45,973 nucleotides of DNA from the NCBI GenBank assembly GCA_021848045.1, contig JAJZNC010000023.1:1-45973 (forward strand), given 5' to 3'. The position numbers and the translations under genes were made by a program. Origin of the DNA: an archaeon. Lineage in GTDB: Archaea > Thermoproteota > Nitrososphaeria > Nitrososphaerales > Gagatemarchaeaceae. Positions 1 through 45,973 of the stretch are shown in pieces (positions within the stretch are counted from its first letter, which is position 1; the number at the start of each line of letters is the position of its first letter). Below the pieces are notes generated by a model. It did not search any database, was not told the DNA's origin, and saw nothing but the letters and a program-made list of their open reading frames with translations.

Positions 1-206
1 CCCGTCTGACCCTCCGGCATGATGCGCTCCAGGCTTCTATCGGGCCCGAGATGCGTGAGGATCAAGCGGTCGTGCCTAAATCAGATGGCTGAGTAGGCAA
101 TCCTTCTTGGTCTGGAAGGCTGCCCCTTTGAAGGGCACGCACCTTCCACCCGGGCGACCTCTGCACCGAGGCCGCCGAGCTACTACGCGCCGGCGGTCTT
201 GCAGAC

Positions 207-1217
207 CTAACCGACAACCGAGCCTATGTTGTCCTGGACCGGGCTCTTGACCAGGCCCCGGTCGGTGACTATCGCCTCCACTAGGTCTGGCGGGGTCACG
301 TCGAATGCAGGGTTGGCGACTGGCACCCCCCTTGGTGCGACCCTCCTTCCCCTGACCTCGAAGACCTCGCGGGCGGGACGCTCCTCTATCACGACCTCCT
401 GGTGCGTCCTCGTAAGGTCGAAGCTGGATGTCGGCGCGGCAGGATAGAATGGCACCCCGTGCCTCTTCGCGAGCACCGCCACCTGGTAGGTCCCGATCTT
501 GTTGAAGACGAAGCCGTCCCTGGTCACCCTGTCTGCCCCGACCACGGCCTTGTCGACCCTTCCGGAGGCCATCATGTGACCCACCGCCGTGTCGGAGATC
601 ACCGTGCAGCCGAACCCGTCCACGGAGAGCTCGAAGGCGGTAAGCCTTGAGCCCTGGAGGGCAGGCCTGGTCTCCGGTACTATGACCTTCACGCACTTGC
701 CCTGCTCGCTGGCAGCCCGGAGGACCCCGAGCGCAGTCCCGTACCCCACCGTGGCCAGCGCGCCTGCGTTGCACTGGGTGATGACCGTGTCGCCGTCGTC
801 TATGAGGTCGGCCCCGAACCGGCCTATCCTCTTGCAGGCCTCGACGTCGTCCTCGGCCATCTGGGTCGCCTCCTTCACCACGGCCTCCTTCACATCCTCC
901 GCGCTGGTGGGCAGGCGCGAGGCCGCCATCACCCTGTCGATCCCCCAGAAGAGGTTGACCGCCGTGGGCCGGGTTGAGCGGAGCCCTGCGGCCGCCCCCT
1001 CCAGCTCTTTCCTTAGGGCGTCGGCCGTCTTCGCCTTCGATCCCCAGGCGGTCGCCGCGATCGCCATCGCCGCGGCGACACCGATCGCAGGGGCGCCCCT
1101 CACCACGAGCCTCCGAATCGCGTCGGCGACGTCCTCCCAGCGCGCGTAGGACCGATACACGAGCCTTGCCGGCAGGAGCGTCTGGTCGATCATCTTCACC
1201 TTGCCGCGGTCCCACAT
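207..1217 (-). CDS. mtnA: S-methyl-5-thioribose-1-phosphate isomerase
   Basis: This 336-residue protein matches the MtnA/aIF-2B-like isomerase family, which converts methylthioribose-1-phosphate to methylthioribulose-1-phosphate in methionine salvage. Visible family motifs are 'IDQTLLP' near the N terminus, 'RGAPAIGVAAA', the active-site Cys segment 'QCNAGALAT' and the Asp segment 'GADRVTRDG', followed by 'NKIGTYQVAVLAKRHGVPFY'. The open frame runs far upstream through the divergent endA gene, but that extension is antisense shadow. The family N terminus (…RTV-W-G-…-IDQT) fits ATG at 1217 or GTG at 1220. The full N-terminal domain favours MtnA over the related archaeal ribose-1,5-bisphosphate isomerase, though the latter activity cannot be excluded. 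The gene is divergent from endA. Confidence 0.9.
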   Translation of the reverse strand: MWDRGKVKMIDQTLLPARLVYRSYARWEDVADAIRRLVVRGAPAIGVAAAMAIAATAWGSKAKTADALRKELEGAAAGLRSTRPTAVNLFWGIDRVMAASRLPTSAEDVKEAVVKEATQMAEDDVEACKRIGRFGADLIDDGDTVITQCNAGALATVGYGTALGVLRAASEQGKCVKVIVPETRPALQGSRLTAFELSVDGFGCTVISDTAVGHMMASGRVDKAVVGADRVTRDGFVFNKIGTYQVAVLAKRHGVPFYPAAPTSSFDLTRTHQEVVIEERPAREVFEVRGRRVAPRGVPVANPAFDVTPPDLVEAIVTDRGLVKSPVQDNIGSVVG

Positions 1218-1314
1218 CACGGTGCGCAGAGTGAAGAAATTCCCCTTCAAGCACGCCCCGCGAGGCTCTCCGAGTTCTAAAGGGTTCTGTTCCAGCCCCG
1301 GCCATTTGAAACCC

Positions 1315-1320
1315 TTAATA
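1315..1320 (+). promoter_or_regulatory. TATA box of the endA operon
   Basis: TTAATA lies 27-32 bases before the endA ATG at 1347, the spacing expected for an almost leaderless archaeal transcript. It would drive endA-ubiA-rfcL and the following Cys-rich gene. Confidence 0.5.
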
Positions 1321-1346
1321 TCGGTGGGAAGCCTCGCGGCGCAAAG

Positions 1347-1919
1347 ATGGAGGCCCAGGAGCAGGAGAGGGAGGAGCCAGCACAGCCGGCTCGCGAGCCC
1401 ATCGTCGCGAGCACGGACAAGAGCGGAGCGGTGGTCGTCGAGCAGGCCGACAGGTTCGCCGAGCTCCAGGAAGGAGGCTACGGCGAGCGGCACGCGGACG
1501 GTCTCATGCTCAAGGACTTTGAGGCTCTCTACCTGCTCTACTCCGGGAAGATGGCGCTCAAGGACGCGAAGGGAAAGGAGGTCACCTTCGAGGCTCTCGC
1601 CAAGGCCAACCAGTCCAAGGTGAAGGACTCGTGGACCAAGTTCATGATTTACAGAGACCTCAGGAGCAGGGGATACGTGGTGAAGGACGGGTTCGGGTTT
1701 GGGACCGACCTGAGGGTCTACGAGAGGGGGGACTTTCCCGCAAAGGCCGCCAAGTTCGTGGTCTTCGCTCTGGACGAGGGCACGGAGAAGAGCCTGGGCG
1801 ACCTCAGGGACTCTGTGAAGCAGATAGTCAGGATGGGGAAGGAGGCCATCGTGGCGGTGATTGAGAGGAGGGGCGAGGTCATCTACTACAAGGTGACCAA
1901 GGCGACCTTCCGCAAGTAG
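1347..1919 (+). CDS. endA: tRNA-splicing endonuclease subunit, catalytic His replaced
   Basis: This 190-residue protein has the C-terminal tRNA-intron endonuclease fold: 'YRDLRSRGYVVKDGFGFGT' followed by 'RVYERG', where the Tyr is the usual catalytic Tyr. In archaeal homologs the next conserved block is usually '…HSKYLV' or '…HSEYLV', with the catalytic His. Here it reads 'AKAAKFVV', so Ala stands at the His position. A Lys remains in the later 'MGKEAIVAV' stretch where the catalytic Lys lies. The first 50 residues are charged and probably disordered. The enzyme cuts introns at bulge-helix-bulge motifs. Losing His while keeping Tyr and Lys suggests either a non-catalytic partner of a hetero-oligomer or a divergent lineage-specific active site. 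ubiA starts directly after the stop, so the two are cotranscribed. Confidence 0.85.
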   Translation: MEAQEQEREEPAQPAREPIVASTDKSGAVVVEQADRFAELQEGGYGERHADGLMLKDFEALYLLYSGKMALKDAKGKEVTFEALAKANQSKVKDSWTKFMIYRDLRSRGYVVKDGFGFGTDLRVYERGDFPAKAAKFVVFALDEGTEKSLGDLRDSVKQIVRMGKEAIVAVIERRGEVIYYKVTKATFRK

Positions 1920-2783
1920 ATGCACGGGGCGGGACCGTTGGACATCAAGGCCTCCTTCTCGATGATGAGGCCCGTCAACTGCGCCATGATCGGCTTCGCC
2001 GTGATGATCGGGTACTTCGTCTCCAAGCCGCCCTCGGCATCCCCCCTCCCGATAGCGCTCGGGTTCGTGACTGGGTTCGCAATCTGCGCGTTCTCCATGG
2101 TCGCGAACGACTACTACGACGTCGAGGTCGACAGGGTGAACCAGCCAGCCCGCCCGCTCCCGAGCGGGGCGGTCTCGAAGGGCGAGGCGGTGGCGCTCGC
2201 CGCGACGACGCTCGTCGTGGGACTCGCGGCCGCGTCTGCCACCCTCGACCCGTACGCGCTCCTCATCGCCGCGCTCTACGCCGCCCTCGCCTGGCTCTAC
2301 GACTACCGCGTCAAGGCGTACGGCCTAGTGGGCAACCTCATAGTGGCCTCGTCCCTGGCAATCCCGTTCGTGTATGGCGGGGTGGTCTCGGGGGGAGACG
2401 TCGCCGGCTCGCTGCTCCTCTTCATGGCGTCCACCTCGCTCCTGGCGGGGGTCGGGAGGGAGGTCGTCAAGGCGATGGCCGACGTGCCCGGGGACCAGAA
2501 GCGCGGGATAAGGTCGTACGCGGCCGTCCACGGGCTCCGGTCGGCGTCGCTGGTGGGTGCGCTCTTCTTCCTGCTCGCGGTCGTGACCAGCCTCCTCCCG
2601 CTGCTCCTCCTGCCCGTGAACGCCTTCTACAGGTTCGGCGTCGTCCTGCCAGACGCGGCGTTCGTCTACCTCGCGTACAGCATCGTCACCAGGGCCGACG
2701 CGAAGGGCGCCCTGCGAGTCAAGAGGACGGCGCTGATGGGGATGCTCCTGGGCCTCATCGTCTTCGTCGGGGGCGCGTTCTGA
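1920..2783 (+). CDS. UbiA-family prenyltransferase, probable digeranylgeranylglyceryl phosphate synthase
   Basis: This 287-residue polytopic membrane protein carries the UbiA aspartate motif 'NDYYDVEVDRVNQPARPLP' (about residues 60-78) and a second conserved block, 'VKAMADVPGDQKRGIRSYA'. UbiA enzymes use these Asp clusters and Mg to bind prenyl diphosphate. In archaea this length and motif set is typical of the enzyme adding the second geranylgeranyl ether to glycerol phosphate, an essential membrane-lipid step. Other UbiA transferases (quinone, heme) cannot be ruled out from sequence alone. The ATG at 1920 abuts the endA stop, and rfcL starts four bases after its own stop, so it sits inside an operon. 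Confidence 0.8.
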   Translation: MHGAGPLDIKASFSMMRPVNCAMIGFAVMIGYFVSKPPSASPLPIALGFVTGFAICAFSMVANDYYDVEVDRVNQPARPLPSGAVSKGEAVALAATTLVVGLAAASATLDPYALLIAALYAALAWLYDYRVKAYGLVGNLIVASSLAIPFVYGGVVSGGDVAGSLLLFMASTSLLAGVGREVVKAMADVPGDQKRGIRSYAAVHGLRSASLVGALFFLLAVVTSLLPLLLLPVNAFYRFGVVLPDAAFVYLAYSIVTRADAKGALRVKRTALMGMLLGLIVFVGGAF

Positions 2784-2787
2784 GGCC

Positions 2788-3993
2788 GTGTGGTCCGAAA
2801 AGTACCGGCCGAAGAAGGTCGAAGGCCTGATAGGGAACGAGGAGGCGCGCCTGGTCGTCTCGACCTGGCTCGCAGAGTGGAAGCCCGGGGGGAAGGCGGC
2901 CCTCCTGATGGGGCCTCCCGGGACGGGAAAGACCACCCTCGTGACCCTCCTGGCCCGGGCCAACGGCATGAACCTGGTCGACCTCAACGCCAGCGACGTA
3001 AGGACTAAGGAGATGCTCGGGAGGAAGCTGGGCGAGGCGATGAGCACGGTCAGCCTCTTCGGCGAGAGGTCGCTCATCTTCCTTGACGAGGTCGACGGGC
3101 TTGCCGGGAGGTCGGACTACGGCGCGGTCGAGTTCATCAAGGACGCGGTCAAAGAGAGCCAGAACCCGATAGCCATGGCCGCGAACGACCCCGACTCGGA
3201 CCAGATCAAGAAGCTGGCGAGCTCCTGCGTCGCGGTGAGGTTCAGGCCGCCCCCGCCGAGGGAGGTGGAGATGTACCTGAGGGAGATAGCCAGGGCGGAG
3301 CGGGTCGAGGTTTCCGGAGATGCGCTGCGCGCCTGCGTCCTCGAGGCGGGGGGCGACGTCAGGCAGGCGGTAAACCTCCTCCAGAGCGGCGGGTCGTCCG
3401 GGACGAGTCATGGGGCGAGCTACAAGGACAGGGAGCGCTCCGTGAGCGAAGCGTTCAACGGGTTCTTCGGGGCGGCCGACAAGGGCGAGGCGGCGGCCTC
3501 CCTGAGGAAGGTCGCGCTGTCCCCCTTCGAGAAGGTGAGGGAGCTCAGCAGGAGCGTGGTGAGGTCTGGGCTCCCGCCAGAGGAGATGGCGCGCGCCATG
3601 GAGGTGGTCTCGAGGGCGGACCTCGCCATCGGCAGGATGGTCAAGGGGGGCGAGTGGAGGCTCCTCAGGTACCTCGACAGGGGGCTCGTCGATGGCCTGT
3701 TCCCCGTTGTCAAGGGCGGCACGGTGAGGTACGCCGGCCAGGACGACCTGCCGTTCCCCGTCCTCTCCAGGATCTGGAACGACTCGAAGAAGGTCAAGGA
3801 GGTCTCCCTGCGGTACGCCCGGAGGGCCCACACCAGCGGGTCGGCCGCCCGCTCTCAGGACCTCCCCTACGTCTTCGCGCTCTGCTCCGGGAAGCGGTTC
3901 AGGGAGGACCTCGAGCGCTCCCTCGGACTGGACGCCGACAAGGAGATGCTCGAGTCGTACGACAGGTTCCTGCAGAAGGAGTCGACCAGGTAG
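2788..3993 (+). CDS. rfcL: Replication factor C large subunit
   Basis: The protein (401 aa, GTG start at 2788) begins with the clamp-loader hallmark 'WSEKYRPK'. It has Walker A 'GPPGTGKTT' at residues 42-50, the 'NASD' box near 67-70 and Walker B 'FLDEVDG' near 98-104. The C-terminal half is helical and ends 'FLQKESTR', with no clear PIP box. RfcL joins the small subunits to load the PCNA clamp on DNA. It is at the short end of the archaeal RfcL range. It follows ubiA by four bases, and its TAG overlaps the GTG of the next gene by one base, so expression is probably coupled. Confidence 0.92.
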   Translation: MWSEKYRPKKVEGLIGNEEARLVVSTWLAEWKPGGKAALLMGPPGTGKTTLVTLLARANGMNLVDLNASDVRTKEMLGRKLGEAMSTVSLFGERSLIFLDEVDGLAGRSDYGAVEFIKDAVKESQNPIAMAANDPDSDQIKKLASSCVAVRFRPPPPREVEMYLREIARAERVEVSGDALRACVLEAGGDVRQAVNLLQSGGSSGTSHGASYKDRERSVSEAFNGFFGAADKGEAAASLRKVALSPFEKVRELSRSVVRSGLPPEEMARAMEVVSRADLAIGRMVKGGEWRLLRYLDRGLVDGLFPVVKGGTVRYAGQDDLPFPVLSRIWNDSKKVKEVSLRYARRAHTSGSAARSQDLPYVFALCSGKRFREDLERSLGLDADKEMLESYDRFLQKESTR

Positions 3994-4346
3994 TGGGCAG
4001 GAGGATCGTCGTGGGTGGATGGTTCGACCTCCCACGCCTCGGGAGGGACACCTTCGCGGCGCTGATGAAGCAGGAGGTCGTCTACGACAGGTCGCTGGGG
4101 TTCAAGCTGGACTCGGGGACGGACATCCAGTCGGCGGTGAAGACCATCAGAGCAGCCACCGGGGAGGAGGTGGAGCTCGTCTTGAGGTGCTTCATCTGCG
4201 GCAAGCCTGCGTGCGAAGGCTGCCCCTACTCGCAGGCCTGCGACAGGACGTCGGTCTCGACCCTGTGCCTGTGCTCGGACCACGCGCCTGAGAGGTCGGT
4301 CTTCGAGGAGTACTCGAGGACGTTCGACCTCAGCCTCAAGGGCTAG
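3993..4346 (+). CDS. Small Cys-cluster protein of unknown function
   Basis: I do not recognise this 117-residue protein. The GTG at 3993 overlaps the rfcL stop codon, so it is the last gene of the endA-ubiA-rfcL operon. The N-terminal half is mixed alpha/beta. The C-terminal part contains 'CFICGKPACEGCPYSQACD' and then 'CLC', seven or more Cys within about 35 residues (CX2C-X4-CX2C-X5-C). That pattern suits zinc or an iron-sulfur cluster, but neither is shown. Position beside rfcL hints at DNA replication or repair and nothing more. The stop overlaps by two bases the stop of the converging winged-helix gene. Confidence 0.7.
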   Translation: MGRRIVVGGWFDLPRLGRDTFAALMKQEVVYDRSLGFKLDSGTDIQSAVKTIRAATGEEVELVLRCFICGKPACEGCPYSQACDRTSVSTLCLCSDHAPERSVFEEYSRTFDLSLKG

Positions 4347-4603
4347 CCGAAGGCCCTAGCCGACGCGTGGCCGGACGGCTCGGAGGAGATCGAGCGCCAC
4401 TCTGAGAAGAACCGCCCTAGCGCGTTGGTGTACGGGTTGGAGTGGTTGACCTTGAATATCCGGATCCTGTTGAAGCGCTTCTCGGTCAGGAGGCCGAGCT
4501 CGACGAGGAGCCCGAGGTGGACCTCCGCGGAGGAGTGCGATATCCCAGACCGGCGGGTTATCTCCGAGATGTTGAGCTCGTTGCTCTCCATCATAACCCC
4601 CAT
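4343..4603 (-). CDS. Winged-helix DNA-binding protein downstream of orc1
   Basis: From the ATG at 4603 this gives 86 residues with a winged helix: 'NISEITRRSGISHSSAEVHL' is the helix-turn-helix, and the wing contains 'EKRFNRIRIFKVN'. Homologous archaeal wHTH proteins normally begin with a helix like the one encoded just upstream in the same frame ('QVEELFSSYGRVKIMG'). That upstream stretch has no ATG, GTG or TTG between it and the orc1 TAG at 4682-4684, so the 5' end is uncertain. An ATA at 4664-4666 behind a GGGAG could start a 107-residue form; readthrough of the TAG would fuse it to Orc1. It probably acts as a transcription or origin-linked regulator. Confidence 0.7.
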   Translation of the reverse strand: MGVMMESNELNISEITRRSGISHSSAEVHLGLLVELGLLTEKRFNRIRIFKVNHSNPYTNALGRFFSEWRSISSEPSGHASARAFG

Positions 4604-4681
4604 TATCTTGACCCGCCCGTAAGAGGAGAAGAGCTCCTCGACCTGCGGGGTCTTGCTCGTCGCTATCGTCTCCCGTCGCCT

Positions 4682-5836
4682 CTACGCCTCTTGGAGGACC
4701 TCGTCCAGCTGCCCGGCGGAGACCCTCGAGAGGCCGATCATGGTGGTCCTCCCCCTGAACCCCTTCCCGGAGAGCTGCGCCTCGATTATCCCCTTCCTGG
4801 CGAGCTCATTGACGTCGTTCCAGACCTGCGTGTGGTGGTTCGGGGCCAGCCCGAGCGACTCGCAGAGCGCGTTGTAGTTCTTCTCGACCTCGCCGATCGT
4901 CGCGAACGCGGAGTCGCTCTTCTTGAGCACCCGTGAGATTGCCTTGAGCATCACCCGCTGGTGCTTGTCGAGGTAGACCAGCTCCTCCTTCCTGAACTCA
5001 GGCGGGAGGTCGCTCTTCGCGCGCCTCACGTGCTCAGGCGCCACCTTGTCAGCCTCCGCGACCTCGGCCAGCTTACCCGCCCTGTAGATCAGCTCGATCG
5101 CGTACCGCGCGTCGCCGTAGATGCTGGCCAGCTCCGCCGCCATCTGGAGCGCCCCGTCGTCGACGCACCCTTCGCAGAACGCCTGCTGGCTCCTGGAGAG
5201 GAGGATGTCGTAGAGCTGCTCCGCGGAGTACGGGTCGAGCGACACCGTGTTCCAGCTCAGCGAGCTGAGCGTGCTCAGGTCGACCATCTTCACATAGTCG
5301 AGCGTCTTTGAGATCAGGAGGGAGGAGAAGACCTGTTCGTCCGACGCCACCTCCCTGAGCCGGGTTATCGTGTAGAGCGACGGCGGGTCGGACTCCACCA
5401 GCGAGTCCGCCTCGTCGAAGGCCACCAACAGGTGGACCCTGTCCCGCTTCAGCTCGTCGAGGAGCGCCTGGAGCAGCTCCTCGAAGCTGAGCCCCCTCGT
5501 AGGGTACGAGTGCCCGAGCGCCCGGAGCCCCTTGTTGAGGATCGCCACCAGAGACCGGTCTATCCTGCAGTTGACGTGAAGGAACTTTACCCTGTTGCCG
5601 TAGCTCGCGGCCTTCTTCTCTAGGACGACCCCGAGCTTCTTCGTCAGCATCGTCTTGCCGCTGCCCACAGGGCCGTGTAGCAGCACGGTCTGGCTCACGC
5701 TCTGGGACCGCTCCGCGACGCCCTGGAAGTACGCCTCGAGGGCCCTCATCTGGACGCCGCGGTGTGGGGTGGACGCCGGGACGTGTTCTGGGACGAGCAC
5801 GCTCTCGTTCCTGAAGAGGGGGTGGCGGAAGCTCAT
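4682..5836 (-). CDS. orc1: Orc1/Cdc6 replication initiator
   Basis: This 384-residue AAA+ initiator binds origin DNA and helps load MCM. Walker A 'GPVGSGKT' lies at about 55-62, Walker B 'AFDEAD' at 139-144, and the sensor-2 region reads 'GDARYAIELI'. The C-terminal winged helix covers roughly residues 290-375. The start at 5836 is supported by a TATA-like element at 5863-5870. An archaeal origin often lies beside an orc1/cdc6 gene, but I could not find convincing origin recognition boxes in the 128 bases upstream. The gene ends in TAG and the same frame then continues into a winged-helix gene. Confidence 0.93.
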   Translation of the reverse strand: MSFRHPLFRNESVLVPEHVPASTPHRGVQMRALEAYFQGVAERSQSVSQTVLLHGPVGSGKTMLTKKLGVVLEKKAASYGNRVKFLHVNCRIDRSLVAILNKGLRALGHSYPTRGLSFEELLQALLDELKRDRVHLLVAFDEADSLVESDPPSLYTITRLREVASDEQVFSSLLISKTLDYVKMVDLSTLSSLSWNTVSLDPYSAEQLYDILLSRSQQAFCEGCVDDGALQMAAELASIYGDARYAIELIYRAGKLAEVAEADKVAPEHVRRAKSDLPPEFRKEELVYLDKHQRVMLKAISRVLKKSDSAFATIGEVEKNYNALCESLGLAPNHHTQVWNDVNELARKGIIEAQLSGKGFRGRTTMIGLSRVSAGQLDEVLQEA

Positions 5837-5862
5837 CGCAGAAGGAAAAACACCTCCGCTTC

Positions 5863-5870
5863 ATATTTAA
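5863..5870 (-). promoter_or_regulatory. TATA box of orc1
   Basis: TTAAATAT on the minus strand, 27-34 bases before the orc1 ATG, consistent with a leaderless or very short 5' leader. Confidence 0.55.
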
Positions 5871-5964
5871 CCGTGATTGGGAGAGTAGCGTGAAAGTGTT
5901 GTGCGTTCCGGGGCGTGCCAAGGATTCTTAAGGTGTCTGAAGGCCTCAGCCTGAAGCCGCGTTG

Positions 5965-6528
5965 ATGTTCCCCACCCCCATGCAGTACGGCCAGAGGTAC
6001 TCGATGCTCGTCACCTACTCCCTGATAGCCGCGAACGTGGCGGTCTACCTCGTGCTCGTGGCAGGCGGAGGCCCGTTCTACACCGTGCTCGCGCAGACCG
6101 GCTCGCTGTTCTTCGCAGGGGCGTACTGGCAGGTCTTCACAGCGATGTTCGTCCACTTCGACATCTTCCACATAGGCTTCAACATGATAGCGCTCTACTA
6201 CTTCGGGAGGCTCAACGAGATATCGTATTCAAGGGGCGAATACCTTGCGATCTACTTCGGCTCCGGGCTCCTCGGGAACGCGCTCTCCCTGTTCCTCCTG
6301 CCCTCGTTCGTCGAGACGGGTGGGGCGTCGGGAGCGATCTTCGGACTGATAGGCTCGTACGCGGCGAGGAACCACAGCGCCGTGAACATCGCGCTCGCGC
6401 TCGTCTATGCCGGGTTCATATTCGTCGAGAGCTCGGGGCCCGGCGTGAACATCTACGCCCACCTCTTCGGGATAGCCGGCGGGTTCCTGCTCGGGCTGCT
6501 CTTCACCCGCCTCCGCCCGCCGGAGTGA
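5965..6528 (+). CDS. Rhomboid-family intramembrane serine protease
   Basis: This 187-residue, six-TM protein has the rhomboid active site: catalytic Ser in 'GASGAIFG' (Ser about 122) and catalytic His in 'NIYAHLFG' (His about 166). It also has the conserved 'HIGFNM' in an earlier helix. Rhomboids cleave transmembrane substrates within the bilayer. A TTG at 5962 directly before the ATG is an alternative start and changes the protein by one residue. It is divergent from orc1 and shares its short intergenic region; TTCTTAAG around 5926 may serve as its TATA element. Substrate unknown. Confidence 0.9.
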   Translation: MFPTPMQYGQRYSMLVTYSLIAANVAVYLVLVAGGGPFYTVLAQTGSLFFAGAYWQVFTAMFVHFDIFHIGFNMIALYYFGRLNEISYSRGEYLAIYFGSGLLGNALSLFLLPSFVETGGASGAIFGLIGSYAARNHSAVNIALALVYAGFIFVESSGPGVNIYAHLFGIAGGFLLGLLFTRLRPPE

Positions 6529-6573
6529 AGAGGACGGTAGCTCGTATAAGGGAGCCGCCGCCGAGGTCGGCCC

Positions 6574-7605
6574 ATGAAGGCCGTCAGGTTCCACCAGCAC
6601 GGAGGGCCCGAGGTGCTGCGCTACGAGGATGCCCCAGACCCCTCTCCAGGGGCCGCCGACCAGGCGCTAGTCAGGGTGAAGGCTTGCTCGGTGAACCACC
6701 TTGACGTCTGGGGGCGGATAGGGCCGCCATACTCCGACCCCCCTCTCCCGCACATTCCTGGATGCGACATCGCGGGGGTGATCGAGGAGGTCTCCCCCGG
6801 CGAGCGGGACATCCAGAGGGGGATGGAGGTGATAGTCAGCCCCGGGTTCGGGTGCGGGAGGTGCGAAAAGTGCCTGTCAGGGACGGACAACCAGTGCAGG
6901 CGCTACGGCATAATCGGTAACCAATCCGACGGCGGCTACGCGGAGCTCGCCGTCGTCCCTACGAGGAACGTCATCCCGAAGCCCGAGAGGATGGACTTCG
7001 TCCAGGCCGCCTCGGTCCCCCTGGTATTCCTCACCGCCTATCACATGCTGGTAACCAAGGCGAAGGTCCAGCCGGGGGAGACGGTGCTCGTCCTCGGCGC
7101 GGGCTCCGGGGTAGGGGTCGCGGCCATCCAGGTGGCCAAGGCCTACGGGGCCAACGTCGTGGCGACCGCGGGGACGGACTCGAAGCTGAAGAAGGCCGTG
7201 GAGCTCGGCGCAGACTACACGGTGAACCACAGGACGGGGAAGGTAGCCGACGAGGCGCGCAGGTACACCGACGGGAGGGGGGTGGACGTGGTCGTCGAGC
7301 ACCCCGGCAAGGCCACATGGGACGAGAGCCTGAGGGCGGCCGCCAAGGGAGGGAAGATAGTCACCTGCGGCGCGACTACGGGGTACGACGCGGTCACGGA
7401 CATCAGGTACGTGTTCGCGAAGGAGATCACGATCTACGGGAGCTACATGGGAGGGAGCGGCGAGCTGTTGAGGGTGCTCGAGCTCTTCAAGCAGAGGAGG
7501 CTCAGGCCGGTCGTCGACATCGCCATGCCCCTGGAGAGGGCGGCCGAGGCCCAGGCGAGGATGGAGAAGAGCGAGCACTTTGGGAAGATCGTGCTGACGC
7601 CCTAA
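6574..7605 (+). CDS. Zinc-containing MDR alcohol dehydrogenase / quinone-oxidoreductase-like enzyme
   Basis: This 343-residue medium-chain dehydrogenase has a GroES-like N-terminal domain and a Rossmann domain with 'GAGSGVGVAAIQVAK'. The structural-zinc Cys cluster is complete (C94, C97, C100, C108). At the usual catalytic-zinc position the sequence is 'SVNHLDVWGR', with Asn rather than Cys, as in several crotonyl-CoA/acrylyl-CoA reductase-like and quinone-reductase-like members. The substrate is therefore unclear; NAD(P)H-dependent reduction of an enoyl or carbonyl compound is likely. CGTATAAG at 6543-6550 gives TATA spacing to the ATG at 6574. Its stop overlaps the converging osmC-like gene. 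Confidence 0.85.
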   Translation: MKAVRFHQHGGPEVLRYEDAPDPSPGAADQALVRVKACSVNHLDVWGRIGPPYSDPPLPHIPGCDIAGVIEEVSPGERDIQRGMEVIVSPGFGCGRCEKCLSGTDNQCRRYGIIGNQSDGGYAELAVVPTRNVIPKPERMDFVQAASVPLVFLTAYHMLVTKAKVQPGETVLVLGAGSGVGVAAIQVAKAYGANVVATAGTDSKLKKAVELGADYTVNHRTGKVADEARRYTDGRGVDVVVEHPGKATWDESLRAAAKGGKIVTCGATTGYDAVTDIRYVFAKEITIYGSYMGGSGELLRVLELFKQRRLRPVVDIAMPLERAAEAQARMEKSEHFGKIVLTP

Positions 7606-8042
7606 GGCTCCAGCGCGTACGAGTAGTCGACCTTGACGCCCTTGTCGATGGTCGCCACCACGCTGCAGAACTTCGTCATGCTGTCCGTGACGGCCTCCTT
7701 GACGTACCTCTCGTCCAGCCCGCCCCCTCCGACCCGGTAGAGGACCCTGACCTCGGTGAACGGCTTTGGGAACCCGTACTTTGGGCGCTGCCCTGAGACC
7801 TCGACGGTCAGGGACCTGAGCTTCTGCTTCCTCTTCAGGAGTATGGCCGCCACGTCCATCCCCGAGCAGGCCCCAAGGGAGGCGAGCAGGTTGCTCATCG
7901 GGCCTATGCCCCTGGGGTGCGCATTGGACCTCGAGAGCCCCGAGTCGAAGACCACCGAGTGACCGGCCCCGTCGCTGGCCACGAAGACGTCCTCCTCGAC
8001 CCACTTCACCTCGACCTTCGAGGTGGTGGTCTCGTGGCTCAC
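7602..8042 (-). CDS. OsmC-family peroxiredoxin-like protein
   Basis: This 146-residue OsmC/Ohr-fold protein has the central-helix motif 'SNLLASLGACSGMDVAAIL' with one conserved Cys, and a second Cys later in 'MTKFCSVVATI'. Two Cys in these places are the redox pair of peroxide-reducing OsmC proteins. The GTG start at 8042 overlaps the TGA of the upstream gene (GTGA), so the two genes are translationally coupled. Likely role: detoxification of organic hydroperoxides. The substrate is not known. Confidence 0.88.
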   Translation of the reverse strand: MSHETTTSKVEVKWVEEDVFVASDGAGHSVVFDSGLSRSNAHPRGIGPMSNLLASLGACSGMDVAAILLKRKQKLRSLTVEVSGQRPKYGFPKPFTEVRVLYRVGGGGLDERYVKEAVTDSMTKFCSVVATIDKGVKVDYSYALEP

Positions 8043-8587
8043 TCCACCTTTACCTCGACGGGCTTGGACTTGGCGGAGGCCTTCCCCTTCTCGATGTACG
8101 TCCTCCTGCCCCACTTCACGTCGACGGTCGCGGTCAGCCGGTGCGACCCCTTCCCCAGGGACCCTGCCGGTATCTCGAACCTCTTCACGACGTCCAGGAA
8201 CTCGGCCCTCGCGTCGTCGGCGCTCGACGGGATGATGGGCGCCCCACCGTCCTCTCTGACGATCGCCGACCATATCCTGTACGGGAGGTCTGGGTCCCTG
8301 CTCCAGTAGAACCTCGCCCTCCTCACCTCCTTTCCGGTGGTCGCGAGCCTCTTTCCGGAGGAGACGGTCGTCTCCATGGCCAGCCTGACGAGCTTGTCGT
8401 TGTCCTCCCAGGCCAGGGTCCACACGCTCGGGGTGAAGGAGTCCCTCAGGCCCCCCAGCACACGGAAGCCCACGGTCATCCCGATGTCCTCGCCCGACGA
8501 CACGGTGCCCTTGTCCAAGATTATCTTGACGTCGGCGAGCGTGGTCGGCTGCCACGAGTACTCGCCCCTTCTGTCCAGGAGAGACAT
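8039..8587 (-). CDS. Unknown beta-rich protein coupled to osmC-like gene
   Basis: I do not recognise this 182-residue protein. It is predicted to be beta-rich, with no TM segment or signal peptide, and has a charged Lys-rich C terminus ('GKASAKSKPVEVKVE'). A run such as 'ARFYWSRDPDLPYRIWSAIV' and the tandem strands suggest an immunoglobulin-like or lipocalin-like sandwich, but that is only inference. Its TGA overlaps the GTG of the osmC-like gene, so a link with oxidative-stress protection is plausible. A TATA box lies at 8615-8622. Confidence 0.75.
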   Translation of the reverse strand: MSLLDRRGEYSWQPTTLADVKIILDKGTVSSGEDIGMTVGFRVLGGLRDSFTPSVWTLAWEDNDKLVRLAMETTVSSGKRLATTGKEVRRARFYWSRDPDLPYRIWSAIVREDGGAPIIPSSADDARAEFLDVVKRFEIPAGSLGKGSHRLTATVDVKWGRRTYIEKGKASAKSKPVEVKVE

Positions 8588-8614
8588 GGTCGGAGGAGGT
8601 CCCCCTGGTTCAGT

Positions 8615-8622
8615 GTTATAAG
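8615..8622 (-). promoter_or_regulatory. TATA box of the osmC-like operon
   Basis: CTTATAAC on the minus strand, 28-35 bases before the ATG at 8587. Confidence 0.5.
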
Positions 8623-8626
8623 GCTG

Positions 8627-8665
8627 AACGCCCCCGGAAACGCCTATAAGGTCTGCGGGGGCGTT
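8627..8665 (+). promoter_or_regulatory. Inverted repeat flanking the VIT-family promoter
   Basis: AACGCCCCCG at 8627-8636 and its perfect reverse complement CGGGGGCGTT at 8656-8665 flank the CTATAAG TATA box at 8644-8650. The arms are 10 bp with a 19-base spacer, and each arm lies on one side of the core promoter. The geometry suits an operator for a dimeric repressor, possibly metal-responsive given the downstream transporter. A transcript hairpin is less likely because the left arm is upstream of the expected start site. Confidence 0.55.
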
Positions 8666-8682
8666 TCAATGAAGCTCGCCGC

Positions 8683-9444
8683 ATGGAAAGCGATCGCGAA
8701 GGCGAGGGGCACGGCCGGACACGGGCCGGGGGCCTGGCCGCGTCAGACCAGTTCGTGGAGCGGCACGCGCACATAAGCGGGCGCGGCCTGATCTCCTCGT
8801 CAGCCCTGGGGCTCTCCGACGGACTCGTCACCAACCTGGCGTTCCTTACCGGGTTCAGCGGGGCGGTCGCGAACATCGACCTGATCAGGTTCGCGGGCCT
8901 CGCGGCGATGCTCGCAGGGGCGGTCTCGATGTTCTTCGGAGGGGTCCTCAGCGCGCGGTCCGAATTCGACCTGTTCAAGGCGGACTCAAAGAGAGAAGCC
9001 TACGAGATCGAGAACGAGCCGGAGGAGGAGGCATGGGAGCTCAAGCAGATCTACATGGCGAAGGGCCTCACCGAGCCCGAGGCAGAGATGGTCGTCAGGA
9101 GGCTCTCGCTGGACAAGGAGCGGTTCCTGGAGGACATGCTCGCCAACGAGGTCCACATCCACAGGGACAACCTCCCGAACCCGTACACCCTCGGCTCCGT
9201 GATAGGGCTTTCCTTCCTCCTGGGGGCGCTGGTGCCGCTGGTGCCGTACTACGTGGCGGCCTCAAGGCACGAGGCCGTCGCCGCCTCCGTGGTCTCGTCC
9301 CTGGCCTTCCTGTTCGCGGCCGGAGAGTGGAAGGGGAGGATCGTCAACAGGAGGGCGTGGAGGAGCGGCCTCGAGACGCTCGCGATAGGCGCCGTAGCGG
9401 CAGGTATCCTCTTCCTGATCGGGAGCGCCTTCGTCTTCGTGTGA
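8683..9444 (+). CDS. VIT1/Ccc1-family iron or manganese transporter
   Basis: This 253-residue protein has the VIT/Ccc1 pattern. An N-terminal TM pair contains 'GLSDGLVTNLAFLTG' and 'AGAVSMFFGGVLSARSE'. A cytoplasmic Glu-rich helical segment follows (about 108-160, with 'IENEPEEEAWELKQIY' and Glu-rich metal-binding helices). Three TM helices follow. Plant and yeast members export Fe2+ or Mn2+ into vacuoles; prokaryotic ones are thought to move these metals out of the cytosol or handle storage. The ATG at 8683 is 33 bases after the TATA box; an out-of-frame ATG at 8669 is ignored. The flanking inverted repeat suggests regulated expression. Confidence 0.85.
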   Translation: MESDREGEGHGRTRAGGLAASDQFVERHAHISGRGLISSSALGLSDGLVTNLAFLTGFSGAVANIDLIRFAGLAAMLAGAVSMFFGGVLSARSEFDLFKADSKREAYEIENEPEEEAWELKQIYMAKGLTEPEAEMVVRRLSLDKERFLEDMLANEVHIHRDNLPNPYTLGSVIGLSFLLGALVPLVPYYVAASRHEAVAASVVSSLAFLFAAGEWKGRIVNRRAWRSGLETLAIGAVAAGILFLIGSAFVFV

Positions 9445-9447
9445 CCG

Positions 9448-10581
9448 CTACGCCAGGCAGACCGACTCGATCATCTTGACGTAGATGGAGAGAGCCCTCT
9501 GCACCTCGCTTAGCCTGACGTACTCGTCGACCATGTGTGCCTGCTTGATGCTGCCAGGCCCGAGGACCACCGACGGGACCCCGTGCTTCGTGTAGAGAGC
9601 AGCCTCCGTACCGTATGCCGCGGTCTCGGACGCCGCGCCGCTGGCCGACTCCGCGAGCACCACCGCCGGATGGTCGCGGGGAAGCTTGAGCGCTGGCGTC
9701 TCGTAGAGCATCTCGACCTCCGCGGCGAACGTCCTGTCCTTCCTCCTGAGCGAGTCCGCGACCGACTCGAGCCCCCTCTTTACGAAGGCCGAGCCGTGCT
9801 CTGGGATCCACCTGGAGTCCACGGTGAGCTCGCACGACCCCGGGATGACGTTGCTCTTCGTCCCGCCACGGACCACCGTGGGGGTGGCGATGGTCGCGCC
9901 TAGGTCCGGGTCGGTCGTCGCTGCGACGCCCGAGGACCAGGCCGCGAGCCCGTCGACGAAGCGGGCGCACTCCTCTATCGCGTTCACTCCCAGCTCTGGC
10001 TTGCTGGCGTGGCCGCTGCTCCCTCTGAAGGTGACGGTGAAGGTGGCGCCTCCCCTGTGGGCCCTCACTGGGCGCAGGCCGGTGGGCTCGCCGAGGACGC
10101 CGAAGATCGCCGAGCCCTCCCCGACGAGCCTCTGGTCCAGGACGCTCTTGAGCCCCTCGAACCCCATCTCCTCCCCCGCGGTGCCGACGAAGAGGAGGCC
10201 GCGCTTCAGCTTCTTGTTCTTCGCGGCCGCCTCTATTGCCTTCAGCATCGCGGCCAAGCCCGCCTTCATGTCGGCCGCGCCCCTCCCGAAGAGCTTCCCG
10301 TCGCTGAGGGACGCGTCGAAGGGCGGGTGGGACCATGCCGACTCGTCCCCGGCCGGGACGACGTCCAGGTGCCCGCCGAGGAGGAGTCCGGGCTCTTGGG
10401 GGCCCATCCTGGCGACCACGTTGGCTCGCCGGTGCTCGAACTTGTCGAGCGTGACCTCGGTCCCCTCGATCTTCATGTCGGCTATCACGTCGCGGACGAA
10501 CTTCGCGCACTCCTCCTCGTCCCCTGGAGGGACCTCCGTCCGAAACGCCACGAGGGACTTGGCCAGGTTGGTTAGCTCCAA
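9448..10581 (-). CDS. M20-family metallopeptidase (ArgE/DapE-like deacylase)
   Basis: This 377-residue M20 amidohydrolase has a TTG start at 10581. The di-zinc site is intact: 'GHLDVVP', 'GRGAADMKAG', 'AGEEMG' with the catalytic Glu pair, 'GEPT', and a late 'KQAHMVDE' His. A dimerisation domain sits between about residues 180 and 290 ('HRGGATFTVTFRGSSGHAS'). Family members remove acyl groups from ornithine, lysine or diaminopimelate precursors, or cleave dipeptides. The likeliest roles are amino-acid biosynthesis or peptide catabolism. The sequence does not settle ArgE, DapE or LysK specificity. A TATA-like GCAATAAC sits near 10610-10617. Confidence 0.88.
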   Translation of the reverse strand: MELTNLAKSLVAFRTEVPPGDEEECAKFVRDVIADMKIEGTEVTLDKFEHRRANVVARMGPQEPGLLLGGHLDVVPAGDESAWSHPPFDASLSDGKLFGRGAADMKAGLAAMLKAIEAAAKNKKLKRGLLFVGTAGEEMGFEGLKSVLDQRLVGEGSAIFGVLGEPTGLRPVRAHRGGATFTVTFRGSSGHASKPELGVNAIEECARFVDGLAAWSSGVAATTDPDLGATIATPTVVRGGTKSNVIPGSCELTVDSRWIPEHGSAFVKRGLESVADSLRRKDRTFAAEVEMLYETPALKLPRDHPAVVLAESASGAASETAAYGTEAALYTKHGVPSVVLGPGSIKQAHMVDEYVRLSEVQRALSIYVKMIESVCLA

Positions 10582-10684
10582 TGCGTGTCTCCGGGCTGCC
10601 CGGTGCGGTTGTTATTGCTTTCTGGGCCCGCTGCCGTGCCCGGAACCAAGGTTAAAGCGCGAGCGCCCTCAGCCACCCCGCCAG

Positions 10685-11494
10685 ATGTCAGGCCGCGACG
10701 GTCCCGTGGTCTCCCTCTCGGACGTGAGCCTGCTCCTGGACGGCAGGAGGGTCCTCAGCCACGTGGACTGGAGGGTGATGCCCGGGGAGAACTGGGTCGT
10801 GCTAGGCCCCAACGGGGCGGGGAAGACGAGCCTGCTCTCCATCGTCAACGGGTACAGGTGGCCGTCCAGCGGAGATGCCTCCGTCCTCGGGAGGAGGTTC
10901 GGGGAGACCGACCTCCGCGACCTCCGAACTGAGACGGGCATGGTGAGCTCGTTCCTCGACTGGATGCTCAGGGCCGACGAGAAGGTCCTGGACCTCGTCG
11001 CCAGCGGGAGGTACGGCTCGACCAGGGTCTGGGGGAGGATCCAGGCCAGGGATGCGAGCAGGGCAGCGGCGCTCCTCGACGCGGTCGGCTGCCTTCGGCA
11101 CCGCGCGAAGAGGCTCTCCGAGCTCTCGCAGGGCGAGAGGCAGAAGGTCGCGATCGCGAGGGCGATGATGGCAGACCCGAGGCTGATTATACTCGACGAG
11201 CCGTGCGAAGGGCTCGACATCGCGTCGCGCGAGAGCCTCCTGGGCGGCCTGGGTCGCCTCCTCTCCGGCGTGGAAGGTCCCACGTTCATCGAGGTGACGC
11301 ACAGGACCGAGGACATACCGCCGGGCTTCACCCACGCGCTCCTCCTGCGGGCGGGGAGGGTGGTCGCCTCCGGGAGGATCGCCTCCACGCTCACGAGCCG
11401 CAACCTCAGCGAGTGCCTGGGGGCCGATCTGGAGCTCAAGCGCTGGGCGGGGAGGTACTACATGGTCCCCAAGCCCGCCCGGGCCGGGCTCTGA
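10685..11494 (+). CDS. ABC transporter ATP-binding protein (YlmA/ModF-like)
   Basis: This 269-residue nucleotide-binding domain has Walker A 'GPNGAGKTS', the signature 'LSQGERQKVAIARAMM', Walker B 'LIILDEP' and an H-loop His in 'IEVTHRTEDIP'. The pattern resembles the single-domain, ModF/YlmA-like class often found without its own permease, and no permease gene is adjacent. The reading frame stays open about 860 bases upstream across the M20 gene, but that is shadow. The ATG at 10685 fits the GTTAAAGC TATA element at 10651-10658. Substrate unknown; a non-transport role is possible. Confidence 0.85.
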   Translation: MSGRDGPVVSLSDVSLLLDGRRVLSHVDWRVMPGENWVVLGPNGAGKTSLLSIVNGYRWPSSGDASVLGRRFGETDLRDLRTETGMVSSFLDWMLRADEKVLDLVASGRYGSTRVWGRIQARDASRAAALLDAVGCLRHRAKRLSELSQGERQKVAIARAMMADPRLIILDEPCEGLDIASRESLLGGLGRLLSGVEGPTFIEVTHRTEDIPPGFTHALLLRAGRVVASGRIASTLTSRNLSECLGADLELKRWAGRYYMVPKPARAGL

Positions 11495-11552
11495 CCTCCG
11501 CCGGTCGATGCTCTTTTATCTGGCGCACGCCCCCATCGCCCGAGGGTCCGAG

Positions 11553-12299
11553 ATGTGGGAGAGGCTGGAGGTCGAGGGCGCGCCGGCCGCGGAGGAGTCG
11601 ACGCTGCTCGTCTGCCTCTCGACGATGGCCCCCCAGTACGTCCCGCTCTACTCCCACGCTAGGGAGCTAGCCGGGTTCCTCCTCAAGAACGTCGACTCGA
11701 AGGTGCTCGCGACGCACTACTCGTCGTCGCTCCCGGCCGCCGTGACCATCGAGCAGGAGGGGGTGGCGAGGCTCTATTCGAACCAGTTCCGCGCGATCAG
11801 AGGGAGGAAGAGGATCATCGTGCTCTCGGGAGACGGCTCCCCGTTCGACGACCAGCAGGACTTCGCCCACAGCGCCCTCTCGTTCGCGGCGAGGCTGGGA
11901 GCCACGGAGGTCGTCTCCGTGGGCGCCCGCTGGGCAGAGACCCCGGCCCCGCCCGGCTCGCCGCTGAGGCCTGTAGGCTACGCGACGGACGCAGCAGGGG
12001 TGAAGGAGCTCGAGGGGTACGGCGTCGCGATAACCAGGGGCGAGCCCGGGCCGTTCTTCCCGAACCTGGTGGTCGGGATGGCGCCCGACTACGGGATGCG
12101 GGGGTTCAAGCTCGGGGTCGACCACGGCGAGCCTCTTCCCCACCCCCGCTCCGTGATGCTGATCCTGGGGGTCCTGTCGAAGATGCTCGGCCTGGAGGTC
12201 GAGACGAAGGCCCTCGAAGCCCGCGCGAAGGAGATGGAGAGCGAGGGCGGGCACGGCCTCCCCGAGGTCGGGCGCGAGAGGAGCGGGATCTACGGATGA
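11553..12299 (+). CDS. PAC2-family protein (proteasome assembly chaperone-like)
   Basis: This 248-residue protein belongs to the archaeal PAC2 family, whose members form ring-like trimers related to proteasome assembly chaperones. Visible landmarks are the 'RIIVLSGDGSP' segment, 'GATEVVSVGARWAETP', 'GVAITRGEPGPFFPNLVVGMA' and a final 'SVMLILGVLSKMLGLEVET' helix. An in-frame ATG at 11508 lies on top of the TATA-like CTTTTATC at 11513-11520, so the ATG at 11553 is preferred. It follows the ABC gene by 58 bases with its own promoter. The cellular role in archaea is not established. Confidence 0.8.
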   Translation: MWERLEVEGAPAAEESTLLVCLSTMAPQYVPLYSHARELAGFLLKNVDSKVLATHYSSSLPAAVTIEQEGVARLYSNQFRAIRGRKRIIVLSGDGSPFDDQQDFAHSALSFAARLGATEVVSVGARWAETPAPPGSPLRPVGYATDAAGVKELEGYGVAITRGEPGPFFPNLVVGMAPDYGMRGFKLGVDHGEPLPHPRSVMLILGVLSKMLGLEVETKALEARAKEMESEGGHGLPEVGRERSGIYG

Positions 12300-12308
12300 C
12301 CCGAATCC

Positions 12309-12316
12309 CTAAATAA
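12309..12316 (+). promoter_or_regulatory. TATA box of the DUF59 gene
   Basis: CTAAATAA, 25-32 bases before the ATG at 12341. Confidence 0.5.
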
Positions 12317-12340
12317 CTCCGGAAACTCTGCGCCCTAGAG

Positions 12341-12676
12341 ATGTCAGCTGTCGAGGAGGTCGACCTGAAGGAGGTCCAGAAGCAGCTCGCGAAGGTGGTG
12401 GACCCCGAGATCGGGATGCCCATAGTCGAGATGAACCTCATCGACAAGCTCGAGGTCCAGGACGGCACGGTGGTCATAGAGTACCACGCGACCACCCCGT
12501 ACTGCCCGCCCATATTCGCGCTCAAGATCTCGCAGGACATGAAGACGTACGCCCAGCAGGCCAAGGGCGTCAAGGACGTCAAGGTCACCGTCAAGGGCCA
12601 CTATCTGGCGGACGCGGTCAACAAGCAGGTCAACAAGCCCCCACCCCCGGCCCAGCAGCCCGCGCAGCCCCAGTGA
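12341..12676 (+). CDS. MIP18/DUF59 (SufT-type) iron-sulfur assembly protein
   Basis: This 111-residue DUF59 protein has the core 'KVVDPEIGMPIVEMNLI' and the Cys motif 'TTPYCPPIFAL', where the Cys is the reactive or metal-binding residue of the family. The C terminus is a short Pro/Gln tail. DUF59 proteins (SufT, PaaD, CIA2/MIP18) help deliver Fe-S clusters to client enzymes. Local clients could include the radical-SAM enzyme AmrS further along the window, but that is only inference. A small unknown gene follows after 34 bases. Confidence 0.88.
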   Translation: MSAVEEVDLKEVQKQLAKVVDPEIGMPIVEMNLIDKLEVQDGTVVIEYHATTPYCPPIFALKISQDMKTYAQQAKGVKDVKVTVKGHYLADAVNKQVNKPPPPAQQPAQPQ

Positions 12677-12710
12677 AAGGCGCAGACCCAGGCTGACGAG
12701 CCACGAGAAG

Positions 12711-13016
12711 ATGGGCGCCGTCGACCTTATCGAGGCAGCCTTCGCCCGAGTGAAGTCGTCGTCGGGCAGGGTCGTCGAGGGGGACGGCCTGGCGAAGGAC
12801 GAGGCCTACCAGGACATCTTCGCGCTGAACAACGAGATAGGGAGGCTGGCGAGGGGGAAGCGCGGCGCCATGGCCAGGATGAAGGAGCTCCAGGCTTGCG
12901 TCAACATGATCACCGTCGGGATCAAGTACGACAAGGCGGCCGAGGTGCGCGAAGGCCTCGCGGTCACCGAGGAGTCGGTGAGCTCGCTCAGGAGAGAGCT
13001 CGCGGACGAGCCGTAA
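12711..13016 (+). CDS. Small helical protein of unknown function
   Basis: I do not recognise this 101-residue protein. It is predicted to be almost wholly helical, with heptad-like spacing in the second half ('EVREGLAVTEESVSSLRRELAD'), so a coiled-coil dimer is plausible. One Cys ('LQACVNMI') is buried in a helix. It follows the DUF59 gene by 34 bases with no clear TATA box, suggesting cotranscription. Codon use looks like that of its neighbours. Confidence 0.65.
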   Translation: MGAVDLIEAAFARVKSSSGRVVEGDGLAKDEAYQDIFALNNEIGRLARGKRGAMARMKELQACVNMITVGIKYDKAAEVREGLAVTEESVSSLRRELADEP

Positions 13017-13018
13017 GC

Positions 13019-13026
13019 GTTTATTA
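13019..13026 (+). promoter_or_regulatory. TATA box of the BFN-domain gene
   Basis: GTTTATTA, 24-31 bases before the ATG at 13050, immediately after the stop of the preceding gene. Confidence 0.5.
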
Positions 13027-13049
13027 GAAGGGCGGGCCTGATTTCGAAC

Positions 13050-13460
13050 ATGGCCGAGGCCAAGGTCAGCGAATTCGTCGCCGTCAAGGTCTCGGAGGTA
13101 GGGTTCGCCGACGAGGACGGCCTCGAGGGCCTGGTCCTGCTGAAGGCGCAGACGGAAGGGACGTTCACGATGCGGGCGTTCTCCGGGGAGACGGCGATGC
13201 ACATGTCGAGGTTCGAGAAGGGCGACCGATCGTCGATACCCTCGGTGTACAACATGATAGAGGAGTTCGCCGAGAAGCAGGGGCTCCACCTGGCCGGGGT
13301 CGAGGTGTACCCCTCGGGGAGCGCCCTGAGGTCCGACCTCCAGTTCGTGGGAAAAGGGAAGGAGATGCTCCTGCGAGGCTACCGGGCGTCTGACGCGATA
13401 GCCATCGCGCTGTTCTACGACGCCCCGATCCTCTTGCACCGCTCCCTGTTGGAGCGGTGA
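13050..13460 (+). CDS. Bifunctional nuclease (BFN/DUF151) domain protein
   Basis: This 136-residue protein shows the DUF151/BFN layout: a central 'IPSVYNMIEEFAEKQG' helix, then 'LRGYRASDAIAIALFYDAPILLHRSLLE', very close to the family consensus 'RPSDAIALAL…API'. Plant and bacterial members have been reported with DNase and RNase activity, but the archaeal role is unknown. It probably starts a two-gene unit with the HypE-like gene, which begins ten bases after its stop. Confidence 0.82.
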   Translation: MAEAKVSEFVAVKVSEVGFADEDGLEGLVLLKAQTEGTFTMRAFSGETAMHMSRFEKGDRSSIPSVYNMIEEFAEKQGLHLAGVEVYPSGSALRSDLQFVGKGKEMLLRGYRASDAIAIALFYDAPILLHRSLLER

Positions 13461-13469
13461 CTGAGCGAG

Positions 13470-14510
13470 TTGCCCTATAGGTCGGGCGGGCGCAAGGGCC
13501 GGCTCCCGCTAGGGAAGCTCCCGCCGGACGTGATGGAGAGGTACCTGTTCGGGATGACGGGGGCCAGGTCGAGGAGGGTGGTGGTCGAGCCTTCGCTGGG
13601 GCTGGACTTTGGAGTCCTGAGGATCGGCGGCGGGGAGGAGAGGTACCTCATCGTGTCCTCCGACCCCATAACGGGGGTGACCGAGAGGGCGGGCTGGTAC
13701 GCGGTCAACGTCAGCGCCAACGACGTCGCGACCAGCGGGAACAGGCCGGAGTTCCTGCAGTCCGTCATCCTTCTCCCCGAGGGCGCCTCGGAGGGCGACG
13801 TGAGGTCCCTCTCATCGGAGATGCACGGCACCGCGAGGCGGCTCGGGATAGCCATAGTCGGAGGTCACACGGAGCTGACCCCCGGCCTGGACAGGCCGAT
13901 AGTCGTCACCACCGCCTTCGCCGTGGCAGGGTCATTCGTCACGGCGGCCGGGGCGCGCGAGGGGGACACCCTGATGATGACGAAGACCGCGGGCGTGGAG
14001 GGGACTGCGATAATCGCGACAGACCCGAGGTTCAACGTCGGCCTGGACAGGCGCACCGTCGCGATGGCCAGGAGGCAGTTCGAGCTACTTAGCGTGGTGG
14101 AGGAGGCGGTCGCGGCGTACGGGACGGGCGCGGTGCACGCGATGCACGACTGCACAGAGGGCGGGGTCCTGGGGGCGCTCTACGAGATGTCCGCGGCGTC
14201 CGGGGTGGGGCTCGAGGTCTCGGGGGATGGGATCCCGGTCGCCCCCGAGACAGGCGCGATCGCCGCTGCCCTGGGAGTCGACCCCCTGAAGCTGATAAGC
14301 TCGGGGACGCTGCTCATCGCCGTCGAGCAGGGGCGCGAGCGAGACGTCGCCAGGGCGGTCCGCTCCGCAGGCTCGAGGGCGACCGCCATAGGAAGGTTCC
14401 GCGGGGGAGAGGTGGTCCTTGGACGGGGAGCGCTGGAGGAGGTGGTGACCAGGCCACCAAAGGACGAGATATGGCGGCTCCACGAGGGCAGGCAGCGGAC
14501 GGCTACCTGA
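13470..14510 (+). CDS. AIR synthase-related protein (HypE-like)
   Basis: This 346-residue protein has the PurM/HypE/SelD ATP-binding fold: 'SSDPITGVTERAGWYAVNVSANDVATSGNRPEF' with the phosphate-binding Asp and Asn, 'VGGHTELTPG', and a C-terminal half with 'HDCTEGGVLGALYEM' and 'SSGTLLIAV'. It starts at TTG 13470, ten bases after the BFN gene. In HypE the family makes a thiocyanate for hydrogenase maturation, but the C-terminal Cys tail of true HypE is absent and no hydrogenase genes are nearby. It is best called a stand-alone AIR synthase homolog. Its 3' end overlaps the converging zinc-ribbon gene by eight bases. Confidence 0.82.
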   Translation: MPYRSGGRKGRLPLGKLPPDVMERYLFGMTGARSRRVVVEPSLGLDFGVLRIGGGEERYLIVSSDPITGVTERAGWYAVNVSANDVATSGNRPEFLQSVILLPEGASEGDVRSLSSEMHGTARRLGIAIVGGHTELTPGLDRPIVVTTAFAVAGSFVTAAGAREGDTLMMTKTAGVEGTAIIATDPRFNVGLDRRTVAMARRQFELLSVVEEAVAAYGTGAVHAMHDCTEGGVLGALYEMSAASGVGLEVSGDGIPVAPETGAIAAALGVDPLKLISSGTLLIAVEQGRERDVARAVRSAGSRATAIGRFRGGEVVLGRGALEEVVTRPPKDEIWRLHEGRQRTAT

Positions 14511-14805
14511 GCGGGGCGCCGCACGACGTGCACTTCGAGGCGAGCTGCTGGTTGAGGACCCCGCAGTACCTGCAGGCGACGGTCGGTCCCTGGCCTGCGT
14601 CCACCGATGCCGGGCCCGCGGCCCGTGCCCGCTGCGCGGTGGCCCGCGCCTGGCGCCTGTAGAACCACCACATCACCACGCCGACGATGGTGATTATCAG
14701 CCCGAAGAACCCGCTCACGAAGAGGAGGGTGAAGACGCCCACCAGGATCATGGCGATGCTGGAGTAGCGCGAGAGCCGGTCGTGCTCGAGCCTGACCCGG
14801 GCCAT
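14503..14805 (-). CDS. Two-TM protein with C-terminal zinc ribbon
   Basis: This 100-residue protein has two closely spaced hydrophobic helices (about residues 15-33 and 34-50, 'SIAMILVGVFTLLFVSGFFG' onward), a basic loop, an Ala-rich linker and a terminal zinc ribbon, 'CRYCG…CTSCGAPLR' (CX2C-X10-CX2C). Such membrane-tethered zinc ribbons are widespread in archaea without a known job. A TATA-like CCTTAACTG sits near 14828-14836. It converges on and overlaps the HypE-like gene. Confidence 0.8.
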   Translation of the reverse strand: MARVRLEHDRLSRYSSIAMILVGVFTLLFVSGFFGLIITIVGVVMWWFYRRQARATAQRARAAGPASVDAGQGPTVACRYCGVLNQQLASKCTSCGAPLR

Positions 14806-14847
14806 GCAGCGCGGCTCGGGCGGCCCTCAGTTAAGGCTCTCGGCAGG

Positions 14848-15906
14848 TCAGGCGGTGGCCGCGGTCACGGAGTAGATCGGCGGGAGGGCGTCCGCCAGCA
14901 CGGTCCAGCGGTCTCCTGCGCTCCTGCTGAAGAGGAGCTGCCCCGTCCCGGTCCCCACGTATACGCCCGAGGGGTCCTCTTCGTCCGTGTCCATCCCCTC
15001 CCTGTAGACGGTGTAGTATGAGCGCTTCGGGAGCCCTTCCCCGAGTGCCTCCCACCTCCTCCCCTCGTCGTCGGAGGCCCAGACCAGGAACCGGTCGTCG
15101 GGCGGCAGGCGCTCCGCCCCGGAGACCTCGGGGGCGACGTAGACCCGCTTCGGGTCGTTGTAGTCCACGGCGACCGGGAACCCGAACCTCGAAGGGAGGT
15201 TCCCCACCATCTCCTTCCAGGTCTCGCCGTTGTCGTCGCTCCTGTACTGTCCGCAGTGGTTCTGCTGGTATATCACGTCGGGTCTGCGAGGGTGCCGTAC
15301 GAGGTGGTGCGGGCACTGGCCGTACTCCGGGTACTTGACTGGGTGGAAGTCGGCAAGGAGGTTCTCGTTCCTGAACGACCAGGTCTCCCCCCCGTCCACG
15401 GTCTTGAGCACCCCGACCGCCGAGATCGCGACGAGGACGGTCTCCGGGTCCCTCGGGTCGACCATGATGGTGTGGAGGCAGAGGCCGCCCGCCCCAGGGT
15501 TCCACTTGGGCCTGGTCTCGTGGTTGTAGAGCCCCTCGACCAGGGCCCACGTTTCGCCCCCGTCCCTGCTCTTGAAGAGCGCGGCAGGGTCGACCCCGCA
15601 GTAGACCACCCCGGGCTCTTCCTCGACCCCAGGCTCGATCCTCCAGACCTGCTTCGCGCTCCACTCGGCGCCCTTGGGGAACCTCGGCGGCCTCTTCCCC
15701 TCCTTCCAGGTCCTTCCGAGGTCCCCGCTCTTCGCCACCGTCGGGCCCTTGATCGGGTTGTCGACGGTCGCCAGAATCGTCCTGTCGCGGGGGTCGAAGG
15801 CGACGTGATAGACAGCCGTGCCTTTGAAGTGTGGGCCGGAGGTCTTCCACGTCCTCCTCCCGTCGCTCGACTCCATGACGAAGACACCCTTCTTGGTGCC
15901 CAGCAT
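14848..15906 (-). CDS. BNR/Asp-box beta-propeller protein (sialidase-like fold)
   Basis: This 352-residue protein contains repeated Asp-box motifs (S-x-D-x-G-x-T-W type): 'KSGDLGRTWKE', 'SRDGGETWALV', 'KTVDGGETWSF', 'RSDDNGETWKE', 'SDDEGRRWEAL' and 'SRSAGDRWTVL'. Six or so blades fit a six-bladed propeller. No signal peptide is seen, so it looks cytoplasmic, unlike secreted sialidases. The start is ATG 15906 with GTG 15909 beside it. It follows a MoaD/ThiS-like gene by about 17 bases in the same direction, and this pairing suggests a joint function. No enzymatic role should be assumed from the sialidase resemblance. Confidence 0.82.
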   Translation of the reverse strand: MLGTKKGVFVMESSDGRRTWKTSGPHFKGTAVYHVAFDPRDRTILATVDNPIKGPTVAKSGDLGRTWKEGKRPPRFPKGAEWSAKQVWRIEPGVEEEPGVVYCGVDPAALFKSRDGGETWALVEGLYNHETRPKWNPGAGGLCLHTIMVDPRDPETVLVAISAVGVLKTVDGGETWSFRNENLLADFHPVKYPEYGQCPHHLVRHPRRPDVIYQQNHCGQYRSDDNGETWKEMVGNLPSRFGFPVAVDYNDPKRVYVAPEVSGAERLPPDDRFLVWASDDEGRRWEALGEGLPKRSYYTVYREGMDTDEEDPSGVYVGTGTGQLLFSRSAGDRWTVLADALPPIYSVTAATA

Positions 15907-15923
15907 CACCAGGTTCCTCGTCC

Positions 15924-16229
15924 TCAGGGCGCCTCGCCTCCCGAGAATGTCATCCCTCCTGCCACTGAGGGGAGGATGTAGATAACGGCTCCATCCTGCG
16001 TCCTGGTAGACTCACCCTGGAGGTCCCTTATGCTCACCTCGTTGACGAATATGTTCACGTACGGGCGGGTCCTGTCGTGCTCGTCGAGGATCCTGTCCTT
16101 GATCCCGGGCACCTTCGCGTCCAGCTGCCTTATGACGTCCATGACGTCGCTCGCCTCGGCCAGCTCCATCTCAACCGAGGCTCCGGTGTAGTCCTTCAGG
16201 TGACCTGCGATGTGGACGCTGAGGGCCAT
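15924..16229 (-). CDS. MoaD/ThiS-like ubiquitin-fold protein with C-terminal extension
   Basis: This 101-residue beta-grasp protein has 'VNIFVNEVSIRDLQG' and 'DGAVIYILPSVAGG', typical of MoaD/ThiS/SAMP sulfur carriers or protein modifiers. In those proteins the chain normally ends exactly at Gly-Gly, which is adenylated by an E1-like enzyme. Here nine more residues follow ('MTFSGGEAP'), itself containing another Gly-Gly. A protease would have to trim the tail before activation, as with CysO-like or ubiquitin precursors, or else the protein is not a carrier. It is cotranscribed with the downstream BNR propeller gene. CTAGTATC near 16254-16261 could be its TATA element (minus-strand reading). 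Confidence 0.8.
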   Translation of the reverse strand: MALSVHIAGHLKDYTGASVEMELAEASDVMDVIRQLDAKVPGIKDRILDEHDRTRPYVNIFVNEVSIRDLQGESTRTQDGAVIYILPSVAGGMTFSGGEAP

Positions 16230-16288
16230 CCCGCCGTGGGCGGGGGCCGGTGGCTAGTATCGCTTTCGCTCCTCGCTCTCGATACAAT

Positions 16289-16296
16289 CCTTATTT
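16289..16296 (+). promoter_or_regulatory. TATA box of the 250-aa paired-CxxC gene
   Basis: CCTTATTT lies 29-36 bases before the ATG at 16325. It falls inside the longer open frame starting at 16250, which argues for the later start. Confidence 0.45.
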
Positions 16297-16324
16297 CACC
16301 TCCCCCCGCGGCCTGAGAGACCCC

Positions 16325-17077
16325 ATGCCGAAAGAAGCCACCCCGGGGGACGCACCGGCAGACGACGCCGCGTGCTGGATCTGCGGAAGGACCTCCGGCG
16401 AGATAAGCATCGCCCTGAGCGGCGACACGGAAGAGGAGGCGAAGATCTCGAAGGAGATCTCTGCCACCAAGGCAGCCAAGGAGTCTCTGGCCTCCAACGC
16501 TGGCAAGTGGAGGGAGGGCGTCCCGGACGCCTTCAAGGAGTTCGACCTGGCGTTCGTGCTGCAGAACGCCGACCAGTTCAGGTCGATGCAGTTCCTTGCC
16601 GCCCTCATCGAGGAGGCGAAGAACACGGTCAGGGAGCTCGACGAGGTCTCGTTCTCCGTCAGGAAGGGCGCGGTCATCAAGGTGAGCGGGACCGTCGTCG
16701 ACGAGTCCCAGAGGGCCTCGATCGCCGAGAGGCTCAACGAGTTCGAGAGGAGGACCAAGAGGAAGCTCAAGCGGGAGCAGGACCTCCACGACGTGGAATA
16801 CCAGAGGCTAGGATACATCGCGAGGTTGAGCGGGATGAAGCTGCTCGACGGGATAGACTTCCTCAGGGAGGCGGGGACGTTCTACTACGACCTGCAGCTC
16901 GAGGCCAAGGAGCTGGCCAGGGCTGCGGCGAGCAAGAAGAGGCCGGTCTGGAAGCTAAGGTCCGTGAAGTTCAAGGACTTCCCCCGCGAGGTCAGCGTGT
17001 GCACGGTCTGCGAGAGGCTCCTCAAGGAGTTCAAGCCCGCCGAGGCCACGGCCGTCAAGCCGGCGGCGCGCGCGTAG
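16325..17077 (+). CDS. Unknown protein with N- and C-terminal CxxC motifs
   Basis: I do not recognise this 250-residue protein. 'CWICGRTSGEI' lies near residue 18 and 'CTVCERLLKEF' near 225. The two CxxC pairs could join to make one zinc site closing a long helical body. The middle is strongly charged and predicted helical, with coiled-coil character around 'LNEFERRTKRKLKREQDLHDVEYQ'. No TM segment or signal is seen. The start was set by the TATA element at 16289-16296. It faces the amrS gene tail to tail and is divergent from the MoaD-like gene. Confidence 0.72.
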   Translation: MPKEATPGDAPADDAACWICGRTSGEISIALSGDTEEEAKISKEISATKAAKESLASNAGKWREGVPDAFKEFDLAFVLQNADQFRSMQFLAALIEEAKNTVRELDEVSFSVRKGAVIKVSGTVVDESQRASIAERLNEFERRTKRKLKREQDLHDVEYQRLGYIARLSGMKLLDGIDFLREAGTFYYDLQLEAKELARAAASKKRPVWKLRSVKFKDFPREVSVCTVCERLLKEFKPAEATAVKPAARA

Positions 17078-17141
17078 CGTGGCCCGGCCCCAGAGACCGT
17101 GAAGAGAGGACGCGGCGAGGCGGCGCCCCTCCCTGGGCTCG

Positions 17142-18806
17142 CTAGGTCCCGCCCCTCTCGGGGCGCGGGATGTCGAAGGCCTCGATCCTCCTGTGGCCGA
17201 ACCTGCTCGCCCTCTTCCCCTCTATGGGTATCTTCTGGCCGCACCCCCTGCAGCGGTAGTCCGCGTCAAGGTCCCAGCCGGTTATCATGAAGCCGTGCCT
17301 CTCTATGACGACCCGCCGGCATCCGGGGCAGTAGGTGCTCTCCTGCGGGCTCCCGGGGACGTTCCCGATGTAGGCGAAGTTGAGCCCCGCAGCCACCGCC
17401 GCCTCGTGGTGCCTCACAAGCTGCTCGTATGGGGTGACGGGCAGGTCAAGGAGCTTGTAGTCAGGGTGGAACCGCGTGAACTGGATCGGGACGTCTGGGC
17501 CGAGGTTGTCGTGGATCCAGACGCAGAGCCTCCGCGCCTCGTCGAGGTCGTCCCCGACCTGGGGGATGACCAGGTCGGTCAGCTCGGTGTGTATCTTCTG
17601 GGCCCTGAGCTCCAGGAGGGTCTCCTTGATCGGCTCCGCGCTGAGGGTCATGGTCTGCCGCCTCTGGAACGTCTCTCCGCCGCTCCCCTTGTAGTCTACC
17701 ACCACGCCGTCGACGTAGCCCCTTATCGCGCGGACCATCTCGGCGGTCCCGTACCCGTTCGTGACGAACGCGGTGTACTTCCCAGCGCGGTGCGCCTCCC
17801 TCGCCGCGTCGATGACGTACTCGACGAAAATCGTGGGCTCGTTGTAGCTGAAGCCCACGCCCTCGCAGCCGTTCTCGTGGGCGAGCTCCGGGAGGCGCCC
17901 GGGCGGGACGTCCTCCCCGTAGACCTCGCTCTCCTTGCTTATCGCGTGGTTCTGGCAGAAGAGACAGTTGTGGACGAGGATCCCGTCGGCGACGTACGTG
18001 TGGCTCGGGATGCACTCGAATCCGTACACCTTGGTGGACCGACCCGTTCTCTCCACGGCGGTCACCCTGGCCCAGATGTTGTCGCTCGCCAACGCGGGCG
18101 AGAAGACGGTCGCGGCCACCATGTCCCGGATGGAGTCGGCGTGGTCGTGGATTGTCCCGGCGGGAACCCTGAGCACCCTCCACCCGTTGAGCTCGAGCGT
18201 CGCGTCCCGGGCCGCGGCGCTCTTCGGGTAGACGCGCAAGACGTGGTCCCCCGGCCGGACCTCGGCGGCCTGCCTCCAGCCCGCCCTGGTGAGGACGGGA
18301 TGGTCCCCGGTTATCAGGGTCTCTCCCTTCGACCCATCTCGAGCGGGGCGGTCCCCGCCCCACCGGATCGACCAGAGCTCGGCCGTCCTGCTCCGGACCT
18401 CCGTGACGACGTTTGGCTTCGGCTTCGCCCCGGTCGCCACATGAGGGGTCGCGTCGTATGAACAGACCCGGTCGCCCGGCTTCAGGGACTCGACACCCTT
18501 CTCCGAGCCGTCGGCGAGCGTTATCTGGGTGCCAGCAGGGTGGCAGTGCCAGTTGCAGCTCACCGTCCCCACGGTGAAGACGCGGGTCCCGGGGTGGAAG
18601 TGGTTGAACGGCTTCTTCTCTATAGGGTCGATCTGCATCGCGGCGAGCCTGCCGTATGAGGAGAGGTAGAGCTTCCCGCCCACGTTCTTCCTGACATAGC
18701 AGAACCCGTGGGACCCCTCAGGTATGGAGCACCGCCTGTTGCAGGCGCGGCATACCACCCTCCCGTCGCGCGCAGGCCCCCAGAGGATGGCCTCCTTGTC
18801 GACCAA
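17142..18806 (-). CDS. amrS: AmmeMemoRadiSam radical SAM enzyme interrupted by an intein
   Basis: The precursor is 554 residues from TTG 18806. Removing residues 88-280 leaves a 361-residue AmrS-type radical SAM enzyme, the family's usual size. The N-extein ends '…TVSCNWH' and the C-extein begins 'CLFCQNHAIS'; joined they make the CX3CX2C cluster motif 'CNWHCLFCQN'. The rest shows 'GVGFSYNEPTIFVEYV', 'FVTNGY' and a C-terminal rubredoxin-like Cys set ('YCPGCRR', 'YRCRGCGQK'). The start is favoured because the upstream ATG at 18848 is followed by a TATA box at 18833-18841 inside its own codons. The spliced protein would bind a 4Fe-4S cluster; its reaction is unknown. It lies in the same direction as amrB. 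Confidence 0.93.
   Translation of the reverse strand: MVDKEAILWGPARDGRVVCRACNRRCSIPEGSHGFCYVRKNVGGKLYLSSYGRLAAMQIDPIEKKPFNHFHPGTRVFTVGTVSCNWHCHPAGTQITLADGSEKGVESLKPGDRVCSYDATPHVATGAKPKPNVVTEVRSRTAELWSIRWGGDRPARDGSKGETLITGDHPVLTRAGWRQAAEVRPGDHVLRVYPKSAAARDATLELNGWRVLRVPAGTIHDHADSIRDMVAATVFSPALASDNIWARVTAVERTGRSTKVYGFECIPSHTYVADGILVHNCLFCQNHAISKESEVYGEDVPPGRLPELAHENGCEGVGFSYNEPTIFVEYVIDAAREAHRAGKYTAFVTNGYGTAEMVRAIRGYVDGVVVDYKGSGGETFQRRQTMTLSAEPIKETLLELRAQKIHTELTDLVIPQVGDDLDEARRLCVWIHDNLGPDVPIQFTRFHPDYKLLDLPVTPYEQLVRHHEAAVAAGLNFAYIGNVPGSPQESTYCPGCRRVVIERHGFMITGWDLDADYRCRGCGQKIPIEGKRASRFGHRRIEAFDIPRPERGGT
17967..18545 (-). mobile_element. Mini-intein inside amrS (193 residues)
   Basis: The intein starts with Cys in 'CHPAGTQITLADGSEKGV' (block A) and continues 'SLKPGDRV'. 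It has block B 'TGDHPVLTRAGW' with the T-x-x-H motif, block F 'YGFECIPSHTYVADGIL' and ends 'VHN' before the +1 Cys. All residues needed for class 1 splicing (Cys1, block B His, penultimate His, terminal Asn, Cys+1) are present. No LAGLIDADG homing endonuclease blocks are visible, so it should splice but not move. Insertion is between the first and second Cys of the radical SAM motif, so the Fe-S site exists only after splicing. Confidence 0.93.
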
Positions 18807-18832
18807 TCTTGGCGCGCCGAAGGTGCGGTCCG

Positions 18833-18841
18833 GTATAAGGC
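18833..18841 (-). promoter_or_regulatory. TATA box deciding the amrS start
   Basis: CCTTATACC on the minus strand lies within the first codons of the longest frame and 27-35 bases before TTG 18806, supporting the shorter protein. Confidence 0.5.
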
Positions 18842-18987
18842 CTGCCATCTCGTGCCGGTGTTCTGGACGCTAGGGCGGGGGGGTCGAATCGAGGGAGCCT
18901 CCAGGGCGAGGATGCCGAGGGGGAGCGGGGGTACCGAGGGCCCCAAGGGCTAGCGAAGGGCGACGGCGGGGACTCCGGGTCAAGGGG

Positions 18988-19839
18988 TCATGCGAAGGAG
19001 ACCGAGGGGTAGCCCACCACCGCCTCGTAGTCCCCGGTGACCTCGCCGCTGTTGTGGTAGGCGTTCACCCTGCCCCTCATCCCCATGAGCCTGCAGGCCT
19101 CCATCACCGAGGCGATCGCCCCGTACCCGCACGCCGTGATCTCCATCCTCCCGAGGGTGCTGTAGAAGGAGTCGACGTCGAGCGCCTCTACGTGCCGCAG
19201 GAGCGCGAGGTCCTTGTCCCTGGCGCGCGAGGCAGGCTCGTAGTGGGTGAGGTCTGAGGAGGCTACGAGAACCGCGTCGGTCTCCCCGTCGGCGGCGGGC
19301 CGGAGCATCTCGGCGAGCGCCTTTCCGAGGCTCCGGGCGGTCGACTTGTCCTGCAAGGCGAGCGAGACCGGGAGGAGGGTAAACCGCCCGTACAGGCGCT
19401 GGAGGAAGGGAAGCTGGACCTCGATGGAGTGCTCCCTCCTGTGGGCCTCGCGGTCGACCTCGACGACCCCGCTCAGCCCCTCCAGCTCGGCGGTGGCCGC
19501 GGCGTCGACCTCGACCCTCCCCAGGGGGGTCTCCCACACACCCTGCCCGTAGGAGGCAACGCCTGCCCCCAGGCCGTAGTGGTTCGGGCCCAGTATCACC
19601 ACCAGTGCCGGCCTGGCCATCCGTGAGACGTCGAGGTAGCTGTGGGCGGCCACGGGGCCCGAGTAGGCGTAGCCCGCGTGGGGGCAGACGCAGGCCTTCA
19701 GGCCCTTGAACGTCCCACCCACCGAGGGGAGCGCCCCCGGCCCCAGCCTGTGGGTGTAAGAGGCGTCCACCGCGGCCGAGAGCTCGGCGGCGCCCGATGG
19801 ATAGAACGTCCCCGCCACGGCCGGATTCCTCACGTCCAT
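18988..19839 (-). CDS. amrB: AmmeMemoRadiSam protein B (MEMO homolog)
   Basis: This 283-residue protein matches the MEMO1/AmrB family, related in fold to extradiol dioxygenases. The metal-site regions are present: 'PHAGYAYSGPVAAHSY', 'GPNHYGLG', 'HSIEVQLPFLQ', 'SSDLTHYEP' and 'ACGYGAI' with the late Cys. Human MEMO1 has been reported to bind iron or copper; the archaeal substrate is unknown. The ATG at 19839 gives the usual 'VRNPAVAGTFYP' N terminus. The longer ATG at 19866 sits on a TATA-like CTTAAATG (19865-19872), so it is unlikely. The gene lies upstream of amrS on the same strand and divergent from the two-TM gene and amrA. Confidence 0.92.
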   Translation of the reverse strand: MDVRNPAVAGTFYPSGAAELSAAVDASYTHRLGPGALPSVGGTFKGLKACVCPHAGYAYSGPVAAHSYLDVSRMARPALVVILGPNHYGLGAGVASYGQGVWETPLGRVEVDAAATAELEGLSGVVEVDREAHRREHSIEVQLPFLQRLYGRFTLLPVSLALQDKSTARSLGKALAEMLRPAADGETDAVLVASSDLTHYEPASRARDKDLALLRHVEALDVDSFYSTLGRMEITACGYGAIASVMEACRLMGMRGRVNAYHNSGEVTGDYEAVVGYPSVSFA

Positions 19840-19864
19840 CTCGGGCGCCGAGGCCGGGCCTGAC

Positions 19865-19872
19865 ATTTAAGG
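19865..19872 (-). promoter_or_regulatory. TATA box of amrB
   Basis: CTTAAATG on the minus strand, 26-33 bases before the chosen ATG at 19839 and overlapping the alternative upstream ATG. Confidence 0.5.
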
Positions 19873-19945
19873 AGCCTCTGCGGGGGCGAGGCATTGGCAC
19901 CGGTCTGGCGCCCGAGGGAGGCCGCCCCCTCTTGAGGCAGAGATA

Positions 19946-20722
19946 GTGGCCAGGCGGAGACGGAGGGAGACCGCAGGAGGGACGGCGACCAAGCGCGCGA
20001 TACGCGTCCTCATCGTGGTAGCGTTCCTGGCGTGGCTGGTGCTCGCCTTCGAGCAGCCCCTCGCCTGGTACGGCTCCGTGGCGGGAACGCAGACGTACTC
20101 GACCGTGGGCACGTACACCCTCGACGTGCCAGGCCTGACCCCCGTGAGATACTCAGCCGCCATCAACTACTCGGTCCTGGGGGCCTTCTCCGTGGGGACC
20201 GGCAACCCGATCTCGATGAAGGCCACCGTCTACGACGTCAACGTGACAGACTTCGGCTCGGTCTTCCAGGCGATCGACCTCCTCTACCAGAAGGTGGACT
20301 TCAACAGCGCAGGGGCCGCTGAGCTCCCCTACCTCCATCAGTCGGGCCCGGGCACCTGGACGGCGCAGGGGTCGGTGGCGTTCGCGGCGCCGATCAACTT
20401 CACGGGCCCCGAGCTCGTCCCCACAACGCTCCCCAAGAACGCCAGCATAACGACGATCGACGCCCAGATAATCTCCCAGGTCGGGGCGTACAACTACAGC
20501 TTCCCGCACCTAAAGTCCCAGTCCTACACAGACACGCTCGTGGCGGTCGAGTGGGTCCTGAGGCTGGGCGCGATGGCCCTCGGCGGCGTCGTCCTGCTCC
20601 TCATCCCAGTCCTCGACAGGATCCTCGTCGAGGACAAGAGCCACAGCCACTCCGCGCCCGAGGGGACGCCAGAAGGGTTTAACGGAGGGCAGGCGCGCTC
20701 TCTCCCCCAACCGTGTACCTAA
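19946..20722 (+). CDS. Unknown two-TM protein overlapping amrA
   Basis: I do not recognise this 258-residue protein. A basic N terminus ('ARRRRRE') precedes a TM helix (about 20-40). A roughly 160-residue external domain follows, rich in Thr, Ser, Asn and aromatic residues with several N-x-S/T sequons, then a second TM helix (about 205-225) and a short His/Ser cytoplasmic tail. The external domain looks like a beta-sandwich. The GTG start is at 19946. Its last ten bases overlap the start of amrA in another frame, so the two should be translationally coupled. That makes it a candidate membrane partner of the AmmeMemoRadiSam system. Confidence 0.75.
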   Translation: MARRRRRETAGGTATKRAIRVLIVVAFLAWLVLAFEQPLAWYGSVAGTQTYSTVGTYTLDVPGLTPVRYSAAINYSVLGAFSVGTGNPISMKATVYDVNVTDFGSVFQAIDLLYQKVDFNSAGAAELPYLHQSGPGTWTAQGSVAFAAPINFTGPELVPTTLPKNASITTIDAQIISQVGAYNYSFPHLKSQSYTDTLVAVEWVLRLGAMALGGVVLLLIPVLDRILVEDKSHSHSAPEGTPEGFNGGQARSLPQPCT

Positions 20723-21291
20723 CCCCAGACCAGGGCAAGGCTCTGGTCTCGATTGCCAGGACGGCCGTCGAGCAGGCTGCCGAGGGAGGGGAGCCCGCCT
20801 TCGGGCACGGAGCGCCCCCCAGGCAGCGCTTCCTCGAGGCCAAGAGGGGCGCATTCGTCACCCTGAGCACCCTCGAAGGGCAGCTGAGGGGGTGCATCGG
20901 GTTCCCCTACCCGTTCAAGCCCCTCGGAGAGGCCGTCTTCGAGTCGGCGGTCGGGGCGGCCACCCGCGACCCGAGGTTCCCCAGGGTGGAGCCGCGAGAG
21001 CTGGCGTCGCTGAGGGTGGAGGTGAGCGCCCTCACGCAGCCAGAGGAGGTCGCGGGCAGCCCCGAGGAGAGGCCCCGCAGCGTGAGGGTCGGCAGGGACG
21101 GCCTCATGATAGTCTCGAGGGGCGGAGGCGGCCTCCTGCTGCCGCAGGTCGGGGTCGAGCTGGGGGTCGGGCCAGAGGAGTTCCTCTCGCTGACCTGCGA
21201 GAAGGCCGGGCTCCCGCCCGACTCGTGGCTGCGTCCCGAGGTAAGGGTCCTTCGGTTCCAGGCGGAGGTCTTCTGCGAGGCGCCCCCGTGA
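20713..21291 (+). CDS. amrA: AMMECR1-family protein (AmrA)
   Basis: This 192-residue AMMECR1 protein has the hallmark 'LRGCIGFPYP' (LRGCIG motif) near residues 58-67, 'AVGAATRDPRFP', 'LRVEVSALTQPEEV' and 'GGGLLLPQV'. The family's conserved Cys in the LRGCIG loop is thought to be catalytic, but no activity is established. It starts with GTG at 20713 inside the end of the two-TM gene. With amrB and amrS on the other strand it completes the three-gene AmmeMemoRadiSam set. Confidence 0.93.
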   Translation: MYLTPDQGKALVSIARTAVEQAAEGGEPAFGHGAPPRQRFLEAKRGAFVTLSTLEGQLRGCIGFPYPFKPLGEAVFESAVGAATRDPRFPRVEPRELASLRVEVSALTQPEEVAGSPEERPRSVRVGRDGLMIVSRGGGGLLLPQVGVELGVGPEEFLSLTCEKAGLPPDSWLRPEVRVLRFQAEVFCEAPP

Positions 21292-21325
21292 ACGAAGCTC
21301 GGCCAGGGCGCCCTGCGAGGCGGGC

Positions 21326-22039
21326 GTGGGTGTGACACCCGGCGGGCGGGCGGTCTACCGGCGCCGGTACACTGCCGTGGACTACCTCCTCGCGGCGGTC
21401 TTCTTGGTCGTCGCCGCCCTGGTCTTCTTGTTCGCCACAGGGGTCGCATTCGAGAAGACCGGGTTCACGCGCACGGAGTTCTTCGGGATACTCGCGGCCG
21501 CCCTGCTCGGCAGCTACGTTGACGTCCCGGTCTGGAGGATCAAGAGCACCCGTCCCAGGGTCGTGGTACGGGAGGTGAGGGCGTTCTGGGTCACATACAG
21601 GGTCCCGCAGTACGCGCTCTCACAGGTCACCACCACCACCATCGCCGTCAACGTTGGGGGCGCGGTCGTCCCGGTAGCCGTCACCCTGGTCCTCCTGGCG
21701 GAGCACCCCGCGCTGTGGGAGGGGGCGGCAGTGGCCACGGCGCTCACCGCGGTCGCCGTCCACCTTGTGGCGAGGTACGTCGACGGCGTGGGAATAGTCT
21801 CCCCCACCCTCCTCCCCCCGGTCGCCGCAGTGCTCTTCGCGCTCCCGTTCGGGGGGAGCTATCTGGCTGTGACCGCGTACATCGGCGGGACCCTGGGCAC
21901 CCTGGTGGGGGCGGACCTCTCAAACATCGGGAAGATAGCGTCCGGGGGCACCCATGTGGCCAGCATCGGCGGGGCGGGGAAGTTCGACGGCATCTTCCTC
22001 ACCGGGATAGTCGCCGTCCTGATCGCCTCGATAATCTAG
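21326..22039 (+). CDS. DUF1614-family multi-pass membrane protein
   Basis: This 237-residue protein has about six to seven TM helices and the family ending 'IGGAGKFDGIFLTGIVAVLIAS', along with 'GTLVGADLSNIGKIASGG'. DUF1614 proteins are common in archaea and some bacteria, and no function is known. GTG at 21326 or 21332 can start it. It follows amrA by 34 bases, so it could be cotranscribed with the AmmeMemoRadiSam genes. Its stop overlaps the converging CNNM gene. Confidence 0.75.
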   Translation: MGVTPGGRAVYRRRYTAVDYLLAAVFLVVAALVFLFATGVAFEKTGFTRTEFFGILAAALLGSYVDVPVWRIKSTRPRVVVREVRAFWVTYRVPQYALSQVTTTTIAVNVGGAVVPVAVTLVLLAEHPALWEGAAVATALTAVAVHLVARYVDGVGIVSPTLLPPVAAVLFALPFGGSYLAVTAYIGGTLGTLVGADLSNIGKIASGGTHVASIGGAGKFDGIFLTGIVAVLIASII

Positions 22040-23031
22040 CCGGGGGCGAAGGCCCCCCTCGTCTTGGTCCCGAGGATGACCTCGAGGATGTCTGTCACGG
22101 TGACCATCCCGATCACCTTCCCCGTCTGGCTCACGAACGCCATGGTCACACCCGCCTCCCTCATCTTGTCCATGACGGAGGCCGCGGTCTCCTCGGCGTC
22201 CACCATCGCAGGATGCACGAGGCAGTCCAGGACGTTCTCGGCGAACCCCCCTGCGTCGAAGGCCTTGAAGAGGGAACGGAAGGTGACGGCGCCGACGTAG
22301 ACCCCGGCGTTGCCGTCGTATACCGGGAGGTCGGGGTGGTTCGACTCGCCCATCAGCCTCAGCGCCTCCCTTACGTCAGAGCCTATGCCAACCGCAACTA
22401 TCTCGCTTATCGGGGTCAGGAGGTCGCCAGCGGTGGTCTTTGACGAGGCTAGCGCCGACCTCAGTATCCTCCCCGAGTCGGGCTGTATCTCCCCTGCCTT
22501 CTCGAGCATTATGAGGAGGCTCTCGAACTCGTCCACCAGCTCGCCCTGATTGTAGGCCGGCTTCCCTACGATCGCCTGCGACAGCTCCTTCGCCACCCTC
22601 GTGAGAGGGATGGCCGCCGGGGACGCCAGCCTCAGGAGTACCTCGGTCCCCGGCGAGAGGAAGAGCGCCATCCTCACAGAGTTCTCGATCCCCAGGGCCT
22701 TTGGCAGGAGGTTCAGGAAGACCATGATGACGAGCGAAACGACCACCACCGTCAGCACCCACCCGCTTACCCCCAGGGCGCTGGATAGCGCGAGTCCCGT
22801 GGTGGTGGTGAGTATCACGTCGGCGAAGGTCGAGAGGAGTGTGGTGACACTTACCAGCCTTGTCCTCTCGGAGACTATCCGGATGGCCTTGGAGGCCCTC
22901 GTGTTGCCGGCGGCGCTCGCGCCCGAGATGGAGACCGGGCGGAGCGTGAGGAAGGTGGCCTCGACGAGCGACATCCAGAAGGACACGAGTAGCGCGACCC
23001 CGAGGGCGAGGTAGACGTACCAGGTCACCAT
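22036..23031 (-). CDS. CNNM/CorC-type transporter with DUF21 and CBS domains
   Basis: This 331-residue protein has an N-terminal DUF21 (CNNM) membrane domain with three to four helices ('SFWMSLVEATFLTLRPVSI', 'LVIMVFLNLLPKALGI'). A tandem CBS (Bateman) module follows from about residue 195 ('LLTPISEIVAVGIGSDVREA', 'MVTVTDILEVIL'). Such proteins export Mg2+ or other divalent ions, gated by nucleotide binding to the CBS pair. There is no CorC/HlyC C-terminal domain. A TATA box lies at 23056-23064. Confidence 0.88.
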   Translation of the reverse strand: MVTWYVYLALGVALLVSFWMSLVEATFLTLRPVSISGASAAGNTRASKAIRIVSERTRLVSVTTLLSTFADVILTTTTGLALSSALGVSGWVLTVVVVSLVIMVFLNLLPKALGIENSVRMALFLSPGTEVLLRLASPAAIPLTRVAKELSQAIVGKPAYNQGELVDEFESLLIMLEKAGEIQPDSGRILRSALASSKTTAGDLLTPISEIVAVGIGSDVREALRLMGESNHPDLPVYDGNAGVYVGAVTFRSLFKAFDAGGFAENVLDCLVHPAMVDAEETAASVMDKMREAGVTMAFVSQTGKVIGMVTVTDILEVILGTKTRGAFAPG

Positions 23032-23055
23032 CCAAGCTGCGATCGTAGCCCGTCG

Positions 23056-23064
23056 GTAATAAAC
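23056..23064 (-). promoter_or_regulatory. TATA box of the CNNM gene
   Basis: GTTTATTAC on the minus strand, 25-33 bases before the ATG at 23031. Confidence 0.5.
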
Positions 23065-23151
23065 GCGTGGCGGGGCTCCGCGACCGGGGCCTGGTTGGGA
23101 GGCCAGAAGCCGCCCTTGCCGGGTTTAAATCTCACGGGGAGTCGCCTAAAG

Positions 23152-23159
23152 GATATAAT
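23152..23159 (+). promoter_or_regulatory. TATA box of the 325-aa unknown gene
   Basis: GATATAAT, 26-33 bases before the ATG at 23185. A second TATA-like GTTTAAAT lies at 23123-23130 and could be an alternative promoter. Confidence 0.5.
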
Positions 23160-23184
23160 GGACTTTTTGTCCGGCGCCCGGTAG

Positions 23185-24162
23185 ATGAAAGTCGTCGATT
23201 CTATACGCGGAGCGATGGACACGTTCGACGCCTTCTACGACTCCACCGCCCGGTATGAGACCGACGACGCGGTGAAGAGGGCGATACTGACCATCGTGAG
23301 GTCCAAGGGCGAATGGGGAACGCCGAAGGGGCTGGACGCGATGGCGCAGAAGCTGACCGACCTGGTGGTCAGCAGCCTGGGGAAGACCACCGCGATGACC
23401 GGGCCGGAGGTCGCCCAGTTGGTGCTGGGGGCGCTCGGGACGAACCCGCAGGACGTCGACGCGACGATGAGGGCGAAGATACTCTCCGACAGGCTCGAGC
23501 AGCTGGTCTCGGAGGCGGCCGACGCGGCCAGGCTCCTGCCGGCGAAGCAGACAGAGGAGTGGGGGAGCCGCGACATGGTGTACTACCGGGAGATGGACGG
23601 GTGGGAGATCACCCTGGGGTACTTCCCAGAGTACTTCCGCCCCAGGGTCATCTACGGCCAGGTCGGGGTCTCGCCGCAGATCAACAAGACCGTCGCCGTC
23701 TCCGCCAGGTACCACCTGACCAAGCACCACCTGGTGGCCAACGACGACGAGGGGGACTCGTCGCTGATCAAGTTCATGAAGAGCAGGGAGCTCGACAGGC
23801 TGGCGAGCACCTACGGCATATCGTACGACCTGCCTCCGCTCGGGAACCCGCCGAGGACGCAGACGCACAAGGCGATGGGCGGGTACAGCGTGATGGTCAC
23901 ATCCCTCGAGAAGGAACTGAGAAACTCGCCCTACTCCGCAGAGAAGCTCCTCAACTCGATCAGCGGGGTGAACGTCTTCAAAGAGGACGAGGGGCTTTCC
24001 CTCCACGTGATGGTGGACTACCCCAGGGGGCACCCTGACATCGGGCAGAACCTCACGTTCGCCTTCGGGGTGAACCTGTTCAAGCTCTCCAGGCCGGAGT
24101 GGCAGGAGTTCAAGAAGATCCCGCCCCTCGCCATGGCCGCGCTAGAGCCGCTGATGAACTAG
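23185..24162 (+). CDS. Unknown 325-residue soluble protein
   Basis: I do not recognise this protein. It is predicted soluble, with a helical N-terminal half (about 1-120, including 'AMRAKILSDRLEQLVSEAADAARL'-like helices) and a mixed alpha/beta C-terminal half rich in Tyr, Phe and His ('YYREMDGWEITLGYFPEYFRPR', 'RYHLTKHHLVAND'). No Cys is present, and no signal, TM segment or nucleotide-binding motif. A strong-looking TATA box and a long single-gene unit suggest a well-expressed lineage-specific protein. Confidence 0.75.
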   Translation: MKVVDSIRGAMDTFDAFYDSTARYETDDAVKRAILTIVRSKGEWGTPKGLDAMAQKLTDLVVSSLGKTTAMTGPEVAQLVLGALGTNPQDVDATMRAKILSDRLEQLVSEAADAARLLPAKQTEEWGSRDMVYYREMDGWEITLGYFPEYFRPRVIYGQVGVSPQINKTVAVSARYHLTKHHLVANDDEGDSSLIKFMKSRELDRLASTYGISYDLPPLGNPPRTQTHKAMGGYSVMVTSLEKELRNSPYSAEKLLNSISGVNVFKEDEGLSLHVMVDYPRGHPDIGQNLTFAFGVNLFKLSRPEWQEFKKIPPLAMAALEPLMN

Positions 24163-24221
24163 GAGCCAGGCCCTCGAGGGCCCGACACCGTCAGTTTCAA
24201 GTCCGAGAATCGTCTCTGGGC

Positions 24222-24229
24222 GTTATATA
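24222..24229 (+). promoter_or_regulatory. TATA box of the cupredoxin gene
   Basis: GTTATATA, 27-34 bases before the ATG at 24256. Confidence 0.5.
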
Positions 24230-24255
24230 CCAGACAGGGTCGAGCCCAAAGACGC

Positions 24256-24951
24256 ATGAACTCGAAGCGGGTCGCAGGCGCACTGGTTGTGATGGTAGCT
24301 TTGGTGGCTCTTGGGGTCGGTGTCGGGTGGGGGATAGGGACTACGGTCCCGGCGCCCAGCCCGACCGTCACCGTCTCGACGACCACGTCGACGTCCCAGG
24401 GGCCGCCCGCCCCCTCGAACTCTTCGACCTTCGACGTCACCCTGGTGATAACGACCAACAACATCTACAACTCAACCATACAGGACCAGCCGGCATACTA
24501 CGTCCTGGGGCCCAAGGGGCTCGAGTCGTCTGCTAGCATCGCGCTGCCGGCGCACCAGCTCATCAAGCTCACGATAGTCTGCTACGACGACGGGGCGGCC
24601 AACCTTACGGGCTCGCAGTACGCCGCGGTGGCAGGGACGCAGGGGAACGTCGTCACAGAGATAACCAACGACAACGTCAACTCGTCCCAGGGAGCCTCCG
24701 GGATTCAGGTCGAAGGGGGCGTGACGGTCTCCAGCGTGCCGGCAAACGACACGGCCCACACGTTCACTATACCCCAGCTGGGGATCAACATCCCCGTGAT
24801 GCCGTCCTCGACGGTCATCGCCTACTTCACGATAGACCAGACGGGGACGTTCTCCTGGTTCTGCATGACCGCGTGCGGCTCGGGGCCCGACGGCACGCAG
24901 GGAGCCATGTCCACCCCCGGCTGGATGACGGGCAGCGTCACCGCGAGCTAG
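24256..24951 (+). CDS. Membrane-anchored cupredoxin-like protein
   Basis: This 231-residue exported protein starts with an uncleaved-looking N-terminal TM helix (about 6-27) and a Thr/Ser/Pro linker. A beta-sandwich follows, whose last part has copper-site features: 'HTFTIPQLGINIPV', then 'GTFSWFCMTACGSGPDGTQGAM' and 'PGWMTGSV'. The CX3C pair resembles the CuA loop of cytochrome oxidase subunit II, but the usual His three or four residues later is missing. Met residues could ligate instead. A role as an extracellular electron carrier is likely, possibly for the PQQ dehydrogenases encoded 11 kb away. The membrane gene at 24961 starts ten bases after its stop. Confidence 0.75.
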   Translation: MNSKRVAGALVVMVALVALGVGVGWGIGTTVPAPSPTVTVSTTTSTSQGPPAPSNSSTFDVTLVITTNNIYNSTIQDQPAYYVLGPKGLESSASIALPAHQLIKLTIVCYDDGAANLTGSQYAAVAGTQGNVVTEITNDNVNSSQGASGIQVEGGVTVSSVPANDTAHTFTIPQLGINIPVMPSSTVIAYFTIDQTGTFSWFCMTACGSGPDGTQGAMSTPGWMTGSVTAS

Positions 24952-24960
24952 GCGACGCGG

Positions 24961-25914
24961 TTGCAGGCGACGGGCCGCCCCGCAGGGCGGCCGGAGGCGG
25001 GCCATGGGGACGACAGGGAGGCCGTCCGCGCGAAGAGGGCGGTGGCCATCGGGCTTGGCGCCCTCTGGACGTTCGACGGGCTGCTCCAGCTCCAGCCCTC
25101 CATGTTCACGGGCTCGCTGGCAGGGACGGTCGCGGGCTCGTTGATGTCCCTTCCGCCAGCGATCTACTTCGCGTCGCTGGGGTTCATCGAGGGCTTCTTC
25201 CGGGGCAACGTCGCGGCGCTGGACGTCGGCATAGCGGCCATCCAGGTGGGCCTGGGCGTCTCGATACTCGCTGGAGGGGAGCGGGCGAGGCGCGCAGCGC
25301 TCGCGCTCTCGATTCTGTGGGCGGCTGCGGTCTGGGTGCTCGGCGAGGGGATGGCAGGGGTGTTCGGGGCGACGATGGCCGGAGGGGTCTTCCCTGGCAC
25401 CCCCTGCATCGCGAGCGGGTTCCCGGGGGCCGCCGCGGTCTACGCGGTGGCGGCAGTCCTGCTCCTCGTCCCGGACGCACGGTGGCGCCTCTCCGGGCGG
25501 TTCTCGGTGGTCAGGGACGCCCCCGCCCTGCTCTTCCTGGGGTGCGCGGCCGTCCAGGCCGCCCCCCTGATGTGGACGACCTACGGCCAGCTCTCGATCT
25601 TCGCGTCCAACGCAGGGAGCCTCCCGCCCGCCCTGGCGGGGGCCGCGGCCGCCCTCAAGACCCTGGCCGCGGGCTACCCGGTGGCGACCAACCTCCTGGA
25701 GGTCGGGGCATGCCTGGCCGCGGGCGTCGGGCTGCTCACGCTCAGCAGGTGGGGGGTGGCGTTCGCGCTGGGGTGGCTCGCGTTCATCTGGGTCTTCCCC
25801 CTCGCCCTCGCGGGGCTCCTGACGGGGGCGGGTACAGACCCGAGCACCCCTCCGGCACTGGCGCTCCTGATCGTCCCCGCGGCGCTGGAAGCGGGCCGTC
25901 GCGCCCAAAGGTAG
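24961..25914 (+). CDS. Multi-pass membrane protein downstream of cupredoxin
   Basis: This is a 317-residue protein with roughly eight or nine hydrophobic helices, starting from TTG 24961. The first helix contains 'LGALWTFDGLLQLQPSMF', and later segments include 'WVLGEGMAGVFGATMAGG'. I do not recognise the family with certainty; the opening resembles DoxX-like or uncharacterised quinone-interacting membrane proteins. It starts ten bases after the cupredoxin stop, so the two are cotranscribed, which suggests a respiratory or copper-related job. The polar residues 1-20 may not be translated if a later start is used. Confidence 0.7.
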   Translation: MQATGRPAGRPEAGHGDDREAVRAKRAVAIGLGALWTFDGLLQLQPSMFTGSLAGTVAGSLMSLPPAIYFASLGFIEGFFRGNVAALDVGIAAIQVGLGVSILAGGERARRAALALSILWAAAVWVLGEGMAGVFGATMAGGVFPGTPCIASGFPGAAAVYAVAAVLLLVPDARWRLSGRFSVVRDAPALLFLGCAAVQAAPLMWTTYGQLSIFASNAGSLPPALAGAAAALKTLAAGYPVATNLLEVGACLAAGVGLLTLSRWGVAFALGWLAFIWVFPLALAGLLTGAGTDPSTPPALALLIVPAALEAGRRAQR

Positions 25915-25943
25915 GACGGCGGAGGCCCTGCCCGAGGGTCGCC

Positions 25944-26441
25944 CTAGGGGGCGCCCGCTCGGTGGGGCGTCGAGGGCGGAGGGCCGCCGGCCGCGGCGTC
26001 GCGGAGCCTCTCGAGGAGGTCGCGCTGCATCGACTCCATGAACCGGGGCCTGATGGCGGCGTTGAGGCGGGCGACGAGCCCGTTCTGGTTCTCCTCGGTC
26101 AGGACCCTGCAGCCTGACGGCGACTCCTCGATCACCCAGGCGTGGTAGGCGTCCACGCCGAGGGCGCGGGCGGTCCAGGCGATCCTCTCAGGAGGGACGA
26201 ACTCCTCGACCCTTGAGGAGAGAGGGACCCCGAACGCCTTCCAGCGGAACCTGGAGCCGTCCGCGAGGTCGATGCCCCCTCCCTCTATCTCGACCTCCCG
26301 GAAGTGCGGGTACCAGTCCGGCCAGAGCCCGGCGCGGACGATCCAGCCCCACACCACCGGCCGCGCCACGGGGACGTCCATGGCGGTGCGGGCGTGGACG
26401 GCGGTCGCCTCCGGGCTGTACCTCTCCGGCCAGCGGATCAT
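25944..26441 (-). CDS. SRPBCC (START-like) ligand-binding protein
   Basis: This 165-residue protein has the polyketide-cyclase/SRPBCC pattern: 'VARPVVWGWIVRAGLWPDWYP', 'SRFRWKAFGVPLSSRVEEFVPPERIAWTA' and a long C-terminal helix 'FMESMQRDLLERLRDA'. These helix-grip proteins bind hydrophobic ligands in a central cavity. The frame stays open to 26555, but ATG 26441 fits the TATA element at 26473-26479. It is divergent from the NTF2-like gene and shares its promoter region. Confidence 0.8.
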   Translation of the reverse strand: MIRWPERYSPEATAVHARTAMDVPVARPVVWGWIVRAGLWPDWYPHFREVEIEGGGIDLADGSRFRWKAFGVPLSSRVEEFVPPERIAWTARALGVDAYHAWVIEESPSGCRVLTEENQNGLVARLNAAIRPRFMESMQRDLLERLRDAAAGGPPPSTPHRAGAP

Positions 26442-26472
26442 CCCGGTAGCGCCCCCGCGGGCGGAGATATGA

Positions 26473-26479
26473 ATTAAAG
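26473..26479. promoter_or_regulatory. Shared AT core between divergent SRPBCC and NTF2-like genes
   Basis: ATTAAAG on the plus strand reads CTTTAAT on the minus strand. It lies 32-38 bases before ATG 26441 (minus) and 25-31 before TTG 26504 (plus). One AT-rich element may therefore serve both directions. Confidence 0.4.
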
Positions 26480-26536
26480 CCCCGCCGGCCCCACCGCGGG
26501 GGATTGGAGCAGAGACCCCCGGCAGGCCTCGGCGCC

Positions 26537-26851
26537 GTGAGCGACCCGCTGGCAAGGTCGGCGGCGGAGGCGGTCAACTCGCGGGACAGGGAGCGCTGGT
26601 TCGGGCTCTTCGCTGACGGGGCGACGTTCTCCGACGACGGGGTGGAGCAGGACCTTGGGCGGTGGTGCGACGAGGAGCTCTTCGGGAGGCACACGGCGTA
26701 CATCGTCTCGGTCGACAAGGTCGAGGACGGCGGGCGCACGTTCTACGCCAGGTACCACTCGGACAAGTGGGGCGACTTCAAGACCTTCTGGAGGTTCGCC
26801 GTCAGGGACGGGAAGGTCTCCAGGCTCGAGGTCGGCGCCACCAGCTATTGA
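26537..26851 (+). CDS. NTF2-like (SnoaL) protein
   Basis: This 104-residue protein has the NTF2/SnoaL cone fold signature: 'AAEAVNSRDRERWFGLFADGATFSDDG', and later 'FYARYHSDKWGDFKTFWRFAVRDGKVSRLEVG'. Family members bind or transform small hydrophobic molecules. GTG 26537 gives the normal N terminus; TTG 26504 would add 11 residues and fits leaderless spacing from the AT core at 26473-26479. Its stop TGA overlaps the TTG start of the glycosylase gene (TTGA), so the two genes are coupled. Confidence 0.78.
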   Translation: MSDPLARSAAEAVNSRDRERWFGLFADGATFSDDGVEQDLGRWCDEELFGRHTAYIVSVDKVEDGGRTFYARYHSDKWGDFKTFWRFAVRDGKVSRLEVGATSY

Positions 26852-27771
26852 GGCCGCGGAGCGCTTCCGAGCGGGGCTTCGCGGTCGGCGTGAGCGGCCC
26901 CTTCGACCTCTCCCTCTCGTTGCGCGCCGCCTCGAGGTTCACCGGCGGGGTGGCGCCCGACAAGCTGAGGATCGTCGCGAGGGTCGGGGTCAGGCCTGTC
27001 ATCCTCGAGGTCAGCCAGAAGAGGAAGGACCCTCCCCTGCTCTGGGCCGCCTCCCCCTCGGGGGCCGGTCGCGAGGTTCGGTCGATAGCCGCCTACGTCC
27101 TCCAGACCGACCTAGACCTGTCTCCCTTCTACGAGGTCGCCTTGCGCGACCGAAGGCTGGGGCCGGTGGTCAGGGAGCTGTGGGGGCTCCGTCCCCTCAG
27201 GCCGGCCTCCCTCTTCGAGATGCTGATCACCGCGATAACGGAGCAGCAGATCTCGATGCGGGTCGCAGAGGTGATGCGCCACAGGCTGACCTCCAGGTTC
27301 GGGGGCGCGGTGGACGGCGCGCCGGTCTTCCCGGACGCCGGTTCGCTGAAGGACGCCACCCAGGACAGCCTCGTAGGGTGCGGGCTCTCGCGCAGGAAGG
27401 CGGAGTACGTCCGGGGGATCTCGAAGATGGTCTCGAGCGGGGAGCTCGACCTTGAGGCGCTCAAACGCCTCCCCGACGACGAAGCGTTCCGGGTCCTCAC
27501 AGGCGTCAGGGGGGTCGGCCCGTGGACGGCGGACTACGTCCTCGTGCGAGGGATGGGGCGACTCGACAGGGTTCCCGTCGAGGACCTGGGCATCGGGAGG
27601 GCCGTCGGCAAGTACCTCGGGGAGGGGCTCAGGGTCGAGGACCCAGGAGAGGTGCTCCCGCTCCTGCGGCCTTTCGCCCCGTACAGGGGGCTGGCCGCGT
27701 ACTACCTGCTGGTCCACGAACGGCGGGGGGCAGTCCCCGGCGCGGCTACTCGCGGCCGTAGACAGCCCTGA
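26848..27771 (+). CDS. AlkA-type DNA-3-methyladenine glycosylase (HhH-GPD)
   Basis: This 307-residue HhH-GPD glycosylase has the AlkA-like 'ITAITEQQISMRVAEVM', the helix-hairpin-helix 'LTGVRGVGPWTADYVLVRG' and the catalytic Asp in 'RVPVEDLGIGRAV'. The N-terminal domain (about 1-100) is the TATA-fold-like module of AlkA. It excises alkylated bases in base excision repair. TTG 26848 overlaps the NTF2-like stop; GTG 26890 is an alternative start. The 3' end overlaps the converging aldolase gene by 26 bases. Confidence 0.87.
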   Translation: MRPRSASERGFAVGVSGPFDLSLSLRAASRFTGGVAPDKLRIVARVGVRPVILEVSQKRKDPPLLWAASPSGAGREVRSIAAYVLQTDLDLSPFYEVALRDRRLGPVVRELWGLRPLRPASLFEMLITAITEQQISMRVAEVMRHRLTSRFGGAVDGAPVFPDAGSLKDATQDSLVGCGLSRRKAEYVRGISKMVSSGELDLEALKRLPDDEAFRVLTGVRGVGPWTADYVLVRGMGRLDRVPVEDLGIGRAVGKYLGEGLRVEDPGEVLPLLRPFAPYRGLAAYYLLVHERRGAVPGAATRGRRQP

Positions 27772-28375
27772 CGCTCGCCAGGTCAGACCCGGCGAGCCCG
27801 GAGACGGCCCCGAAACCCCTGCCCGCGATGTAGATCTTGGCGCTCTCCTCCAGGACCTCGAGCCGCGAGGCCGCGTCGTGGAGGTCGGCCCCGAGCGAGA
27901 AGAAGCCGTGGTTCCGGATCCCCACCACGTCGCAGCGCCTCAGCGGGCCACCCACCGCCCTCGCGCCCTCCTCGCCCGGTGCCGCGAACCCGACCACCTC
28001 GAGCCTCTTCACCATCACCGCGTGCTCGGGCGTCATGCTGGGTATATCCACCCCCGCCGTGATGAGCCCCACCGCCGCGGGAGGGTGCGCGTGGACGACC
28101 GCCCGCACGTCCCTCCTGGCCCTGTAGGCGGCCAGGTGCGTGGGCAGCTCGCTCGAGGGTCTGCCCTCGCCGAGCACCTCGCCCTCGAGGCTGACCTTGA
28201 CTATGTCGCCCGCTGCGACCCCTCCCTTGAAGTAGCCGGTCGGCGTGATGAGAACCTGCCTCCTCCCCGGGATGAGGACGCTGGCGTTGCCGCCGACCCC
28301 CGATACCAGACCCCTCTCGTAGAGCCTCCTGACCGTGAACGCGAGGTCCGCCTTGACCCTTGCGAGCCCGTCCAT
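27746..28375 (-). CDS. Class II aldolase/adducin family (fuculose-phosphate aldolase-like)
   Basis: This 209-residue class II aldolase has 'VSGVGGNASVLIPG', the Ser-Ser-Glu segment 'SSELPTHLAAYRARRDVRAVVHAHPP', where Glu is catalytic and the His pair binds zinc, and a third zinc His in 'GIRNHGFF'. Family members cleave fuculose-1-phosphate, ribulose-5-phosphate epimers or methylthioribulose-phosphate. Since the window also has mtnA, a salvage role is possible but not shown. CTTTAATA near 28395-28404 (minus) is its TATA box. Confidence 0.85.
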   Translation of the reverse strand: MDGLARVKADLAFTVRRLYERGLVSGVGGNASVLIPGRRQVLITPTGYFKGGVAAGDIVKVSLEGEVLGEGRPSSELPTHLAAYRARRDVRAVVHAHPPAAVGLITAGVDIPSMTPEHAVMVKRLEVVGFAAPGEEGARAVGGPLRRCDVVGIRNHGFFSLGADLHDAASRLEVLEESAKIYIAGRGFGAVSGLAGSDLASVRAVYGRE

Positions 28376-28655
28376 CTCTCCGCGAGGCGGCGGCCGCGTA
28401 TTAAAGGGCCGAGCTGCCCGCCGCCGCTGCCGTAAAGATCTACGGGCGATCCCTCCGGCGTCCAGTCGCGGGTGGCGGCCTCCGTGAGCATGGCCGACCG
28501 CTTGTCCTTAGCCCTGACTCCCACGCCAGCGGCCTGCGGGTGTCTGACCCCGGAGGGCCGTCCGGAGCCCCTCTGCGGCCTTCTGCGGAACGGAACGGCC
28601 AGCCAGCGGGCGGCTCAGCTCCCCGGTGGACGGCGTCACCGTCTGGCCCCGGAAG
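28376..28655. other. Intergenic region after EF-2, possible decayed coding sequence
   Basis: No complete gene is seen. On the minus strand about 28441-28524 a short open stretch reads '…VRAKDKRSAMLTEAATRDW…', with protein-like composition and a GTG at its head. It then runs into the aldolase promoter and gene out of any sensible frame. It could be a remnant or chance. No tRNA or hairpin terminator was recognised. Confidence 0.3.
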
Positions 28656-30848
28656 CTACTCGTTGTCGATGAACTCGCTGGCCTTTGGAGGCTCGGTCGG
28701 GAGGCCCTTGCGCTTCCTGATCGACTCGATCAGCGGCGCGAGCATGTTCTTCGGGACGGGCTGCCAGAGCTTGAAGTGGGTGTTCCACACGGCCTTGCCG
28801 GCGGTCGCACCCCTCATCGACTCGCTCAGGTCGAAGGTCTCCGCAGCCGGGATCTCGCCCTCGACGATCGTCAGGACCTCGCGCTGCTCGATGTTGATGA
28901 GCTTCCCCCTCTTCCCGCTGATCACTCCGGTGATTGCGCCTATCTGGTCAGCCGGGCCCTTCACCTCGATGCCCAGGACCGGCTCGAGGAGGGTGGGGTT
29001 GGCGGAGAGCATGGCTCCGAGAACCGCCCGCCTGGTCGCCGGCATGAGCTGGGCGTAGGTCCGGTGGGCGGGGTCCTCGTGAGGGACGTAGTGCGTTAGT
29101 GTCACCTTGACCCCTCTCGTGAGCTCGTATGCGAGGGGGCCGTTCTGCATGACGTCCTCGAAGCCCGAGCGCATCGAGTCCATCGACTCTTGGAGGAACT
29201 GGACGCCCTTGGTCTCCTCGCAGAGGAGGTTGCCCTTCGTGTCGACCGTCACGACGGTGCGCGAAGAGTCCGAGTCCCACCCGTGGTCGCGGAGCAGCTT
29301 GACTATGGTCTTCTTGTCCGTCATGTCGCTCAGCTGCCCTGTGCGGATGAGCTCGATGATGTCCGGCTGCAGCGGCTCGACCTTGATGAATATCTTGTTG
29401 TGGCGGTTGGGCGAGCGCGACATTATCGGGCCCGCGGACGCCTGGATCGTCTCCCTGTAGTTGGTTATGGGGGGCGAGGTGATTATCTCGAGGCCCTGCT
29501 GCTGGAGCATGGTGGTGGCTATCTCAAGGTGGAGCACGCCCATCCCCGCCATGAGGGTCTCTCCCGTCTCCTGGTTGATCGTTATGATGAGGTTGGGGTC
29601 CTCGATGTTCAGCCTGCGCATCGCCTCGACCAGCTTGGGGAGGTCCCGCGGGTGCTTGGCCTCGACCGCCTGGGTCACGACCGGCTCCGAGACGTAGTGG
29701 ATGCTCTCGAAGGGGATCACGTCCTTGATCGAGGAGATGGTCTCGCCGGAGCGGATGTCCAGTCCGAGTATCGCAGGGATGTTGCCCGCAGGGAGGGTGT
29801 CGACTATCTCCCTCTGGAAGCCCATGAAGAGCTGGACGGACTGGATCTTGCCCTCGCGCTTCGAGTTGAGGAGGTATACCGAGTCCCCGTTGGAGATCTG
29901 GCCCGAGAAGAGCCTCCCGGTGCCCACGAGCCCCGCCGCCGGGTCGACCACGACGTTGGTGACCATCATGACCATGGGGCCGTTCTCGTCGCAGGCGATG
30001 AGCGCCTTTCCGACGTCGCTGTTGAGGTCGCCGCCCGCCCAGATCTTGGGGATGCGGTACGCCTGCGCGACGTGCGGCGGCGGGTGGTGCTTGACCACCA
30101 TCCCAAGCAGAGCGTCGTGGAGCGGGAGCTTGGGAGTGAGGTCTGCCGGGGAGCCGGTCGTGTAGGCGTTGTAGATGTCCTTGAAGCCCATCCCGGTGAG
30201 CTTGGCCAGCTCGGCGTTGAAGCCCCACTTGTCCTTGCTCGAGCCGAACGAGACCATCGAGTCCTGTATGCTGACCTTCCATTTTTCGCGGTACTCTGGC
30301 TCGGCGTGCGTCTCGATGAGCCGGTTGAAGTCGGCGACGATGTTGCTCAGCCACTTTTGCATCTGCTCCGGGTTTAGGCGGAGCTCCTTGATCAGACGGT
30401 CGATCTTGTTGATGTAGAGGACAGGACGGACTCGCTCTTCGAGCGCTTGCCGGGTGACCGTCTCGGTCTGGGTCATGATGCCTTCCACTGAATCTACGAC
30501 GACGATCGCCCCGTCGACCGCCCTCAGGCTGCGCGTGACTTTGCCGGTGAAGTCGATGTGACCGGGCGTATCGATCAGGTTGATGACGTACGGCTTGCCT
30601 TCCTTCTCGTAGTATAGCGTGACGTTCGCCGCCTTTATCGTCATCTGCCTCTGCTGCTCCAGCTCCATGTAGTCGAGAGCCAGCGCCTGGCCCGCGAGGG
30701 AGGGCGAAAGCATCCCCGTGGCTGCGAGGAGGCTGTCGGACGTGGTGGTCTTGCCGTGGTCGACGTGGGCTATGATGCCCAGGTTTCGGATTTGTTCCCT
30801 GTTGTGGACTATCTTTAACGCTTCGGACGTTGTCTTGAACTTCGGCAC
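28656..30848 (-). CDS. fusA: Translation elongation factor 2
   Basis: This 730-residue GTPase drives ribosomal translocation. The G1 motif 'AHVDHGKTT', G3 'DTPGH' and G4 'NKID' are all visible, followed by domains II-V. The diphthamide-loop region reads 'HEDPAHRTYAQLMPA'. The His that is modified in other archaea and eukaryotes is kept, but the usual Arg-Gly after it is Arg-Thr. GTG 30848 is preceded by a GGAG Shine-Dalgarno-like element 8-11 bases upstream and a TATA box at 30896-30903, so unlike most genes here it has a real leader of about 20 bases. Confidence 0.97.
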   Translation of the reverse strand: MPKFKTTSEALKIVHNREQIRNLGIIAHVDHGKTTTSDSLLAATGMLSPSLAGQALALDYMELEQQRQMTIKAANVTLYYEKEGKPYVINLIDTPGHIDFTGKVTRSLRAVDGAIVVVDSVEGIMTQTETVTRQALEERVRPVLYINKIDRLIKELRLNPEQMQKWLSNIVADFNRLIETHAEPEYREKWKVSIQDSMVSFGSSKDKWGFNAELAKLTGMGFKDIYNAYTTGSPADLTPKLPLHDALLGMVVKHHPPPHVAQAYRIPKIWAGGDLNSDVGKALIACDENGPMVMMVTNVVVDPAAGLVGTGRLFSGQISNGDSVYLLNSKREGKIQSVQLFMGFQREIVDTLPAGNIPAILGLDIRSGETISSIKDVIPFESIHYVSEPVVTQAVEAKHPRDLPKLVEAMRRLNIEDPNLIITINQETGETLMAGMGVLHLEIATTMLQQQGLEIITSPPITNYRETIQASAGPIMSRSPNRHNKIFIKVEPLQPDIIELIRTGQLSDMTDKKTIVKLLRDHGWDSDSSRTVVTVDTKGNLLCEETKGVQFLQESMDSMRSGFEDVMQNGPLAYELTRGVKVTLTHYVPHEDPAHRTYAQLMPATRRAVLGAMLSANPTLLEPVLGIEVKGPADQIGAITGVISGKRGKLINIEQREVLTIVEGEIPAAETFDLSESMRGATAGKAVWNTHFKLWQPVPKNMLAPLIESIRKRKGLPTEPPKASEFIDNE

Positions 30849-30895
30849 TGCTTCTACTCCTCTTTGACTTTGAAAGAGGCTCCGTCCGACGTACT

Positions 30896-30903
30896 GTTAT
30901 AAC
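30896..30903 (-). promoter_or_regulatory. TATA box of EF-2
   Basis: GTTATAAC lies 48-55 bases before GTG 30848, leaving a leader that contains GGAG at about 30858-30861. Confidence 0.5.
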
Positions 30904-31320
30904 GTTTTAGCTGCGGAGAACGGGTGTCCATCCGTCTGAGGCGGCTCGGCGCAAGGGATCGGCGATGGCGACGTCGGGACGAGAGGCCAGGGCGTGGGAT
31001 GAGAGCAGAGTACTACGTGGAGCGGGCTGGAGCTGGAAGGGACGCGATGGGCTGAACGCGCGGCTGGCTTGAAGGAGCCTCCGGCCGCCGCTGCGGTCGC
31101 GCGCCAGGCGAAGGCACGCGAGTTTAGTTTATATTGGGTGGGCGTCCCGTGAAGGCCAGCTGCCGTTGGCAAGACCAAGGGCTGGAGGCGCGGGGAAGGG
31201 CGACGGCGATTCTCGAGTCCTCGGGGAGGGCCCCACCATCCGCGGGGGGGCGCCGGTCGCCCTACGGAGACGCCCCGAGCACGGCGTCCCTGGAGCCGGC
31301 TGCGGCCAGAGGGCGAGACC
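30904..31320. other. Gene-free region between EF-2 and the fused permease
   Basis: No gene could be supported. A TATA-like GTTTATATT lies at about 31128-31136 and would start transcription near 31160 toward the permease. From 31153 the permease frame is open but lacks ATG, GTG or TTG until 31387. The 30904-31125 part is GC-rich, with short purine-rich stretches and no recognised tRNA, sRNA or RNase P signature. Confidence 0.4.
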
Positions 31321-31386
31321 CTGAAAGGGCAGGGCAGAGGGAGGCCCCCCGAGAGCTACTGGTACCTGCTCCTCGTCCCGGCGTTC

Positions 31387-33108
31387 GTGCTGCTCTCCGC
31401 GGTCGAGTTCTACCCCCTTCTCTACGGGCTCTACCTGAGCCTGACGGGGGCGGGCGGGGGAGCCACCCTGGCCAACTACTCTCAGGTAGTATCGGACGGC
31501 GACTTTTGGACCGCCCTGACCGTGTCGCTGGTGGTCTCCGTCCTGAGCACGGCGCTCATGTTCTGCCTGGGGCTCGCCCTCACGTTCCTCGTCCGCCAGG
31601 CGACCAGGGGGAGGCGCGTGCTCGAGTGCGTCTTCCTGGCGCCCCTCGCGATGGCCCCCATCGCGGTCGGCATCGCGTGGGCCCCGTCGACGGTCTGGGA
31701 CGACTTCCAGGCGTTCACTCACCTGGTCCTAGGCCTGCCCTACTTCAACGAGCTCTCGGCGCTCTTCTACATCCCTGTGATGTCCCTCTCCATCGCGTGG
31801 GAATGGGCCCCGCTCGTGATGCTCGTCTGCCTGGGCATCGTTGACTCCACCTCCGAGGTCGAGGAGGCGGCCGCGCTGAACGGCGCAAGCGCCTGGCGGG
31901 TCTTCAGGGAGATCACCATCCCCTCGATAGTGCGTTCGCCGGTGATGGTGTTCGTGATGGTCCTTCAGTTCGTCGAGGCGATGTGGGCGTTCGAGGTGCC
32001 CCTGGCATGGTCCAAGTGGCTCGGGGTCTCCACCTCGGTGGGGACCGCCTCCGACACCGTCAGCCTGTACCTGTACAAGCTGATCTCCGTGCCCGGCCTG
32101 GGCGACCCGGTACGGCTCGTCTCCGCCATGGCGGTCGCCCTCCTCCTGGTCACGCTGGTGGGGAGCACTCTGATGGCACGCCTCCTGACGAAGGTCGGGA
32201 GCGCAGCGGCGTCGCTCAAGGGGACGGCCCGTCCCGAGGCGAAGGCGCGCGCTACGCCCCGCAAGCGGAGGCCAGGGGGGAGGGCGCTCCTCTACCTGGC
32301 TTTCGTTGCGGCGGCGCTCTACTCGCTGTTCCCCCCGATAGCCATGGCGCTCGACGCCGCCGGAGCGAACATAGCCGCCCTGATCACCATACTCGGAGGG
32401 GTGCTCCCCTTCTCGAGCGGCGCCTTCTTCATAACCCCCGTCTACTACCAGAGCGCCCTCGGCCTGGCGGCGTTCCCGACACGGGCGCTCAACAGCCTCG
32501 CGATCGCGGGGCTGAGCGTGGGCGCGGCCCTCGCCGTCGGGATCCCGGTGTCATACGTCCTGGCCAGGGTCGACATCAAGGGGAAGGGGGCGCTCTCCTT
32601 CGTCTTCCTTGCGCTCAGGACGGTCTCGCCCTTCGCGGTCGTCCTCCCGCTCTACCTCCTCTTCGACGGGGCTGGGCTCTGGGACACCTACCCTGGCGTC
32701 GCCCTGGCGGAGCTCGTCTTCGTCCTCTCGGTCGTGGTCTGGATGGTCAAGGGGTTCTTCGCGGACATACCTCAGCAGGTGTACGACAGCGCTTCGGTCT
32801 TCGCGTCCACCGAGGCGCAGGTGTTCAGGCGCGTCGCACTCCCGCTGGTCGCCCGGGGGGTCGCGGTCACCGCCGTCTTCGGGATCCTGCTCGTGTGGAA
32901 CGAGTTCCTGATATCGACCCTCTTCACCGGCCCTCACACGACCTCTGTGGCCGTCGGCATCTGGGCGGGGCTGTCGGAGAGGGGAAACTCGACGCCGTTC
33001 ATTGACGTCGAGGCGGCAGCCACGGTAGCGTACCTGCCGGCTCTCGCAGCCCTGCTCGCGATAAGGAGGCACCTGGCGAGGGGCTTCAGCCTGGCCACGG
33101 CCAGGTGA
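31387..33108 (+). CDS. Fused MalF-MalG-type ABC sugar permease
   Basis: The 573-residue protein contains two complete ABC permease halves: a MalF-like half (about 1-275) with EAA loop 'EEAAALNGASAWRVFREITIP', and a MalG-like half (about 300-573) whose loop 'YDSASVFASTEAQVFRRVALP' is degenerate (no Glu-Ala-Ala, no Asp-Gly). Normally these are two genes. GTG 31387 is the first usual start, but the preceding in-frame codons encode 'ESYWYLLLVPAF', the natural beginning of the first TM helix. The true start is therefore upstream, possibly CTG 31321 or beyond a frameshift. No binding protein or ATPase gene is nearby. Confidence 0.85.
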   Translation: MLLSAVEFYPLLYGLYLSLTGAGGGATLANYSQVVSDGDFWTALTVSLVVSVLSTALMFCLGLALTFLVRQATRGRRVLECVFLAPLAMAPIAVGIAWAPSTVWDDFQAFTHLVLGLPYFNELSALFYIPVMSLSIAWEWAPLVMLVCLGIVDSTSEVEEAAALNGASAWRVFREITIPSIVRSPVMVFVMVLQFVEAMWAFEVPLAWSKWLGVSTSVGTASDTVSLYLYKLISVPGLGDPVRLVSAMAVALLLVTLVGSTLMARLLTKVGSAAASLKGTARPEAKARATPRKRRPGGRALLYLAFVAAALYSLFPPIAMALDAAGANIAALITILGGVLPFSSGAFFITPVYYQSALGLAAFPTRALNSLAIAGLSVGAALAVGIPVSYVLARVDIKGKGALSFVFLALRTVSPFAVVLPLYLLFDGAGLWDTYPGVALAELVFVLSVVVWMVKGFFADIPQQVYDSASVFASTEAQVFRRVALPLVARGVAVTAVFGILLVWNEFLISTLFTGPHTTSVAVGIWAGLSERGNSTPFIDVEAAATVAYLPALAALLAIRRHLARGFSLATAR

Positions 33109-33601
33109 CGGTCCCTGAAGACAGGCAGGAGGTCACGGCATTCGTCTGTATCGGCGATAATTCCTCGTTCCTGATTGTGAACCCAGTCCGTCGCCCTGCG
33201 ACGGTAATGGACATCTCCGTGGCGGCGGAGAGCGCGAGGCCGCTGGGGCTAACGACAAGCAGGGTCGTCGAGTACGCGCCTGCAGGAAGACCGAACTCCA
33301 CTATCTGGGCCGTTCCATTCCCCCCGGCGGGAAGCATCACAGTCGCGGTGGAGCTTCCGACCGTCTGGCCCGCATAGTTGTGGAATACGCCGAAGACAAT
33401 CCCGATGGAGCCTCCGTTCGCTGCATTAGTGTAGCTAATTGCGATTGATTGGAGAGCGCCGAAACTACCGAAGGTCGGAGCCCTCTCTTGGATCCAGCAT
33501 GGCTCAGAGCACGTGATTGCGTGGACCGCATGGACTGCGCCTCCTTGTGAGAAAGAGAGGACCAATGGGACCAAGACCGCCAATACCACGCGATTTCTCA
33601 T
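33086..33601 (-). CDS. Small secreted protein of unknown function
   Basis: This 171-residue protein has a signal peptide (about 1-28, ending near 'AVHAVHA'), then 'CSEPCW' and a beta-rich domain rich in Ser, Thr, Ala and Gly ('GSIGIVFGVFHNYAGQTVG', 'LPAGAYSTTLLVVSPSG'), resembling an immunoglobulin-like fold. The family is not recognised. A TATA-like CTTAAG lies near 33632-33640. The gene is visibly less GC-rich than its neighbours, and its 3' end overlaps the fused permease by 23 bases tail to tail. Confidence 0.68.
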   Translation of the reverse strand: MRNRVVLAVLVPLVLSFSQGGAVHAVHAITCSEPCWIQERAPTFGSFGALQSIAISYTNAANGGSIGIVFGVFHNYAGQTVGSSTATVMLPAGGNGTAQIVEFGLPAGAYSTTLLVVSPSGLALSAATEMSITVAGRRTGFTIRNEELSPIQTNAVTSCLSSGTVTWPWPG

Positions 33602-34207
33602 TCGGCCTTAGCTCCTGGACATTCCCGCTGTCTTAAGTGTGGACAGAAGGTTCCTCTTTCATTACCCTTCGATGGGTCGTTCGTAGCGAACTAGCCTCGT
33701 TCCTGAGGCCTGACGACGAGCCAAGCCCTCCAGATGGCGTCAGCACAGCCCCGCCGCGGCCTGCTCGTAGGCGCGAAGGCTCACGTTGTCGAACGGCACG
33801 AAACTGACCATGGGCGGCCCGCCCGTCTCGAGGAACCGTTTGACGCCCCCGATCACGACCTTTGCCGCTTCGGATACAGGGGAGCGATAGTCCCCTGGCT
33901 TATCGCGGGTAAAGGCTGAGACGCCAGGGTGTGGTCAGAATTCCTCGGTTCCGTCTGGCTTCCTTGTACCGAACGACGCCCTTACTGCCACGCGGACGAC
34001 GAACCCCTCGTTCTCCTTCTTCTCGACCGAGGACTTTAGACCTCGATCTTCGCCCTCAGCTCGTCGAGGAGCTCTCTGAACTGATGACCGAAGGAGGAGC
34101 TCTGGTTGAGCCCCGCCGTCCTAGGCTCCCTCTCACCCGCATTGGTCTTCGACCCCTTGTCGGGTCGCGATTCGGTCGAGCAAGGCTGCGGAGCTTAAAG
34201 GGGGGAC
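33602..34207. other. Gene-poor region with coding remnants
   Basis: No intact gene is supported. Besides the macro-domain remnant (33740-33934), two short minus-strand pieces look protein-like. One ends at 34036 ('FRELLDELRAKIEV' then stop). The other, in a different frame, ends at 33935 ('EGFVVRVAVRASFG' onward). Together they look like one small gene broken by a frameshift. This stretch is less GC-rich than the surroundings. Confidence 0.4.
33740..33934 (-). pseudogene. C-terminal remnant of a macro-domain protein
   Basis: About 64 codons are open on the minus strand, ending at a TGA at 33740-33742. They encode '…SEAAKVVIGGVKRFLETGG…MVSFVPFDNVSLRAYEQA…', which resembles the last helix-strand-helix of macro (ADP-ribose-binding) domains ('A…AV…V..FLE….V.FV.FD….AYE.AL'). 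The N-terminal two thirds, including the ADP-ribose loops, are absent, and an in-frame TGA at 33935-33937 precedes it. It is best read as a gene fragment; the family assignment rests on pattern only. Confidence 0.45.
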
Positions 34208-34894
34208 TCACGGCCGCGCGCTCGCGGAAAGGTCGACAACCCTCGCTGTCACCCCACCCTCGGCGAGGTCTGCCACTCCGTAGTGTCCCTTGAAGAAGGG
34301 GCCGGGGTTGAGGACGGTGGTCCCGCCGATTCGGTCTACGCCGGGGCTCTCGTGGATGTGGCCCGTGAGCACCAGCGTCGGGGCCTCGCGCTCGACGTAC
34401 TCTCGGACCGCCTTCGAGCCCGCATGGCTCCCGGTGTAGGCGAGGTCGCACCTCGTGTCGTAGGGCGGCTGGTGGACGACGAGGATGTCCACGCGCCCGA
34501 GCCGTTGAAGGACGGAGCGGTAGCCCCCCTCCTCGAGCTCGAAGGGGAAGCCTGCGCCGGTGGGGAGCGACCCGCCCACCCCTCCCACCGCGAGGCCGGC
34601 GATCTCGAGCGCCGTGCCGTTGCACGCCCGAGGGTCGGGGTTGTCGTGGTTGCCCTGGACGACCACGACACGCCTGCCGGGCTCCCGTGCGGCGAACCTC
34701 AGAATCCCGTCCTGGAAGGCGTTGGGCCTAAGCCTGTAGAGGGCGAAATTGAGCTTGTAGTTCCTGAGACCGAGGTAGGGGAAGTCGATGTCGCCGCCGA
34801 CGGCGACGAGGTCGAACTTGCGCGCGACCGCCTCAAGCCATGGGAATATCCTCGCGTCCCGGTGGATGTCGGTGGCGAAGGCGATCCGCGTCAA
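34208..34894 (-). CDS. Calcineurin-like metallophosphoesterase
   Basis: This 228-residue protein shows the dimetal phosphoesterase motifs in order: 'ATDIHRD' (D-x-H), 'VGGDID', 'VQGNHDNPDP', 'VVHQPP' and 'TGHIHESPG'. It belongs with small archaeal phosphatases or phosphodiesterases of uncertain substrate. TTG 34894 places 'TRIAFATDIH' at the N terminus as expected and lies 25-32 bases from the TATA box at 34919-34926. The open frame extends to 34993 but would then include the promoter. Confidence 0.87.
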   Translation of the reverse strand: MTRIAFATDIHRDARIFPWLEAVARKFDLVAVGGDIDFPYLGLRNYKLNFALYRLRPNAFQDGILRFAAREPGRRVVVVQGNHDNPDPRACNGTALEIAGLAVGGVGGSLPTGAGFPFELEEGGYRSVLQRLGRVDILVVHQPPYDTRCDLAYTGSHAGSKAVREYVEREAPTLVLTGHIHESPGVDRIGGTTVLNPGPFFKGHYGVADLAEGGVTARVVDLSASARP

Positions 34895-34918
34895 CCCGCC
34901 GCCTCCAGACGCCCGATG

Positions 34919-34926
34919 GATATAGT
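34919..34926 (-). promoter_or_regulatory. TATA box deciding a TTG start
   Basis: ACTATATC on the minus strand, 25-32 bases before TTG 34894 of the phosphoesterase gene, supporting a leaderless TTG start. Confidence 0.5.
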
Positions 34927-35146
34927 ATGAGCCCGCGTGAAGGGGTTGCCCAACGACCTTGGCTCCGGTCTCCGGCTCCCCTCCCCCTTGCATGACGAAA
35001 CGGTATGGAATTCATCGCCGGAGACCTAAGAGCCAAGCGCAACAAGGCCCCCTAGCAGAGCCTGGGCGCGGCCTACGCCGGGCCTGCGATCTTCACGTCC
35101 TTCAGCGGTGAGTGGCTGGCCTCCACGGTATCCGCCCCGGGAGGAC

Positions 35147-37606
35147 TCAGGGGGCGGGCTTCCTGCCGCGCATGGCAAGATAGCCCGTCGCGATGATGAA
35201 GATCACTGCGACCGCAGCTATGCCGTAGGTGACGCCAGGGCTGATTCCCCCGCTGGAGGCGGCCGTGACAGTGGTAATCGACCCGCTGGTGGAGACCACG
35301 GTCGAGACCGATACTGCCGTCGTGGTCGATGTGGAAGTGACTGTGGTTGTTGACGCCGACGATGTCGAAGGCGGGATGCCTTGCAGCGTCAGCGCTATAA
35401 TATCGCCCGGTGTGCTACCCGGACACGTCGTGATTGCGGAGAAGCTACACGTGCCCACCGGCACAAGGATGAACTCCTGGCCGCTCGCAGACGCCCCGAT
35501 TGAGAGTCCTATGTCCATCGGTGCACCGACATAGTAGTCGCGAATCATATTGCCCGTCTGTGCGTTGAGCATTACGATATCTCCCGACGACAGCGTCAGA
35601 TAGACGACGTTTCCGCTCACGTCAGTCTGACCACGGTATCCCTGAAGTTGGGCGGTGACGGTATGCCAGATAAGATGGCCGGTCTGAGCGTTGATGTCCC
35701 ATGTGGTTGCGTTGTTGTAGAGCGTCCCGCAGTTGGGGCAAGGTACTCCGCCTTCGCCTACCGAGGTGAAGTAGGTTGAGGAGTTAAGTCCGATGTAGCC
35801 CATGTAGCTGGGGACTACGTGCGACGTGGCGTAGATCTGGTTGGTTGCTGGGTCGAATGCCTGTTCGTCCTCGAAGCCCGCAAGCTCGGAAGGCCATTGG
35901 AGGAAGTCAGGCTGAGGGCCTCTCTCGCAGGCGCTGGTGTAGTTAGGTGCGCAGTTTAGGAGTGCGGATGGGAAATCTATGCCCGTCTGGGACGCGTTTA
36001 GTGGGTTCATAGGGTAACATACTGGACACCTTGACTGGCCTGGTGTCTCAATTCCGCTCGGTGGGTCCCAGGCCCAAATCAGGTCACCTGTCAAAGCATT
36101 AATCTCGAACAGGTAGCCGTCCTTGCAGGTCTTCAGGATTACTGGTGTGTTGACCCCGTTGATGGTCTCGTTGGCCAGAGCCTGCCACCAGGAGCAGTCG
36201 TAGTCCCAGATGTCGTGCGTGGTTGTCTGGAGACCCCAGACGATCTGGCCCGTCGTCATGTTGAGGGCCAGGACTGAAGCCGACCAGAGGTCAGGGCCAG
36301 GGTTGCAAGGCCCGACGAACGGGTCCTTGTTGTTGGTGCCCAGGAAGACCAATCCCGCGGTCTGGCCAGAGCCGACGATCCATTCTCCGCCCCATGCGGC
36401 ACCCGTGGAGCCGGTCGAGCCGCCGCCGTCGATCGCGAGGCACTGCGCGCTCTGGAACGACTGACCCCAGTCGTTGTAGAGGGTCGCGTTGAGCTGGGCC
36501 GCGGACATCGACTTCCAGTTGACGACGATGTCGTTGTTGGTGTTCATGAGGAGGCCGCCTGCGGTCTCCCATGGAGTGGTGTACCCGTTGGTAGAGCCGT
36601 TAGCTCCCGGGTAGAAGGTGTATGCTGCGGACATGTTGCCGATCAGCTGCTGGTCGAAGTACGGGTTCACCGGGACGCCGCTGCCCGGTTGGGGTGGGAC
36701 GTCTGGAGTGACCCACATGAGGGTCGGCGGGTTGTTGTTGAGGTTCCAACCTGCAAAGAAGCCCCTGCCGTTGTCCGCGTCGAGCTCAGCGTCGTGTCCG
36801 GAGACCAGTATCCCGAGCTGCTGGTTGATTACGATGTTGGACGCGCCGACGCCGTTGTAGATGCTCTGGGGATTGTTGCCGGGCACCATGCTAAGGCCGG
36901 TGAAGTCGGTGAAGTTCAACTCCAAGTGTCCGGTGATGGCATCAAGGGCGTAGACTCTGTTATTGTCACCCTGGTACCAAACGGTCGGCCCGCTCACGCC
37001 GCTGCCGAAACTACTGGTCGTGAAGTACTCATTGCCATCGTGCGTGTGGAGCGGGACAGGTCCGGTCGCTTCACCCACGGTCTGGTTTACCGCAAGCGGA
37101 GAGGTGTTCTTCCACAGCACGTTCCCATTCGCGATATTGAATGCAAACGTCTCGTCAAACGCCGTGATCGCGAACGCGGTCCCGTTTACTATCAACAAGT
37201 CCATCCCCAGGACGACACCAGGAATGAAGTTCGCAGGCAGTGAGCTGAGCGCAACGGGGACTTCCGGCATTGGATAGATCCACCCCATCCCCAAGGACTG
37301 GATGTCCGAGCTATTGATCTGGTTCTGGGGATTGTAGTCCCAACCGTATTGGTTGGCGTTCGGGAACTCCCAATTCGCCTCTGCCTGCGTGAGCGGCGTC
37401 GCGGAGGCGGGGGACGGAGCTGCGGTCGCTGAAGGCGCCGCGGTTTGCGGCACTGCGCCGATCGGGTTGATGAGAAGCGAAGCGCCGATACCGGATACGA
37501 GGAAGAGGAGGCTGAGCCCTAGAGCTCGGATTCTTGTGTTGGTAAGTCCCTTCTTCATTGCCTTGGCGAAAGCTCTCCTGACGCTCTTACTCACGACCTC
37601 AGTCAA
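35147..37606 (-). CDS. Membrane-anchored PQQ-dependent dehydrogenase, copy A
   Basis: This 819-residue exported quinoprotein begins with a basic N terminus and TM/signal helix ('LGLSLLFLVSGIGASLLINP'). A roughly 640-residue beta-propeller follows with PQQ repeats ('ALDAITGHLEL', 'EINALTGDLIWAW', 'DINAQTGHLIWH', 'MLNAQTGNMI'). Then come a Ser/Thr/Val linker (about 760-795) and a C-terminal TM anchor ending 'MRGRKPAP'. The active-site segment 'HDIWDYDCSWW' has the D-Y-D pair seen in lanthanide-type methanol/ethanol dehydrogenases. Conserved CxxC pairs ('RCPVCY', 'PCPNCG') probably form disulfides; none is a heme c site. TTG 37606 lies 26-33 bases from TATA and gives the same length as copy C. 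Substrate unknown, probably an alcohol, aldehyde or sugar. Confidence 0.88.
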   Translation of the reverse strand: MTEVVSKSVRRAFAKAMKKGLTNTRIRALGLSLLFLVSGIGASLLINPIGAVPQTAAPSATAAPSPASATPLTQAEANWEFPNANQYGWDYNPQNQINSSDIQSLGMGWIYPMPEVPVALSSLPANFIPGVVLGMDLLIVNGTAFAITAFDETFAFNIANGNVLWKNTSPLAVNQTVGEATGPVPLHTHDGNEYFTTSSFGSGVSGPTVWYQGDNNRVYALDAITGHLELNFTDFTGLSMVPGNNPQSIYNGVGASNIVINQQLGILVSGHDAELDADNGRGFFAGWNLNNNPPTLMWVTPDVPPQPGSGVPVNPYFDQQLIGNMSAAYTFYPGANGSTNGYTTPWETAGGLLMNTNNDIVVNWKSMSAAQLNATLYNDWGQSFQSAQCLAIDGGGSTGSTGAAWGGEWIVGSGQTAGLVFLGTNNKDPFVGPCNPGPDLWSASVLALNMTTGQIVWGLQTTTHDIWDYDCSWWQALANETINGVNTPVILKTCKDGYLFEINALTGDLIWAWDPPSGIETPGQSRCPVCYPMNPLNASQTGIDFPSALLNCAPNYTSACERGPQPDFLQWPSELAGFEDEQAFDPATNQIYATSHVVPSYMGYIGLNSSTYFTSVGEGGVPCPNCGTLYNNATTWDINAQTGHLIWHTVTAQLQGYRGQTDVSGNVVYLTLSSGDIVMLNAQTGNMIRDYYVGAPMDIGLSIGASASGQEFILVPVGTCSFSAITTCPGSTPGDIIALTLQGIPPSTSSASTTTVTSTSTTTAVSVSTVVSTSGSITTVTAASSGGISPGVTYGIAAVAVIFIIATGYLAMRGRKPAP
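35155..35212 (-). repeat. Near-identical 58-base 3' end, copy A
   Basis: It encodes the C-terminal TM anchor of PQQ copy A and differs from the copy B segment (37924-37981) at two bases, although the linkers just before it are quite different. Confidence 0.7.
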
Positions 37607-37631
37607 GATGCACGTTAGAGACAGAGCATCG

Positions 37632-37639
37632 CATTTAAG
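37632..37639 (-). promoter_or_regulatory. TATA box of PQQ dehydrogenase A
   Basis: CTTAAATG on the minus strand, 26-33 bases before TTG 37606. Confidence 0.5.
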
Positions 37640-37652
37640 ACGGGTTAGCGTT

Positions 37653-37713
37653 AGACCAAACAAACTCGAAACCGAGCTTCCCAAGTGTTTCGTGGGGACA
37701 ACCAAAGCAGAAG
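37653..37713. repeat. Conserved 61-base block upstream of copy A
   Basis: It aligns without gaps to 40430-40490 upstream of copy B with 37 of 61 bases identical. Many differences fall every third base in the plus frame, where both blocks read '…P…VGT-K-E'. It could be leftover coding sequence from the duplicated unit or a spaced regulatory element. Confidence 0.4.
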
Positions 37714-37915
37714 CCGGACGTCTCAGTCGGCGGCGTGAGTTTCGCTTCTCAGACGTCGCATTCGAGTTTCAACGCGACCGCAGCCGAACTCGTCACCGAG
37801 GGCCCATGAGCAAATCGGAGTCCAATTCGAGCCGGCAAGGCGCGCAAATCGCTCGACTCGCTGCCTCCACGTCTTTGGGCTTGATGCCTGACTCAGGGCG
37901 AACGACCTGTGAAGA

Positions 37916-40390
37916 TCAGGTAGCGGGCTTCCTGCCACGCATGGCAAGATAGCCCGTCGCGATGATGAAGATCACGGCGACTGCGACCACTCCATAGAGT
38001 GTCGTGGAGCCCACTCCCGATCCGGAGGTCGACGTTACTGTCATGGTCGCCGTGGTTGTGGTCGTTGTCCCGGCCCCGGACACGGTGATGGTGGACGCCG
38101 AGACGGAGGTTGTCGTGCTGGTCACTGTGGTGGTCGACGTTGTGGCGCTCGATGGCGGCGGTGCAGCCAGCGTAAGGGCGACGATGTCACCCGGCGTAGA
38201 TCCAGGACAGGTCGTGACTGCCTCCAGGCTGCACGTGCCGACAGGGACGAGGACGAACTCCTGGCCGCTGACAGAGGCTCCGATCGCCACGCCGACGTCC
38301 ATCGGCGCGCCGATGTAGTAGTCTCTTACGAGCTTGCCCGTCTGCGCGTTCAGCATCAGGATGTCACCCGAAGAGTCGGCCAGGTAGACAAGGTTGCCGC
38401 TGACGTCAGTCTGGCCGCGGTATCCCTGATTGGGTATAGAGTAGCTCCAACCGATCTGGCCGGTGGCGGCGTTTATGTCCCACGTGGTGAAATTGTTGTA
38501 GATGACACCGCAGTTGGGGCACGGAAGTGTAGTCTCACCGCCAAACGACGTGAAGTAAGTGGTCGCGTTCGCCGGAACGTACCCAGTGTAGTATGGGACC
38601 AAGTGCGACGTTGCATAAATCTGGTTCGTCGCCGGGTCGAATGACTGTTCGTCCTCAAATCCTGCTATCTCGGAAGGCCAGAGCAAGGTCGGAGGCTGTA
38701 GGCCTGTGATGCAGGAGGTCGTGAAGGCGGGCGCGCAGTTGGTCATTGCGGTCGGGAAGTCGAAGTTCATCTGAGTCGCGTTGAGCGGGTTCCACATGTA
38801 GCAGACAGGGCACCTGCTAGGCCCCGGCGACTCGGTGCCGCTCGGCGGGTCCCACGCCCAGATGAGGCCACCGGTCAAGGCGTTGATCTCGTAGAGGTAG
38901 CCGTTCTTGCAGGTCTTGAGGATGACCTCGGTGTTGACGCCGCTTATGGTCTCGTTGGCCATAGTCTCAGACCACGAGCAGTCATAATCCCAGAGGTCGT
39001 GGGCATTAGCCTGGAACCCCCAGATTATCTGGCCCGTGCTCATATTGAGCGCCAGCGTTGCCGCCGACCACAGGTTCGGTCCTGGGGTGCAGGGGCTAGC
39101 GTATGGGTCCTTGTTGTTGGTGTCTACAAAGACCATACCTGCGGTCTGGCCCGAGCCGACCACCCATTGGCCGCCCCATCCGGCACCTGTGGCCCCCGTC
39201 GATGCGCCTCCGGTTATGGCCTGACACTGCGGCGACTGGTCTACGTACCCCCAGTCGTTGTAGAGCGTCGCGTTGAGCTGGCTCTGCGAAAGGGCCTTCC
39301 AGTTCACTACGATGTCGTTGTTTACGTTGTTCAGGACCCCTCCGGCAATCTCCCAGGGAGTGGTGTAGCCGTTGGTCGAGCCGTTCTCGCCTGGGTAGAA
39401 GGTGGACGCGCCGGTCATGTTGTTGATTAGCTGGATATCGAAGCTTGGGTTCAAGGGGACGTTGCTCTGTGTCTGCGGCGGGGTGGTGTAGGTGATCCAC
39501 TGCTCCACGGGCGGGTTGCTGTTGAGGTTCCAGCCCGCAAAGAACTGCCTGCCCGCGGCGATGGCGATTCCCTGGTCCATGCTTGAGACGAGGATTCCGA
39601 GCTGCTGGTTGATGGCGATGTTCGATGCTCCAGTAGTGCTGTACACCGCAACCGGGTTGTTCCCGGCGACCATGCTCAGACCGGTGTAGTCGCTGAAGTT
39701 CATCTCCTCCCTTCCGGTCAATGCGCTGATGGCGTAGACCTTGACGTTGCCAGCCTGGAACCAGAACGTCGGACCCGAGACCCCGCTGCCGAAGCTGGCG
39801 GTGGTGAACGCCTCGGTGCCGTCGTGGGCGTGGAGGCCGACGGCCCCCGCGCCGGATGGCAGTGTCTCGTTCGCAATCAGAGGTGACACGAACGTCCAGA
39901 GGAGCTCCCCATTGGCCACGTTGAACCCAAAGACCTCGTCGAACTGGGTGATCACAATCGCCGTACCGTTGACTATCAGAGGATCTACTCCGACGCCTGG
40001 GAAAAAGAAGCTACTGATCGCATTAAGCGAGGTGGGCTCCGAGGGGAGAGGATAGATCCAGTTCAGGCCAAGGTATTGGGCATTGGAGCTGTTGATCTGG
40101 TCCTGAGGGTTGTAGTCCTGGCCGAACTGGTTACCGTTCGGGGATGCCCAGTTGGCCTGAGCTTGAGAAAGCGGCGTAGTGGCAGCTGCTGACTGAGCCG
40201 CGACCGCGGTGGGCGACGCGGAATTGGGCGCCGCGCTCACAGGGTTGATTAGGAGCGAAGCACCAATTCCAGATACGAGGAAGAGAAGGCTTAGCGCGAG
40301 CGCTCGAAACCTGGTGTTGCGGACTCCTCTCCTCAGAACCCTTCCAAGCCCCACCCTAAGCCTTCGTTCGGTCTCGTTCTTCAACACCAA
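37916..40390 (-). CDS. Membrane-anchored PQQ-dependent dehydrogenase, copy B
   Basis: This 824-residue paralog of copy A has the same layout: basic N terminus, TM/signal helix ('LALSLLFLVSGIGASLLINP'), eight-bladed-type PQQ propeller, Thr-rich linker and C-terminal TM anchor. The active-site segment reads 'HDLWDYDCSWSETM', again D-Y-D, and the CxxC pairs are kept ('RCPVCY', 'PCPNCG'). It is the most divergent in the first two blades and the linker. TTG 40390, GTG 40387 and TTG 40384 are all possible starts; TATA spacing favours the last, which changes two residues. It lies upstream of copy A in the same direction, 309 bases away, each with its own promoter. Confidence 0.88.
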   Translation of the reverse strand: MVLKNETERRLRVGLGRVLRRGVRNTRFRALALSLLFLVSGIGASLLINPVSAAPNSASPTAVAAQSAAATTPLSQAQANWASPNGNQFGQDYNPQDQINSSNAQYLGLNWIYPLPSEPTSLNAISSFFFPGVGVDPLIVNGTAIVITQFDEVFGFNVANGELLWTFVSPLIANETLPSGAGAVGLHAHDGTEAFTTASFGSGVSGPTFWFQAGNVKVYAISALTGREEMNFSDYTGLSMVAGNNPVAVYSTTGASNIAINQQLGILVSSMDQGIAIAAGRQFFAGWNLNSNPPVEQWITYTTPPQTQSNVPLNPSFDIQLINNMTGASTFYPGENGSTNGYTTPWEIAGGVLNNVNNDIVVNWKALSQSQLNATLYNDWGYVDQSPQCQAITGGASTGATGAGWGGQWVVGSGQTAGMVFVDTNNKDPYASPCTPGPNLWSAATLALNMSTGQIIWGFQANAHDLWDYDCSWSETMANETISGVNTEVILKTCKNGYLYEINALTGGLIWAWDPPSGTESPGPSRCPVCYMWNPLNATQMNFDFPTAMTNCAPAFTTSCITGLQPPTLLWPSEIAGFEDEQSFDPATNQIYATSHLVPYYTGYVPANATTYFTSFGGETTLPCPNCGVIYNNFTTWDINAATGQIGWSYSIPNQGYRGQTDVSGNLVYLADSSGDILMLNAQTGKLVRDYYIGAPMDVGVAIGASVSGQEFVLVPVGTCSLEAVTTCPGSTPGDIVALTLAAPPPSSATTSTTTVTSTTTSVSASTITVSGAGTTTTTTATMTVTSTSGSGVGSTTLYGVVAVAVIFIIATGYLAMRGRKPAT
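37924..37981 (-). repeat. Near-identical 58-base 3' end, copy B
   Basis: The anchor-coding segment of PQQ copy B. It differs from copy C (42307-42364) at one base. Confidence 0.7.
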
Positions 40391-40408
40391 ACTGTTGAGC
40401 GCGAGCCC

Positions 40409-40416
40409 CTTTTAGA
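40409..40416 (-). promoter_or_regulatory. TATA box of PQQ dehydrogenase B
   Basis: TCTAAAAG on the minus strand, 19-26 bases before TTG 40390 and 25-32 before TTG 40384. Confidence 0.45.
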
Positions 40417-40429
40417 ATGGGTGTGCGAG

Positions 40430-40490
40430 AGACCGAACGGAACGGAAGTCACCGTTCCAACAGCTTACGTAGGAACGAACAAACCGGAAG
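40430..40490. repeat. Conserved 61-base block upstream of copy B
   Basis: Partner of 37653-37713 (37 of 61 identical, no gaps). It starts about 14 bases upstream of the copy B TATA box, similar to the position of the block at copy A. Confidence 0.4.
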
Positions 40491-40529
40491 TCAGGTTCCC
40501 CCCGAAGACCGATAGGCACCCTGGACAGG

Positions 40530-41483
40530 TCAGTCAATGGCTGAGAGTATGGGCTGGATCATTGGCCTGCCGGGACGCTTCATCCCGGAGCTCAATCGAG
40601 CGCCTATCTGCTCAAAGACCCACTCATGACCGAATGATAGTTGTGAGAAGACGTGCGCGGTGACGTCCACCACCCCGTCCAGAAGGCGGATTCTTTTCAA
40701 GCTGGGACCCATGTCGAACACCGTCCCGGCGCAGCAGTAAGTCGCGACCAAATCTCTGTCGAATCTGATGTGGGAGGCGCAGAGCATCCCTTTCCTCAGC
40801 GTCTCGTCGATGCTGCCGAACGTCGCCTTGGGAGCGCCTTCGCCTAGCCTGATGAGCAGGAGCCCTTCTACCAACCCCGCTTTCGACGCGTCTACGTCCA
40901 CCCTGAACGCCAGGACGTGGTCGCTGAGGAGGCCCTCGAGCCTGTGGCTCACGGTCTTCGAACTCACGGACGCGTGTTCTGCGATCGCATCAACTGAGGC
41001 CCGAGGGTTTGACAACAAGCACCTGATGATCAGCAGGTCGGTGGTCGAGAGTCGACTGTCGGGATTCCACCGCACCCCCATCTCGGTCGCCCTCACCATG
41101 TCCGATTGTCCTGCGAGCCTGCTCAGCATGGGCCCGTCCGCCATGGTAACCGCTTTCAGCACACACGTGTACCCCACTATGGTCTCGCCCTGCGCGATCG
41201 GCTTCCCGACCGCACGCAACATCCTCCTGGTCTCTTCGCTGACCTGGCTGTCCTGATAAGAGAAGAAGACGAGCTCCTGGAATCCGAAGGCGGCAGGGTT
41301 CACCCGAGTGGTGAACCGGAGGACCTCTCCAGACTCGACCAGCCGATTGATCCTCGCTCGCACCGCGCTCGCGCAGAGATCTACCTCCCTCCCTATCTCT
41401 CTGAGAGAGGCCCTTGAGTTGCAATACAGCATCGCCAGAATCTGCTCGTCCTTGCGCTCTGGGGGTACCTGCATCTTGGGCAC
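40530..41483 (-). CDS. AsnC/Lrp-type transcription regulator with two HTH domains
   Basis: The 317-residue protein has two winged-helix units: residues about 10-60 ('ILAMLYCNSRASLREIGREV', 'ASAVRARINRLVESGEV') and about 145-200 ('LLIIRCLLSNPRASVDAIAEHASVSSKTVSHRLEGL'). Each is followed by an alpha/beta domain, resembling a duplicated AsnC/Lrp protomer. Such regulators can sense small molecules with the C-terminal modules. GTG 41483 is 23-30 bases from a TATA box at 41506-41513. It sits between PQQ copies B and C, and its promoter shares a sequence box with copy C. It is a good candidate controller of the cluster. Confidence 0.85.
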   Translation of the reverse strand: MPKMQVPPERKDEQILAMLYCNSRASLREIGREVDLCASAVRARINRLVESGEVLRFTTRVNPAAFGFQELVFFSYQDSQVSEETRRMLRAVGKPIAQGETIVGYTCVLKAVTMADGPMLSRLAGQSDMVRATEMGVRWNPDSRLSTTDLLIIRCLLSNPRASVDAIAEHASVSSKTVSHRLEGLLSDHVLAFRVDVDASKAGLVEGLLLIRLGEGAPKATFGSIDETLRKGMLCASHIRFDRDLVATYCCAGTVFDMGPSLKRIRLLDGVVDVTAHVFSQLSFGHEWVFEQIGARLSSGMKRPGRPMIQPILSAID

Positions 41484-41505
41484 CGCGATATTGGCAGTCC
41501 AAGCT

Positions 41506-41513
41506 ATTTACGC
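41506..41513 (-). promoter_or_regulatory. TATA box of the two-HTH regulator
   Basis: GTAAATAG on the minus strand, 23-30 bases before GTG 41483. Confidence 0.5.
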
Positions 41514-41515
41514 AT

Positions 41516-41535
41516 TACGAAAATGTCGACGATAG
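41516..41535. promoter_or_regulatory. Shared regulatory box at the regulator promoter
   Basis: TACGAAAATGTCGACGATAG lies two bases upstream of the regulator TATA box. It matches the box at 44812-44830 except for one inserted base and one substitution. Position next to the TATA/BRE suggests autoregulation. Confidence 0.5.
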
Positions 41536-41714
41536 CCTATGTTTGGCGAGAATGTCGCAATCCCAGAGAGCCTGCAGAAAGGCCAGGGTGGTCGCTTCTC
41601 GAGGGGTGAGAATGGCGTGCCCCAAAGTGAGCTGGAGCCCCTCCCCCGCGGGCGAAACGGAGATGTCCAATCCAGTCGACGGTCCTCGGGATCACAGTAG
41701 CGGTGACGCACCCT

Positions 41715-42095
41715 TCAGGCCTTCTCGTCGTCCTTCCCGGCGAGCTCCCTCTCTACTCGCCTGGCGTCCCTCTCCGCCCTCTCGATCCCCTCCCTCCAGA
41801 GCTGAGATAGTATCGGGGCGAGCGTGATGAGGAGGGCGCTGATCACCGAGCCCACAGACACGAACGCCATCACGGAAGCGAAGACCTTGCCCGCGTTCGT
41901 CACAAGGGTGATGGGAGGACCCTGCCCGGTCGCTATCATGCTCTCGAAGTAGAACGCGTCCACCCAGCCCATCCCTTCGAACTGGTGGAAGCCGACCGTA
42001 CCGACGACCATCACGGCCGCGATGGCGCTGACGGCGTAGAACACCCGCGCCCCCCTGCCCGGAGGGGGCTGGGCCTGTGAGGGCCGTTCTGTCAT
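41715..42095 (-). CDS. Two-TM ion channel-like protein
   Basis: This 126-residue protein has two TM helices (about 18-37 and 70-98) flanking a pore-like re-entrant segment 'GWVDAFYFESMIATGQGPP'. This is the layout of Ion_trans_2 (KcsA-like) channels, but the filter reads T-G-Q-G instead of T-V-G-Y-G, so potassium selectivity is doubtful. The C-terminal tail is a charged helix ('WREGIERAERDARRVEREL'), a likely tetramerising coiled coil. ATG 42095 is 24-31 bases from the TATA box at 42119-42126. It sits between the regulator and PQQ copy C. Confidence 0.78.
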   Translation of the reverse strand: MTERPSQAQPPPGRGARVFYAVSAIAAVMVVGTVGFHQFEGMGWVDAFYFESMIATGQGPPITLVTNAGKVFASVMAFVSVGSVISALLITLAPILSQLWREGIERAERDARRVERELAGKDDEKA

Positions 42096-42118
42096 CCACA
42101 CTCTGGCAGCTGGCTCTC

Positions 42119-42126
42119 GATAAATG
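42119..42126 (-). promoter_or_regulatory. TATA box of the channel gene
   Basis: CATTTATC on the minus strand, 24-31 bases before ATG 42095. Confidence 0.5.
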
Positions 42127-42218
42127 TCTTGGCGCGGCGCTTGAGGATGGTCCGCGGCGACCTGCCGAATCAACGACCGCCGGTCGGAGGGACTGCCTTC
42201 ACAGAATCTTGCCCGAGA

Positions 42219-42256
42219 AAAACTAGGAGACGGGCCTCCCGCCTCGCGGCGGGAGG
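42219..42256 (-). terminator. Hairpin and T run downstream of PQQ copy C
   Basis: CCTCCCGCC (42235-42243) pairs perfectly with GGCGGGAGG (42248-42256) around a TCGC loop. On the minus strand it is followed, about ten bases later, by TTTTT. It lies 43 bases after the copy C stop, so it probably ends that transcript. Confidence 0.5.
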
Positions 42257-42298
42257 ACCCGCTTGTCATCACTAGTGTGGTTGTGCTGTCTCCTAAAC

Positions 42299-44761
42299 CT
42301 AGGAGGCGGGCTTCCTGCCACGCATGGCAAGATAGCCCGTTGCGATGATGAAGATCACGGCGACCGCTGCTATGCCGTAGGTCACTGCGCCGACCCCTCC
42401 TCCCGAGGAAGAGACGACTGTGGTTGTGCTGACTGACGTGGACGTGCTGACCGCTCCTGTGGCGGTCGTGGTGGAGGTGGACACTACGGTCGTAGTGGAG
42501 CCAGAGGTGGACGGTGGAGGCACGTTCTGGAGGGTGAGGGCCATCACGTCACCAGGCGTCGTGCCCGGGCACGTGGTTATGGCCTCGAGGTCGCACACTC
42601 CCACGGAGAGCAGGATGTACTCCTGTCCTGTGAGAGATGCTCCGAACGAGACGCCCTCGTCCATCGGCGCGCCGATGTAGTAGTCGCGGACCAGGTGACC
42701 GGTCGATGCGTTGAGCATCAGGATGTCACCCGACGACTCGGTCAGGTAGACCAGCCCTCCGCTAACGACGGTCTTGCCGCGGTATCCCTCTGAGGGGTTG
42801 GTGTAGTGCCAGACTATGTTGCCGTTGGCTGCGTTGATGTCCCATGTGGTGGAGTTGTTGTTGATGGTGCCGCACTGTGGGCACGGTTCGCCGAAGTTCA
42901 TGCCCGGCGACGTGAAGTACGTCGTCGAGTTCAGGCCTAGGTAGCCGATGAAGGCTGGGACGAGGTGCGACGTGGCGTATATCTGGTTGGTCACAGGGTC
43001 GTAGGCTTGCTCACCCTCGAAGCCGGCTATGGCAGACGGCCAGGAGTAGTACGGAAGCTGTGAAGACGGTGGGCCGTTGATGCACGAGATGCTGTACGTG
43101 GGTGCGCATGCGAACATGTCGGATGGCCACTCGAACGCCATCTGAGAGGCGTTGAGCGGGTTCCACATGTAGCACTCTGGGCACCTTGCCTGGCCGGGTG
43201 TCACAACGCCGTTGCTCGGCGGGCTCCACGCCCAGATGAGGTTGCCGGTCTGTGCGTTGATCTCGTAGAGGTAGCCGTTCTTGCAGGTCTTGAGGATGAC
43301 CTCGGTGTTGACGCCGCTTATGGTCTCGTTGGCTATCGCCTGGTACCACGAGCAGTCGTAGTCCCAGAGGTCGTGCGCGTTGGCCTGGAACGCCCAGATT
43401 ATCTGCCCGGTGGTCATGTTGAGCGCCAGGGTTGACGCCGACCAGAGGTCAGGTCCGGGTGTGCAGGGCCCCACGTACGGGTCCTTGTTGTTGGTCGATA
43501 CGAACACCATGCCGGCAGTCTGTCCAGAGCCGACCACCCACGCGCCGCCCCAGCCCGAGCCGGTAGACCCGGTGGAGCCGCCGCCGTCGATGGCGAGGCA
43601 CTGCGCGGTCTGGTAGGACTGTCCCCAGTCATTGTACAGGCTCGCGTTGAGCTGTGTCGAGGAGAGGCCCTTCCAGTTGACCACGATGTCGTTGTTGACG
43701 TTGTGCAGGACTCCGCCAGCGGTCTCCCACGGAGTGGTGTAGCCGTTGGTAGAGCCGTTTGCTCCTGGGTAGAAGGTGGACGCGCCGGTCATGTTGGCGA
43801 TCTCCTGCTGGGCGAAGTACGGGTTCAGCGGGACGCCGCTGCCCGGTTGGGGCGGGACGTCTGGGGTCACCCACATGAGCTGCGGCGGGTTGGTGTTGAT
43901 GTTCCAACCTGCGAAGAAGCCCCTGCCGTTGTCCGCGTCCGTCTCAGCGTCGTGGCCGGAGACCAGGATGCCGAGCTTCTCGTTGATGACGATGTTGGAG
44001 GCGCCGATGCCGTTGTAGATGCTCTGGGGGTTGTTGCCGGGGACCATCGCGAGGCCCGTGAAGTCAGTGAAGTTCAGGTCCTCATGGCCTGTGAGAGCGT
44101 CGATGGCGTAGACCCTGTTGTTCTGGCCCTGGAGCCACAGCGTAGGTCCGCTCACGCCCGCCCCGAAGGTCGAGGTGGTGAACCACTCGTTGCCGTCGTG
44201 GGAGTGGAGCGGGACCGGCCCTGTGGCTTCGCCTGCGGTCTGGTTAGGAGCCAGAGGCGAGGTGAACGTCCAGAGGACGTTTCCGTTGGCCACGTTGAAG
44301 GCGAAGACCTCGTCATACTCGGTGGTGGCGAACGCGGTGCCGTTGACGACGAGCACCGACATCTGCACGCTCACGCCCGAGTAGAGTCCGCCTAGGGTGG
44401 TGAGGGTCGTGGGTAGGGTAGGCAGCGGGTAGATCCAGCTCAACCCAAGGTACTGGGCGTTCGAGCCGTTGATCTGGTTCTGGGGGTTATAGTCCTGGGC
44501 GAAGGCGTTCCCGTTGGGGTACTCCCAGTTGGCCTCGGCCTGCGACAGCGGCGTCGTGACTGCCGCGGACGGGGCCGCGGCCACGCTAGGCGCCGCGGTG
44601 TTGGGCACCGCGCCGACGGGGTTGACCAGCATGGAAGCGCCTACTCCCGAAAAGAGGAATAGAAGGCTTAGTGCGATTGCACGTGTTGATGTGTTGCTAA
44701 ATGTTTTCTTCAGACTTTTCCTTAATCCTTTGGTAATACCTTTCGTAGATTCCTTCGTCAT
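42299..44761 (-). CDS. Membrane-anchored PQQ-dependent dehydrogenase, copy C
   Basis: This 820-residue paralog begins 'MTKESTKGITKGL', then has a TM/signal helix ('IALSLLFLFSGVGASMLVNP'), a PQQ propeller, a Ser/Thr linker and a C-terminal TM anchor ending 'MRGRKPAS'. The active-site segment is 'HDLWDYDCSWYQAI' (D-Y-D), and the repeats 'EINAQTGNLIWAW', 'DINAANGNIVWH' and 'MLNASTGHLVRDYY' are clear. The CxxC pairs are 'RCPECY' and 'PCPQCG'. It appears closer to A than to B over the first four blades. The ATG at 44761 is 25-32 bases from a TATA box, with the shared box further upstream. PQQ synthesis genes are not in the window. Confidence 0.9.
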   Translation of the reverse strand: MTKESTKGITKGLRKSLKKTFSNTSTRAIALSLLFLFSGVGASMLVNPVGAVPNTAAPSVAAAPSAAVTTPLSQAEANWEYPNGNAFAQDYNPQNQINGSNAQYLGLSWIYPLPTLPTTLTTLGGLYSGVSVQMSVLVVNGTAFATTEYDEVFAFNVANGNVLWTFTSPLAPNQTAGEATGPVPLHSHDGNEWFTTSTFGAGVSGPTLWLQGQNNRVYAIDALTGHEDLNFTDFTGLAMVPGNNPQSIYNGIGASNIVINEKLGILVSGHDAETDADNGRGFFAGWNINTNPPQLMWVTPDVPPQPGSGVPLNPYFAQQEIANMTGASTFYPGANGSTNGYTTPWETAGGVLHNVNNDIVVNWKGLSSTQLNASLYNDWGQSYQTAQCLAIDGGGSTGSTGSGWGGAWVVGSGQTAGMVFVSTNNKDPYVGPCTPGPDLWSASTLALNMTTGQIIWAFQANAHDLWDYDCSWYQAIANETISGVNTEVILKTCKNGYLYEINAQTGNLIWAWSPPSNGVVTPGQARCPECYMWNPLNASQMAFEWPSDMFACAPTYSISCINGPPSSQLPYYSWPSAIAGFEGEQAYDPVTNQIYATSHLVPAFIGYLGLNSTTYFTSPGMNFGEPCPQCGTINNNSTTWDINAANGNIVWHYTNPSEGYRGKTVVSGGLVYLTESSGDILMLNASTGHLVRDYYIGAPMDEGVSFGASLTGQEYILLSVGVCDLEAITTCPGTTPGDVMALTLQNVPPPSTSGSTTTVVSTSTTTATGAVSTSTSVSTTTVVSSSGGGVGAVTYGIAAVAVIFIIATGYLAMRGRKPAS
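42307..42364 (-). repeat. Near-identical 58-base 3' end, copy C
   Basis: The anchor-coding segment of PQQ copy C, the third member of the set. Conservation at silent sites points to gene conversion or recent shuffling of the 3' end. Confidence 0.7.
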
Positions 44762-44785
44762 GCGTCAATATATTTGGCGCTAAAG

Positions 44786-44793
44786 CTATTTAG
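44786..44793 (-). promoter_or_regulatory. TATA box of PQQ dehydrogenase C
   Basis: CTAAATAG on the minus strand, 25-32 bases before ATG 44761. AATATATT at 44767-44774 is AT-rich but too close to the start. Confidence 0.5.
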
Positions 44794-44811
44794 CTGTTTG
44801 ACGATATAACA

Positions 44812-44830
44812 TACGAAATTTCGACGATAG
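44812..44830. promoter_or_regulatory. Shared regulatory box upstream of PQQ copy C
   Basis: TACGAAATTTCGACGATAG, 18 bases upstream of the TATA box, a position fit for an activator. It contains the palindrome CGAAATTTCG and matches the box at 41516-41535 upstream of the regulator gene. Confidence 0.5.
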
Positions 44831-44919
44831 GCGAGCCCTACGCCTCAACCTGCCGAATGCGCTCGGACCAGTCCACAAAGGCCTGCAGCCCGAGAAAGGC
44901 AGACTCGGTTCTCTCGGTT

Positions 44920-44927
44920 CTTATACC
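44920..44927 (+). promoter_or_regulatory. TATA box of the CHAD gene
   Basis: CTTATACC, 21-28 bases before GTG 44948. Confidence 0.45.
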
Positions 44928-44947
44928 GCCGAGGCCTCTCAACCCTC

Positions 44948-45766
44948 GTGAGAGCGCAGGCCCGCCCGCGCCAGGCACGGGGACGCACAGGTGTCGACGG
45001 GGCGGAGTTCGTCAGGAGCTACCGGGCGAGCCTGAAGGCCGTCTCGAGGGACTATGCCCGGCTGATCGAGAGCCCCGGGGAGGAGGAGGTCCACGCCGCC
45101 CGGACAGCCACTAGGCGGGCCGAGGCCCACCTAGCCCTCCTCCCCAGGAGGGTACGCGCGGGGAGGGCCTGCAAGGAGCTCAAGGAGAGGTACAGGAGGG
45201 TGATGAAGACGACGGGCGAGGTCAGGGACATGGACATAATCGGGGCGAAGCTCTCGCGCGAACCGGGCGGCGAGAGGGCGCTCACTGAGCTGGCTGCCGC
45301 GACCCGCAAGGACGCGGTCAGGGCAGCCCGTGACGCCGTCGCCTCCGCGTCGAAGCTCGACGCTCCCCCGCTCGCCGCGAGCGACGCCCACCCAGGAAGG
45401 CTGCTGAGGAGGCTCGAGAAGGTGACCGCGCGCCTTTCTTCGGAGGTAGACGGGCTCGTCCCGGCGGTGGTGGAGGACCCGTCTGACATGAAGGACCTGC
45501 ACAGGCTGAGGATCGACATCAAGAGGCTTCGCTACCTCGCAGAGTCGGTCGCGCCCAAGGGGTCGGCGGCCGCCGCCGACCTGGAGGTGGTCCAGGACGC
45601 TCTCGGGTCCATCCACGACTGGGACGTCAGCATCGCCTACGTGAAGAAGTTGAGCCCCCGGAGCAGGCTTCTCCCGAGGTGGAGAGCCCGGAGGAGTGCC
45701 GAGTTCAGCGATCTCGTGGAGCGGCTCCGTGGCCCCATAGCCCGGGGCGCGCCCCGGAATTTATAG
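44948..45766 (+). CDS. CHAD-domain protein
   Basis: This 272-residue helical protein has two CHAD half-repeats: 'EVHAARTATRRAEAHLALLP' early and 'DLHRLRIDIKRLRYLAESV' late, each with the conserved His and Arg/Lys pattern that binds polyphosphate. CHAD proteins associate with polyphosphate granules. No CYTH phosphatase domain is fused and none is adjacent. GTG 44948 is the start and the leader is short. It is divergent from PQQ copy C, with about 186 bases between. Confidence 0.87.
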   Translation: MRAQARPRQARGRTGVDGAEFVRSYRASLKAVSRDYARLIESPGEEEVHAARTATRRAEAHLALLPRRVRAGRACKELKERYRRVMKTTGEVRDMDIIGAKLSREPGGERALTELAAATRKDAVRAARDAVASASKLDAPPLAASDAHPGRLLRRLEKVTARLSSEVDGLVPAVVEDPSDMKDLHRLRIDIKRLRYLAESVAPKGSAAAADLEVVQDALGSIHDWDVSIAYVKKLSPRSRLLPRWRARRSAEFSDLVERLRGPIARGAPRNL

Positions 45767-45789
45767 GACAAACCACCTTGCCGGCCAAG

Positions 45790-45873
45790 ATGCGAAATTC
45801 CGCAAGTCCCACGGGGAGAGTTGCCTCGTCCCCGGGCTTGTCGTCCGCCCTGCTCGAGTCAGGACTCGAATGA
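45790..45873 (+). CDS. Possible 27-codon small ORF
   Basis: ATG 45790 lies 24-31 bases after a TATA-like ATTTATAG (45759-45766) and opens 27 codons ending TGA, rich in Ser and Gly ('RNSASPTGRVASSPG'). The promoter spacing is good, but the peptide has no recognisable feature. It could be a leader peptide, a small protein or the start of a non-coding RNA. Confidence 0.25.
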   Translation: MRNSASPTGRVASSPGLSSALLESGLE

Positions 45874-45887
45874 TTGTAGGATGGCCC

Positions 45888-45895
45888 ATATATTT
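45888..45895 (+). promoter_or_regulatory. TATA box before a truncated gene
   Basis: ATATATTT, 21-28 bases before an ATG at 45916. Confidence 0.4.
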
Positions 45896-45915
45896 TAGGG
45901 TTGCGGTCACAGGTT

Positions 45916-45973
45916 ATGCCAAGTCGTCGGCGGAACCCCCCCCCCCCCCCCCCCCCCCGCCGCCCCCGTCTCC
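45916..45973 (+). CDS. Start of a gene cut off by a C tract
   Basis: ATG 45916 encodes 'PSRRRN' and then runs into a homopolymer that reads as Pro codons, so only six residues are informative. A basic N terminus behind a good TATA box would suit a nucleic-acid-binding or ribosomal protein, but this is not assignable. Confidence 0.3.
   Translation, partial: MPSRRRNPPPPPPPRRPRL
45936..45958. repeat. 23-base C homopolymer at the window end
   Basis: An uninterrupted run of C, followed by more C-rich sequence to the end. Nothing like it occurs elsewhere in the window. It is probably a sequencing or assembly artefact at a contig edge. Confidence 0.7.

Follow-up and report, generated by a model that had tools for sequence, protein, structure and literature searches.

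Inteins are known in a few radical SAM proteins, as the first-pass annotation of this DNA had stated. NCBIfam already holds intein-containing models for the tetraether lipid synthase Tes (NF045703) and for Rv2578c (NF038136), and an intein has been described in the MoaA protein of P. abyssi (PMC3922620). According to two reports, which describe the work of Callahan et al. (2011), a disulfide between Cys-3 of the N-extein and Cys1 of the P. abyssi MoaA intein blocks splicing (PMC3922620, PMC10663303). The Tes inteins (L100-L108) lie inside the CX3CX2C cluster motif and have a cluster cysteine as their +1 residue. Rv2578c belongs to a radical SAM family different from AmrS; a literature search on this protein returned no paper. 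With respect to homing, a DUF559/EDxHD gene appears among the intein data of a Thermosynechococcus paper, which does not state that the gene lies inside an intein (PMC9403480).

Here we describe a 193-residue insert in the radical SAM enzyme of the AmmeMemoRadiSam system (AmrS), encoded in a 45,973-nucleotide stretch of DNA (the window) from an uncultured Nitrososphaerales archaeon. The best reading, to which we assign a probability of about 0.88, is a class 1 cis-splicing mini-intein that occupies the only AmrS gene detected in this organism and derives from a nuclease-bearing ancestor. Like the P. abyssi MoaA intein, it interrupts a radical SAM host and has a Cys1 near an N-extein cysteine. 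Redox control was shown for the MoaA intein, whose partner cysteine is at -3 and which probably sits before cluster Cys3, whereas the corresponding cysteine of the window intein is at -4 and the insert lies before Cys2.

Results

The host protein was identified by its match to TIGR04337 (AmmeMemoSam_rS): the 568-residue precursor scored 308.9 bits against a cut-off of 220, and the score rose to 326.6 bits for the spliced protein of 375 residues. With this match, and with the CX3CX2C motif present after splicing, the original naming of the host as AmrS holds. The reading frame is open over all 568 codons, with no internal stop, and the insert agrees with the gene in GC content (GC3 of 0.90 and 0.91, respectively). 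Both of the other AmmeMemoRadiSam genes, those for AMMECR1 and Memo, lie near amrS (Table 1). We searched for a second AmrS in the genome that carries the window (G000), an 88%-complete bin of 61 contigs, and found none.

Table 1. Features of the amrS locus and its neighbours, in window coordinates.
Feature	Position	Strand	Basis or remark
amrS precursor ORF, 568 aa	17142..18848	-	TIGR04337; intein-bearing radical SAM enzyme of the AmmeMemoRadiSam system
N-extein, 101 aa, ending ...VSCNWH	18546..18848	-	alignment to empty homologues; cluster Cys1 is residue 98 (-4)
Mini-intein, 193 aa, C1...HN	17967..18545	-	alignment, Pfam profile, AlphaFold model with Foldseek
Intein Cys1 codon (block A nucleophile)	18543..18545	-	invariant in alignment
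Block B, T79-G-D-H82	18300..18311	-	T79 and H82 invariant in alignment
Relic of an EDxHD/DUF559-type nuclease, intein residues ~107-143, PKSAAARDATLELNGWRVLRVPAGTIHDHADSIRDMV	18117..18227	-	alignment columns 107-312; Pfam DUF559 match in relatives; fold match
Blocks F and G, VYGFECIPSHTYVADGILVHN	17967..18029	-	alignment; TIGR01443
+1 Cys codon, to become cluster Cys2 on splicing	17964..17966	-	
C-extein, CLFCQN... radical SAM barrel, including stop	17142..17966	-	
Memo-like AmmeMemoRadiSam protein B	18988..19866	-	same strand, upstream of amrS
AMMECR1 / AmmeMemoRadiSam protein A	20713..21291	+	

Elsewhere in the window are three similar proteins of 820-852 residues (35147-37705, 37916-40390 and 42299-44761, minus strand). 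Each has an N-terminal signal-like stretch, and they have in common a C-terminal membrane segment (YLAMRGRKPA); they are possibly PQQ-dehydrogenase-like.

The insert comprises precursor residues 102-294, beginning with CHPAGTQ and ending with ILVHN, after which the host resumes with CLFCQN. It directly precedes cluster Cys2 of the CX3CX2C motif. Joined, the exteins of the window protein read CNWHCLFCQNH, and empty relatives read CNWNCQFCQNH, CSWHCTFCQNH and CNWHCMFCQNH; the first two of these belong to AmrS proteins of the same genus (L004 and L003, respectively) that are about 80% identical. When the spliced protein served as a tblastn query, the alignment broke exactly at residues 101/102 in intein-bearing relatives and was continuous in empty ones. 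Because the joined sequence matches the empty relatives, cluster Cys2 doubles as the +1 nucleophile and cluster Cys1 lies at -4. These comparisons establish the position between Cys1 and Cys2 that the first-pass annotation had proposed, and its boundaries proved exact. Comparison of the insertion site with archaeal AmrS proteins, which had also been suggested there, revealed homologous inteins at the same junction as well as empty relatives that match the joined motif. Since the insert separates two of the three cluster-binding cysteines, it is reasonable to expect that no cluster forms before splicing and that AmrS would be inactive until the insert leaves.

The insert exhibits the features of a class 1 intein: Cys1, a TxxH motif (T79GDH82), a VHN/C end (here and below, a slash marks a splice junction), a predicted Hint fold and an exact in-frame insertion. 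Cys1, T79, H82, H192 and N193 are invariant across 13 homologous inteins, with Cys as the +1 residue, and this invariance bears out the initial claim that all splicing residues of a class 1 mini-intein can be seen. Pfam Intein_splicing (PF14890) matched the insert alone with an E value of 5.5e-8 and 33.2 bits, slightly under the cut-off of 35.8, and the whole protein passed TIGR01443 (intein_Cterm) at 18.4 bits (cut-off 15.6). An AlphaFold (AF2) model of the insert predicts a Hint fold (pLDDT 76.6, with the splicing core mostly above 85); the best PDB matches to this model in Foldseek were inteins and intein-like domains, with E values down to 1.7e-8. By phmmer, the best PDB relative of the splicing domain is the Mtu RecA intein (PI-MtuI). 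The likeness is in the sequence of the splicing domain, and host, site and nuclease all differ; one block F residue is Asp in Mtu RecA and Gly in the window intein, and is Ser or Gly across the whole family. We found no LAGLIDADG, HNH or DUF559 match in the window intein, which retains only a nuclease relic, as befits a mini-intein. Two other assignments were rejected: a class 3 intein, given that C1 is present and that block F position 4 is Gly, not Cys; and a bacterial intein-like or Hedgehog Hint domain, because of the +1 Cys, the HN terminus and the existence of exact empty sites.

Inteins homologous to the insert are scattered across archaeal AmrS genes. Of 400 genomes of the class, 280 gave a match to AmrS, and an intein before Cys2 (site a) was seen in no fewer than 15 in addition to the window. 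Using the full-length inteins as queries, we also scanned 84,980 genomes of bacteria and archaea; as the scan relied on nuclease motifs, further mini-inteins may have escaped it. It yielded 22 loci: all are archaeal, all are in AmrS, and all share this junction. They come from Nitrososphaeria, among them Nitrososphaeraceae and Candidatus Nitrosotalea, and from bins that carry the labels Bathyarchaeota or Euryarchaeota. Two genomes with a site-a intein are single contigs (G096, the source of L031, and G079, the source of L017). Most site-a inteins are exactly 353 residues long, and nearly all are close to that length. When viral contigs were scanned for carriers, six weak nuclease-like matches were returned, and the AmrS intein was not found.

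Within the genus of the window, AmrS exists in four states: with the mini-intein (the window), empty (G305, G314, G370 and G348), with a full site-a intein (G1023 and L225), and with an intein at a second site, site b (G1021, the source of L227, and G1022, in which the gene is split over contigs, L228). In the extein tree, the window protein groups with the empty L003 and L004 (99/99), and the states none, a and b require at least 12 changes. In the intein tree, the window intein groups with that of L002 (100/99); the exteins of the two fall within one AmrS subfamily. The window intein is also the fastest-evolving member of this tree, with an end branch of 0.85. The site-a element is thus sporadic and no fixed part of AmrS. 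AmrS function can dispense with the intein, given this patchy distribution: orthologues of the same genus lack it, and it is present in Nitrosotalea, soil thaumarchaea and Bathyarchaeota-labelled bins.

Between blocks B and F, the full-length relatives contain a zinc-finger-like stretch (FxCxxC...WxxHRxxCY) and a nuclease domain that matches Pfam DUF559 (E values to 1.1e-7, over the cut-off) and REase_MTES_1575. An AlphaFold model of the L012 intein matched the EDxHD catalytic domain of I-Bth0305I (3r3p_B) with a probability of 1.00, a target TM score of 0.76 and an E value of 1.8e-3; because the model is of moderate confidence (pLDDT 74, pTM 0.46), we rely on profile and fold jointly to assign the nuclease. 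The likeness to I-Bth0305I and to Vsr-like nucleases is in the predicted nuclease fold. I-Bth0305I belongs to a group I intron, whereas the AmrS version lies inside a contiguous intein and is deleted in the window.

The window copy shares its insertion junction and a homologous splicing domain with these EDxHD-bearing AmrS inteins, but it lacks their intact nuclease core. Its segment RDATLELNGWRVLRVPAGTIHDHADSIRDMV aligns to the nuclease tail of the full-length relatives, which establishes the relic, and about 170 residues upstream of it, which belong to the nuclease and the zinc-finger-like module, have been deleted. The first-pass statement that no homing endonuclease is visible is therefore correct for an endonuclease domain, although some 37 residues of such a domain persist. 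Because the nuclease tail alone is retained, the window copy is probably a decayed homing intein. The site-a intein of L010 (L010:2290-3198) is 303 residues long, has a shortened nuclease, and reads EEWRH in place of DGWWH; it is an apparent decay intermediate. The empty, full, decaying and mini states expected under the homing-cycle model (PMC3229294) are thus seen at one AmrS junction. We found no free-standing copy of the nuclease in G000 at an E value of 1e-5.

Other AmrS proteins (L032-L036, L025 and L226-L228) carry an intein before Cys3, at site b (C-x3-C-x-[YF]/C...SN/CQN). These inteins are of the LAGLIDADG type and end in AVSN/C, with Ser replacing the usual penultimate His; among NCBIfam models, the one for Tes radical SAM proteins with an intein is closest to them (6.8e-21). 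Tes precursors read TNRCNFSCWY/C...SN/CFFFAE and empty Tes sequences read TNRCNLSCWYCFFYAE, and this comparison places the split in the Tes motif before Cys3. Although alike in splitting CX3CX2C, the Tes inteins differ from the window intein in this position, in being LAGLIDADG-type and in their penultimate residue (Ser in most, Gly in L107), and they are closest to the AmrS site-b inteins, not to the window intein. For Rv2578c, residues 68-335 of the NF038136 model align through the motif of a full-length site-a precursor (residues 98-456, E value of 4.7e-9), which suggests that the Rv2578c intein likely occupies the same place, before Cys2. A match to NF038136 on contig C7 of G000 (E value of 0.0099) was weak, looked like chance, and was set aside. 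Since the AmrS sites, Tes, the Rv2578c model and P. abyssi MoaA all bear on this motif, the radical SAM motif is a recurrent intein site, of which the AmrS location is a new instance and not the first. The position had been called noteworthy; it is less singular than this suggests, as the Tes inteins share the motif.

Reading by eye, we found nine genes of G000 to carry 15 or more inteins between them. The hosts are MCM (two inteins), PurL, NuoB (two), NuoI (two), a pilus-type ATPase (two), aIF2-gamma, PolB (three), SufB and AmrS; at least 14 of the inteins, in eight genes, lie outside AmrS, on contigs C1, C6, C25, C44, C47, C48, C56 and C61 (L128-L135). The identities of NuoB and NuoI were confirmed by Pfam. 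Other members of the family also have long NuoI and NuoB frames that contain these inteins, and intein matches were obtained in 39 of its 41 genomes. The +1 residue is Cys in 8 of the at least 15 inteins, and in five of them (two in NuoB, two in NuoI, and that in AmrS) this cysteine is a known ligand of a cluster once the exteins are joined. In NuoB, the +1 cysteines of ETACC and MGAC are ligands of cluster N2; in NuoI, the +1 cysteine at both occurrences of CVFCGLCVDACP is a complex I Fe-S ligand. Further sites at metal-binding cysteines, with hosts named by eye from motifs, are those in KorB/PorB (WCPG/CGD), Mrp (CPH/CGE) and SufB, and, likewise by eye, the zinc-ribbon sites CPS/CGA and CPH/CGK. 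We conclude that in this lineage inteins repeatedly occupy sites at which the +1 residue binds a metal or an Fe-S cluster. An intein site need not coincide with metal ligation, because PurL, MCM and a pyruvate-dehydrogenase-like E1 are counter-examples.

Several individual loci were recorded as well. CxxC-site inteins occur in KorB/PorB, Mrp/ApbC, zinc-finger-like and zinc-ribbon proteins of the same archaeal order (L210-L213, L214 and L216-L218). One SufB gene (L219) has two inteins, NEG/C...HN/CSAPVY and TVR/C...HN/CDALL. In the window, an uncharacterised cysteine-rich protein is intein-free at 4185-4223, plus strand (RCFICGKPACEGC), and its relatives L215 and L221 have an intein at RCFV/CG.

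Discussion

Our results point to a mini-intein that would have arisen from a full-length homing intein of about 353 residues with a central EDxHD/DUF559 (Vsr-like PD-(D/E)XK) nuclease. That nuclease would have driven insertion into precisely this conserved codon context; the lineage of the window would then have lost the nuclease core by deletion and kept the splicing domain. Splicing would begin with an N-S acyl shift at Cys1, continue with transthioesterification to Cys+1 and with cyclisation of Asn193, assisted by His192, and end with an S-N shift. SCNWH would be joined to CLFCQN, and only then would CX3CX2C be complete for a 4Fe-4S cluster. The site may have been retained because imprecise loss would ruin the cluster motif. 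We infer both that splicing occurs and that no cluster can form before it; on the simplest view, the insert is a selfish element that has become stranded and splices constitutively. The position of the intein would follow from the need for a +1 Cys, a target DNA that is extremely conserved, and the lethality of imprecise loss, such that target-site bias, together with the need for a +1 Cys, makes it explicable without regulation.

Splicing might instead serve as a redox or oxygen switch, as was first proposed: a disulfide linking a neighbouring cluster cysteine to intein Cys1 (or Cys+1) would keep the precursor unspliced under oxidising conditions and release AmrS under reducing ones. P. abyssi MoaA, a radical SAM enzyme with a Cys-3/Cys1 disulfide, provides a precedent (PMC3922620, PMC10663303). 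Thiols crowd the AmrS junction (cluster Cys1 at -4, intein Cys1 at 1, and the +1 Cys), site-b inteins have a Cys exactly at -3, and this lineage has repeated cases of inteins at Fe-S ligand cysteines. We nevertheless consider such a switch unlikely. The N-extein Cys at -3 that marks redox-trap inteins of the MoaA kind is absent from the window protein, in which the nearest is at -4 (C-N-W-H-C1), and C1 is the only invariant cysteine of the intein: C178 is Thr in several homologues, and C28 is Trp in all the others. In addition, AmrS genes without the intein exist in the same genus. Similar inteins at zinc-ribbon cysteines, and inteins with a +1 Cys in PurL, MCM and the pyruvate-dehydrogenase-like E1, further weaken the case, because an oxygen-labile cluster is not at issue there. 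A broader version is just as doubtful: that Fe-S and zinc cysteines are a systematic intein niche in Nitrososphaerales, that some splicing, including that of AmrS, is coupled to the redox state of thiols or to the state of the metal, and that the AmrS element was domesticated by loss of its EDxHD nuclease.

Less probable still is a decaying or dead intein that does not splice and leaves AmrS inactive in this organism. The fast-evolving branch, the lost nuclease and the single AmrS copy found would fit this account, but all splicing residues are retained, the 568-codon frame is open, and the exteins, cluster motif included, are conserved at about 80% identity to empty relatives. Because the window intein evolves fastest in its tree, its splicing may be slow or impaired. 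An assembly chimera or contamination, named at the outset as a possible refutation and conceivable for a gene from a 61-contig, 88%-complete bin, can be dismissed almost entirely, because homologous inteins share the junction in more than 20 other, independent archaeal genomes, two of them single-contig, and codon composition is alike in insert and gene.

The AmrS mini-intein adds a new host and a new junction to the inteins that split an Fe-S motif, and its full-length relatives exemplify EDxHD-type nucleases embedded in contiguous archaeal inteins. Together they form a natural series for the homing cycle at one junction: empty, full with a predicted EDxHD nuclease, 303-residue degenerate and 193-residue mini. 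The mini-intein with its CNWH/CLFC flanks is a compact test construct. The pattern of inteins at metal-binding cysteines in one archaeal lineage makes selfish target bias and redox-gated maturation testable against each other, with paired sites in the same proteins. If redox coupling were to prove true, the assembly of an oxygen-sensitive enzyme would be gated after translation.
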